Source: Owenia fusiformis
Lineage: Eukaryota > Annelida > Polychaeta > Sabellida > Oweniidae
NCBI GenBank assembly: GCA_903813345.2
Contig: CAIIXF020000006.1
Span: forward strand, 29,705,936-29,769,935
Direction: 5' to 3'
Length of the DNA: 64,000 bases
Part shown: positions 1 through 64,000 of the stretch, one piece after another
Numbering within the stretch: position 1 is the stretch's first letter
Layout of the letters: each line of letters starts with the position of its first letter
The notes under the pieces: generated by a model
The model's input: only the letters and a program-made list of their open reading frames with translations
Databases searched by the model: none
Told to the model about the DNA's origin: nothing
Position numbers and translations under genes: made by a program

Positions 1-2185
1 GATAGTAACTTTTTCTCTTTACAGTTTACATCATTGGATCCAATAAACTATTGCAATCTAAAAAATTTCGCTATCAGTTTTAGTTATGGTACAGAACCTG
101 ATGTGAATCTGATTTCAAGTTCACATTTAGGAGCATCAGGAAGATGTATGAGTAGTGTTGACTTTTGACTTTCACAACCAATCAGGTGACTTCATAAATA
201 ATACATGTGGCAAGTAAATTCTACATGATTTATCCTAGGTTTTGAATGTTATATATTCAGCTGGTTGGAGAGGTTTAACGAAAAGTTTTTGTTTTTTAGT
301 AGCATTCGATTTTATTGTAATCGGTATCAGATACAGACAAACAGCCAGCTTTTTCCAAAGGGAGGTCACTTTTCACAAAAATTCCAGGGTGGTCTAAAAT
401 GCTCAGAACAGTGAAAAACTGCATGATTTTGAAAGAATGTTTGGCCATGGGGGGGGGGGGGTCGCCCTAACCCCTAATGGCTACAGGCCTGAGATGTATC
501 TTGTTAAGAGAAAGATACCCTATCCCATATCAATATTTCTCTCATCAGGGAAACATACCACATAAGTCATACAGTATAACCACCCTTAACAGACAGTGCT
601 TGCAGAAAATACTTGGTGCATATGTATTGCTCTCTGTGACAAGATGTGGAACCAACGGTCATTTTGTGTATTAATTATACCCCACACTGATGATTTTTTC
701 TGCAAATACCATCAGCATAGAACAATTCAATCTACTCTGAGAGAGAAACATGTCACATGTATTAGCATACAATGCCCTTATGGCCTTCAAAACATCCATT
801 ACCCTCAAAGGTTTAATCAAATATGTCCTACCTCCGATAATACGATTTTGGGTGGTGCTTTGAACACCATGATCCTCTGCAGGTTTGTTGGGTTAAAATC
901 AATTTTGAATTGCAATAAGCAAATGACATCCATAAATGGTTTAAATATATTATACATTGCATGATATCATAAAATTGTCAACTTAATAACACCTGGCTAG
1001 TTTTTACTTAACAATTCACTATAGTACTGAAGGTTAGGTCTATCTTAAGAGCTGCATGGTTAATAGCCCCCCTTCCCCAACAACATGATACCTTTCAAAA
1101 TAAGAGACACACAGTAGCTCCTCTTTATTCAATATTTTGCAAGAAAATATTGATTAAATCATATTATCTATAAAGTAAAATTACTGGTATGCGATAACAC
1201 CTGTCTCCTATGATACTATATACAGAATGTATATTATTAAGGTATTGATTTATTTAGGATAGGCAGATTATCACATGTTTGAATAGACATTTATTAAATA
1301 TTTTGCATTATTTGAAATATTCTTTTCCAATTTCAACTACATCTACTCTTTATACAGTTATATAAACTTGGTCTTAATGAAAATTAAGAATAATCAATAT
1401 ATTTGATATATATTTTTGGAGACCACTAAGGTTTCTAAAATATAGCAACTTTTGATGATTTTTCCCATTTGAGAGTGGTTGCAAATAGGATTTCAAGTAG
1501 GTGCAACGCCATCTTGATATTGAAGTTGAAGGTTAATGAAAACATTCATATTTTAGAAGCAAGTTTGTATATCCTTGAACTTCCCAATTGCAAAAGGCAA
1601 CAGGTTTACTCCAAATACAACTAATCTATCTGAAATAACAATCTGGTATGATAAACATTTTGCATCTAAAATACAAGTATGATGGTATTTTTCCAGATAA
1701 TATGATATAACTATGTACGTATATGGTGCTTTAATGGTATATTTTTAAGACTTGACTGACGCACAATCAAATAGACTTGCATCATAGATATACATATACT
1801 ACTCAGGTATTTCTATTCAAACTATACATGTACTTCTGTCAAAATGACCATTTTTGTTTCTTCGGGGAATTTACTTTACGGAGTGATATGAAGAGCTCTA
1901 GAAAATCAAAATGTATCAGGAGGGTTCACATTTGAAAGCTTTGGCCCAAAATACCTATGAACTCAAAATGGTGGAAACTGCATTATATTGAAAAGAGTTT
2001 TTGGCTAAGGGGTATGCTCAACCACCCCCTGCTCCCTTCCCCCAAACCCCTCTTCCCCCAAATCAAGCCCCTGGCTATGGGCTAGAAATCTTTGGGAGTG
2101 GATGAAGCCAATGCTAGGCTGAAAGTTATACGAAAATCAGCCTTGGAATGAGGTAACCATGATAATGCACGTAAATCATACTCAC
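1..2185. other. Non-coding stretch, probably intron of the choline kinase gene
   Basis: I see no exon with good splice sites or a recognisable domain on either strand. Because the kinase exon at 2186-2379 has a donor on its left side, this stretch is probably its first intron in whole or part. It contains a G-run near 450-463 and AT-rich sequence. Open frames here, such as 477-674 and 596-964, have no recognisable motif. Confidence 0.5.
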
Positions 2186-2379
2186 TGGATTCGTTCCACT
2201 GTGAAATCTTTTTCCGACACATCTTTCCATCGTCCCTGGAGAAAGCGTTGACAGAATCTAAGTCCTTTAGATTCTATGGTCTCATCAGGATTCTCACTGA
2301 CCTGCCTCTGCATTTTGTGGTCCCCATTTTCTTGATTCTGGATTGAGAGCTCATTGGGCACTTTCAAATACAAGTCCAT
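2186..2379 (-). CDS. Choline/ethanolamine kinase, first coding exon (partial gene)
   Basis: This exon encodes the N-terminus of a choline/ethanolamine kinase, a cytosolic enzyme that phosphorylates choline or ethanolamine in the first step of the Kennedy pathway. The 64 codons end in a segment resembling the entry to the kinase fold of animal choline kinases: LRFCQRFLQGRW, then a DFTVERI strand that normally leads into the Gly-Gly nucleotide loop. That loop is absent here because a GTGAGT donor interrupts the frame in phase 2 (CA|GTGAGT on the minus strand). The start is the ATG at 2379, with A at -3 and G at +4; the frame is open further upstream but without a clear second ATG. The remaining exons must lie left of the window. 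Choline versus ethanolamine preference cannot be told from this exon. Confidence 0.72.
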
Positions 2380-3757
2380 AATTGCACCAAATAATATTGC
2401 AGTGGAAAAGTGTAAACCACACAACTTTTATCGCTATATATCTGCTCCTTGCTTTCAGATATACTTTTAAGCTCTATTCAGTGTCATTGTGACATACTAA
2501 CGCGTGATAATGACGTGGAGTTGTGGATTAAGTGTCAGGCCACCTTTTTTAATAATTAATATTTCCTAGTGAGAACATGCAGCCTTGTTACAAATAGTCT
2601 CAAAGAGACTTTAGTCCGAATTACTTTAATATATTTCAACACAATACTGTATGCATTCTTAATATCGCAAAATAGAATATTAAATAGAAATATGATTTTA
2701 ACATAAGTAATCATATGCTTCTTCGAATAGATAGTCTATTATTAAGTTTCTATAAACGCTATAGCGAAAAGCGAACCGGAAATAAAAAATCCCAGGTAAT
2801 AAAAGACAATAACAAAGAATTGACGCTGAAATGCAGAATCATGTGTCTATATTAGAGCTTTAATGGGTGTTCGTATTACCATTTCATCCATTCAATTCGC
2901 ATCTATGGGCTAACTGGTAAGTTATCTGATATAAAGTGTATAATACTTCCAAGATTAGGGAAGAGTTCAGAAGTTCAAACATGGAAAAGTAATGGTAAGC
3001 TGAATATAGAGGTCTCTTCTATTGTATATACAGTTTACTATTACTTTTCCCTTGGCATATGATTCAACCATTGATTGATTTTACTAGGTGCGCACATTTT
3101 ACTAAGTGCAACAGTATGTTTGTTTGTTTGTATCCTTTGTAGCGTTATAATGCCGCTTATTGGTCACGTGTTACTGGTTATTCCCTTGTGCTTGCTCTTG
3201 ATACTTATTCACTTGTTCTTTATCAAAAGTCTAAAATTCCTTATACTATTATATACACAGTCAGAGAGAATGTTTCTGGCGAAATTCTGGGACTTCAAAT
3301 ACTTTTAAGTTGGGAAACCGGAAGTGCTTACCTTTTTTAATTCCCGAATCTCTCCGAAATTAGCTCATCTTGGTGACTGTAAATTGCACAGCTGTATTCA
3401 ATGGAGTCTTGTCATATTCGATCAGCCTCAATTTTAAAGTGTATATTTTATTTTCAACGTGATTTCATCGTTTTTTGTCGACTGGTAACAATCCGCGAGG
3501 CTAATGGCAAGATGGATGACTTTTGACCTGACCTTGACCGATGGTGATCACGTCATCAATATTACCAAGATGGCGGTTTCAAAATTTTCTAAAATCGCTT
3601 CAAATAATATTATGTTAATTCCTAGCGAGTAAAGATATCTCTTAGTTTGCTATTTCACAATAAGATAACGAAATGTGTAAGGAATTCGTATTTATCAATT
3701 AAAACATCACATCGACATTTGGTATTCGTAAACTAGACGATGAAGATAACGACCTCG

Positions 3758-3831
3758 AAAAAAAAAAGAGCGAGTACAGGATTCGAACCCGGGCCTCCAG
3801 CGTGCCAAGTGAGGATTCTCCCCCTAGACCA
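3758..3831 (-). pseudogene. tRNA-like sequence with intact pol III boxes and T-run
   Basis: Read on the minus strand, this has a perfect A box (TGGTCTAGGGGG, 3831-3820), a perfect B box (GGTTCGAATCC, 3789-3779) and a T10 terminator (3767-3758). The seven bases on each side do not pair as an acceptor stem, and the anticodon stem is poor, so it is not a working tRNA as written. The loop would read TTGGCAC. It is either a tRNA pseudogene or the head of a tRNA-derived SINE. I see no obvious SINE body. Confidence 0.5.
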
Positions 3832-4607
3832 CCGATATATTATATATGTTGTTGGGATTTAAACGCTACTTATTTTGAATGCTATGATTCGGAAGTGACG
3901 TCACGTTCTTCACGTTTTGTTTGAGAGCGAGAACGAGACGTGCCAGAAGCCCGGCTTTTTTGTCAGTCGACCTGTTCAAAGTACATTTAGTTATAATTAT
4001 CGCTTTCCAGAACAATTTAGGAAACAATATTTTCTATCTACGTCGATTAAAAAGCATCTAAGGTACGTAAATTTATATGAACAACTGAGTCAATAGGGAT
4101 AAATAGCCCAACGAGAGTCGGCGGTCTTAAAAAATACTTGGATCTGGATGCCAGTCCTGGTATAAATATAGTTCCAGGGCAATTCGAAGAACGTATTAGA
4201 TGTCCGTGATTATATACAGTTTTTATATGTGGTCATTTAAAATCTCCTGGTTTGCCTAATGTAATTGCAAAAGGCATGAAATATTGTCCTGTTTGTTGAT
4301 TGTGACAGGTTTATGTTACGACCACTTAGAGTCTGTAGATCCAGTAGTGGATTTGCAACAGTAGTGTCTTTATTAGAAATCTGTCATCTGCCCTGTCAGC
4401 CCTCACGTATTAGGCGTTATTGTCACGTATTTGCTGGAAAACTGAAATCACGCATTAATTTTGCATGTATGATGAAATGTCACGCATTATATGAAATCAC
4501 ACATTATGTTGATATTTAAAACAATTTGGTTTTCATAAAATGCCGATACGGTAAAAACTGTGTAAATGTCACGTCGAAATATTTTGTCCTTACCTCCCCC
4601 CATGGCC

Positions 4608-4785
4608 ATGGTGTCATTGCAATGTGTGTTCTAACCTATAGAGGGTAAGTAAGACTCCTAATCTTCAGGTAAAGTAGATTTCATGGCCTGACTTCGTCCG
4701 GTAGAACTTGAAAAATAAGATTTACCTGAAGATTAGGAGTCTTACTTACCTTCTAGAGGTTAGAACACACATTTTAATGAAACTC
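4608..4785. mobile_element. Hairpin MITE, about 160-175 bp
   Basis: Two inverted arms of about 53 bp, 4621-4673 and 4721-4773, begin AATGTGTGTTCTAACC and differ at only a few positions. Weaker pairing extends about a dozen bases outward. The spacer is about 47 bp and there is no coding capacity. A second copy shares one arm at about 5390. I could not find a clean target duplication. Confidence 0.75.
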
Positions 4786-5384
4786 TATCACCTTTGTTGC
4801 GTCAACTATAGACAATTTGGCACAATATCCAAGAGGTAAATTATGGATCGTGAAAATGAATGATTTCCAAGTAAGTTCCGGGAGTTTCAATACGATAAAT
4901 TACCGAACATTTGTGAAAATTGAATCTTTGTTCATTGATTTTATAATTTACACGTGCATGTATTCGTCTACACTTTGGTCTAAATTATAAAGCATCACAA
5001 ACAGGTCCTAAAATATTAATAGACTAATACAGCTGACGACCCATTCATACTTTCCGCGCAGCATTTCATTCAGACCAATAGTTCAACTGTAGATCATGCA
5101 CTTTTCTATCTTAGAACAGGCCATCCTCTTCTGCCCTCCTAAACTCGTCTGCAGAAGAGACCACAAAACATTATTTTCAAATATTTTAATTATTTTTACA
5201 TCAGACATGGTTGGATGATATGTCACAAAATTAAAGTTCAAGGTCAATTCAGTATTTCGTGATAGAGGCAAAGCCGTCCCGGAAGTAAACATGAAGAAAA
5301 TGGAAAAGTCCAAAAAGCATTAACACAAATTTCAATCAAGTACTGTGCTTATGCTTCATCATGAACAAAACATAGCTGATATGG

Positions 5385-5535
5385 TTTCATTAAAATGTGT
5401 GTTCTAACCTTTAGAGGGTAAGTAAGACTCCTAATCTTCAGATAAATCTTATTTTTCAAGTTCTACCGACGAAGTCAGGCCATGAAATCTACTCTAACTC
5501 TTATATTTCAAGTTCTAATGACGGAGTCAGACCAT
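5385..5535. mobile_element. Second, rearranged copy of the 4.6-kb hairpin MITE
   Basis: The left arm (from TTTCATTAAAATGTGTG, 5387 on) matches the right terminus of the copy at 4608-4785, and the internal segment (TTCAAGTTCTA, then GAAGTCAGGCCATGAAA) is present twice in tandem. The right arm is missing, so this copy is truncated or internally duplicated. Confidence 0.6.
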
Positions 5536-6177
5536 GAAAAAAATAGTAAGTCAAGCAGTCTAACCTATCAGATCCTCTGTATCACCGTCTATGAAAGATT
5601 GAATCATAGGTATCCCATCAATCTCTCAAGCAATAAATCAACCAACTAAGGTTTTACCCGGGCATTGTACGTTTGTTCATCATACATTAATTGACAGATA
5701 AAATCGTCAATGAACATTTAAATATGTGTGTGCAAATCTCCCAGATTTGTTTACTCAATCAATTATAAAAATAAATTCGGGGTTTAATAAGGATGGATCT
5801 TACGTAAACTACCTAGGACTTTCGAATTCAGTCAATTTTGTGTTCATTTTATTTAGTTGATATCTTGTATAACCAGGTTACAACCAACCATTTAGTTTTT
5901 TCTGATATTGATGATAAAGTAGCAGATTATTTTAAAATGTTCTGTTTAGCTCTTATAGGTTTTTTTGGTAACAGTAGTCTACACTGGGGATGCAAGGGCT
6001 ATCAAGTCATTTCACTATTATACTCCTCAAAAAAGTTAAGGACCAGTGGTTTTCCTGTAAATAAACATGCTAACCCCCATATTTGTTTGAACGACTATTT
6101 TCTAAGCGTGGAACAAAATAAATCCCAATAAAGAAAATAAATCTGTATCTTGGTTCTATTCCCTATAAAGTCCGCAA

Positions 6178-6733
6178 AGTTTCAATGTTATATCTCCATT
6201 ACATTGGGTCAAAATTGATGAATTTCATGACATTTAACAAAAATGGCAGATCCCATGTTAAACAAATGGGGAATGGTTGGGTTGCCATAAGTCATATGAG
6301 GAACGATCCATCCATCCGATTGCTCTCAAAATTGAAATTGTAAGAGATAATTAAATTTTCTAAATTGTCCACTCTACAAAAATATGATTTAATTGTCCAG
6401 GGTTTACAAAAGTTAATGGTTTCAAATTCAATATTTTTTTAATGATCCTCTTATTGAAATAACACAGGTGGTTCAGTGAGGTGGTCAAAATTACTTTAAC
6501 GCTCCGTATCGCTAATTTTAACAACATAAGCGAGACATTTAGCATTTAGAAAGTATTTTTAATAAATGTTTTACTGAATGGATATTCCAAAATCTGAGTT
6601 GCCCCTAAGTGCTAAGCCACCATTCCCCATTTGTTTAACATGGGATCTGCCATTTTTGTTAAATTTCATGAAATTCATCAATTTTGACATCAAATTTTGA
6701 CCCAATGTAATGAAGATATAACATTGAAACGTT
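6178..6733. mobile_element. Inverted-repeat element, about 556 bp
   Basis: The left arm (6178-6290) begins GTTTCAATGTTATATCT and contains the segment TTAACAAAAATGGCAGATCC. The right arm (6605-6733) is its inverse complement with small indels. The inner 300 bp is AT-rich without an ORF of note. It is a non-autonomous DNA-transposon-like foldback; the superfamily is unknown. Confidence 0.65.
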
Positions 6734-7748
6734 AGCTGGACATTTCAGAACAATCACCCTTGCATACTTTTATGCAATTAAATTGAAATGCCCAATATTC
6801 CAAAAATAATTTGACCAATAGTGTTATGCAAACCATTATGGAAATTTCCTATTTACAACTCATTTCTCTTTTAACTATCAATATTTGGAGACCATCCCTA
6901 AAAATCAATTCTTTTGGATAAATAATATCTGACACACTGTCAGGGCCTCACAAGTATTTATAAGATATTACATGTATGTTTGCTTGCATGAATGTTTTGG
7001 GGCCTTCTGATGAGTTCTGAATCCCCCATTCATCCCCCATTCCCATCCCTACACACTTCCCCTCTACATGAAATGAAATAAATAGGGGATGGAATACAAA
7101 GACTCGATGCAAGACTACTACCTCGCATGATTGAATTGTGCAAAGTAGTCCATTGGCTCATTAATAATTCAGTTAAGTCTTGTTGATTATCAAAACCTCA
7201 TAAATTATTTCTTAGTTCTGGTAAGTCTGTTGCACATTGATTCTCTATTTTTCACAACCCTGGCAAACAGTTTAATGCTGGAAATTGAATTTGTCGCCTT
7301 TCTATTGTAATTATTAAGGTAGTTTGTGCATTTGTCTTGCAAAAAATTGAGGTTTCCTCTGATGTAAATCTATAATTTCAGATTTTCATTTTTAAAAAAC
7401 AAAGTATTGCAAAATTATAAGCTGGAATAGCTTTTGTAAGGGTATTTTATTTTACTCTTGAAATAAATTTTGTCTTTTTGTAATAAGAAATTATATTGGA
7501 TTTGATATTTATTCTACTGGATCAAAGGAAAAAAGAAATGATTCCTCTGTATTCAATTAACTTGATACATACAATAGATTGACTCTTTTTGTGTGTTTAA
7601 TATAGAAAATGTTAGGCTTGTTTTGAGAGAACTTACCAGATTTAATTAGCCTAGCGTTCCATTAAGTTGATTTATTAACATGCACATTGGTGATATTATT
7701 GAAACTGGCTTAAACCAATAATATTGACTGACACTGTTAATAGTATAC

Positions 7749-8558
7749 ATGTTAGGATTAAAATCAAAGGTATTCAGGAAAAAACCAAGTGAGAGTTATC
7801 CTGGGAGTAATATGGGAGAAGTTGTCATAAGCTTAAATGTAGGAGGTTTCATCTACTGCACCACATTGGCGTGTATGAGGAAGTACCCGAACTCTACCCT
7901 TGGTAGGATGTTCATGAGCCAACCATACGTCATAATGGATAACTCAGATAACTATTTCCTGGATCGTGATGGAAAATTATTCCGCTATGTACTGAATTAT
8001 ATCAGAGATGGTGAGCTAAATCTGCCAGAAAATTTTGACGAGTTTGATCAATTAGAAAAAGAAGTTAGCTATTATAAGATATTGCCGTTGATGAGAGATA
8101 TCAAAAAAGTAAGAGAAGCGCATGAGTTGCTCGGGCAACCAAAAAACATAGAGACTTCCAAATATGGCTGTATTATTGAAATCATAGAAAGTGGCAATGA
8201 TGTTTTGCTGGAGTTTGGCTACTCTGAAGATTCACTTTACCGATTCCCTCCTGGCCTTCAGGAGCTACTTAAACCAACAATCTATGACGTTATAAATGAC
8301 GAAAAGGGGATAATTTCCCGATATACAATGAAGCTGTCCAGACTTCAATGTGCAGCTAGATTGAAATCTAAGAATTGGGAGTTTTTAGGGTCTGTTGCTG
8401 TAGCAACAGGGAAGAATAACCATAACAACAAAGAGATTAGGGATAAGTGGTATAAGGATTGCTCTGACAGAAGTCTGAACACAGTAGTTATGGATGACGC
8501 TGCTATGAAAAAGTTATTAGGACCAGAAAAAAGCTTTTCTCATTATACACATCTTTAA
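7749..8558 (+). CDS. KCTD-type BTB/T1-domain protein, copy A (269 aa)
   Basis: This single open frame encodes a potassium-channel-tetramerisation-domain (KCTD) protein. Such proteins form oligomers through the BTB/T1 domain, and many act as Cullin-3 ubiquitin-ligase adaptors. Residues about 24-115 carry the T1 hallmarks: LNVGGFIYCTT, then DRDGKLFRYVLNYIRDG, then a YYKILPL helix. The C-terminal 150 residues have the segment SRLQCAARLKSKNWEF, which is shared with the neighbouring paralogue at 9592-10335. By BTB sequence it is nearest the KCTD6/KCTD21/KCNRG group, from memory of the family. No channel transmembrane segments are present, so it is not a Kv channel. The start is either 7749 or Met22 at 7812; a possible acceptor (GTATTCAG) just before 7780 would favour 7812 after an upstream non-coding exon. 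Confidence 0.85.
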   Translation: MLGLKSKVFRKKPSESYPGSNMGEVVISLNVGGFIYCTTLACMRKYPNSTLGRMFMSQPYVIMDNSDNYFLDRDGKLFRYVLNYIRDGELNLPENFDEFDQLEKEVSYYKILPLMRDIKKVREAHELLGQPKNIETSKYGCIIEIIESGNDVLLEFGYSEDSLYRFPPGLQELLKPTIYDVINDEKGIISRYTMKLSRLQCAARLKSKNWEFLGSVAVATGKNNHNNKEIRDKWYKDCSDRSLNTVVMDDAAMKKLLGPEKSFSHYTHL

Positions 8559-9591
8559 CCAAAGTAAGGCCTTTAGTAGCTCTATACCAAAAGGTAAAAT
8601 ACATGTATCTCAGTGCAATGTCAATGGGGCTAACCATGTATAAGTTTGTTTGTGGTGCCTCAATATAATTTCTTTCTCCACATCTAAGTGCATGTTTTCC
8701 TGTAGTCTTGCTTTGGACTCTTGTGTTCTTTGAAACCCATGTGTGTGAGAAGGTGTGGAGTCAAGTAGTTTGAGGGGATGGGATCAAAGGGGCTTCTAGC
8801 TAGACTAACTCTCCTACTTTTTCCAGCCTTGAATGGAGGTTACAGAGACCTTGAGACAAATAAGGTTAAAATTGAATTTTTGAGTCCTTCAGACCCATAG
8901 CCACCAACCAGCTTATGCCAATAGGGGGGGGGGGGTGTTCAAATTTAAGAATTTGGTGACTTGAGACAAATTAAGCTCTTCATTATAGTTTTACTTTCAA
9001 ATTAAGTTTGTATGACATTTTATAAGGTCACATTGATAACTTATCTTGAGAAACACTCAAGCAGATAGGAGCTGATGGACTTTTAAATGTATACTTGTTA
9101 TGTTTATCCTTTCTTAAAGTATTTGTACAAGATAACATGATAAGGAATAAGGAGACAAGACACGAAGGCTTGGTAAACTTATATTCTGTACATATACACT
9201 CAATTTGGCACTCAATCAATAAGAACACATCAATGAGTATAATTTCTTTCTATCCTATCTTTTACACAGGTTGTACTGAACTGTGTACATGTCCTATAAT
9301 AGGTATTGTTTTACATTATTATGTTTGTCGAATGTGAATATTATAACTGCAATAACCAAAGGACAAAAGAACTAGAAGGCAAGTAAGCATTCTTCAAATG
9401 CGACATCATCCAAAAAGGAACAGAGTAGCTTGTGTCTGGAGTATAGTACTGCATTTGGAGGTTAAATTATTATGCAGTAAACAAACCTTTCTCAATATTG
9501 ACATTATTATAGTAATTCAAAGTTGTACAAGAAATAATGAACTATTTTTTTGTATTTCCAGGTTCTATGCATTTGTGACTGACACCATTTG
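8559..9591. other. Spacer between the two KCTD genes
   Basis: This holds the 3' flank of copy A and the upstream region of copy B. A G11-run lies near 8925-8936. A polypyrimidine tract and AG acceptor (TTTTTTGTATTTCCAG, ending at 9561) precede the copy-B start by 30 bp, suggesting a 5'UTR intron whose first exon is somewhere in this spacer. I see no separate gene. Confidence 0.5.
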
Positions 9592-10335
9592 ATGAGAATG
9601 ACAGCTGTCACACACAATATGACAGGTGTCATGAGAATGACAAGCATCAAAGACAATGAGCTTATTCACCTGAATGTTGGTGGCGTCATCTATACAACAA
9701 CACGTCTCACATTAACGACTTATCCTAACACTATGATTGGTGCAATGTTCAATGGCAATATGTCAAACACAAAAGACGAACATGGAAGGATTTTCATTGA
9801 TCGGGACGGGGAATTATTTAAATATGTCTTGAACTTCCTGCGATCGTCCACGCTATCTCTACCTGATGGCTTTAAAGATTATTCGTCACTTTTAGCCGAG
9901 GCAGATTTTTACCAAATTCAGCCGCTCACTGATCTTGTTAGGAATATTATTCAGGAGATCGATGAAGAGAAAAAGAAGGAGTTTGAACCTGATGGGATGT
10001 TTTTAGAAGTAACAGAACGTTTTTGCCCATATTGGAATCGTTTTAAAACATACATTGCTGGGTCATGGGATGAAAATGACACCCCATTGGTCCTAATCGA
10101 TCTTCTCAATATTGTATTTATTTCGGAAATGTTACGCTCAAATGTTCCAACCACACAGCTCACGAGACTACAATGTTCCGCCCGCCTAAGATCAAAAGGT
10201 TGGATTTTACAAAACACATTTTTGTCGTCGTGGGGTGGGGATGGGAAAGAGGGTAAAGAGGTGATTAAGGATAGATGGTTCTTGCCGCATACTGTTGGAG
10301 TGAAGAATGGTTGCCTAAAGGAAACTGAACTTTAG
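9592..10335 (+). CDS. KCTD-type BTB/T1-domain protein, copy B (247 aa)
   Basis: This is a second KCTD-family protein, head-to-tail with copy A. The BTB/T1 core lies at residues about 22-115, with LNVGGVIYTTT, FIDRDGELFKYVLNFLRSS and ADFYQIQPL, very close to vertebrate KCTD6/21-type sequences. The C-terminal domain keeps the motif TRLQCSARLRSKGWIL and a KEVIKDRWF segment that aligns with KEIRDKWYKD of copy A, so the two genes are tandem duplicates. The likely role is a Cullin-3 substrate adaptor in the cytoplasm (family inference). The first ATG is at 9592, but a small nucleotide duplication (ATGAGAATGACA at 9592 and again near 9631) gives several in-frame Met codons, so the true start is uncertain by up to 16 residues. 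A splice acceptor at 9560-9561 lies 30 bp upstream. Confidence 0.87.
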   Translation: MRMTAVTHNMTGVMRMTSIKDNELIHLNVGGVIYTTTRLTLTTYPNTMIGAMFNGNMSNTKDEHGRIFIDRDGELFKYVLNFLRSSTLSLPDGFKDYSSLLAEADFYQIQPLTDLVRNIIQEIDEEKKKEFEPDGMFLEVTERFCPYWNRFKTYIAGSWDENDTPLVLIDLLNIVFISEMLRSNVPTTQLTRLQCSARLRSKGWILQNTFLSSWGGDGKEGKEVIKDRWFLPHTVGVKNGCLKETEL

Positions 10336-10939
10336 GAATTGGTTGTATAATACATGGTCAGGGAATTTTGTCGTTATTGTATAGTTTTGCTGCAAGCCAT
10401 TGTGACCTTGAGATCCTATATACTTCACCTTCTGAAGGTAAAGTAGGTAGGATTTGGGGATTCAGAGGCTAATGATTTTTTGAATAGATAGGTCATTTGC
10501 ATTTAAGTGAATCAAATGTCACTAAAAATTTCTTTCATATTTTACTGTACATGTGGCCCGAGTAAGTAGAAAACATGTTTACTTTCTAATTCTTAATCTT
10601 ACACTATATACAAGTGTATGGAAATATGTCGGATGGGTAGTGGCTTAATGATATTTACATTCAGAGAGTTCTTCTAACCAATGTATTTTTTGGAGAAGAA
10701 ATATTTACACAATATAGTTATTCAACATCACATCCTCTTTGTGAAAAAATTGAGCTCTGATCTCTTTCAATTTTACAAGACATACCATAGAGTTTTTGGT
10801 CAAAGTGTGCAATACTTATATTTAAATTTAGTTAATATTTTATGGAACCACATGCAATAATATGTCATGAGGTATTAACTATTTATGCATGCTTGATTAT
10901 TTTGAGTGTGGTTGAATTGTGTGTTAATAGAAATCAGTT
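10336..10939. other. Gene-free flank, 3' of KCTD copy B
   Basis: AT-rich sequence follows the stop codon, holding the likely 3'UTR of copy B and then unannotated DNA up to the insertion site of the large foldback element. I see no further gene or repeat. Confidence 0.5.
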
Positions 10940-11256
10940 GAATTGTATGGTGTAAATTCTGTGTCAAAAGTATTACATACCTAATTCAGTAGTTTGGGTG
11001 CACCAATATAAAAATCAGTGCCTATTTTGTACTCCTGACATATTTAGTGGAAATTCCGGTACCTATCTCTATATTAGATGCCTGTTTAAAATTAGGTGAC
11101 CCAACTTTATTTTTCGGTCACCTAATTTTATCTGGTACCCGAATTCTCTACTATGATAAACACTTAGCCAAATTGTTCTCTCAATCGGTACTGGAATCAA
11201 TTCCGTATCTAAAAACATTCAGTACGTTAAAAAAAACCGGTACCCGAAAAAATACC

Positions 11257-11620
11257 GTACGTCGAAAAATCGGGTGCCGGAAAAAATTCCGTACGTCGAA
11301 AAATCGGGTGCCGGAAAAAATCCTGGACCCGATTATCGCCTCCCTTTATTAAAAGATGTCGTGGTATTCGAGCGTCCATAATTTCTTGAACAAAAATATG
11401 GACCGATTATCGCCTCACTTTGTTAAAAGATGTCGTGGTAATCGAGCGTCCATAATTTCTTGAACAAAAATATGGATCCGATTATCGCCTCCCTTTATTA
11501 AAAGATGTCGTGGCAATCGAGCGTCCATAATTTCTTGAACAAAATATGGATCCGATTATCGCCTCCCTTTGTTAAAATATGTCGTGGTAATCGAGCGTTT
11601 AGATATTTCTTGGCCAAAGA
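11257..11620. repeat. 34-bp and 74-bp tandem arrays near the left terminus
   Basis: About two to three copies of a 34-bp unit (CCGTACGTCGAAAAATCGGG core) are followed by four copies of a unit of about 74 bp containing GATTATCGCCTC, with copies starting near 11331, 11405, 11480 and 11554. The same arrays occur inverted on the right arm at 22078-22400. Subterminal arrays of this kind are typical of foldback elements and may bind transposase. Confidence 0.8.
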
Positions 11621-11679
11621 TAGGCTATGTACCTGATTGATTTTGAAAGAATTTCTGGCCAGGGGGGGGGGGCACCCAA

Positions 11680-13055
11680 ATTGGGGGCGATGAAGAAAGC
11701 CCCATAAACATCAGTGTTCATATTAGCGGTTATTTGGTAGATCTATCTTTGGTATTTTATATTCCGTAGACAATTGCACGTTGTTGGGGGGGGGGGAAGT
11801 TGTGGGGGGGGGGGCAGTTGCACCAAAATTTGGGTAAAATTGGACAAAAAACTGGACACATAATGAAAGGCCCACCTGTTTTAGTGTCCAAAAAATATTT
11901 TGTGATATAATATTGATGATGCCACTTTGAAACAGCCGCCAGTAAATCCATCCAATCAGGACTCCTGTAATAGATACATGTAACGCGTGGGCAAAGTGTC
12001 AAATAATCAAATTAAGGCTTACTTATTCCGGATGGCGGATATAAAATTAATCTGTTATCGCATGGTTTTTGGGAGTGGTGACTTAGACAATGGAGAGGTT
12101 AAGCAAATACGGTTTTTCAAAACGTATACGTAAACGCAAAGTACATTGAATCAACATAGGATTGTATCGCTTTAGTCTACTTCAGATACCCGTTCAACTT
12201 CAACGTTGCGTGTTTAGAACGGGAGATTTTAAAATTTCACGTTGCTATCAACGGGAATCATTATACTCATGTCTGTTGAATACTATCCTTGCAATTTTGA
12301 TTTCGATGCAGAGTATGATTCTTTCTGAAGAAGATGATGTATGTTACGCATGATTTAACTCCAATAATCTTACGAAACAAGCTCGTTTAAAATATGTATT
12401 AGAAAACCAGCTATTGAACTTCATCAATGGGATACTATGTAATCATTACAAGCTATGGTGTAGTCTAAACAAACACTAGAGCTGAACGGCTATTTTTGTG
12501 TGAACTCTACATGTATTTGTATAGGGCCGATTGATACGTTTAAGTTGCGTTTTGGATTTTATACGGTTTATGTTTATGTTAAATTGGGGGCGATGAAGAA
12601 AGCCCCATAATCATCATCAACATCGTGTTTAGGAGGGTGAGGTATAGTCCTGTGTTATCCTCCCTTCTGGTTTGTTTAGTAACAGTGTTCATATTAGCGG
12701 TTATTTGCTAGATCTATCTTTGGTATTTTATTTCCCAAAGACAATTGCACGTTGTGGGGGGGGCAGTTTTTTTGGGGGGGGGGCAGTTGCACCAAAATTT
12801 GGGTAAAATTGGACAAAAAACTGGACACATAATGAAAGGCCCACCTGTTTTAGTGTCCAAAAAATATTTTGTGATATAATATTGATGATGCCACTTTGAA
12901 ACAGCCGCCAGTAAATCCATCCAATCAGGACTCCTGTAATAGATAACGCGTGGGCAAAGTGTCAAATAATCAAATTAAGGCTTACTTATTCCGGATGGCG
13001 GATATAAAATTAATCTGTTATCGCACGGTTTTTGGGAGTGGTGACTTAGACAATG
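11680..13055. repeat. Left-arm internal direct duplication
   Basis: The block 11680-12095 (from TTGGGGGCGATGAAGAAAGC through GGATGGCGGATATAAAATTA to GTGACTTAGACAATG) recurs at 12585-13055. The right arm has one copy (about 20770-21250, inverted). The two left copies therefore arose from a duplication in the left arm, or one was lost from the right. Both contain long G-runs of different length. Confidence 0.8.
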
Positions 13056-13588
13056 TCCTGAGACATCACCTGTAGTAAATACGCATATATCATGCAATCT
13101 GTATTAATGGTGATAGGTCTCGTTCGGGGGGGATGGGGGCTTGGAGACAACGTCTAGTAGCTAAGCTTCCCCTAACCACCGTCAGTACTCATGTGACGGG
13201 TCGTGTATATTTGGTAGATCCTATCATATGGTAATGACATTGATGTGTTATTCCCTAACTTCATTCACGTAGAGAGAGGCCGGACATCCCGATCCTGTAG
13301 CGGATCTTCTCCCTTATATGTTGGTCATTATAAGGGCCCAAGATGTTTCGAATTCATGGGGGTATTCCATGATTGTTCTTCATCAGCGGCCGAAAGAATG
13401 TTGTATGTGATTTGATTCTGAATGATAATGCTGTTTTATTTCTAGTTGTATTTTAATAGGTTTCCCGTATTCGTTTTTGGCGGGAGGGGGGTGGTTGTTT
13501 ATGCGTATTGGTTTATTGCATAAAGGTGTGGTCAGTTTATTGATAAGTTTTGGTTTGGTTTGGTTTGCGGTTAGGCCATATGGTCGTG

Positions 13589-13919
13589 CACTGGCGGATT
13601 AGGGGGGGGGGCCTGGGGGCCCGGGCCCCCCCCCTTGGGTGGGCCCAGAAGAAAAAAAATTGGGCCCAAAAAATTTTTTGGGCCAAACAAGGCCTTCATG
13701 CCCCAAAAAGTGGGCCTTTTTGGTCATTACTAGGCCTTTTAAGGCCTTATTTTTTAATTTCAGGCCAAATTTTGAAGAAAATGGGCCTCAAAATTTCAAA
13801 ATTTGGGCCCACTTTTGGATTTTGGGGGCCCAAAATTTTTTTCCGCGCAAGCGCAGACTTTTTTTTCTCTGACCTGAAATTTGGGCCCCCCCCCTTGTTG
13901 GTTCCTGGATCCGCCCCTG
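13589..13919. mobile_element. hAT-like MITE nested in the left arm (331 bp)
   Basis: The ends are CACTGGCGGATTAGG and, inverted, CAGGGGCGGATCCAGG, the CAGTGGCGGATCCAGG-type terminus of invertebrate hAT-related MITEs. TCGTG flanks it on both sides (13584-13588 and 13920-13924). The right arm has the uninterrupted site near 19741-19760 (inverse of GGCCATATGGTCGTGTATG), so the insertion postdates the formation of the arms. The interior is rich in GGGCCC and A/T runs; the frames it contains (13550-13939 and others) are chance. Confidence 0.78.
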
Positions 13920-15000
13920 TCGTGTATGTTATATATTGATATTGTGTGTATTTAAAGGGTTGTTGGCTTGTTCGTGTTCGGTTGTATCGTGTGGAATTTT
14001 GTGGTGTTTTCAATTTGTTGAGTTGGTGTGCGTTTGGCGGTGACTCTGGTAGGTTAAGGGTGGGTGAATAGCTTTTGGTAGTTCAGGTGGTTGATTTTGT
14101 GTGTCAGCTTTCCGTTGGTATATGCGATATGTAGCTAGTATTTCTTGTTGTTGAGATATTAACTTAAATGTACCGTTTAGTGGTCCGTATTTCAAGTATT
14201 TCGATTTTGTTTTAATCGAACGCGTATACGTATTGGTTAATTATATTGGGGTATGGTCAGTTCAGTGTTGGAATTTGGTTTGGTTGTTTTGTTCATTGTT
14301 TGCGCTTCATTGTCATGTGTGTTTTGTGTTGATATTTTGTGTGTTTGAGTATACATTAATTTGTTCGTGTATGGTTGTATTTTTTATTTTCCGGCATTTT
14401 GCTGTATTTTCGATTTGTTAAGTCGGTTTGAATTTGGTGGTGACTGGGGTGGGTCAATGGTAGGTAAATTGTCTTTTAATGGATCAGGTGGCTTGTTTAA
14501 TGTTTCATTCTGTTGGTGTGTGCATTATGTTCGTGGCATGTTTTGTTGTTGAGATATTAACTTTAATGTAGGGCTTGATGGCCCGTATTTCAAATATTTT
14601 GATTTTCCCATATTTGTGTTTTATCGGGAGGGTGTATGCGTATTGGTTAATTATGCATCAGGGTATGGTCAGTTCAATGTTGAAATTTAATTTGGTTGTT
14701 TTGTTCATTGTTTCAGCTTCATGGTCAGGTATATGTTATGTTTAAATTGTGTGTATTATAAGAGTTGTTGACTTTTTCCGTGTTTGGTCGCGTTTTGGTG
14801 TTTTCGGCATTTTGCGGTATTATCGATTTGTAAAGTTGGTTTGAGTGTGACTGGGATGGGTCTTTGGTGGTAAATTGTCTTTCGATGGTTCGGGTGGCTT
14901 GTTTAATGTTTTAGCTCTCTGTAGGTATGTGCATTATATTCGTTGCATATCTTGTTGTTGAGATATAAACTTAAATGTAGGGTTTGATGGCCCGTATTTT
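13920..15000. repeat. Approx. 400-bp tandem repeat, left arm
   Basis: About three head-to-tail units carry TTGTTGTTGAGATATTAACTT, then GGCCCGTATTTCAAATATTT, then GGTATGGTCAGTTCA. Unit spacing is about 390-400 bp (e.g. GATTTT motif near 14203 and 14601). The right arm has about five units inverted. No unit has a convincing ORF. Confidence 0.75.
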
Positions 15001-15369
15001 GGGAGGGGTTGACTTAGACCATGTCTGAGACATCACCCCTTGTGAACACGCATAAGTCATGCAATCTGTGTCAAATGGTGAGCGGTCTCGTTTAGGGAAC
15101 CTGGGAGACATAGTCTAGTGTCTAAGCTTCCCCGAACCACCGTCAGTGATTATGTGCCAGGTAGAGTATATTTAGTTGATCCTAGGATGATGACATTGGT
15201 GTCACTCCTATTGTCATTTTTGTAGAGAAAGGCCGGACATCCCGATCCAGTAGTGAATCTTCTCCCTTACTTGTGAGTCACAGTAAGGGCCCAAGATGTT
15301 TCGAACTCATGGTTGGTGGTCCATGATATGTTCTTCATCACATGAGCAGCCTAAATGAGGGGGAGGGGG

Positions 15370-16540
15370 ATGGGTTGTCCCTGATTTTGGTTTGTTTTGG
15401 GATTGTCTCCAGTCGGAGACAGTTAGTTGTGTACTAAGTAAATTGGTATCATAGTTTAGTTGTGTTTGCAGGTTGTGTCTAATTGTATTTAATAGTGTAG
15501 TTTAATTGATTCAGTATTGGGCTGTGACTGGTTCTGTTGCGGTGGTTGGTATCAGGTTGTGTTATGTTAATTCAACAATGGGTTGATTTGAGTTTGGCCT
15601 CGTTGGCTATGTTGTGTTGTGTCGGTTTGTTGTTTGGTTGTGCTCGATTGTGTTAGTTTTATAGTCGATTGTGTTTTGGTGGTTGTTTGTCTAGTTGAGC
15701 CTGGTTGTGTTGTGTAAGTTTGGTATCGGGTTGTGTCTCATTAAGTTATGTTAATTTCAAAGTGGTTGTGTTATGTTGGTCGGGTAGTGGGTTGTGCCCA
15801 TGTAGGATGAAGTATCTGGTTGTGTCAGATTGAGTTTCGTGATTGGTGTTGTTTTCAGAGAGTGTTGGTTGGTTGGTTTGGCATTCCAGTTTGGTTGTGC
15901 CTGATTGTGTTTTGATTGTTTTGTGTAAAATTGGGTTGTGTTTTGCTTTTCTTGTTTTATAATTGGGTTGTGCCAAATTGTGTTTCGTATATTTGACAAT
16001 TGGTTGTGTTTTCGGAGGTAAAAATAAGGTTGTCGTATTGGGTTGTGCCGTATTGTGTTGATGGTTTGTAGTTTGGTTGTGTCTGGTTGTTTTGTTTTAG
16101 CTTGGTGTCTAGCTGTGCTTCATTGTGTTCATAATGCATTGTGTTATGTTGTGATTGTGTTGTGCTGGTCGGGCGGTTGTACCCAGTCGGGTGAGGTATC
16201 TGGTCGTGTCTGATTGTGTTGTGTGGTCGGTTGTGCCTAGTCGGGTGAAGTATGTGGTTGTGTTCGATTGTGCATGTGTTGTGTGATTATTGTAAACTCC
16301 AGTTCGAGAAAGTTAGTTGTGTGTATTGGGATTTTAGTTTGGTTGTTCCTGATTGTGTTGTGCTAATTTGACATTGGATTGTTTTCTTCGGTAATTGTGA
16401 GTCAGGTTGCGTTCTGATTCTTCTGACATAGGTTTTGTTGCGTTGTTGGCGATCTTCTAGGTTGTGCTTAGTTGTAATGGTTGGTTGTGATAGGTTATGT
16501 ATTAAGAGGCAGGTTATGCCGGATTGTGTTTTGGTGTATC
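15370..16540. repeat. G/T-rich degenerate minisatellite in the element centre
   Basis: About 1.2 kb of loosely repeated words such as GGTTGTGCC, GATTGTGTTGTG and GGTTGTGTT, irregularly spaced at roughly 25-70 bp. The complementary strand is C/A-rich and stays open in places, giving Asn/Gln/Thr-rich frames (15746-16139) that I regard as by-products of the repeat. It has no counterpart in the right half, so it belongs to the unique core. Confidence 0.7.
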
Positions 16541-16837
16541 ATGGAGTTCAGATACAAGTTAGTGGTTTTGGGTATTATATTGTAGGTATATTCGTTAATT
16601 CTTGGTAGAGTCAATAGTTCAATGTATTTGTGTACATTGTTAGTATATGTAAAAGTTTTGATACCTATTCATACATAGTGAGATCTCTGGTGTGAGAAGC
16701 ACATCTGGCATGATGGGCGTTAGTCTTGCGTTGTTCTTTGGTTCTGATGAGGTACTTTCTTGTGGTTCATTGGATCTCATTATCTTATTAAACTACAATC
16801 CTGGACGAACAAAACAAGACCACCCAAACCAAAAATA

Positions 16838-17477
16838 ATGGAAGTCGAACAAGACGATTTTATAGCATCTACAGAGCTAACAACAATACCTGATAGCCAA
16901 ATAAACAAGCTCAAACGGCAACACCATGCAAACTTGGGCAAAACCAAAACCAAGGCGAAGCTGAAGCTGAACCTCAACAAGAAAGACGCCACCCTACCCT
17001 ACCCAACCCCCGGGAAAAGCAACATCTGGAAACATTGGGACTCATGACAACCAAAACTGCCAAAAACAATCAACATGCCACAGAACAAACAACCTTAAAG
17101 TCGCTAAAACAAGAAATCTTTTGGGAAACAAGACACCAAGGCGCACTACAAGCAATTACCAACTCGCTCTTGGGGATCCTAAAAGGGCTCATCCCCAAAA
17201 TACCATGTGGGGTACCCGAAAAAGACACGACTGACATCAAAGAAGCGTTCGACGCAATATTGTACAAATGCGGGAACGACTTGAAAGATGCGGCAACCCT
17301 ACACAGCACACAAGACTTGCCTTCCACAAAAAACAGGTGGACAACCTCACAATCAAACTGGCCAGCACAATGGGTAGAACTGAAGCAGAGAAAACAACCA
17401 AAGAACTACGAAACACAGCTTCAGAATACAAATCAAATAGGAAACAAGCCACGACACCTAACCAACGCAGCAGATAA
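16838..17477 (+). pseudogene. Decayed ORF of the foldback element, followed by a histone-type 3' end
   Basis: Coding potential runs through three frames: 16838-17047 (charged, starting MEVEQDDFIASTEL), then about 16900-17320 (KSLKQEIFWETRHQGALQAI, hydrophobic LLGILKGLIPKI), then 17268-17477 (a KKQVDNLTIKLAS helical stretch ending NQRSR). The frame changes suggest an originally continuous protein broken by indels, though separate exons are possible. I cannot assign a family; the basic, coiled-coil-rich composition would fit a nucleic-acid-binding or structural element protein, which is only a guess. The last stop is at 17475-17477, 18 nt before a histone-type stem-loop, which supports this being the 3' end of a real transcription unit. 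Confidence 0.5.
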
Positions 17478-17495
17478 CAATCTTCAACAAACCCC

Positions 17496-17511
17496 GGCCC
17501 TTTTCAGGGCC
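17496..17511 (+). promoter_or_regulatory. Histone-mRNA-type 3' stem-loop
   Basis: The 16 bases GGCCCTTTTCAGGGCC form a 6-bp stem (GGCCCT/AGGGCC) with the loop TTTC. This is an exact match to the replication-dependent histone consensus GGCYCTTTTCAGRGCC, and it is followed by ACC. In metazoan histone mRNAs this element binds SLBP and replaces the poly(A) tail. It begins 18 nt after the last stop of the decayed ORF, the usual distance, and lies on the same strand. No histone ORF is nearby. Confidence 0.8.
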
Positions 17512-17524
17512 ACCTATTTCTACC

Positions 17525-17542
17525 AAAAGAGTTATTACATTT
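17525..17542 (+). promoter_or_regulatory. Histone downstream element-like sequence (U7 snRNA target)
   Basis: The sequence AAAAGAGTTATTACATTT begins 14 nt after the stem-loop. It matches 14 of 18 positions of the exact complement of the vertebrate U7 snRNA 5' end as I recall it (AAAAGAGCTGTAACACTT). Spacing and the AAAAGAG core fit a histone downstream element, so both halves of the histone 3'-processing signal are present. Confidence 0.65.
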
Positions 17543-17869
17543 ATGAAGTATAACCCAAATTCCTTGAAATAACCTACCAATGTATGACTGTATGAAGGAA
17601 TAAATGAATGAATATAACAACCAATAACGCACCACCAGGTGACTTGTTCGGGTCAGATAGCATGGCGCGTAGTATAGTAGAAAGTTCACATATAACAACT
17701 ACCGACACCAACAATATAACCTTACCCATTCATACACTTCGAACTCACCAAAATCAACCTTACCTACCAATCTTAAAAAATATCGCCTTAAACTTAAGGG
17801 AATTAATAAAAAGCGACATCTTCCTATAAAACCGACAACAATTCCGCAACACACGGAAAACAAGATCTG

Positions 17870-19750
17870 AATATTCATATACGGGAAGACAGCCCCCAAA
17901 ATCAATTCAATATCTCTACAACAAAACATGCCACCAACACAACACACACACCAACACGAAGCCAAAACATAACACAGAACAACCAAACCATTCAAAACAA
18001 ATTAACCCACCAAATGGGTACCACATACGCCACCAAACCAACACCACATCCACAAACCAAAACACCACAAAACTCAGATTAAACCAAAAAAACGGTTATG
18101 CGCAAACAAGTTCACAACTCCCTCAAAACAGATACTATCAACACAAAAAATACCTCACAATAAAGGATAAAGAAAAAACAACACAACTAAACCAGACTTT
18201 AACAATAAACCAATCACACACAGACACAATCAACCAATATGCATACACCCTCCCGATACAAAACAAATATGGGAAAATCAAAATATTTGAAATACGGACC
18301 ACGAAACCCTATATTCAGGTTAATATCTCAGCAACAAGATATGCCACCAACATAATACACACACCAACAGAAAGCTAAATCATTAAACAAGCCACAGGAA
18401 CCATCAAAAGACAATTTATCGACTATAGAATCACCCTAGTCACCACCAAACTCAAACCAACTTAACAAATCGAAAATACCGCAAAATGCCGAAAACACCA
18501 AAACGCGACCAAACACGGAGAAGCTAACAACTCTTCTAATACACACAATATGGACATAAAATATACCTAACCATGAAGCTGAAACAATGAACAAAACAAC
18601 CAAATAATATTACAACATTGAACTGACCATACCCTGATGCAATCAACCAATACGCATGACCTTCCCGATAAAACACAAATATGGGAAAATCAAAATATTT
18701 GAAATACGGGCCATCAAACCCTACATTTTAGTTAATATCTCAACAACAAAACATGCCAAGAACATAATGCACACACCAAAAGAAAGCTAAAACATTAAAC
18801 AAGTCACCTGAACCATCAAAAGACAATTTACCTACCAAAGACCCATCCTAGTCACCACCAAACTCAAACCAACTTTACAAATTGATAATACCGCAAAATG
18901 CCGAAAACACCAAAACGCGACCAAACACGGAAAAAGTCAACAACTCTTATAATACACACAATATAAACATAACATATATCTGACCATGAAGCTGAGACAA
19001 TGAACAAAACAACCAAATTAAATTTCAACATTGAACTGACCATACCCTGATGCAATTAACCTATACGCATACACCCTCCCGATAAAACACAAATATGGGA
19101 AAATCAAAATATTTGAAATACGGGCCATCAAGCCCTACATTTAAGTTAATATCTCAACAACAAAACATGCCACGAACATAATACACACACCAACAGAAAG
19201 CTGAAACATTAAACAAGCCACTTGATCCATCAAAAGACAATTTACCTACCATAGGCACCACCAAACTCAAACCGACTTAACAAATCGAAAATACAGCAAA
19301 ATGCCGGAAAATAAAAAATACAAACATACACGAACAAATTGATGCCTCCTTAAACACACAAAATATCAACACAAAACACACATGACAATGAAGTGCAAAC
19401 AATGAACAAAACAACCAAACCAAATTCCAACACTGAACTGACCATACCCCAATACAATTAACCAATACGTATACGCGTAAAACAAAATACAAGAAAATCG
19501 AAATATTTGAAATCTCAACAACAAGATATACTAGCTACATATCGCATATACCAACGGAAAGCTGAAACACTAAATAAACCACCTGAACTACCAAAAAGCT
19601 ATTCACCCACCCTTAACCTACCACAGTCACCGCCAAACGCACACCAACTCAACAAATTGAAAACACCACAAAATGCCACACGAAACAACCGAACACGAAC
19701 AAGCCAACAACCCTTTAAATACACACAATATCAATATATAACATACACGA
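17870..19750. repeat. Approx. 410-bp tandem repeat, right arm
   Basis: Copies of the motif AAATATGGGAAAATCAAAATA lie near 18263, 18680 and 19090, about 410 bp apart, with degenerate units on either side. They are the inverse of the left-arm units at 13920-15000. The right arm keeps about five units against about three on the left. Confidence 0.75.
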
Positions 19751-21314
19751 CCATATGGCCTAACCGCAAACCAAACCAAAACTTATCAATAAACTGACCA
19801 CACCTTTATGCAATAAAAATAAACCAATACGCATAAACAACCACCCCCCTCCCGCCAAAAACGAATACGGGAAACCTATTAAAATACAACTGAATGATAG
19901 AAATAAAACAGCATTATCATTCAGAATCAAATCATATACAACATTCTTTCGGCCGCTGATGAAGAACAATCATGGGATACCCCCATGAGTTCGAAACATC
20001 TTCGGCCCTTATAATGACCAACATGTAAGGGAGAAGATCCGCTACAGGATCGGGATGTCCGGCCTCTCTCTACGTGAATGAAGATAGGTAATAACACACC
20101 AATGTCATTACCCTAGGATCTACCAAATATACACGACCCGTCACATGAGTACTGACGGTGGTTAGGGGAAGCTTAGCTACTAGACGTTGTCTCCCAGCCC
20201 CCCCCCCCGAACTAGATCTCTCACCATTAATACAGATTGCATGACATATGCGTATTTACTACAGGTGATGTCTCAGGACACTGGAGAGGTTAAGCTACCG
20301 TATAAAATCCAAAACGCAACTTAAACGTATCAATCGGCCCTATACAAATACATGTAGAGTTCACACAAAAATAGCCGTTCAGCTCTAGTGTTTGTTTAGA
20401 CTACACCATAGCTTGTAATGATTACATAGTATCCCATTGATGAAGTTCAATAGCTGGTTTTCTAATACATATTTTAAACGAGCTCGTTTCGTAAGATTAT
20501 TGGAGTTAAATCATGCGTAACATACATCATCTTCTTCAGAAAGAATCATACTCTGCATCGAAATCAAAATTGCAAGGATAGTATTCAACAGACATGAGTA
20601 TAATGATTCCCGTTGATAGCAACGTGAAATTTTAAAATCTCCCGTTCTAAACACGCAACTTTGAAGTTGAACGGGTATCTGAAGTAGACTAAAGCGATAC
20701 AATCCTATGTTGATTCAATGTACTTTGCGTTTACGTATACGTTTTGAAAAACCGTATTTGCTTAACCTCTCCATTGTCTAAGTCACCACTCCCAAAAACC
20801 ATGCGATAACAGATTAATTTTATATCCGCCATCCGGAATAAGTAAGCCTTAATTTGATTCATTTGACACTTTGCCCACGCGTTATCTATTACAGGAGTCC
20901 TGATTGGATGGATTTACTGGCGGCTGTTTCAAAGTGGCATCATCAATCATCATCATCAATCACAAAATATTTTTGGACACTAAAACAGGTGGGCCTTTCA
21001 TTATGTGTCCAGTCTTTTGTCCAATTTTACCCAAATTTTGGTGCAACTGCCCCCCCCCCCCACAACTGCCCCCCCCCCCCAACAACGTGCAATTGTCTTC
21101 GGAATATAAAATACCAAAGATAGCTCTACCAAATAACCGCTAATATGAACACTGTTACTAAACAAACCAGAATGGAGGATAACACAGGACTATACCTCAC
21201 CCTCCTAAACACGATGTTGATGATGATTATGGTGCTTTTTCATCGCCCCCAATTTGGATGCCCCCCCCCCCCTGGCCAGAAATTCTTTCAAAATCAATCA
21301 GGTACATAGCCTAT

Positions 21315-22038
21315 TAGCCTTGCCCTAAGTCGGTATTTTTTACTTTATCTGATCTTGAATTATTACCGCCTTGTGTAATCCGATAGGTCTCCACTGTTAT
21401 TATGATAAATTATGCACCAACTATTACACGTGCGCTATAGCATTAGCCAATAGTGGTAGTCGTATACGAAATCAATAAATAAATCCAAGTGTTCGCCATG
21501 CGGTTGTGAAGTTATAACAACCATGCGGCATGCTTGCAGTCTGCAAATCCAGGTATCTCCCTTACAAATAAAACGCATTCACCAGAAACATAATTACTTT
21601 TCATTATCCTTTTTACAGCATAACTATAAGTGTTTATATGTGAACTGAACAGTCATCAACTCCCTGATATTAAATTAAATCGGTTCAATATTCAAAATAC
21701 ATTCAAATTACTTTCAATTATATTTACCAAATAAAACGTTTATTAATTTTGCGAGGGTCATTTTCAGTTTTCAAAGCTGATGATAGTAAAGCGAGGTAGA
21801 ACTTCCCACAATGCCATTATCAAAGGTTCAGATTCTAACTTGCTGATTGGAGTAAAATCGACATTAGCATTACCTCGTGTGTTTGTAACCTATATTTAGA
21901 CATTGAAAGATCGCATGCTATTGGTCAAAATCACCGACATAAACAAACTGTCGGTAAAGCACGTGGCTTTCTCTTTGGTACAAGGCGGTCATAATAGAAA
22001 TCAAGATAAGTAAAAGAGACCGACTTGGGGCAAGGCTA
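21315..22038. mobile_element. 724-bp MITE nested in the right arm, 9-bp target duplication
   Basis: The terminal inverted repeats are about 59 bp and start TAGCCTTGCCC. ATAGCCTAT is duplicated at 21306-21314 and 22039-22047. The left arm keeps the empty site (ATAGGCTAT, 11620-11628). A 9-bp duplication points to a Mutator-like or related element, while an 8-bp reading would suit hAT. The 600-bp interior has no ORF of note. Confidence 0.88.
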
Positions 22039-22861
22039 ATAGCCTATCTTTGGCCAAGAATTATCTGAACGCTCGATTACCACGACATATTTTAACAAAG
22101 GGAGGCGATAATCGGATCCATATTTTGTTCAAGAAATTATGGACGCTCGATTGCCACGACATCTTTTAATAAAGGGAGGCGATAATCGGATCCATATTTT
22201 TGTTCAAGAAATTATGGACGCTCGATTACCACGACATCTTTTAACAAAGTGAGGCGATAATCGGATCCATATTTTTGTTCAAGAAATTATGGACGCTCGA
22301 ATACCACGACATCTTTTAATAAAGAGAGGCGATAATCGGGTCCAGGATTTTTTCCGGCACCCGATTTTTCGACGTACGGAATTTTTTCCGGCACCCGATT
22401 TTTCGACATACGGTATTTTTTCGGGTACCGGATTTTTTTAACGTACTGAATGTTTTTAGATACGGAATTGATTCCAGTACCGATTGAGAGAACAATTGGG
22501 CCAAGTGTTTATCATAGTACAGAATTCGGGAACCAGATAAAATTAGGTGACAGAAAAATAAAGTTGGGTCACCTAATTTTAAACAGGCATCTCATATAGA
22601 GATAGGTACTTGAATTTCCACTAAATATGTCAGGAGTACAAAATAGGCACTGATTTTTATATTGGTGCACCCAAACTACTGAAGTAGGTATGTAATACTT
22701 TTGACACAGAATTTACACCATAGAATTGTGCTCATTAATGAATTGTGGTTTTACTTAAAAAGCATTACTGTACTTGTATATTTATAGGCTAAATTGTAGC
22801 TTTTAGCTTTTATTTATAAGAGGAAAGGAATATTGGTTTAAAAGTAACATCCTTTACAATC

Positions 22862-23542
22862 AAAGGTCCATGTGCAGTATGGCAAGTGATTTTAGACAGT
22901 CATATAATTCACCACGAGTATTTTCTGGGTATAAATACAGTGTTTTTTATTAAAACAATATGGTTTCTTAAAAGTGACTTCCCCATGATAAAAATATCAA
23001 TCCCACTCTCTGAAAAATTATGGATTAGGACCCCACCTTGTCACTTTTTTAAAAATGTAACGCTTATTTTCTAAAAAGAGGATCTTGTTTTTCTCAATTT
23101 AAATGTATCAAAAGTTTCAGCTACACTATATTAATAACTTTTGAAAAGGGGATGGGTATTGAAATGCGATTAAGTTAAAAACCACATTTCCCATGTTATT
23201 TTCCCATAGGGAAAACTCAGTTTTCAGCATGATTATGGTCATCAAAAATTGATAACTTCAAAACTAGACTTTCAATACCATTTTACTTTTGACAATGTTT
23301 CATGCAATAAAGATCAGAAAAAGAAGATCTTCTTTTGACCAAATAAGTTCAAAAAACTGTTGATGTGGGGTCCCTATTCATTATTTTTCGAACTGTTTGA
23401 TTGATATTTTTATTATCATGGGGACTTCACTTGAAAAGAAACATATTGTTTTAATAAAAACCACTATATTTATACCCAGAAAGTACTCATGGTGAAAGAT
23501 ATGACCATCTAAAATCACTTGCCATACTGCACATGGACCTTT
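22862..23542. mobile_element. Palindromic MITE, 681 bp
   Basis: The inverted arms of about 175 bp begin AAAGGTCCATGTGCAGTATG (22862) and end with the complement at 23542. They contain the paired segment TATTTTTATNATCATGGGGA. The interior is AT-rich and non-coding. No clear target duplication was found. Confidence 0.75.
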
Positions 23543-26500
23543 CATCTATTTATTTTACTGTAATTTATTTATTATCCTGTGTTTCAGCACTAGTCTCTGT
23601 ATTCTGCTTTATAGTGTCAGAATCCCATTTTGAGTAAGATATTAAGAATATTCTAAAATATTGAGAGACAATATGTATTGAAATGGACAAACCATGTGGT
23701 ATAATGACACTTTAAATGATATATATTTTATAGACATTTGATTTATGTCTGTTATTGGGTGATGGTGTTCTAAATGGTCCACTCCCCTACATAAATTTGG
23801 TAATGTCTGGGTCACATTTGCTCCGATCCATCTGCTGGCGCCCGGCCGATTGAGTGTTTTGCTCAATATTGTATTCAATTTTTAACAAAATACTCTATCG
23901 GCCGGGCGCCGTAGTGAAAATTGGAGAAAATGTGACCAAGGCATAACTGGAGGTTTTTGTTGGATAGCATACTGTATATATTAAAGCTTGTTGATGTTTG
24001 AATCTTAATTTAGGCTAGTGCCTTTATTAAAATAGATCGGAAAAGTATATTTGATGGTTTTCCAAACATAAACAGGCATTTTGATCTAAAAGAGGACGTC
24101 CAGTTACCAAACTTATGGAGGGGAGTGTACACTAGGTGTATGTCAATATATACAAGTATCATTTGTGATTTTTATTTTGTGTGTGGGTGGTCTTAATATT
24201 TATTATGTTTTTGTTTAGTTTTACTGCATATTCCACTGTTTTGTGATTAGTTGGTTTGAAGAACTTTTTCTTTTGCCAAGTATAGGTTTAGGTTTTAATT
24301 TATTTATTTATGATTTAAGTGATTCTCATTTTGTTGAGAAAATATTTACTGGAGTGTAGTTTTTTTTTTATTGGAATTGAAAAGTGCTCTCACTGTTCTC
24401 GTCTTGAGCTGGGGTTGATGCACTGGGGCAGGCATGCGGGAGGCGCTGCAACAAGAAATCTAAATCAATACAAAAGCAAGAAAATGGTTCAACTTGAAAT
24501 TTTTACAGATGCAAAATTAGACCATTAAGTTCTGATTTGGTTATGGACATACTCGTTTATTTTCAAGGCAATATCTTCAAGTGTAATGTTATGATTATTG
24601 CATTATTGCAGACTCATTGGTCTTAGTTGTTTTATAATTCCACTAACAAATCTGGAGAAATTGTGTTGAAATGATTGCAAGTACTTTGCAAAAATTCGCT
24701 ATGGTAATTAAATACAACATGCAAGAATGTACCCAAAAATATGTTATTTGCTTTGCTGGGCCTGGTACAACAATTTATATTCGCACATCTTTAGGTCCCC
24801 TACAAGGATCTGAAGTCAGAATAAACTAGGTCTTTTAGTCATATTGAACCCTTTGGCATCTCATTACACACATTGGCCATTCATCTTTAAAAAAGATCGT
24901 TCAGTTATCAGGGTTATAGAGGTTTTAAATTGTTCACACTTTTCCCTCTTAAACCTGTATATGTCTCTTCACTAGTATTATATCCAGCTTGGTAAAATCA
25001 AATATTTTATCTTTGAAACACTTTCATTCTATATTTATTTTGGGATGTACGCACATAATACTAACTTTACTAAGTATTCACTTCAAGGAATTGTTCTGTA
25101 TTGATTGTTGTTATTATTTATTATCATTGTAATTATTTATTGGAATGTCTTGGAAAATATACACAGAATATACACAATTTCAATTATTATGTTGCTTTGA
25201 TATTTGACTTTTGTATGGAGATTGCATGTACATGTAAAGTGAAACCTATCAAATTGAACACTATTAGGAAGAGAGAAGTGCTCATATAAGCATGTTTCAT
25301 TGTATTGAAAATAAAAATGTTCAAACATGAGTTGAGTTGTCTTATATCTCCCATACATTAGTGCCTAAAACTTTAACATGTCCTACATTGAAATTTGCAT
25401 GGCTCAAAAGTGTGATATTGATTGACATGTGACATTGAAAAGTTACATATGACCTTGACCTCTCTGTATGACATTGAACTCCACTCATGTTGAGTTGAAG
25501 TAACATATGATGTTACACTCTGTGTATACAACATTAAACATTGACATTAAATGCTTGTCCTTTAAAAGATACATATGACCTTGAACTCTGCCGTAGATGC
25601 TATTTCGTTACTTCGGAGTACTATAGATAACTTATTTTAATCTTATTTGGTTTCTCAATGTTGGTAATTACCATTACTGTGGGATAGGTTTTGTCAGCTG
25701 CATTACCATCCTGATGGGTTTTGTCAGCTGCATTACCATCCTATGAATAATAACAACTATGTATCTTGCAAACCTTCATCTCACTTGACAGAAACAATCA
25801 ATTATGTCATTTCAGTGAAGAATTTATTTCATGTTTTATAAATTAGTAAATACAACAATTAGACAGACTATCTACATGCCTGTTACTAAATTACATAACT
25901 ACATTGAAAGTGAAAAATATAAATTATTTCATTCATAAGCATCAGTGTCTACATTATGTAGCTATATCAACTGTAAAAATATTTCATTAACTATACATGT
26001 ACTTAAAAATATATTCTTTCATCAATCACATCAATATTGTTAACAATATGTCATTAATATCACTAAAGCATACAAGGCATATAACACTACAAAATGTAAC
26101 CTCCTGGTTGCAATTACAAAATGTAACTACCTGTTACAAATACAAAATGTGGATCACAGAAAATGGATACAATAATATATCACCAAGGTTAATGATGACA
26201 TCAAATGACTGTAGTGGCAAGTGGCACACTTTAAGAGGTATCAAAGGTGTTCCACTTATACATGTTTAACTTTATATCACTCCAATTGCTTACTATCAAT
26301 CATGGCATCATTTTTCATCATGTTAGGATACACTGCATTACAACAACACAACATGCATTACAAGTATAAATCAAATTGATGTGACAAAAATGGATACATT
26401 TGTCAAAACATATACACAGTCAATGTTAAATGTAAACATAAGAGTATTTACATAAACAACTTATCATAGAGTCAAATGTATTATTAACAGCATTCTTAAT

Positions 26501-26805
26501 AATCTGTTTTCATGAATTTGGCCTAAATTAAACATGAATGTCCTGGTACACAGTTGTAACATTAAATTAACAAACAACACATGCAAATAAATATAAATAT
26601 ATGTAAAAAGCTAAAAGTAAATAACCAGCAGTGCCTTCCTACAGACAGCAAGTAATTTGCATTTAACTTTTTTGTAAAATTGTGCATACGAATGAAAAGT
26701 TTTTATAATGGAGGAAATACTTAATCTTTATTTATCCTGATGTTTTAAATAATAAAACAATTAATATTGCACTGTGGCTTCAGAAAATTGAAACATTGCC
26801 ATAAG

Positions 26806-27615
26806 GTTTGGGGGACTTCTGTATAAGTGATTGGATAGGCAAATCCAATCATAAACATCACATCGGAAAAAGTATTTTTTTTAACATTTTGGTGATAACA
26901 ACACCTATTGCTCATTTAATTTTGCACTTCAGCTTACATTCAGTGTGCAGTTATGATTTGGGGCATGCCCAAATCATGATCTCTACTTTTTCTCTCCAAG
27001 TTCAATAACGTGAATAACTTTCCATTCGTAATTTTGTCAATTTTGCCATATCAAATATATGAATATGATCAAAGACCTGTTCCAATATTGTAAAAATATA
27101 TCAGGGTCATGATGACAGGGGAACTTGCATCTACTGATAGTTAAATCATCAAAACACTCAAAAACAGACTTGCCAGACAATTTTTGAAATTTGCCATTTA
27201 GAACTGCACACCCTTTTTTGCTGAACACTCCAGATTACGTTATTGAACTTGGAGAGAAGAAAGTATAGATCATGATTTGGGCTTGCCACAAATCATAACT
27301 GCTTACTGATCAGCTTAAAAAATGAAATATGGTGTAAAAGTATCACCTTTGCACTTTGCAGTTTTTCTCTATTTAGTGATTGGACAAGCAAAATCCAATC
27401 ATAAAACATCACAACAGAATAGTATCTAATAAACATTTTGATGAGAACAACTAATATGATGCAAAACTTTATCATAGTTGCACTCATTCATAGTTTGGGT
27501 GTCTTTTGTACAAGTGACTGGATGGGCAAAACCCAATCATAAAACATCACATCAGGAAAAGTATCATTAAACATTTTCATGATGATAACACGTGCTCAGC
27601 TCTTTGGTCATCTTT
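26806..27615. repeat. Direct repeats of about 120-130 bp around a MITE
   Basis: Three direct copies share GTGATTGGATAGGCAAATCC-like sequence followed by AATCATAAAACATCACA and a TAAACATTTT tract. They start near 26806, 27360 and 27493. The MITE at 26948-27302 sits between copies one and two, so copies one and two may have been parts of one array. Confidence 0.65.
26948..27302. mobile_element. MITE with arms that are themselves palindromic (355 bp)
   Basis: The outer inverted repeats of about 65 bp (26948-27011 and 27237-27302) start GCAGTTATGATTTGG. Within each arm, ATGATTTGGG...CCAAATCAT is a second, smaller palindrome. There is no coding capacity. Confidence 0.7.
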
Positions 27616-28481
27616 TGTAAAGCTCATAAGTAAAAAGGCAACTAAGGATAAAGACAAGTAGAGGGTAACTTTTTGAAAAAAATTGTCTCAATTATATATG
27701 TTCTAGAAGAGTTCCAAAATTATTTCGTGCAATTTTTTGGAACGTGGACAACTGGACAACCCTTTTTTGAGTAAGAAGAAAACACCAGCATGCCTTTAGA
27801 AACAGCATGCCTTTAGAAAATATTGTTTTCAACATTTTTACACCCTCTACCCTATGTTGCCACTTTAAATTCAGATATATGACCTCACAATATCACTTTT
27901 ATCACTGTTACCTTAAGGTAAGTTACCTGTAAAAATAGGTAAAAGAACCACATGGTTATTGCCAAACATACAAAATATAATTAATATCATGGGCTTTCAA
28001 AGCCCATGTTAATATGTAAATATCATGATTATGACATAACTTGGTGGGATTAGCATGTAAGCCTCAAGTCTTTCAACTTTTCACATTTTATTTCTTAAAC
28101 CCCTTTGTGGATCTTTACTATTTAGTATGCGTTCCATTGTTCAATACTTTCTCAACATATCAATTCACTATATCTCAAACAACTTATACTTACATGTAAC
28201 ACAGTCTTACTTTAAGAAGACAAATGGCGAGTCAGCCAAGAATTAATAAATAATAAACCAATATACAAGGGTACTAACCAGACCTTGTGACATCCAAGGC
28301 GTAGGGATACATGTATACTCTAATTCGGTGGTATAAAATGCACATGGTATGATGAAGTCTGGTTACGTACCCATGAATGTTGCATCATGTACACTGGTAC
28401 ACTTAGCAAAATAATCAGATTTTACGACCTTATTTTATTTGCAGATTTGATCTGCTATTTGCATATTTAGGAATCACCTGA

Positions 28482-29107
28482 TCATCCGAAACAACCAAAA
28501 TAATCTTTCTCCGTTGACTCATATCGTCCCCATAGTTTATCAAGAACGTCATCTGGCAACCATTCCAGAAAGCATTTAACAGTGTCATCGTCATAGCGAC
28601 GGCTGAATAAAACACCAAGAATGTATTCTGGTTTGATGTTGAACTCGTTGCATTTAGTTACAAGGTTGGATACAGTGTTATCTTTGAATTGGGAATCGAA
28701 TTGTATACGAGTCATGAACACCTGGTCAGTTTCATGCGATATCTCTTCTCGTACCATTTTGACATCATTATCCAAGATGGTCGCAAAACAATAATATCGT
28801 TCTGGGCAATCGTAAAAAACATCCGAACTGTAAGAACTTGAAGAATCCGAAGAATCAGTGTCCTGAGGAACTGATGTGCTGACATTCATGGCATCATAGG
28901 TTTCTGAACATACAGGAGTACCAATGCTGAACCTCTTGCTCTCATTGTCTCTTCTTTCACCAGCTTCAGGGCTGCTTCCTTTCATCACATCTGTGTCTGT
29001 GTCCGAATCATCCCTGTCATGACCCACTGACATGAGCCCAGAAGACATGGGTCTCCTCAAAAGTGTTACCTCTGGGTACCCCTCAGATTCACTGTTGCTA
29101 CGACTAC
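28482..29107 (-). CDS. Terminal exon of the DEP-domain gene
   Basis: The exon covers residues 1532-1739 with the stop at 28484-28482. A Ser/Asp-rich linker (DRDDSDTDTD, SSDSSSSYSSD) is followed by about 105 residues that look globular, from YYCFATILDND through CNEFNIKPEYILGVLF to WLPDDVLDKLWGRYE. I do not recognise this terminal module. An AATAAA on the minus strand around 28433-28440 could be the poly(A) signal. Confidence 0.75.
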
Positions 29108-32100
29108 CTGAAAATAAATAATGTACTATTTCAATTATAATTGTTTAACAAAAATTGTGGATGAATTGCACCAAAAAATATGTAGGATACATAATATATA
29201 TATGCATGTAACTAACATATCATTCCACAAATAAATATGTGAGAATTGATGTACCTACGTAAGAAAAGATGGCACCATTCAGTGAACTCAAGTCTTGATT
29301 CCTTCTAGTAATACCTTCATTCCAAAAGTAACTATAATTTGTTATGTATTAGGATATATCTTTTAATCTTCTCATTTTGGTGGTCAGTTTTGAAATAGGT
29401 CAAGTTGAAGAAGTAGGTCAAGGTGAAAAGTTGGTACAGATAAGAACAAACACAAACAGATAAGTCCATGAATAACCCAAATCAAAAGGATAATAAAAGA
29501 TGAACACTAGAATAGGCTCATCATAAAATCAGTGCCAAAGACCAACAATATTATGTTCATACATTATATGAAACTGTTTTTGACAACTTAGAAAGGCCTT
29601 TAATCATTATAATTATCACTATAGTGACAACAATCATAATATAGGATACCAGGTATCTTCTAATTACTATTATTCTTTAGGTACCTTGACTACTAGGGGC
29701 ATCGTCATCTACATTGAGGAGGACTTCCTGAGCCAGCATCATCTGGCCGACCTGCATGGCTGAGTGTCTCTTACTCTGTCTGTTACGTATAGCAGAACCT
29801 GAAAACATAATAAATAATAAAAAAATACAGTAAAACCTGTCTGATGGAACATCTTTCTGTAAATAACACCTGTCAACAAGAAAAGTCTGGAAAGTATTCC
29901 TTGTACATGGGTTTTACTGTATATAAACATAAGAGCTAGCTAATAGGGGAAGACCAAAGCATATCAACAAACCCAAATATCCCAAACCCAAGATATATGT
30001 ACATTTGCATAAATTATGATATTAGTATTAATTAAATCAACTTCATTTACTTCAGACACTAATGCAGTATAATTTATTTTCAGAGTTTCACCGGTTATCC
30101 TGTCAGCGTTATCAAAAAGTTTGATTTTATAAAAAAAAAAAAAAAAAAAATCAAAAATATTTTTAAAAATGGATGTACACAGTTATATCATTTTTGACGT
30201 AATAACTGAATAATATAATACCCAGGTGACGGTGACCTTTACATAGAAATGGCATTGTTTTAATATGAAAATTAAAAGAAAATTCTTGATAAAGCTGGAA
30301 GGATAAATGGAAATAAATTATATTAGTTTCTTAGTAAATGAACTTTTAAGTTAATCAATGCACTACCAGAGTTTACACAGAAATATAATTTTAGGGAATG
30401 ACTTGAAATAAGCCAAAGCTTATTCCACATTGAAAACAGTTTTCAAGAATTTAAAATGAATACCTGTTACATTGTGCAATATGTTCTCATTGACATTGTT
30501 CACAACCCAATCAACTAGCTGCTTCCCTGTGAAACATTTCCTGATGGCATGTAGACTTCTCTTCATCTTCTCAAGAACACTTGCTGGTAACCCTGGTGTT
30601 CTGACGGGTGGCATCTCGGAGTCTGATGCCTATAACAAACATGTAACAAGGCATTAACATACAAAATTTCACTACCTGCCATCTTTACAGACACCAAATC
30701 CCGACGTGCCACGTGTCAAATGCGGAATGCTGAATGCCAACTGTATAACACCATCCAGAAAGAAGTTGGAGACATGGACAGTTGGTGGTGACATAAAAAT
30801 CCAAAAATAAGTGGAATCATGGACATTTGATTTTACAGAAAGCCTATGATTGAATCTGCATGATAGCACATAAGGTGATGACTTAAAGTGTTTACTAAGT
30901 GAAAAGTTTTGATTTAATTTTTCTTTTATTTTGAGTATGGTGCTGGTGCCCCCTCCAAGCCATGGGCGTGAATTTTAATTCAGGTAATTTTACTCACATC
31001 TTGCTTGCACATCTGGTAGTAGAGGGACACAAGTCTCCTGGAGGGGAAGCTATACAGCTCCAGAATGAATGTAACCCCACTCTGAAACAATAAACATAAA
31101 CATATGGTATTTTACATCTTTAGGTATTCAAAGGCTTTGTATAAAAAACCTCCTACCTCATACCCACCTACCCACCTACGTGGAACATGATAGTCATTGA
31201 AGGGTTCAATTTTAAAGATTATTAAATCTCGAAAATAGCTCAAATTATTTAACATTTCTACAATTCCGCTTTTTTTATGACTAGAGAGATGACAGATCCA
31301 TAAATAAAGGTGGATGCATTTTAATTTGTTATGACCCGAGGGTGCCCCAGGGGAATAAATAACTAACGACCGCGAGCGTAGGTCCAACAAGCCAGATAAA
31401 GAAATTGAAAGAAAGTGTGCTAAATTCGATGCCCCGAGTGGGAATCGAACCCAGCTGGGATGAGTAGCAACTTGCTATCAAGGGTCATTACAAATGCATC
31501 TATAATTCATCATAAACTAAGATTTAATAAACTAAGATCTTTAAAATTGAACCCTTCAAAGACTGTATCATGTCCCACGTACATGGGTAGTTGGGTATGA
31601 GGTAGGAGGTTTTTTATACAAAGCCGTATTCAAAGGTTCAACCAAATGAAAAAAAAGAATAAAGGCGGTCAAAGTAGAATGATCCAACTACAACTAATTT
31701 TATAACTTTCAGCATGAGCTGCAAGGATATAAGCACAACCCACAATAAATGTATCGCTGTTTTATAAAATTATTGACCAGTTTTCGTTACATAGGTTATC
31801 TACGGTTTAAATTTGTTACATATTAATAAATGCCTTGCAATATTAATTGCCTTATTTCATCATAAGATTACTAGTTTGTTACTATACCTTAAAAAACTTC
31901 ATTTTAGAATTTCTTTTAGAAATCTCAATTCAATAAAAATCAAAATTGCATTTGTATTCCAAATGAGGTATATAACACTTAAACTAGACTGCAAAAATAT
32001 GTACCAGTATGCACTTTTAATAGCACTAATGTCAAACTGCCCGAAGTGTTCTTCAAGTCGGCACAACCTTTCTAAAATCCTTATAAGGCAACACTGCCTT

Positions 32101-35100
32101 ATGATTCTGGATAATTGGAAATTTAGACATATTTAACCCCATTGTGATACAAGAATTAGTAAATGTTTGAGAAAAATTTAGAAATATTACGATTCAAAAA
32201 TATTTCATTAATTCTCTGAAATTTTAAATCACTGAATGGGACTAAATCAAACCACCTGTTGACAAATTGTTTAATACGTTAATACTGAATAGCGAGCCAA
32301 TAACAAAAAATGAAATCAAAATGGAATATGTCAAATGTCAAAAAGCAACATGCAGAGCACTTCCTCCTCTTCCAAATGATTTCATTTATATATTTATTTT
32401 ATTTATATATTTTCCTCATCATTTTTGTTTCAAACTTTTTCATAGCTATATTACCTGACAAGAAGTTGTCTATGAGATTTTTGTATTTTATTTTACATCC
32501 ATATTTAGTTTTACAATTGATATTCAAAAGAATGAATTTATATTTTTTACATGGTACTCTATTGTGAAATTTCATAATTCATAATGTGTTTGATCAGGAT
32601 GTAGTTTAATAGTTCAGTTTTTCTAGAAATAGTGACTGGATAAAAATAGATTCCAAGGTTATGCATTCTTCAGGGTCATGAAACAAGGATCTCTTGATGG
32701 TTAAAAATGGCAGCGTCAAGCCTCGTGGAAAAAATTAAGGACATATTAGAATGCAAACTTTGCTTTGAACGATCAAAAAATCCAAGAAGTTTTCCATGTC
32801 AGCATTCATTTTGTCTCGACTGTATTGACAAACTTGTGAAAAAACTGGCAAAGAACAATCGAATAAACTGCCCATTGTGTCGATATGTTTGGAGAATACC
32901 ACCTAATGGAATCCATGCATTGCGTAGCAGTTTCCTAATAAACTCATTGATGGATGTACACACAGGGGACATTGATGATGTTAATTTGAATTGTGGAACA
33001 CATCCAGATCAACGACTTGGATTATACTGTGAAGATGACCATTCACTGATTTGCCTCCAATGTTACGCTTACAACCATGCAGGACATACATTTACAGAAA
33101 TTGATAAAGCTGCTTTTAAGTACAAGCAAGACATTGACAGCCGTATTAAAAGGTGGGAACAACTTAGTGCAAAACTAAATGATGCGCTTAATGATCTAAA
33201 GGCCAAAGAGGATCAATTCAGAAATGACACCGAAGCTATCATAACACATCTGAATGAAAAGCGCCTTGAGACTGAAACACTTTTAAGGGATATTTTTATG
33301 GGATGGATTCGCGGAATAAGAGGTGCCCAAAAGAGTGAAATTAGGAAGAAACATGTGGAACGTGATGATCTTCAGCTTGCCAAGGTGGTAGCCGACAGCA
33401 TGGTGATTCAATTGAAAAACATTACAAATGATGCTGACATAGTGAAAATGGGCCTAGAATTGAAGAAAGATGAGAGGCAAATACCATCCATTGCACACCC
33501 TACTTCTTTTGGCCCAGTGCCATTCCCATCAACACCAGTCACCCTCACAATTGATCCAAAACAGGACATATCTACAGAGGATAAAATAAAGGATAATGAT
33601 GAATCTAGTCCCGACAAAGATTCAACTCTATCTGAACAGCCACAGTCTTGTGTTGAAGAGCAGCCAACCGCTGTAATTTGTACCACCTTTTCAGAACCGA
33701 TTCTTTTGAGAAGCAAACACCTGCCATTACAGACACAGTACTCCATGTTACACAAGTTCTTCAGATTATTCAAATCTGAACAAATCCTTGACTTGGCCAT
33801 ATTGAAAAATGAAGACATTATTGCCATCAGAGTAGACTGCGTGGAGATTTACAGTTCAACGTTCATGTTGAAAAAGATGATTGCAATATCAAAATGGAGA
33901 GTGACTGAAATTGCGAACGATGAACTTGCTTTCACCGATAACACCAACATTGTTAGTATATATACTACTGATGGGAGACATAAACAAGATATTGCAACAC
34001 CATTTGGTATGTTACATGGTATTGCAGGGAGCAAAGATGGTACCTTAGTGGCCAGTGCTTTTCATACAGATGCCATACTTTACATTGATGTTAATACAGG
34101 GGTAATGAAAACAAAAACAAAGTTACTCAAGCAGGAGAGTGATAATCAAATTGAACCGATCAATGATCATATTACCATGGATAATGATGACAATGTAATT
34201 ATGTCCGACTGGGGAAACAACTGCATCAAAGTTGTTGATATGGAAAACAACACAGTCATGGAATATGAAGGCTCTGGAGATGAACAACTTTCAATGCCGA
34301 TGAGCGTCACAGCTGATAAACATGGAAATGTTGCTATAGCAGATTACCAGAATAACAGGGTCACCCTCGTTAACAAAAAAGGTGACTTCATCAGGCATCT
34401 ACTAACAAAGGATGATGGACTTGACTACCCTTGTGCTACAGTAATCAACCTTCAGGGACATCTATTGGTAGGAGACAATACTGGGACAATCTTCGAAGTC
34501 AAATATTTGGAAGGTGATGAAGTAATGGACACAAATGCTTCATAATGTCTCAAATAAGCCACTCAACATCCGTATAATTAAAGATTAGTTAACTCCACAG
34601 TAAACTTTAAGGCTTAAGACAGAAACATTTCCATTTATTGTTTTTTGCACGAATAAAATTAAATAAAACGTGATGTAAATCTCGTAGCTGGTACATTACA
34701 TGCAAACATTGACATTGAAGAGTGTAAAAAGCTTGAGATCACATAGGTCACATGACAACATAACAATAGAAAAAAATAAACATGTGCACGGAACCCTTTG
34801 CAATTTGAAGCAGGATCATAAAAAAATGCAACAATTTGATCTAAATGTAACACTATGGTCACGGTCAGGGACTTAAAGGTGCAATAATTAGTGCAGAGGG
34901 GTCATTCAACGATCATGGACCAGTGTCAAAATATATTTAAGTTTGGATATTTCATCAAGACTAACATCTATTTTTATTATCTACAAAGAAACCCCCTAGA
35001 TAAACATTATTTTAGCTGTTATTCCTCTTGAAACATGGTGGATCTTAAAAATATAAAAGTGGAAGTCCCCTTTTTGAAGCTTTGAACTGAATTTACACTT

Positions 35101-38100
35101 TTTAATGCTGAAATTGATAATTTATCCATACATTTTAAGAAAATAGGTATGTCAAAGAAGATGTTAAACAAAATGTTGCCTTGATAGTTCAGAAAAATGA
35201 AAAAACTTTCCTACATTGTATTTTCTCTACAGTCCTTATTGCCCCTTTAATGATTTTGAAAGAAATGGACTTGAAACTCAAGAAAATCTTTTTCTTTGTT
35301 TTTTTTAATTTTATTTGCCTTTTATTTTGCCTGGGCGGAATTATTGCAAAAGAATTTCTCACAATAAATATTTGCAAGGTAAACAAAGGAGACTTGATAC
35401 ATCGAAGTCTCAGCTTTCTTTGTGTGATGAATCCTTCTTTGTACTTAGACTGTGTTTTTGGGTTCAATAAAAGGGACTTAACATGCAAATGTCACCACCT
35501 GTCAATTGTTACAGACATCAAACACCAACTGGTGAATGTTGAACACCAAACACAAAAAGTTTGAGATTTCACTATAACAAGATGCCACTACTTGTGGTGG
35601 TGAAATAATAAAAACGCTTTTGAGGGTGAGGCTATTAGAATGTCTAGAAGCTGGTGTTTAGATCAATCTGTGTTTGAATAGGTAATTGAAATGAATTAGT
35701 AAGCCTTTCAAATACAATATCTTTCAACTCAGTCTTACCACTTTTGATGTCAATGTATCCAAGTCAACCTTTTGTCCCTCTTTGTAAAACATCTTCAGAA
35801 AGAACTGCAAAACAGTAAACATGTTTGCTAAAATTGTGCAGACATTTTCATTTGTAAACACAGGATGATGACACATAGTTAAAAACATATTTTAAATATT
35901 CAACTATTTAATCTGAACACTTTTTCGGTCCCATTTTTTCCATTGACTTCCATGTTAAAGAAACCTTGAAATGTGAACACCTCCTGATTTGAGCAGAGAA
36001 CAGCTACAGTATATATGAAAAATTAACCTTTCTAATATGAACACTCTTTTTAACCTATCACATGTTTCATACAAATTTGCTCAAGCATTTCAAATTAATC
36101 ACTGTTTTATCATGATATTCAAACTTTTGAAAAAAACATTGAATGATCTAAATCCCATTGTGTCTTTCTAGCATGACCACTAAACTCATTTGAATCAAAT
36201 TTTTAGAATGCCATAAAGTTACTTGGTCAATAGACTTGAGAATGTTTTCACATTTCTTTCAAGTCCTGAGAATCTCACGAATGCACAGACCTTGGAATGT
36301 GAACACCTCTTTATACAAATGCTTCTATTCACTCCCAATGGCATTTGGATTAGACAGTTATACATTGTACTGTATATGTCGAATTAATTTTTTGATACTT
36401 ACCGCTAATGATTGTGAAACAAGTTCAGCCTGATAGTCTGTAGCACCCTCAAAATGACAGACATTCAAAGCTTCATTCTCAAAATCCTGAAACAAAATAT
36501 TTTCATCACAATTAGTAATTTTCTTGTCCAGAGTATAAATATTTTCCATCAACATATGCAATATGCGATTTGAAAAACAGATTAAAGTACATGTAAATGT
36601 ATATGGGGCGTGGGGTGTAGTCCATTTGTTTAGATTTATATGGAAACAGAAAGAAAAAGGCTTATAGACAATAATAAATGTTAACACATTTTAGTGTATC
36701 AACTAAATATGTACCTTGACAATGTATTCCCAAAGTTTGATGGTGACCCTATGACTTAGATGACTGTACAACCATTGGCCAAGAGCTGTCCAATGATTGG
36801 TCAGGAACTCTGTGAGGGGACGTAACCTGATATCCAATGGTAGATATGGTGCATCAAGAGCAAGCAGGAAATGAAGTGTGTCCCGGAAGAACAAGTTGAT
36901 CTAAGTAAAACAATTAACAAACAAAACTGGTAAAGGTTCCTGTGTCAGGGGCTGTTTCACACCATGTTTTACATGAAAGATCCTTGTTCGGGATTTGGGG
37001 TGTTTTTGTCGATATGACCAGTTTATCTTTTTATGTTCCCTTTTCTTAATGAAATTTTAACATTTTTTAATATTTCATTTAGCATCTTGCGCATAAATAT
37101 CATATCTAACACAACTTATTTACAATGTACACGTATTCCCCTTTTATCAAACAAGTAATATTTTTTATCACTCACCCTGTACGCAAGAATGTTTATCTGC
37201 CCTGCCAAGATGGCTTCCAGCTTGTGTTTGCACTCGCCAAAGATGACGTCTGCTAACAAAATATCAGTGCTGCCACCTAGTGACAAGTTACTACTCCCAG
37301 AGGACTCAGTTGTGGGAGTTGACCTTGAACTCCCTGCATGGTAACGATTCTGGAATGTGTCTATTACTGCATATTCTGAAAAAATATTGAATAAAATTTA
37401 TAGGGACACATATTGAATTTGAATACTACAAAAAATCATTTTTCATGTTCAGGAAATTATGTTTTACATTTTGATAGTTTGAATCTTCATAAATGAACAA
37501 TTCAGAAAATAATTTAAAAAAGACTTTCTGTTCATTTCATATAAATATTTAGGTTAAATTACAATATAATTCCAGGGCTATTCTTAACATTTCCCCAAAA
37601 TTACATTTGTTCATTGCATTTTACGAGTATATGACTGTACCTTGCATTAGTTTTGATAGTTCTTCACTGAGTGGTGGTTCCATGTTGCGTAGAAGTGCAG
37701 AAAGCCGTGACACCTCTAAGGCTGCTATTGCCCTGTTCTTGAAGACTGGTAGGACTTCTAGCATGGTGGCTGTGTTGCATATCCTCATACACATCTACAG
37801 CACAATGAAGATTAGTATTTGTATTAAAGCATTATTGTTTTTATTGTGTAATTTCCTGTTATGAAATACGAGGTTTGTCCCAAAAGAATTTGCTCTAACT
37901 TTCTTGAATATTCTTCAATTCAGCTATAATCTTGTGTATACTACAATTTAGCATTGTAAGAAAGGACCTACTGGGTCCATGCATTGTAGAGGCCCTATGC
38001 CCATAAGGCATTAGCCTGTAAAATTTGAACCAAATCCATCAACCAGTGCATGAAGAATTGCCCAGACACACCAATAAACAGATGGACATAGGGCTTGAGC

Positions 38101-41100
38101 ACTTCACATTATCCTTATCAAACATCATTCTTTGGAATAATCAAGGCTTATTATATCAGAAAAAAATTTTCTCATCTAAAATTTCAAGCATCTCCTTTGT
38201 TATCCTTTTCTTTCATAATGTTAAGTTTTGTTACCTCGTGATCTATGGGTTCATGTTTATCAGCAATGAACTTAGATTTCCTCTCTGTGTATGCCAGGCA
38301 ATCTGAGTCCCCCCTGGCCATATGTCTGCACCCCCAGATTAACTTCTCTCCCCTCAGGGCAACCATGTCATCTACTAACTAAGGAGTACAGGAAAACATA
38401 TGTTTACATAGTAAGTATTGTGTTAAAGGAAATACTAAATTCATAATATTTGACCAGTATTTCAGTATTACATTCAGCTTGCCTATTCTCTAAAACCTTC
38501 ACATTGATTCCTAGATAAAAATAGAGATTAGAGTATTATTTGTGCTTAGATAAAATGAACAACAGTATGATATTATAAACCATTGCCTCTAGACCAGTAT
38601 GGCAAAGCATACATGTACAATCATTTAATATCTACATGCATCTAACTGATTTACCTGGTCTCCCAATAGCTTCCTAGCTAAGGGTCCCATCATCCCACAA
38701 GCATCCATGCAGAGAATATTCATACCATACACATGTACACCTCTGCTCAATAACTGAAAAATAAATATGAAAACTGAACCAGAACCAATGTAGATGTATA
38801 AAACTGAACTCATTATACACACCCCGGAATAGCCTGACAAAGGTAAATGTCCGCCATTTGTGACAACCGTATCTGATTTTACCGTAGTCAGGATATTCCG
38901 GTGTGAAACAGTTAACACTGAACTACAACATAGAAAACATCTCTGATCTAAATATTAACAAAATTGAAACTAAACTGAACTATAATATACAAAAAAAAAC
39001 TAAACATGATACATGTATGACATGTATCCATTTCAAAACAATGCACCTCGCCACCTGGTTGCACACATAATTACATCTTTAAATTTGTGGCCATGGATAA
39101 CAATAAAAAAAACTCAAATCTGAAGATGTCCATATTATAAATATCTGTAAGAGATTGCTGTATGAATTTCACATCGATCTGATCATGACTTTTTAAGTCA
39201 ACTTTGTAACAAATCATAGATATCTCATCATTTTTTTAATTTGTTGCTATGGCAATGGATATTGCCCAAATTCTGACAATTCTAAAGATATCAATAGACT
39301 ACAATGGAGATGCAAGTAGAAATGATCAGGATTTTCTTCATTAAATGTTCAAAATTTAATCAAAGTGTAAACAGATACAAAAATGTCACAATAGTTACAG
39401 ATGATAATACAAGAAATTTTCACATACCTGAAGCACCTTTTCGTAGATGGATTTCCTAGTGAACATAATTTCTTGCATTCTGTCCTGAGTATTTGTAGCA
39501 GCAGTATCTTTGTTGTCACCTGTTCCCATGTTAGTGTTTGTTTGCATAGTAGAATCTGTTGCCGAGGTAGCATACGATTCATTGTCATTGTGACTCATGG
39601 GGCATATAGTATTGCACATTGTTTGAGAAAAGTTGATCATGCGATTAAACATAACTATAGTGTCAAGAAGGGATCCAGACACCAGTAGTGTGGATACATC
39701 ACTACTAGAGGGAGACACTGTCTGCCTCTTTTGACCTGTTGGTTGGACGGGTGGATTTGTAGATTTAGGAGTATTTTGTGTAGATTGCGTTGGTAAAATT
39801 TTCTTCAGAATCTGAGTACCAGGAGACTGAATCATGTCCTTTCTTTGGAATGTTTCTTTTTGTTGGAATGTGTCTTTTGACTGCATCGTATTATTATTTG
39901 GACTGTGTGCATAATGTTTGATATTCATAGGGGTTCTTCGGCCATTGTTTGCACAATTTCCATTTGTTTCTTTTGTGTAATATTCATTATTGTCATCTAG
40001 GCCAGTGTGCTGTTTAACAGCCTTCGGTTTTGGTAAGACTGACAAATCAGGATATGGTGAACCACATCCAGCAATCTCACTTTCTATGGTATCTGAATCT
40101 GAATCCATATCTATGTGACCAATTACCTCACATATTGCACTGACGTTTATAGGCTCTTGCTGTCTAATATCTTCATTTAAAGGCACTTGAGTGGAAGTTA
40201 AAGGTGATGCCGATCTTGCTCTGACTTCACTAATATCAACATGAAGGTACTGATGCTCGGGTGATGGCAAGCTACTAGGAGAAGACTGTTGCCTAAATGT
40301 GTGATTTGATCCTGGAGTAGCTTCAGGCTGGAAACTGTCTAAAGATGGGGATGAGAAACTGAATCTGTTTGGACTGAGATGATGATTTAAATGATCTTCA
40401 TCTTCTGCACTTCCCAAACTATGGCTCAAACCAGCATCATCCGTAATACCTGTTAACGTTGGTTCAAAATTCAAAGAGAGGCTAGAGACTGGACGAGCGA
40501 AGCCATAATTATCCTCAAACCCTGAGCTACTAGAATACCTCTGTGGTTGCATTAAAGCATTGACCCTGATTTCATTTAAAGAGCGTTTATGGCGTTCCTT
40601 GTGTTCCGTATTGATTTGGTCACCTTGGTCGATATCTTGTGCATTTGATAGGGCATTTGTATTAGCATTGGGTCGTTCAGTGATGGATAGTCTTACTGGT
40701 ATACTTTGTGACACTTTTACCCAATTGGAAGGTTCATTCTGAAAGAAAATAAACGAGTTAAAAAAAGATGGCATTATAATGAGTTAAGCACCCTCTGGGG
40801 GATTGACACTTACATACAGATCTTTATTTTATTAAAATTTAAGATATTAAAGTGTGTCAAATTAGAAACCTGAGATTTCTTAAACTCAAATCTCATGCTC
40901 AACCACTAAGCTACAAATATGTTTGCTGATTGAAAATGTCCTTAAAACATTTTTAATGTTAAATTACTGTAGTGAAACCTGTATAAACGAACACCTCTCT
41001 AATCTGAACACAACAAATATACATATGACATACACATAAAAGTAATGCAATATCAAACCACAAATAATAACTTACATGTTGAGCAGAGGTAGGTGTGGAA

Positions 41101-44100
41101 GAATTCGAGACTTGGTAGTTGTCAAAAGCGGAGTTAAGTGATGGTGTTAGAGACCCAATAGACACTGTGCGAGACCTCTGTCCACTTGATAGTGACCCCT
41201 TGCTTGGGATATCCAAGTCTGTGAACTACAATAAAATAATCACATCACATGATCTGGCTCAATTTGTTTACTGACATAATGGGTCACTCTTATATGGGTC
41301 TTTCTGCCACTCTTACATATGGATTTCTGTGACATTATGGGTCATAAGACACATATGGGTGATTATACAAGTTCCAAAAGGAACAGTGTAAGAGTCTTTT
41401 AAAAGTTCATGTAGTACAGAACTTCACAAAGTTCATCAGAAACCATTACACCATTATGTGAATTAACCTATATCTAAATGTACATCATTTGATACATTTC
41501 AAATTATTTTCTATCTTACCTTATCCATGCCTATAGACTGTAGAGTCAACCTTCCCATGCTGTATCTAACACAATCCAACCAATTCAATATCTGAGAGGA
41601 AAACTGATGCCGCCAAGTTTGTTTCCTGAAATGACAAAAATAAAGGCCTTAAAGGTATATTAACATGCAAAATATTTTTACACTCAAATGCAGGGGCTAT
41701 TATACTTAGACTTTTGTTGAAAGAGAATTGTGAATCTACTTACTACTACAATAAAAATGACATTGTTCAAGTGCATTCATGTGTATAATGTGGATTTTTG
41801 GGGAGACATCTATTGAAGCCAAATTTCATGAAATCTCCAATTTGAAACAATAGCCAAATCAATTATCCATACAGTTTTTACTTTCTGCCAGACTTCTACT
41901 TACACAGGATTAATAAATTGTGCCCAATCCATATCAAGTGTGTTCAATCTATGCGCCAAACCAACATATTGAAGGTCAATCTCCTTTACAGAAGAGTTGT
42001 TAGGGATGTCAAGGCATTGCACGTCAATCATTAGAAGATTGTACAGTATTTGGCCACATACACTGCTAATATCAAAGTACCTGCAAATAAATATGGTATA
42101 GGATGTATTATTCTAAGGAATATATAGGGCATTTCATCCTAGCAACCAAAAGTAAAGAATCCAATATCAAATACATGTACACTAACAATACTTGGTAAAT
42201 CCCCATATCTGTTCAAAATTACAATTCTGAATTATTCCAATATACAGAAGGCAGAATTTTTCTCCAAAGTTAATAAGCTAGAAGTATTCTACTGCAGCCT
42301 TGGACTTCAAGCCTCATTATAAAGCAAATTCATAAACATAGGTTGTCACAAAAGAAAAGATAAATGTAAGACACCCTGTAAAATGTCACAATTCAAACGT
42401 TATATTACCCACCTTTCAAAGGTAGAAGTAAAGTTAGTTTTGTAATCTTGGATTTCATCACGCAGGTTAAATATCAGTGTATTCACCAGTTTAGGTGTAA
42501 TATCATTGTTGTGGATTTCAAGGCCTTCCATAGCAGACTGTTTCATAGCACTGTATCTCTCATAGCAACCCTCCTAATGTGAGATTAAACAACATCAATA
42601 TAAAATAACAAGGCATCCCGGGGGGTTTACTGTGTACAAAATTTGGCGGGGGTCCTAGGCTGAACCCTCAGATATCAATATACATGTATTCCCATACCAA
42701 AATGTCAAATTTGGATGTGTTCCCATACCAACCGATATAGTGCCCAAAAGCCATACCAAATGCCCAAATATGAAACCAATGCCATACCAAATGTCAAAAA
42801 ATATAGGACCAATGCCATACCAATGCCATGACTGGTCCAAAGTAGAATATTTCCTGGGAAAAAAGCTATTTATTTAAACTGAAGAAGGTTCCAAGAAGAA
42901 GGCGATCTTTGAGGAAAACGAACCAACAACCTCATATTAGTATATGTGTGACTACTTCACCAATTCCATACCATAATTGTGAGATAACATATTTTCCATG
43001 ACCATTTTCATACCAGAAAGTTGAAAAATCTGACCATTTCCATCCCTCAAAAGTCATAATGAGGGGGCATTCTCTAACACATCCTAAAATGTGGGTCCAT
43101 TGCCATACCAAATGTCAAAAAAGGTACCCAATGTGCGCCGAGGATCCCCATCAAGGTTTGTATACAGTGAACCCCCTGGGCAAGCCATTAACATGCAAAA
43201 TATCACAAGCTACCACTTGTTACAGTGTCGACACTGAATGCCAACTTCCAAACACCAACACTGAACCCCATCCCCAAAAAAGTTCGAGACTACAACAATA
43301 TGTCATTACATATGATGGTGACATAATAATGTAATTATAATCCCAGGTTTTGATTGGTTGTGAGCTTTTATGTAATAAAAAAGTAAAGATCAGTGCATTA
43401 TCAAAAAAGTATTATAACACAGATAAGGAGATTTAAGAGTATAACCAGTCACATGGAAAAAATCCCCAGCATTCCAATGAAATGACCGACCTCAAACCAA
43501 GAGGATCATTTACAAATTCCATAAAATGTGTAAATATTGAAAAATTGATGCAACTTACAGTAACAATAGCTTAGTATGTAATACAATAATATACAGTAAA
43601 ACACCCCTGTAAGTGGGACACTCCATAGTCCCATGACCCATTTATTTCATGTTAATTGAACCTCTACGAGTGGAACACCTCCTACATGGAACACTTTTTA
43701 TTGTAAGTGACGTGTCCCTCTAGGTTTGACTCGAGTACTTACCTTAACAAACTGTTGGAAGTATTCAGTGATTGGTTTTTGGATTGTACAAAACAGGTTG
43801 TGTCTGAGTTGAAGTACAAGTCCTAATAGACGCATCAAACTCTCTACCCCTCCACCAGGTCTGTTGCACTCAAAGCTTGTCTTCATGCTAACAAAATGAT
43901 GACGACACGCCCTGAATAGATTTGATGTGGATTCTTTCAGCATTTCCACCTGTGAGATGAAAAGATAAGAACATGAATCTTTTGCATGGATGATCCTAGA
44001 TGATTAAAAATGATAAAGGGTTAAAATCAAGAGTAGCATAGTCACTGGATCCAAACAATGCATTGACATGCAAAATGTCACTACCTACCATTTGTTACAG

Positions 44101-47100
44101 ATGCCAAACACAGAGCACCAACCACCAACCACTGAACACAGTCCACAAAAAGTTAAAGACTAATGCAATGTGGTGGTGACATAAAAACAATGCACTGCAT
44201 ATGTATACCTATACTCTAATGTAATTCAGGTAATCAAAGAGTGTAAAGTATATAAAAAACAACCTATGTATCTTCATCTTTTTAACGTAATTGATTACAA
44301 ATAATCACTTCACATAATATACATACCTCTGATTTGACCAAGCTACCTGTACCACCCTGTGTTGTGAGTATATACATCATTTGTTTCACAAGGTCACACA
44401 CATGCTCAATGTACTGTGGAGTTGCCTCAAAGTTGTCCACTACATGTTCTAGGTAGACCAACTTTCTGTATGAGTCGTCCTAAAAAATAAACCTTTTTTT
44501 ATTTCATATAATGATAGCTATATACCCATTATTTTTATTTTGAAAAACTTAGATTTGCGGCATTTTTGAAATGTCAGCCATTTTGCAAATTTTTATTCAT
44601 TTTTGTTGCATATTACTCACTACTAGTACTCAGGCCAAAAAACAGGCCCCTTGACAAAAGCTGACTATGGGCCTGCTACTCGGTCACATTGTACAACTCC
44701 CCACATAATTTGAGCGAAAAACTACTAAACCCAGATTTAAGGTATAACTAGCTTAACTGTACACATACCACACCATATCGGAGAGCAAACTCCTGTAAGA
44801 GACGTCCTGAAGCTGACGACAGGAGGACCATCTTGCTGTCTCGTCCTCTGTGAACCTCAAATGACTTTTCATAACTACAACAAGGCATTAAATGACAACA
44901 TTTCAAAACCAAGTGTATTGCAAAAGGTTACATATTATTAAGTTAATATGTGCTACAGATGATTACCCCTAGGACACAATTTTTCAAATATTCAAAATTT
45001 AAACCACTATATGTAATTTACATTTCAATCAATGAAATTTAAAATTTAGAGATAATTTTTTTTATTTTTAAGGGAGGCAAATTTTGTGCAAACAGCGACA
45101 TTTTTGACTAACAAAACCTCAAACTTTTAAAAATGTGTAAAGTACTGTAACCTTAACTTTTACACTCGGATACTCAATCATGCAAAATTGGTGTCTCAAA
45201 CTTGTGTGTTAGTGAATAAAGACAGACAGAAGTGGCATGTTCATCTGTATATTCATCCGTTTAGCTACATGCATTTGTACCATCCCAAATTCACCATTTT
45301 GATAACTTGGGCCAAACAAACATATAAGTACCTGATAAATAGTTTCAAATCCAAGATAATAAAATTTTGTATTCTTACATATTGCTCTACTATACACATT
45401 CAGTCAAAACAAGTCTCAAGTGCCCATTGGATACCTTGATTGACCCCACTTCAGAATAATACTTCTCAAACAAATAACACATTAAACTAGAGTTTATATG
45501 ATATGGTCAAACAAATAAAACACTTGATCACAATATTATACAAGTACTATGGTCATAAAATTGTTTCGGGGACCAGCAAACATTATGACCCAAAGACCAC
45601 AACATTTTTCAGAATAATATCTAAATCAAATTTTTTCTGTAAAAGTTTCAAAACAAGAATACAGTAAGTATCTAATTATGTCAAGCCAAAATAATATTTC
45701 AATAAATATTGGATGTAAACTTCCCCCAAGATCAGACACTAATGTGGTAAAAGAACCAAATGTAGAGAAGGAAAGAAAGACATCTTTTCCATAAAAGCTA
45801 AAAGGATCAAAGTTTTTGGGATGACCTCACCATCATATGAAACTAAAAATTGCACTGGTACATGTATGATTATCTTAAGATTGAAGCTGATGAATTATAC
45901 ATACTTGATAAGTTTTTGTAGCAGTTGTTTATAAAGCCTATGAACATTATTGTAAGTCCATTCATAACTATCGTCTCCAAGTTTGTGATGTGAAGGGACA
46001 GTTGAGTGCCAGAATTTAGCAATAAGGGCAGTGATGTGCCTTCTGGTACTCTGCTGCCACCTATCATATGCATTACTAGACTGGAAAAACAGAAATATCT
46101 CGATCTTAACCAAGAGATATATAAAATAAAATAAAAAATAAATTTAGAGAGTTTGGTGAAGTAACTGCACATGCTGCCCATGCATCCTGGCCTGGATAAA
46201 CTATAGTAGGAACCCCCCCCCCCCCCCCCCCACTCTAGATCTCAGCAAACCATGGGGTTTATACAATAAGATTGAGAGCCCATGGCAAAACCGAAAATAG
46301 AAAATAAATAAAATAAATCGCAGCGAAGCCAGGAAGGTGTTCAAAGAACATTGTGATTTTGAATCGATGTTATTGTATTTATCCTGACCAAAGAAAGAAT
46401 CCCATAGAGTTGTTTAAATTCAGTGTATATCCAGTAATATCCCAAGACATTTTGTCTGTTTTTGGGCATTTTTTGACTTGAATTTACATGATGACAGAGA
46501 ATGGATATATGGCACTGCAAGTCAGTAACCCTGCTGGGTAAACGTCACAATTTGCCTTTAATTTACAGTGATTAAAACAGAGAATGGAGATATCACACAT
46601 AAGCAAGTCAGTAAGGTGTTATAATGTACTTCACAAAAGAAATATGTACATAAGGTACAATACAGTACAATATTCTTCAAAGAATTTACAACAAATTGTA
46701 GTAGTGATTTTAATAGGTCCTACCTGAAAGTTACTAACGCTATAATATGGATGGCAGTTACGCTCAAGAAGGGAGAGCTGATTGGCTAGCTCCTCAACAA
46801 GAATCTGAAAGTAAAAATAAATTTCTGTATATATATTTATGCGAAACAATAAAAGTACCCCAAAAAGTTGAGGCTAGAATTCTATCCTTTGAGAATATCA
46901 AATGATATTGAAGTTTTGAAGATCTTTATTGGGAGTACGGTAGTCTTGGTCTTTTTCTGTACAATGCATTCTGATTGCATTCAAAGTCAAACTTAATTTA
47001 TCATGTATGAAGGGTAACTGAATTACATATATCATCAATGCATTTCTTTAAAACACCCAAGACTAATTTTACCCTGTCTAATTGTTTCCTTCCATACTGC

Positions 47101-50100
47101 TCGTAAGCTTTACTCTCATAGTGTCGGGTTCGTTGTTTGCTCAGTTTAAGAGACTGTCGTAGAATTTCACATAGTGTTTCAGCTTGAATACATGCAGCAC
47201 TGTCCTCAAGGTCAGATGCTGTATCTATGCCAGAACTTGGGGATATAACGACCCCAGCACGAGAACTGGAATAATTCACCATGTTATATTTTTTCTATTT
47301 CAACAAAGCAGGAATATTGAAATGTCAATTTATGAATAAGAAAATGCACATATGATTATAACAACAGATCCAAATTATGTTTCGAAAATACTTTTATATC
47401 TATTTTTCTGCCAAATCCACTGTTATAAAAATTGGATGAATTCAAATAATTTACATGATATTCATACCAGATATATGGTACTAAAAAACAACATTTTTGG
47501 AGCCAAATATCAGAATTAGACTAATCTAAATGTATGCAGTTCATATGAGCAATACCTTTTGGCTATATCTATCTGGCTATGGCGGGAGTGATGTGGCAAG
47601 GGGGTGGGGGTTATCCCGCTTGGGGGGTCCGGGGCACCAAGGACTGGGAACTGAGCACAAAGTAAGACATGCTTGAATAACTGAAAATAAAAATCATGGA
47701 ACTATTAAACTACATACTTTGTTTGTTCTCACAAATCAAACCACCACTGAAGACTTCATCATCGATTTGGCTTCTACGTGTACACTGTACAGTAGATAGT
47801 GAAATTGAAGCATATGGCAATTAACAATTCTTTTCATTTCTCGCTCTTCATAAAAAAACACATAACGCACATTTCTTCAGTTATGAGAAATGAAAGCATT
47901 TGGCATCCATTCTGTAGCAGATATCCCTGGCAGATATCCTATTCAGGCAACCAACTATAGCTTTAAATATGTATATGTACATGTACGTGTATAGCTCGAA
48001 AAATATTCATTCATTAATCTTACCTGAAGATCATCTTCATTGAGGAAGTCTGAACTGTTGTTGCTAGATGAGAGCAATGCATTATGGGTTTCTACAATTC
48101 CAGAGTCCCTCTCGTTTCCTTCGACCTAAAAATAGAAAAATGTAACTTTTGAAGAAGTTAATCATACATGTATATTTTTATAAAAACTGGCACATTCCTT
48201 AGATGGTCTTAATACCAATATCAAATTGTGTTACATACAACTAAGTTCATTATTATTACAGCATACGTATCTTAATTTGCTGGTGCTTTGTTCATCAAAT
48301 ACATATTCAATTTATAGAGATAAAAAACAAGCCCATGGTAAATGGTTGAATTCAATGTGTATTAAAATAATTAAATGGGATCAAAAATCATCAAAAGCAA
48401 AACTGATATAACAATTGAGTACACCTAAAGTATAGTACACTGTATGTATAAGGTAAGATTCGAAACTTTATCAAAAATATATATGCTTTAGCTAGAAAAT
48501 ATTCAAAAGTGGGACTTACTGGCCGCATTGTTCCATCAACATTGGGGCATCCAGCTAGAGATAAGCAACACTTTCTACAGCTGGAAATGTTGAAACATGA
48601 ATTCATCAATAGTTGCCTTGACCAATAAGAAAGTTAGCTGGCACTGGCTTTTCAAAACTTACATGTATATTGGCTTGCTGTCTTGTGAATAGTTTACACC
48701 ATATATCATCATAGATGTAATAAAATGCATTATTTATATATTTATCAAATTAAAGAAGAATATATTGCACTAACAACTGGTTTCTTACGAATTTTAAATA
48801 AAACTGTTATTCTACTCTCAATGTTATATTTTTGTCATTTAAACTTACTTGTATTGATTCAAAAATAATTTTGATGATCATTTTTCTCTTGATTAGCAAT
48901 AAAAAAAAACCTTTGAATTCTGATATAATATATAAATGAACTTAAGAACAAATGGTAATACAGTACAGATTGATGTCATTGTCTCTTGAAGAGTTGTTCA
49001 AATCTGATATCACTAGCAAACAAATAAATGCTTTGAATTCCCATGCATGCGCGAATGACCTAGCTGATGATCCAGTTGAAGGCAATCTGACAATGGTGTA
49101 CGTAAAATATGCAACAGTATTCAGTGGCTTCATTGAAATATTATTGTTCATTTGACATTAAATCATGGATCAACAGGAGTCATGGTTGAATGAATTTCCT
49201 ACTTAATTGAATGCATTTTCATTTACCATCTATCAGCAGATCATGTGCATGAACTCCTTACGTGCATTCTAAATCATTGCCCTCAACATCATAGCCTCTT
49301 GGAGAATTGTTTTTCAAAGTTAAGTAGACAAGACATACGTACTCTCCATATAACAACAGATAACTTATCTTAGACATAAGACAATTTTACCATTCTTAAA
49401 ATCTCATTTTGCGCATGTGTAATTCACATTATTTCTCTTTTAGACTTGATTGAATGTAAGACTTCTTGACAGCCTATATTTTCATTATATTCCTTGCTTT
49501 TTTCTCTTATTTTGCCCTATATTTCAATTTAATATAAATGACCACCAAATATTTCAACATTGGGTATACATGTGATAAGCATGTGAGTTTAAGTTTAAGT
49601 TTATGTGATAAGCATGTGATGACTACATATTTAAGATTAACATTGAAATACGCATGCTACAATATGAGATCATAAGACAATTGACCCCACTCCTGACCAT
49701 CATTCAAATTCCCATTGAAGTTACTACATGTACCTTGAAACAATTTATTCTAGGCTAATCTGACTGGTTGATTCTTTCATGTGATCAACATAAAGATAGC
49801 TGGGCCCTAACCTCCTTTGATATAGATAATCAAAGAACAAAACAAGTTCATAATCAACAATGTCATACAATTACCTCATTTACTGATTTTAACAGTATCA
49901 TGCATTTATTATTTTTAATCAGGGGTTTCACTAGAATTTCTCACAACAGGCAAAATTAATGTAAATCATAAATTTAACAAAAGTTGAAAAGTCCCTGAAT
50001 CTGTTGAAAGACCATGATACAACAGACGATTTTGTGAAAACAACTGGTAAAAACCGCCTGTTGCCTGCTGCTAATGAAACCCTAGTTAATATTTTAATAC

Positions 50101-53100
50101 TTTTGAAATCATGACAGCTGAAGCCAGTCTACTAGCTCAATTCTGCTAGCTATTTTTATCAAAATTCATAAAGATGCAGATAGAACTTGATTCATACATG
50201 TACATACCGAATTAAATATAATTTAAATTAAATAAACCCAATCCAAGAAATATCTACAACATGTTTAAAATGCCCTCTCACTAAATGTCAAGTGTCTTTA
50301 CCAACCAGCGCTGGACTGAATGCTTTCAATTAAAAGAGAAATGACCCATCATATTATGAGAACTCATATACAAGGCATTAACATGCAAAATGTAACCACA
50401 TGGCATTTGTTACAGATGCCCAACTCTGAACACCAACCACTGACCACCTGACACCAAACACTGAACCTGCCCACAAAAAATGTTGGAGACTAAGAACAAC
50501 ATGTCATCACTTAGGGTGGTGACAAAAAAATAGAATCCATGTTCACTTACTCTAAATTACTGAAGTATCCGTGTATGTTTCTCACAGCAGACCCATGTCT
50601 GAAAAACAGAGAAAATCCATTCATTCTGGCTTTATAACTGGTTGGTTTAGATGAGGCCATGTTATTCCACTATTAAATGGCCACACCAACTACAGTATAA
50701 TCTTCCGAATGTATTTAGTTATTTCAATCAAAAAAGGATGGAATTTTAATGTACAGTAAAACCTGTCTAGGTGAACACCTCCCTCTAATGAACACCTGTC
50801 TCTAGTGGACGCCGTCACGCAATCTGCGTATTTGTCACGCATTTGCTGGAAAATTTGAACTCATGCCTGTTTTTTGCATGACAGAATATGTCACGCAAAT
50901 ACGCAATAAGTATTCCTGTAGGAAAACTTTCGAAAAATGATCGCCGATATAGCACAAAACCAAACGCCATACAGATACCGTATATGTCACACATTTTCCT
51001 TGAAATATTTCATACCAAGTCACTCATGTTAGGTGTTCCCAAGTCGACAGGCCTCCCCTCCACACATACTCGACTGACTTCTAGTTCTGTTTAAATTACC
51101 CTGTCTGTATTGAACACCTACCAACACTGACAGTTTTTTCTCAGTAAAAAATGTTCAATATACACAGAATTTAATTACTCTAGTAAATGTGCATTGCAAC
51201 GAAATGGTTCCCTGCTCAGTGCTCTTGCGTATAGTGAATGTCAAATCTTCTCTCGACAAGCATTTTTTGTATAATAAACTAATTGGGCTTAATAGTTATA
51301 TTTGTGTTTTTGCTTAACAATGATCTAGTATAAAAACTATTAAATTACAAACTATTTAGATTGATTTACTGATTTTCGATTTAAGGAATAAAGGCCTTCG
51401 TTTAATTGTATCAAGTGATGGTCAAATATTTGTTCAAAATCATTTTTTAAGTTGCATCTTGAACTTTGCCCAATTGCCCATCCTCCCGCAGTTAAATCCT
51501 CAAATACACAATAAAAAATTGAAAGTGGTTTAAGTATGAGATGCTAGTTTATCTTTAAGTAATTTATGACTTACAAATAACACATTTAAATTCTGCCAGA
51601 TTGAAAACTAATATTTCTGATAGAATATTTCATACTGATCAAGATTTGAAAAAAAATGTAAAAACAAATGTCACAAAATTGAAAACTTACAAATTAGTGA
51701 CCAGTTGTTGCTCCAGCTAATTCCCTTTCAATGATTTTTTCCTTTCAGTTAATGTAACTGAATGATAATGCACATATAGGTTAGGTTAAATAAAAAAATG
51801 TTTCACCATGCATCCGTCTTCTGATTCTAAACTACAAAAATGACTATGTTTGACAATTCATGCTAAGTCAACAAAAATAATTATCTACAATCTTATTCTA
51901 CATTGATTAAATGAAAACAAAAGACAAAAACAAATGTACTCCTTACACTTCTTCCAACCTATTGAAGGAATGATGATAAACATCAGATTAATTTTCTCCA
52001 GCCTGAATTATACATGTGTCTTGTCACGTTAAATTCCATGTGAAGGATTAACACCTGACCTACTCTAATCTGATAAGAACAAAGAAAGCAAAACAAGATT
52101 CTCTCATATTGGCCTATCTGTTCAGTGTTCACTTTAGTTACATAATCATTAAAAGTCCATTTTGCTAAGCAAATAGGTTCTCACCTAGATTTTTTTTCAG
52201 TCTGAGCAACTCTTTTTTCCAATCCTGTCCAAATTACTTGAAGTCAAAATATGCTAATTTGTCATGAATATTTCACTTCCAAGCAAATGTAAATGGATTT
52301 TTAGGAAGGTGTAAGCCTATTTTTAAAATCTCAAGTGGGTACATGTGCTCCATTGCTACAGAGATCACAGGCACATGTTTAAACTAGGGCCCTAGAGAAA
52401 CCCCACGTGTTCAAAGTTGTTTATTTCAGATTTTACATGGACAAAGGTGAAACAAAGACAACAAGTTTGGGCCAAGCAGTTATTTGCATGAAATGCAGGA
52501 CATTAGTAAGACAAATTGAAAACTTTAATTACACATATTCCAAATAAAAAATGTAAATTGGGTTAGAAGACACAGAAAAATGATTTTCAGAAGAAGGAGC
52601 ATAAAAAAGGATTTGGAAAATCATATTGTAGCATTAATATACTGATGAGTTTCAGAAGGGCAGTTTAACACAACCAGTGTTAAAATCTGATTCAATTATC
52701 AATTTGGGTAAGAGATTCTAGGAAGATAAAAAAAGGATTCACTCACAACAACAGAGGTCTTGAACACCTTTTCAGTGGACATGTACAAATATGTGTAACA
52801 CATACAGTAATGCTAATTAATGATTAGCTAAGACAGCAACACGGTGTACATGTATAGGAAATGTAGGGTACATTGTATTAGTACAGTAATAATGTAATAT
52901 TTTTGGCAAATAATATAAGGAATAAAGACCTTTATAAGAAGACCTTGGTGTTAAACAATAAGTGATTCAGTCTCAAATGGATTTGAATTTGTCATGAGTC
53001 ATGAGATTTTTCGGGGGGATACCCAAGATTTATAAAAATTAGATTGAATGAGTCTGATTTGATTTATGTCAAAATCTATCTACAGTGTATCTCTGTTGGT

Positions 53101-53446
53101 ACAAAATTGAGATTTTTTACAATCTCGGGACAAATTTCAAGATCAATCCTAAAATACTCAGGAATTTATTGAGGTATGCTATTTTTTGTCAATTACATGT
53201 ATACCTGCCAAAAACTCATAAAGTAAGTTTACAGACAAAGTATATGAGAGGTCACAGGGCTATACAGTAGTTCTGACGCAATGAACAATACCATTGTTAC
53301 ACTTACTTCAAAACAATTGCGCCAACACCAGGTGTCAAACACCCAGAACCATCCTCGCTCCCCAAGTCAATGCTCCGCCATACATTCTCCTCATGCTGCC
53401 ACAAACACTCAAGAACACAGTTCAGTCTTATCAAAGTTAATGACAT
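28482..53446 (-). CDS. Large DEP-domain protein of unknown family, 27 coding exons, 1,739 aa
   Basis: Exons in transcript order: 53446-53307, 50598-50551, 48580-48520, 48125-48024, 47680-47556, 47265-47073, 46804-46724, 46080-45905, 44874-44769, 44479-44327, 43949-43743, 42573-42413, 42080-41904, 41625-41520, 41225-41076, 40738-39428, 38753-38655, 38378-38235, 37794-37641, 37375-37176, 36900-36715, 36486-36403, 35804-35739, 31081-30998, 30629-30464, 29798-29685, 29107-28482. Every junction is GT-AG and every phase joins; the total is 5,220 nt including the stop. Residues 1-612 are mostly helical with a Cys cluster (CRKCC), 613-1060 are Ser/Thr-rich and probably disordered, 1100-1440 are helical again, a DEP domain lies at about 1455-1528, and a globular end follows. 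The helical bundles faintly recall tethering or MUN-type proteins, a weak guess. DEP domains act at membranes and in G-protein signalling. I do not recognise the orthologue. Confidence 0.82.
29685..30629 (-). CDS. Two exons encoding the DEP domain
   Basis: Exon 30464-30629 encodes SVLEKMKRSLHAIRKCFTGK followed by QLVDWVVNN, the helix-helix-Trp signature of DEP domains. Exon 29685-29798 continues with RHSAMQVGQMMLAQEVLLNV, matching the third helix and the terminal strand. The two are joined in phase 1 (G|GT). DEP domains target proteins to membranes or partners in Wnt, GPCR and mTOR signalling. The intron between them is 665 bp and holds an A-run near 30130-30150. Confidence 0.78.
30646..30802. 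repeat. Dispersed 130-160-bp repeat, copy 1 of 5
   Basis: It begins AAGGCATTAACATACAAAAT and ends TGGTGGTGACATAAAAATCC. The ends are partly inverted (ATGTCACYACC against GGTGGTGACAT in the family), suggesting a short foldback. It starts 16 bp from the acceptor of the DEP exon. Confidence 0.7.
31133..31625. mobile_element. 493-bp MITE with 9-bp target duplication and an internal tRNA-like B box
   Basis: The ends GGCTTTGTATAAAAAACC and its complement are flanked by GTATTCAAA on both sides (31124-31132 and 31626-31634). Inner arms of about 110 bp pair, including AAGGGTTCAATTTTAAAGAT. Between them, on the minus strand, lies GGTTCGATTCC, a perfect tRNA B box, followed by CACTCGGGG like a tRNA 3' half; I see no A box. 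The 9-bp duplication suggests a Mutator-like superfamily. Confidence 0.8.
32707..34545 (+). CDS. TRIM-NHL-type RING/B-box protein, single exon, nested gene (612 aa)
   Basis: This intact frame encodes a TRIM2/3/32-like E3 ubiquitin ligase. The RING finger has all eight ligands (Cys16, Cys19, Cys31, His33, Cys36, Cys39, Cys55, Cys58). A B-box follows at about residues 95-140 (CGTH, CEDDHSLICLQC, HAGH), then a coiled coil (about 140-250, ending in a basic segment), a Ser/Pro-rich linker (about 260-330), and from about 355 a beta-propeller region with NHL-like blades, e.g. ITMDNDDNVIMSDWGNNCIK and VTADKHGNVAIADYQNNRV. Family members ubiquitinate substrates, and some bind RNA through the propeller. 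The gene has no introns and lies wholly inside the 31082-35738 intron of the DEP-domain gene, on the opposite strand. The lack of introns suggests a retrocopy or one of the lineage-specific TRIM expansions common in marine invertebrates. AATAAA motifs occur at about 34652-34672. Confidence 0.9.
   Translation: MAASSLVEKIKDILECKLCFERSKNPRSFPCQHSFCLDCIDKLVKKLAKNNRINCPLCRYVWRIPPNGIHALRSSFLINSLMDVHTGDIDDVNLNCGTHPDQRLGLYCEDDHSLICLQCYAYNHAGHTFTEIDKAAFKYKQDIDSRIKRWEQLSAKLNDALNDLKAKEDQFRNDTEAIITHLNEKRLETETLLRDIFMGWIRGIRGAQKSEIRKKHVERDDLQLAKVVADSMVIQLKNITNDADIVKMGLELKKDERQIPSIAHPTSFGPVPFPSTPVTLTIDPKQDISTEDKIKDNDESSPDKDSTLSEQPQSCVEEQPTAVICTTFSEPILLRSKHLPLQTQYSMLHKFFRLFKSEQILDLAILKNEDIIAIRVDCVEIYSSTFMLKKMIAISKWRVTEIANDELAFTDNTNIVSIYTTDGRHKQDIATPFGMLHGIAGSKDGTLVASAFHTDAILYIDVNTGVMKTKTKLLKQESDNQIEPINDHITMDNDDNVIMSDWGNNCIKVVDMENNTVMEYEGSGDEQLSMPMSVTADKHGNVAIADYQNNRVTLVNKKGDFIRHLLTKDDGLDYPCATVINLQGHLLVGDNTGTIFEVKYLEGDEVMDTNAS
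35475..35612. repeat. Dispersed 130-160-bp repeat, copy 2 of 5
   Basis: Shares TTAACATGCAAATGTCACCA, TTGTTACAGACATCAAACA, and CTTGTGGTGGTGAAATAA with the other copies. It is in the same orientation and inside an intron of the DEP-domain gene. Confidence 0.65.
38817..38905. repeat. Short hairpin, possible MITE
   Basis: CACACCCCGGAATAGCCTGAC and its near complement GTCAGGATATTCCGGTGTG bracket about 45 bp. It lies in the intron to the right of exon 38655-38753. Too short to classify. Confidence 0.45.
39428..40738 (-). CDS. 1.3-kb exon encoding the disordered middle of the DEP-domain protein
   Basis: This exon of 1,311 nt (437 codons, residues 663-1099) is by far the longest of the gene. It is rich in Ser, Asn, Pro and Thr, has acidic patches (DSDSDTIESE) and reads as intrinsically disordered up to about residue 1010. 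It then returns to helix (LLVSGSLLDTIVMFNRMINF) and ends with KSIYEKVLQ. Both edges have clean splice sites. Its length and composition suggest a phosphorylatable linker. Confidence 0.75.
42617..43180. mobile_element. Inverted-repeat element with CCATACCAAATGTC tandem words
   Basis: The ends CCCGGGGGGTTTACTGTGTAC and (inverted) CCCAGGGGGTTCACTGTATAC define a foldback of about 564 bp. The interior is made of loose repeats of CCATACCAAATGTCAAA in one orientation. It lies in the intron between exons 42413-42573 and 43743-43949 and abuts copy 3 of the dispersed repeat. Confidence 0.65.
43181..43332. repeat. Dispersed 130-160-bp repeat, copy 3 of 5
   Basis: Shares CATTAACATGCAAAATATCA, a CACCAACACTGAACCCCATC block and GATGGTGACATAATAAT with the family. 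The open frame 43059-43334 crosses it and the neighbouring element and is not a gene. Confidence 0.65.
44060..44190. repeat. Dispersed 130-160-bp repeat, copy 4 of 5
   Basis: Runs from TGCATTGACATGCAAAATGT to GTGGTGGTGACATAAAAAC with the internal CAACCACCAACCACTGAACA. It is intronic and in the same orientation as the others. Confidence 0.7.
49919..50084. mobile_element. Possible hAT-like MITE, about 165 bp
   Basis: Termini CAGGGGTTTCACTAG and (inverted) CTAGGGTTTCATTAG match at 12 of 15 positions. The interior contains AACAGG and ACAACTGG words. No 8-bp target duplication was found, so the call is tentative. It is intronic in the DEP-domain gene. Confidence 0.45.
50372..50533. repeat. Dispersed 130-160-bp repeat, copy 5 of 5
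   Basis: Runs from AAGGCATTAACATGCAAAAT to GGTGGTGACAAAAAAATAG. It ends 17 bp from the donor of exon 50551-50598 of the DEP-domain gene. Confidence 0.7.
53307..53446 (-). CDS. Probable first coding exon of the DEP-domain gene
   Basis: The ATG at 53446 opens 46 codons starting MSLTLIRLNCVLECLWQHEE and ends in AA|GTAAGTG, phase 2. The frame joins cleanly to the exon at 50551-50598 (acceptor TTTTTCAG|A), giving ...IVLKHGSAVRNIHGYF. The alternative is a start at 50660 (ATGGCC), in frame with the second exon by reading through its acceptor. I favour the 53446 start because the acceptor tract is strong and the phase fits. Confidence 0.65.
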
Positions 53447-53449
53447 TGT

Positions 53450-56400
53450 GTAGAGAAACTGTCAAAGTGGGCCTTAGTCATGTTCAGTTTACTTTAGGGA
53501 CGGTCTGAGTGGTCAACTTTTTCTTGCAAACCTGTATCCAGGATACACACAAGCACATAATATTTATCTCTGGCTTAGATATTATATAATCGTGTTGAAA
53601 TGGTTGATAATTGACAAAATTCAACACACTTGTTTTATCCAAATTATTTAATTTCTTAATTTTTACTTTTGGAGTGTTTAGATGCAATTTATGACCATGT
53701 CAGTCACATATCTACCCTTTCATCGAAGACGACATGGTTGTTCTTACTCTTATCATTCTTCAATCCAAATAAATATGTCCTTTTATCGCTATTTGTGGTG
53801 ATAAACTTAATTTTGTTTATTTTTTGACAAAAATTGTCCGCCATTTTGACCAGTCATATGACCAAGATGTTACTAGAAGTCAAACTTTATAGCTGTACGA
53901 AAATGTAAATTATATAACTTGTTATACGATTTGAACGACATCTTTAAATTCAGTTATAAAATCAATTGTAAATTATGCGGTTATATCAGGTTTTCTCACG
54001 CAGACGCAGTATAATCTTGCTTTGTTCAGTAGATGGGGGTCTAATCCTCCTGGTGCAGTCCAAGTTATCGGAATGCAGCCAGGCCCCCGGGGCATACCCT
54101 CTCACTGTAACCTGTGGGTTCTTTTTAAACGATTGCCTCAGAAGCCTAGAAACATGTATACGTGTATGTAGGCTGAAATGTAACTAATATAAAATCCCAG
54201 TCCGGCAATGTGTGGGGCCCCACGCCCGATCATTACATCATTACATGTATAGGGGTGGGGAAAACTTGACTTTTCATAATTATACTGTACTTTGTCCCAA
54301 GTTTATGATCCAGGCATAGCCTATGTTTATCCAAGTTGTTTTTAATAAGGGGTGTCACAAGGAGGTCGTCTAAATAAGTATAATTCACACATTGAAAGAG
54401 GTACATTTGTTTTTGTTTCTGTAAAAATGTTTTTGCATAATACTACATAAGATTCCATTGTAATTTAGATAGTTACATGTATTTGGTCCACTTCAATCAT
54501 TCAAATCATTCCCGGACCCGATGCCCTAAAATCGTACAATTACATGGAGAACCAGCCACGAGTGGAGCAAGGCAAAAATTCAGACGTTTATCAACTAAAA
54601 ACTAGATATGAAGTATCTAAAGGTAGACATTTGCCTCATTTAGCCTAAGTTGTCTCGCCTGTTTACATTTGCCTCGCCAATTTTTTTATCCTAGCTACGC
54701 CACTGACAGTATTTCACTATAATCACGACTTTGACAAAAATAATGACCACACGGAGCTGAAACGCATTCACCACAAGTACACAATATCATCAGTCTCGTT
54801 GTACTATTGGACCCAACGACAAAATTGTTTTACAAATACAGAATATCATATCATTTTGATTGATATCATTTATTGAGGAGTTGATATCAAATATCAGCAT
54901 AAAAAATCTTACACGCATAACATCAAAAATATCGCTGGCTGTTATTGGCCAGATAACATAATAATCGTAGGATAAATATTAATTAACAATTGACAAGTTT
55001 CTTGCCTACTACGTGGACACTTAAGAGTATTTTCACCTTGTAAATTGCTAGTCGAGTGTTCTTTTTTATTGAATTAACGTCATTTTGAAATTAGAACCCA
55101 TACTTTTACACATCCTTTTGTATTTATTAATGATCTGATAAAACATCTTCCCTCGGGTACCGTATTCATTATTCACTTCAGTTCTTTGACAAGGATGATC
55201 CAATAATAATTACAACACGATGAAATACCAGGAACTGAGAATATTCGAAATATATCGTGACAAGAATCGATATTGAATTGATGCAAATCGATCGATCTCG
55301 TTGCGTAGGTGCTCATCATTCAAGTATGAGTTGATAGGAGATTGAGGGACTGGAGACGAAAATAAGCCAAGATATAGTATATAATAGTACAAAAAGGTCG
55401 AAATAAAAATCGATATTGAATCAATGCGAAATCAGTTGATTTTTGCATAATTCATTATATCTGGACACGTTTGATACCTTCATCTGGGATTATACAAAAA
55501 TAATCCAATGTTGTCGCTACAGTAGCCTACCTGTATAGTTAATGGTGATCAGATCAACGTCCTATTTACCTGACATCAACGTATTTACTTGACATATTCA
55601 ATAGATAATCTATTAATACATTTTTCATTAAGTTAGAGGATATTGAATTCCAAGTGTGGATTTTGCTCTGTGGGGTAGTCACGAAGGCACCGTCACGAAG
55701 ATGAAGAAACCAAAACTTTGGGAAGAGGTGCGTTTATCCGTGCGACGCAAATAGTATGTTGACATTTACCTTTCGTGGATTTTAACGTAATCTGATTATC
55801 GTACAAAGAAACTAAAATGGAATTAGAATATTCCAAAAGAAAATATCTAAATTCAATCCCGAGTACAAACAGGGCTCATGTACCGTGTATTGTAGTATAT
55901 TGTTGAACGTTCGTATCCTCGAGACAAGGAGTCAAGCCCAACACTCAAGAGTTCAAGTTAATAACAATGTTTTGTATTCAACTCTACGACAAATCTTAAC
56001 ACTAGATAATGATAATGTGTAAAGAGAGCCGAAGATGACATTGATATGGCGCTGAAAGTCAACAAGTTTATTTAAGAACAGATTGTTTGTTTGGAGGTTG
56101 TCTAACAGCACTCGAACAATAAACGTAGCAAATCTATTAATCGAATGAACGAAATTGATTGAAAGTTGAAATTGGAAACGTCATGTTATTTTAACCTCTG
56201 AACGCTCGCTGTGATTATTCAATGGTAAGTGTTTTTTTAATTTGTAACATTCACGTAAAGTAAACGTTAAAAGTAAATTGATTCCTACATTAATAGAAGA
56301 AGCATGGAGTGTCAATCTGACAATCTTCCGATTGTTGAATTGTAAATTGTAATGCAATTTATACAGACGGAGAACATTACCAAAATACTGCTTTGTATAT

Positions 56401-59400
56401 TCTTTTTCATCAATGGATTGATTTTTGACTGCATGGTAGTTTGTAAGTCAGTTCATACATGTATCTGCAATCACGTATATTCAGTAATATTTATTATTAT
56501 ATATCCCAGAGAGTGTCCTTGTTTAGTAAATGCATTTGGATACACTTTCCGGAGAGAAATTGACACTCTGATTGATAAGTGGACCTATGATAAAATATTC
56601 AGTGCGAAAGCGACCATTGGTGTCGGACATAGTTTTCACCATGCAGTTTGCAGAAAAGAGGTTTTCATTGTTAACTCAATTAACGGGTTGATATGTTTTT
56701 AGGGGGTTGTTCATGAAATGTTTCTCATTATTCCCTTTAAAAATAATTAATTTTTGCCACTATAATTGATTGTAATTGTTGTTGAATAATTGGGATAACC
56801 AGTATTTGCAATTTGGTAAATCAGTCACATGGTCACTTTACAATATACTATAGGTGTAGTATGATCGATGCCACTGGTACTTCAAAAGTCAAACCCCAAA
56901 TACATGTTGCTAAGCTATCTAACATGAGAGGCTAAACATGTAAATTCTCTACTTTTAGCGTACCTGTTTTTATACAGGTAACCTGATCATTTTCAAACAC
57001 TCCCAACTCATTGAAGAGACACTTGGAATAAAGTACAAAAATAGGAATTCATTTATTAATATACAAGGTGGAACATTTCTTGTTGGTTTCTTTAATGTTT
57101 AAAAACCTCTCTAGGGTGGACATTTAAAGGGGAGAAATAAGTCTGGTATTTTGGATGCAGAACGCTTCTTTTAATTGAGAAAAATATTTTGCGTTGGATA
57201 AAAAACCACAAGATCCCAAGTATATCTTATGGTCCGGCAGATGCACTCAAAATCAATCAATAACGACAACATTACAGTGATAATGAGACGCAAAAGAGCG
57301 AACGACCTGAAGATAATATGAAATAAAACAAATGTGAATTAGATCTGAGATAGGAACATGGGAAACTATATGTAAGCCTTAAGACATATTTACTTTGCTT
57401 TCAATACAGGAAATCTCTGGTAAATTACGTATGATATTATTGAACTATTGTCGAATTAAAAACCAATATCATATTACATGGATTGATAAAGTGCTTAGGC
57501 CTTAATCTCCGACCATGGTTTGTTTTATGTTTGGACAACTTACTGTAAATTGAAAGTAAATCATACACTGGCGGGTCTGGGTTTCTATTTTCATTTTAGA
57601 GTGGTCCAAAATGTGCAAGTCTGGTGCATGGTAAATCACTCAATAAATAAAAATCGATGTGCATTAGCGCGACACTGTGAAGTCTCCATTAAAAGCGAGG
57701 ACCTGAAGATCCACCATTTTTATCTGCCCATCACTACCTATTAATCCTAAGGGGAAACACGTACCTGATACAAAATTATGACCCACTAGGCCACCGTACA
57801 TTAATTTCATTTGCAATCAATATGATTGACGTTCTCATCAGATTAATATCAGCTCATTGACATTAAACCATTGTTTTAGAGTTGGTTTACCGACTCCCAA
57901 TTCTTGTAATTGCCGTTAAATTAAAGCGACAAGTCATGTTATTTGAGACCTCAACGGAGCATATCATTCTAAAAAATCGAAACCTTTGTTTCACTTATAC
58001 TATCAAAGCTGACATTTATTTATGGTTTTCTTTTTATTTCGTGAAATAACTACTCGAGAATGCTTTTGATAAGGAACTAATGTTTCTTGTTTATGAACCC
58101 GTAATGGGCATTATATTACTCAAAATGTGTTCTTAAGGTTTTTATACAGACGGGAAAAAATTAGGTAAATTCATGCAATGCAATCTCAGCCTAGAAACCG
58201 GACTGATGTAAACGCGTAGAGGAATATTCGTAGAAGTACATGCTACCTTGAGGGAAGGATATAGAAAATTTGGAATGAATAAAAATCTCAAAGTAGTACT
58301 ACAGACTACCTTACATTGGCATCAACATCGAGACTCATATGGACGGGTGTCTCTTAATTTCGATTATTCGAAAATATGAACTGTTGAAAGGATAAGGAGT
58401 AGGAACTGGTAGTTTATAAAGTAGATGTTCGTTAGGAATTCACTTGAACTAGTACATGCTTTGCTCTACTTAAAACAATCAAATAACGCGAACCCACTCA
58501 TTTGTGTTAACTGTCGAATTCGATGTTACTGTGAACGTTACTAGGACAATATAGTAATATAATATTACAAATTCAGTTGTGTTTATCATTGGAGGAATTC
58601 ACTTTTTCAAATTAACTGTATTGACAAGCCTGTAACAAGCGGCGTTCATGTTAAGAGGGAAAGTCATGCCTAATCGTAAGGTAAACATAAAGCATGTAGC
58701 ACTGTCGCATTGATAAGAAAGTGTTATTTCGAATTCAATTTTACTTGTTGGCTCAATAGACTTATGGTAATTACATTCTGCAAGATGTTCCGTGATATCG
58801 CAAGGTACTCTGTTTTCTCGAAATATTGCAGAGACAATTTTTGCATTTTACACAGTTGGCTTCCTTTCTCAATTCTTCTTTACAAATCATTGCCTTAATT
58901 TTCGTTGTTTTCCGGTAGAAAACGCAATTGACTCAAATGACGAACATTTTATATTTAGGTAAGCTCAAAGTTTGAACTTACTCCCGATAAATCTTGTACT
59001 ACTTGTCTTCAAATTCTCGAGGGCTAATCTGAAAGGACAACATTTTGCCAAACAACAAAACATTGCCTGATAGAATATTCTTAAATCTAAGCATATTTTG
59101 ATTCGCTTCGTTGTGAACATAAAAACGTTTGTAGTAACGGCGAATTCTGATGTTATAAAACGAATTGGATATCAATAGTTTGAATTAGAATTTTTGTGTT
59201 TAATGGTGAGACTAATTTATTTATCGTTGCTGCATGGATATTTATGGTTATTAGAGTGATAGTGGGTTATGAAAATCAAGGTTATGGTCTACTTGGAAAC
59301 CAATACGATATACACTCAATCGAAATATACGCGACTTGAAAGAAGTGCGGGTTTTACCATCCTCTGGAAGCAAGGCCCCACAGACACCATCCACTCCGGA

Positions 59401-59832
59401 CGAAGGGGCAGCAAGGAACAGAATGGATGCTGTCTGAAGCCCTGCGTTTGAAGAATGGGTTTTCGTTAATCAAACACAGCACAATATGACTTTGACTTGC
59501 TGTGCGAGCACGGACTTACTTGTCTTATTCATGAAATTAAATTGATGTCAATGTTGTATCTTTCAGGAGTCGACGTGACGTTAACAACAATCAGCTTTTG
59601 CTTGTGAAGTTGTGACACGTGTAAACTTACAAAAAACTGATGTGAAACACGTTTTGTGATTCAACAAGAAAATGGACTGGTACATTTGGATTCTTTGCTC
59701 CATCCTAGCTCAACCCTAGTTCCAAACAACGGAATGACAATAAACAATTTTATCCACCATTTATAACAAAGAGACAGCTCAAGACTATAGTAAGATCATA
59801 TATTAAGTTGGATAACCATATCACAAACGAAA
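53450..59832. other. Gene-free stretch between two divergent genes
   Basis: This 6.4-kb stretch lies between the 5' end of the minus-strand DEP-domain gene and the plus-strand coiled-coil gene, so it probably holds both promoters and upstream non-coding exons. I cannot place a TATA box or start site with confidence. A short frame at 55701 (ATGAAGAAACCAAAACTTTG, then GAAGAG|GTGCGT) could be a first coding exon but has no partner I can identify. The 116-codon frame at 56352-56702 is discussed under rejected items. Confidence 0.45.
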
Positions 59833-61567
59833 ATGGACATAAGGCTAAAGAACGACCAGATGAAGCGAGTGGAGCAAACCCGGGTGCAGAACAAAAGAGT
59901 AGAGAGACAATTGGCCAACACAATAGAAAGCAGACACGGTATAGAGGCTACCCATAAGTAAGTAAACTTTAAAGACACTATAATATAAATCAAAGTATGA
60001 CATATCTTTAAAATGGGAAGAATATATTTATAAAGTTCAGACTTTTATTTATAAAATTCAAACTTTTGTGATGAAAATGTGTTTGTAAACTTCAAAATCT
60101 GAAAAAAGTAAATAAAAAAGTAAGCGTTCGTTTCAACTGAAGCTTTTGTTAAAATAATCAGTCACTGACTTACAGAAAGTGGAAAAACATATTTTCTATG
60201 ACATTGAGACTTCTCTATTGTTTTGATATTATAACCCAAATGTTGCTCATTGACGCTCCAATTTTCTTGAATATATTTTACAGTAAGAAGTTGATATTGT
60301 TATAGAACACCGTTTTCGACCGACGTTCGGAGATCGGTATTGTTTTCTGCAACTATTGTTACCATTTCGTCGCATTTTGTCGTGTTAATTTCCAACATTT
60401 TTTTACAGGTATGAGCTTGAATCGATGGACAGAGAGAAACGACGGATAGAAGCGGAGTTAGAGCAGATGAGGAGCTCTCGAACCAAACTGACCAGCCTTA
60501 ACATAGTCAGGCCGTCCCAAGCGTCCCAGCAAAGCGCAGGGAAGCGAGACGGTAACAGTTCCAAGGCACGTAACACCATCAAAATCCACAACGAAACCGA
60601 ATATAAACGAGCTCAAGATCGGATTAAGAATTTTAACGAGAGCTTTATCCCGGAAGGTGCTACTGCTATCAAGAAGGAGCTACATACTAATGGTCATATC
60701 CATACGGAAATACAAATGGAAAAACGAAAATCGAAACCACACGTGACTCCGATTACAAATGTCAATATAGATGTAGCAAAGGGTAGCGTAGCAAAACGAC
60801 TCAGTAAACACTCCCCAAGGCGGGATCCTACAACAGTAGGTATTCAAAATAATGTGAAACCCCAACAGAAAGGGAATCTTGCCCCACTCGGTCTGGAACA
60901 CAAAACAACTCCGCCCTTTTTGATGGCATCAGGACAAAATGTTGGCAATCACTTTAATACCAGACTTGATACAAACAAACAAGTACAAAAAATATCCCCT
61001 AATCAGAAGCTACAGAGCCTCAATGAGCATGGTTATATAAAAGACAAGAACGGCAATATTCTCAGCAGCAATAATAACGTTCTTTCTGATTCCAATGACC
61101 TAAAAGGCGTCTCAAAAGTTGTGATAAAACCTCTAGCAAAAAGTCAAGGTGATTTATCCCCGCTATCCCTAGGGGACACAAAGCATAATGCATCCCCTCG
61201 TCGTGGCAGTTTTCAGTCAAATAAGAATACAAAGTTAAACAGTAATCAAGACAGACGGGATAGCATCCCAGCGCGTCGTGACCCAGTAAAACCAGTCACT
61301 ATACCATCCGTACATATACAAGCTAGCGATGATGTACCGAACCCTATATTTGATGTGGAATCTTACAACCCTGATGGTACTCTGCGGACGCTCCATACAC
61401 TCCCTGATCAGGATGACGCTTTTGAAGAGGCTCGCAAAGCTAGATATCTGCGAACCAAAGAAAGGACAGAGAAAGATAGAGAACTAACTGTTACGGAAAT
61501 ATTCGATTGTAAATCTTCATTTTCAATGCACTCCAGCTCCAGTGTAGAGAGTAACCGCGAGACATGA
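59833..61567 (+). CDS. Coiled-coil, largely disordered protein, two coding exons (427 aa)
   Basis: Exons 59833-59957 and 60409-61567 join in phase 2 (AA|GTAAGT donor, TTTTTTTACAG acceptor) for 1,284 nt including the stop. The start ATG at 59833 has A at -3 and G at +4. Residues 1-70 form a highly charged coiled coil (NDQMKRVEQTRVQNKRVERQ, then MDREKRRIEAELEQMRSSR). The following 300 residues are Asn/Ser/Lys-rich, low in hydrophobics and likely disordered, with basic Ser-Pro sites (SPRRD, SPRRG). The conserved-looking C-terminus is acidic then helical (NPDGTLRTLHTLPDQDDAF, EEARKARYLRTKERTEKDRE). There is no signal peptide or membrane segment. The N-terminal layout recalls vertebrate CCDC190, which is only a weak suggestion. 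An AATAAA follows the stop at about 61577. Confidence 0.78.
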
Positions 61568-62773
61568 TGTGATTATTAAATAAATTGTATATTTTCATAC
61601 AATAATACATTCTCGTACATAATAAGTCTACGTTGAATTTCAATTTATTTCTGTAAATATGGTTTTACACATGTTGCAATTTGCAATTCAATATAGTCTA
61701 GCTACAAGCCCTTGCACACGCTTTGTGTGAGGTGTTTAGTCAAGTAAAGGGGGCACAGAGGCTTGTGGCTAGACCACAATTCAAGATGTTTTTCTTATTT
61801 GACCTTTTTATAATTAACACTTATACAAAACGAAATCAATTTTGTATATGTTTATTGATAGAAGTATATTCATAAATTATAATGAATCACTAGTCATCGG
61901 GTTGTTCGAATAGTTCCATATACCAACCATGGACCCACCGATTATAGCTGCCTTCATTCTGGAATATACATGAAACTCATGAAGATATGAACATTTTATT
62001 TGCGTGTTACTTCAATACAATCCGTGCAACTCCCTTAAAGGTATTTGAATATAATTTGTCGAAATGTAAAAAGTTGTATTGAACGATTGCAAAGATTCTT
62101 ACATCACAAGTTTATATTCGGCAATCTTCAATGGATAATCAGGAAGGCGCAGTAGTCGGCAAAATGATGGTTGTCGTGGCACATGCGTCATGGTACGGAG
62201 ATAACAACGTCTATTACAACCAACCAGCCGTATCCCCTGCTACTTGGTTGACTAAATATACTAACTCATATCATCGACTATGTGTCAACAATCAACCTAA
62301 CTTGGATATCTGAAACAACTAACAAAATTGTCAATGAAACATGTTTTACAGTAAAACAACCACCCTTCATAGACATACGTGTGTGCGCGTCCGTGTGTTC
62401 ATTCTCCAATTCTCCATTTACACCAATACAGTCATCATTCATACATCATCTTCTTACATACATACTCCGACATCATACTGCATCCCACAATATACTGATA
62501 TGACATTACACAACGACAGTACAATGTACAACAGGACAGGGCAGGACGATACAGGACAATGGGGGCTCAAATGAAATATGAACATCAAGTTATGACTACG
62601 CGATGTTCAGATTCTTACAAAAACTGAGTGTACTTCATATATACCTAAAGAGAAAGACAAATAAAACGCATTGCAATTGATACTTTTCAGGCCAGATATT
62701 CAAAATGCTGAAAAATTCACTTACTTGATGCTGTGTTAAGAATATCAGGTACATCTTGATCTTTCTGTCTTAC
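61568..62773. other. Spacer between convergent genes
   Basis: It contains the 3'UTR of the coiled-coil gene, a small hairpin (GTCTAGCTACAAGCC at 61696-61710 against GGCTTGTGGCTAGAC at 61760-61774) and the intron or 3' region of the mucin-like gene. I see no separate gene. Confidence 0.5.
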
Positions 62774-62820
62774 CTTTAGATGCCCCAAGACGCCAATTCC
62801 ATGTGTTATTAATATTATAC

Positions 62821-64000
62821 CTGTAGAAGTGGTTACTCTCGTGGTCCTGGTTGTGGGTGGTTTTGGAGTTGTAGTTGATGGTGTCACTGTTGTTGTTGAT
62901 GGTGTCTCTGTTGTTGTTGGTGGTGTCTCTGTTATTGTTGATGGTGCCACTGTTGTTGATGATCGTGCCACTGTTGTTGATGATGGTGTCACTGTTGTTG
63001 TCAGTGGTTCCATTGTTGTTGACGATGCCATTGTTGTTGGCGATGTTACCGTGGCTGTTTTTGTTCCACAGTTGAAATCATCAAAGGCTACAATTTTTCC
63101 GTTTTCACCACAGTATGTACCGTAGCACCAAAGAGTCCCATCTGAGTTTGTTGATCGCCCTTCGCTGAGTATTTCACCTGGGATGCATCCTGGTGTTGTT
63201 GTCGCTGGTGCCATTGTTGTTGGTGGTGAGGTCGTTGTTGCTGCTGATGAGGCTACTGTTGTTGTTGTTGTTGTTGCTGGTTTAAAGGATGGTGGTGTGG
63301 TCGTCTTCATTGATGTAGATGGTACTTCTGTTGGTGTAAAGACTATAGAAGAAGCACGATTGTCTACATCATCATCCATAGGCGGTGGTGGCCTTGACTC
63401 GGGTTGTGTTTCTATTGACGGTGTTGTCGTTGCTACAATTGTGGATGGTGATCCTGTTGATGAAAAGACTGTGGAAGAAGAACTATTGTCCACATCATCG
63501 TTCATAGACGGTGGTGGCCTTGGGCGTGACTTAGTCTGTGTTTCTGTTGATGGTTTTATCGTTGTAGATACAGTTGTAGATGGTGATCCTGTTGGTGAAA
63601 AGACTGTGGAAGGAGAATGATTGTCCACATCATCGTTCATAGGCGGTAGTGGCCTTCGACGTACCCCAGGCTTTGTTTCTGTTGATGATGTTGTCGCTGC
63701 TACAGTTGTGGATGGTGATCCTGTTGATGAAAAGACTGTGGAAGAAGAACGATTGTCCACATCATCGTCTATAGGCGGCGATGGCCTTTGACGTAACCCA
63801 GGCTTTGTTTCTGTTGCTACAGTTGTAGATGGTAATTCTGTTGATGAGAAGACTGTGGAAGGAGAACGATTGTTAACATCATCGTCCATAGGCGGTAGTG
63901 GCCTTCGACGTACCCCGGGCTTTGTTTCTGTTGATGGTGTTGTCGTTGCTACAGTTGTGGATGGTGATCCTGTTGATGAAAAGACTGTGGAAGAAGAACG
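62821..64000 (-). CDS. Mucin-like Thr/Ser/Pro-rich repeat protein, 3' part (partial at window edge)
   Basis: The minus-strand frame is open from 64000 down and is made of imperfect repeats of about 39-45 residues with the core STVFSSTGSPSTTVA, ETKPGVRRRPLPP and MDDDVDN; five or more units are visible. Such sequences are dense O-glycosylation targets, as in secreted or surface mucins. A Cys-bearing module interrupts the repeats (about 63060-63190: one Cys, then WCYGTYC, then DDFNC, four Cys in all), followed by a shorter Thr-Pro array (TTTVTPSTTT type). The frame runs on to a stop at 62717, but there is a donor at 62820 (CTACAG|GTATAAT) and another at 62773 (CTAAAG|GTAAGAC), so the exon probably ends at one of these. 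The N-terminus, signal peptide and the rest of the gene lie outside the window or in unseen exons. Confidence 0.72.
63340..64000 (-). repeat. Coding tandem repeat of about 117-133 bp
   Basis: Copies of the segment CACATCATCGTYCATAGGCGG occur near 63360, 63490, 63624, 63755 and 63872, giving unit lengths of 117-133 bp. Units differ by substitutions and codon-scale indels, so the frame is kept. This is the DNA basis of the mucin-like repeats. Confidence 0.8.

Follow-up and report, generated by a model that had tools for sequence, protein, structure and literature searches.

The window, by which we mean the whole 64-kb stretch of DNA analysed, contains a genuine histone-type 3′ signal, confirmed by sequence and by Rfam. 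It lies behind a decayed open reading frame (ORF) that is a member of a gene family on Penelope-like retroelements. We consider it likely that this segment is the histone-type 3′ processing signal of an accessory gene, whose cut RNA serves as S-phase mRNA and whose uncut RNA serves as template. We infer the use of SLBP and U7, the S-phase timing and the split between mRNA and template RNA. The histone 3′ signal is known, and so are Penelope-like elements that lack an endonuclease but have hammerhead motifs and accessory ORFs. What appears to be new is the combination of the signal with a Penelope-like element and its presence on unrelated mobile-element and multigene families; neither was found in the literature searched.

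The signal and the element in the window

The signal is a perfect 6-bp stem with a 4-nt loop, GGCCCT-TTTC-AGGGCC (GGCCCTTTTCAGGGCC), followed by AAAAGAG, which resembles the U7 target of histone genes (Table 1). Positions 17491-17536 match the Rfam Histone3 family (RF00032) with 36 bits against a cut-off of 34 (E = 8.8e-07), the sole Rfam match at gathering threshold in the 64-kb window. A first-pass annotation of the window had described the perfect stem and TTTC loop, the 18-nt gap between the last stop of the decayed ORF (TAA) and the stem, and an AAAAGAG-type element at normal spacing, and all three were borne out. The 13-nt spacing is also that of 20 of the 22 histone ends read in this genome (20 H1, and the H2A and H2B of a cluster at C8:9.87 Mb); all 22 have a paired stem-loop, and in the other two the AAAAGAG-type element follows at 12 nt. 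In agreement with that annotation, no histone gene showed up in the window itself: Pfam Histone (PF00125) is absent from the window interval among the matches listed, and tblastn with three histones of the same genome (one H1, two core histones) gave no match.

Foldback elements have long inverted arms built of tandem sub-repeats, and the window element has the appearance of one because its own long inverted arms carry sub-repeats of ~413 nt. It differs in that these arms are inverted copies of the 3′ end of a Penelope-like element, complete with hammerhead-like motifs and the 413-nt repeats. The gene family is found on Penelope-like retroelements, and the carrier is not the plain foldback element of the earlier description. 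The two best matches between the window repeats and those directly after a Penelope-type reverse transcriptase (RT) fragment (C10:5276363) are 84-89% identical over 804 nt. A strict version of the hammerhead-like motif occurs twice in the window element and not once in 200 shuffles; in the plus-strand motif, stems I and III were paired by script and stem II by eye. The script found no hammerhead core in the extra, degenerate copy of the 3′ end. The window copy is decayed, without a reverse transcriptase (it has no RT match) and with its neighbours inverted, and no TATA box is present in 16401-16838.

Table 1. Features of the element in the window (positions counted from the first letter of the window).
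Feature	Position	Strand	Remarks
Outer limits of inverted-repeat element	13051..20283	.	arms 13051-13132 and 20202-20283
Second hammerhead-like motif, left arm	13278..13391	-	
Left arm, same ~413-nt repeats as inverted array	13500..14999	-	
Extra inverted copy of element 3′ end, degenerate	15010..15340	-	71% to C518 unit 1991-2345
Decayed, frame-shifted ORF of element gene family	16838..17477	+	ATG 16838, stop 17475-17477
Histone-type stem-loop	17496..17511	+	sequence and Rfam RF00032, 36 bits
AAAAGAG, U7-target-like histone downstream element	17525..17531	+	13 nt after stem-loop
AATAAA, possible poly(A) signal	17599..17604	+	87 nt after stem-loop
~413-nt tandem repeats downstream of gene	17893..19837	+	similarity to repeats at C10:5276363
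Hammerhead-ribozyme-like motif	19951..20064	+	CTGATGA / GAAA / TC cores

Relatives of the window gene and their carrier

A search of the genome with the core of the element (16780-17640) gave 45 match rows, some of them just the stem-loop region of relatives. Open relatives of the decayed ORF lie at C518, C420, C1:50.08 Mb, C5:26.4 Mb and C12:22.9 Mb. The C518 array consists of 6.3-kb tandem units with an intact 251-aa ORF, six copies on one strand and two on the other; the 251-aa ORF is also intact at C420 (two) and C1:50.08 Mb (two), and a 90%-identical member lies at C5:26.43 Mb. In the C518 gene (L023), a TATA box precedes the open ORF; the stem-loop lies 29 nt after the stop, and AAAAGAG comes 13 nt after the stem-loop. 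The near-intact copy at C6:38.2 Mb (L020) has the same order, with TATAAATA, a short leader, ATG, an ORF broken once by a premature stop, the stem-loop and AAAAGAG.

The gene of the intact relatives is built like a replication-dependent histone gene, with TATA box, short leader, no introns, stem-loop and downstream element. Its likeness to the 3′ end of such genes (SLBP/U7, RF00032) lies in the 16-nt stem-loop, the TTTC-type loop and AAAAGAG at 13 nt, the spacing of the histones of its own genome. It differs in that the gene is not a histone and its carrier is a retroelement. The encoded protein has no match above cut-off in Pfam or in PDB sequence searches (best E = 0.02), none was confirmed in viral contigs, and its AlphaFold2 model was unusable (mean pLDDT 44.5). 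The RF00032 cut-off is exceeded also in L026, L012 and L020; the remaining element loci among 18 sources scored fall below the cut-off, the C518 unit with 31.5 bits.

The C518 unit, which was fully read, also contains a 629-aa RT ORF (RVT_1, E = 6.3e-13) that is full-length and open in 11 copies in the genome. By sequence it has no PDB relatives at E = 0.001; within the same genome, an 800-aa frame at C5:36.63 Mb shares 36% identity with it. That frame has a GIY-YIG-like motif in its C-terminus, read by eye; Pfam reported no GIY-YIG domain in it and scored its RT at 29.4 bits against a cut-off of 29.6. No GIY-YIG endonuclease was reported in the 629-aa RT, which fits endonuclease-deficient Penelope-like elements. 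The RT of the C518 relatives, which the window copy lacks, is assigned to the Penelope type partly on motifs that we take to be characteristic. A script detected hammerhead-like motifs with full cores and paired stems I and III in seven of the 12 sequences scanned (two in the window, L023, two in L045, L046, L047, L009 and L029); they are defined by cores and stems found by script and eye, and even with E values up to 5 allowed, none of L023, L001, L045 and window positions 12500-20800 matched a hammerhead model of Rfam. The family thus combines the hammerhead-like motif with tandem and inverted copies, and Penelope-like elements are reported in tandem and with hammerhead motifs (PMC11167929, PMC6431247).

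Two of the closest known systems are of this kind. The Terminons of bdelloid rotifers (PMC6431247) are endonuclease-deficient Penelope-like elements that share an RT without endonuclease domain, a hammerhead motif, an accessory ORF and head-to-tail tandem copies with the elements studied here. They differ in two ways: no run of two or more TTAGGG units was present in the eight sequences that we examined, and the accessory gene here has its own TATA promoter and histone-type 3′ end. PAc, a Penelope-like element of Anolis, shares the tandem arrangement with pseudo-LTRs and the hammerhead motif, but it is described with a GIY-YIG endonuclease in its ORF (PMC11167929). In both papers, the word ‘histone’ is absent from the main text. 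Among the papers listed in our literature search, none has a title or displayed abstract on a mobile element with a histone-type 3′ end.

The units of C518 (a 50-kb contig) and C420 encode proteins that are 99-100% identical, with one strand switch, and these 6.3-kb Penelope-like units may have been recently active.

We read the stem in 25 element copies. It is perfect in 11 (window, C2:26.77, C12:22.9, C12:12.7, C2:18.7, C1:40.3, C6:38.2, C518, two at C1:50.08, and C5:26.4) and has one substitution in four (C2:24.98, C3:1.65, C292 and C1:34.1). It is interrupted in one (C4:29.50), which has LINE-like sequence in the loop, and absent from nine (C40, C3:0.20, two at C346, C4:28.57, two at C4:28.05, C4:28.12 and C7:39.1). 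Beyond this set lie further units of C518 and C420, the loci C40:4.7 kb, C4:28.25 Mb and C4:29.52 Mb, and shorter fragments. The stem-loop of the element gene in L044 (~1190-1215) is broken in its loop by a LINE-endonuclease-like sequence, read by eye. In five of the nine stem-less copies, similarity to the gene ends at the equivalent of 17469, immediately ahead of the stop. One sub-lineage or more must therefore have lost the stem-loop or have lacked it from the start. Among the 11 perfect-stem ends, the downstream element lies exactly 13 nt away in nine; the C1:40.3 Mb copy has lost its GAG and the C2:18.7 Mb copy has a 4-nt insertion there.

Other genes with the signal and the host machinery

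The signal is widespread in this genome. Histone3 matches number at least 74 (from 75 candidates scored, the window site not among them). The upstream genes are histone H1 at 20 sites and small-protein genes at 29 (62-164 aa, the shortest truncated), and a core-histone match adjoins five sites by coordinates. Four sites belong to DDE transposase genes or remnants (DDE_3, E = 7.2e-18 for C3:1.551 Mb) and four to GDSL-hydrolase sequences, namely two remnants (tblastn E ~1e-4) and two genes, one above the Pfam cut-off and one below it (E = 1.5e-4). The rest are three Cys-rich ORFs, seven copies of an ORF-less repeat and two of a second repeat. By pattern search, the exact stem-loop 16-mer occurs 50 times in the 498-Mb genome, and CCTTTTCAGGRCC followed after 9-15 nt by AAAAGAG occurs 77 times. 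The latter search used one loop sequence and is no census, as the core-histone ends read have another loop. Its 77 sites comprise 12 H1 genes, six copies of the present element, 42 small-protein genes (34 read, eight inferred from tandem-array position), nine copies of the first repeat (seven read), four Cys-rich ORFs, two GDSL remnants and two copies of the second repeat. Among 61 stem-loop genes of every kind, also histones, that have ORFs of at least 75 aa, 51 bear a TATA box in the 140 nt ahead of the ATG; shuffles gave a mean of 13.9 and a maximum of 24.

The small helical protein genes (C8, C3, C6, C7 and C10) form a large family, mostly with TATA and many in tandem, that ends in the histone stem-loop and AAAAGAG. 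Its loci include L035, L048, L052, L061, L064, L076, L078, L110, L113-L116 and L118-L120. By blastp, the small proteins read fall into this family, a second group (L036, L067) and two singletons, and those tested with Pfam (L048, L061, L067, L078) match no family above cut-off. AlphaFold2 predicts a helical hairpin and not a histone fold for the large family (pLDDT 81.9), and no PDB entry matched it at an E value of 0.001 or lower.

The DDE gene at C3:1551401-1552348 (L054/L108) has a TATA box, a 337-aa open frame from its ATG with a DDE_3 domain, and the stem-loop and downstream element after its stop. Blastn found no inverted repeats in 3 kb around it, so it is a putative mobile gene. Ten DDE members had their 3′ ends read: five have a fully paired stem (one with a G-U pair), one has a single mismatch, one has lost half of the stem-loop and three (L085-L087) lack just the stem-loop and keep AAAAGAG. 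Three of the paired-stem members have a spacing of 10-11 nt rather than 13; in the other two (43-49% protein identity) the downstream element is displaced or none is recognisable nearby.

Further kinds of sequence end in the same signal. GDSL/SGNH-hydrolase-like ORFs of ~220 aa do so at C12:29.027 Mb (L053, above the Pfam cut-off) and C1:55.259 Mb (L074, below it), as do short Cys-rich ORFs on C10 and C4 (L070, L071, L105, L024). L070 is related to L071 and L024 by tblastn, and neither L070 nor L071 has a Pfam family above cut-off. The ORF-less repeat ends in the stem-loop at L058, L059, L060, L043, L096, L063, L066 and L121; six other copies compared are 93-99% identical to L058, and four of the loci have an N-terminal piece of an RT on the opposite strand, at a distance of 3.7-4.9 kb.

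The host encodes SLBP, with the PF15247 RNA-binding domain above cut-off in two exons (58.7 and 33.8 bits) at C5:14.877 Mb. For U7 snRNA, the best RF00066 match in the genome, with 24.2 bits, stays below the cut-off of 34; searching with a strict pattern yielded 0 matches (reversed control 2). A weak U7-like candidate with CTCTTTT, below the Rfam cut-off, lies on the minus strand at C9:17266387-17266438 (L030). Neither AATAAA nor ATTAAA occurs within 300 nt of four histone ends checked or in ~140 nt after two small-protein gene ends.

A wider reading, which we hold tentatively, is that histone-type 3′ ends are general for non-histone genes here, and that several unrelated mobile elements (the Penelope-like retroelement, the DDE transposase family and possibly others) use them for poly(A)-less S-phase mRNAs, which would link the supply of their proteins to DNA replication, with read-through RNA as the retroelement template. 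Since they carry the signal, the element gene, the other mobile-element genes and the small non-histone genes may have an expression that follows DNA replication. Replication-dependent histone mRNAs have been called the sole known cellular mRNAs without a poly(A) tail (PMC2642717). If the wider reading is true, a retroelement, a DDE transposase and dozens of small-protein genes break this histone-only rule, and transposition has a direct route for coupling to S phase. Such stem-loop genes would be apt to escape RNA-seq based on poly(A) selection.

Retrocopies, proposed working and alternatives

Two copies (C5:26.4 Mb and C12:22.9 Mb) begin directly after the 3′ terminus of another copy. Their start, 31-33 nt downstream of the TATA box of relatives as judged by eye, is where the cap site would be expected. 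These two retrocopy starts suggest that the promoter of the element gene has been used in the germline. The C5:26.4 Mb copy does not stop at the stem-loop but runs on for ~680 nt, across the hammerhead-like motif, as far as the shared 3′ terminus; at least some RNA thus escaped cleavage, and processing is not obligatory.

In the working that we propose, host SLBP would bind the element stem-loop and the U7 snRNP would pair with AAAAGAG (putative pairing target CCAAAAGAG), so that most transcripts from the element promoter would be cut just after the stem-loop. The cut transcripts, lacking poly(A), would act as the S-phase mRNA from which the accessory protein is translated. Uncut transcripts would run through the hammerhead-like motif to the 3′ terminus of the element, and this full-length RNA would be the template for reverse transcription. 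The first-pass annotation had suggested that processing couples transposition to DNA replication. Of this idea, the histone-type signal on an element gene stands, and the transposase of a foldback transposon as its target does not; since the carrier is Penelope-like, any coupling would act on the element-encoded accessory protein.

The read-through retrocopy and the 9 of 25 copies without the stem-loop count against an obligatory 3′ end. Against our main reading count the downstream AATAAA, the U7 search with its best match below cut-off, Rfam Histone3 scores below cut-off in several stem-loop copies, altered downstream elements, the negative result with the Rfam hammerhead models and the window copy without a TATA box. 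The AATAAA lies 87-135 nt after the stem-loop in all four element copies checked and leaves room for ordinary polyadenylation; histone genes of Oikopleura combine the stem-loop with a downstream poly(A) signal (PMC3156773).

The signal could instead be an inherited passenger whose stem-loop has no effect on mobility, acquired when an ancestor of the family took over a host gene or else a histone-type 3′ end. Donors abound, as many non-histone genes bear the signal, and Penelope elements can mobilise host genes (PMC3846280). Moreover, the window 3′ region is ~79-84% identical to host H1 3′ ends over 63-71 nt, and one element sub-lineage manages without the stem-loop. However, the pattern of drift is unexpected for an idle passenger. 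The comparison took 10 copies from four diverged groups, out of the 15 whose stem-loop is full-length, with near-duplicates omitted. In 32 between-group pairs, mean identity is 92% in the stem-loop (ungapped) and 78% in the next 22 nt (lowest pair 54%). The flanks have drifted to 57% in the 90 nt upstream and 59% downstream, close to the 53% of shuffled sequences aligned in the same way. The expectation that other copies keep the stem against flanking drift was thereby upheld for the copies with a stem-loop. Compensatory changes, also looked for, were not seen within the element family, whose stem shows little variation, but between gene classes the pairs GGCCCT/AGGGCC and GGTCCT/AGGACC interchange. 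Profile comparison also shows no relation of the element protein to the small helical proteins, and on balance we regard an idle passenger as unlikely.

Alternatively, the stem-loop could be a translation, export or packaging element, with the 3′ end made by ordinary polyadenylation or at the hammerhead-like motif. Both the AATAAA in the four copies checked and the retrocopy that runs uncut through the hammerhead-like region to the 3′ terminus are in its favour. It leaves unexplained why AAAAGAG is kept at histone spacing in 9 of 11 perfect-stem copies, and we think it rather improbable that such a role accounts for the signal.

The signal belongs to the mobile-element ORF, as first annotated: the junction between the two recurs in other dispersed copies, including intact genes. 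This leaves very little probability that a piece of a histone gene inserted locally into a single copy of the element, which the similarity to histone 3′ ends might suggest and which the window, with no histone match among those listed, does not support. A chance palindrome was rejected as the least credible explanation: stems of 6 bp are in themselves frequent in 64 kb, and the window pattern with up to three mismatches is expected 0.57 times by chance, but the reversed patterns occur 0 times against 50 exact 16-mers and 0 times against 77 stem-loops with AAAAGAG, in line with the Rfam E-value.
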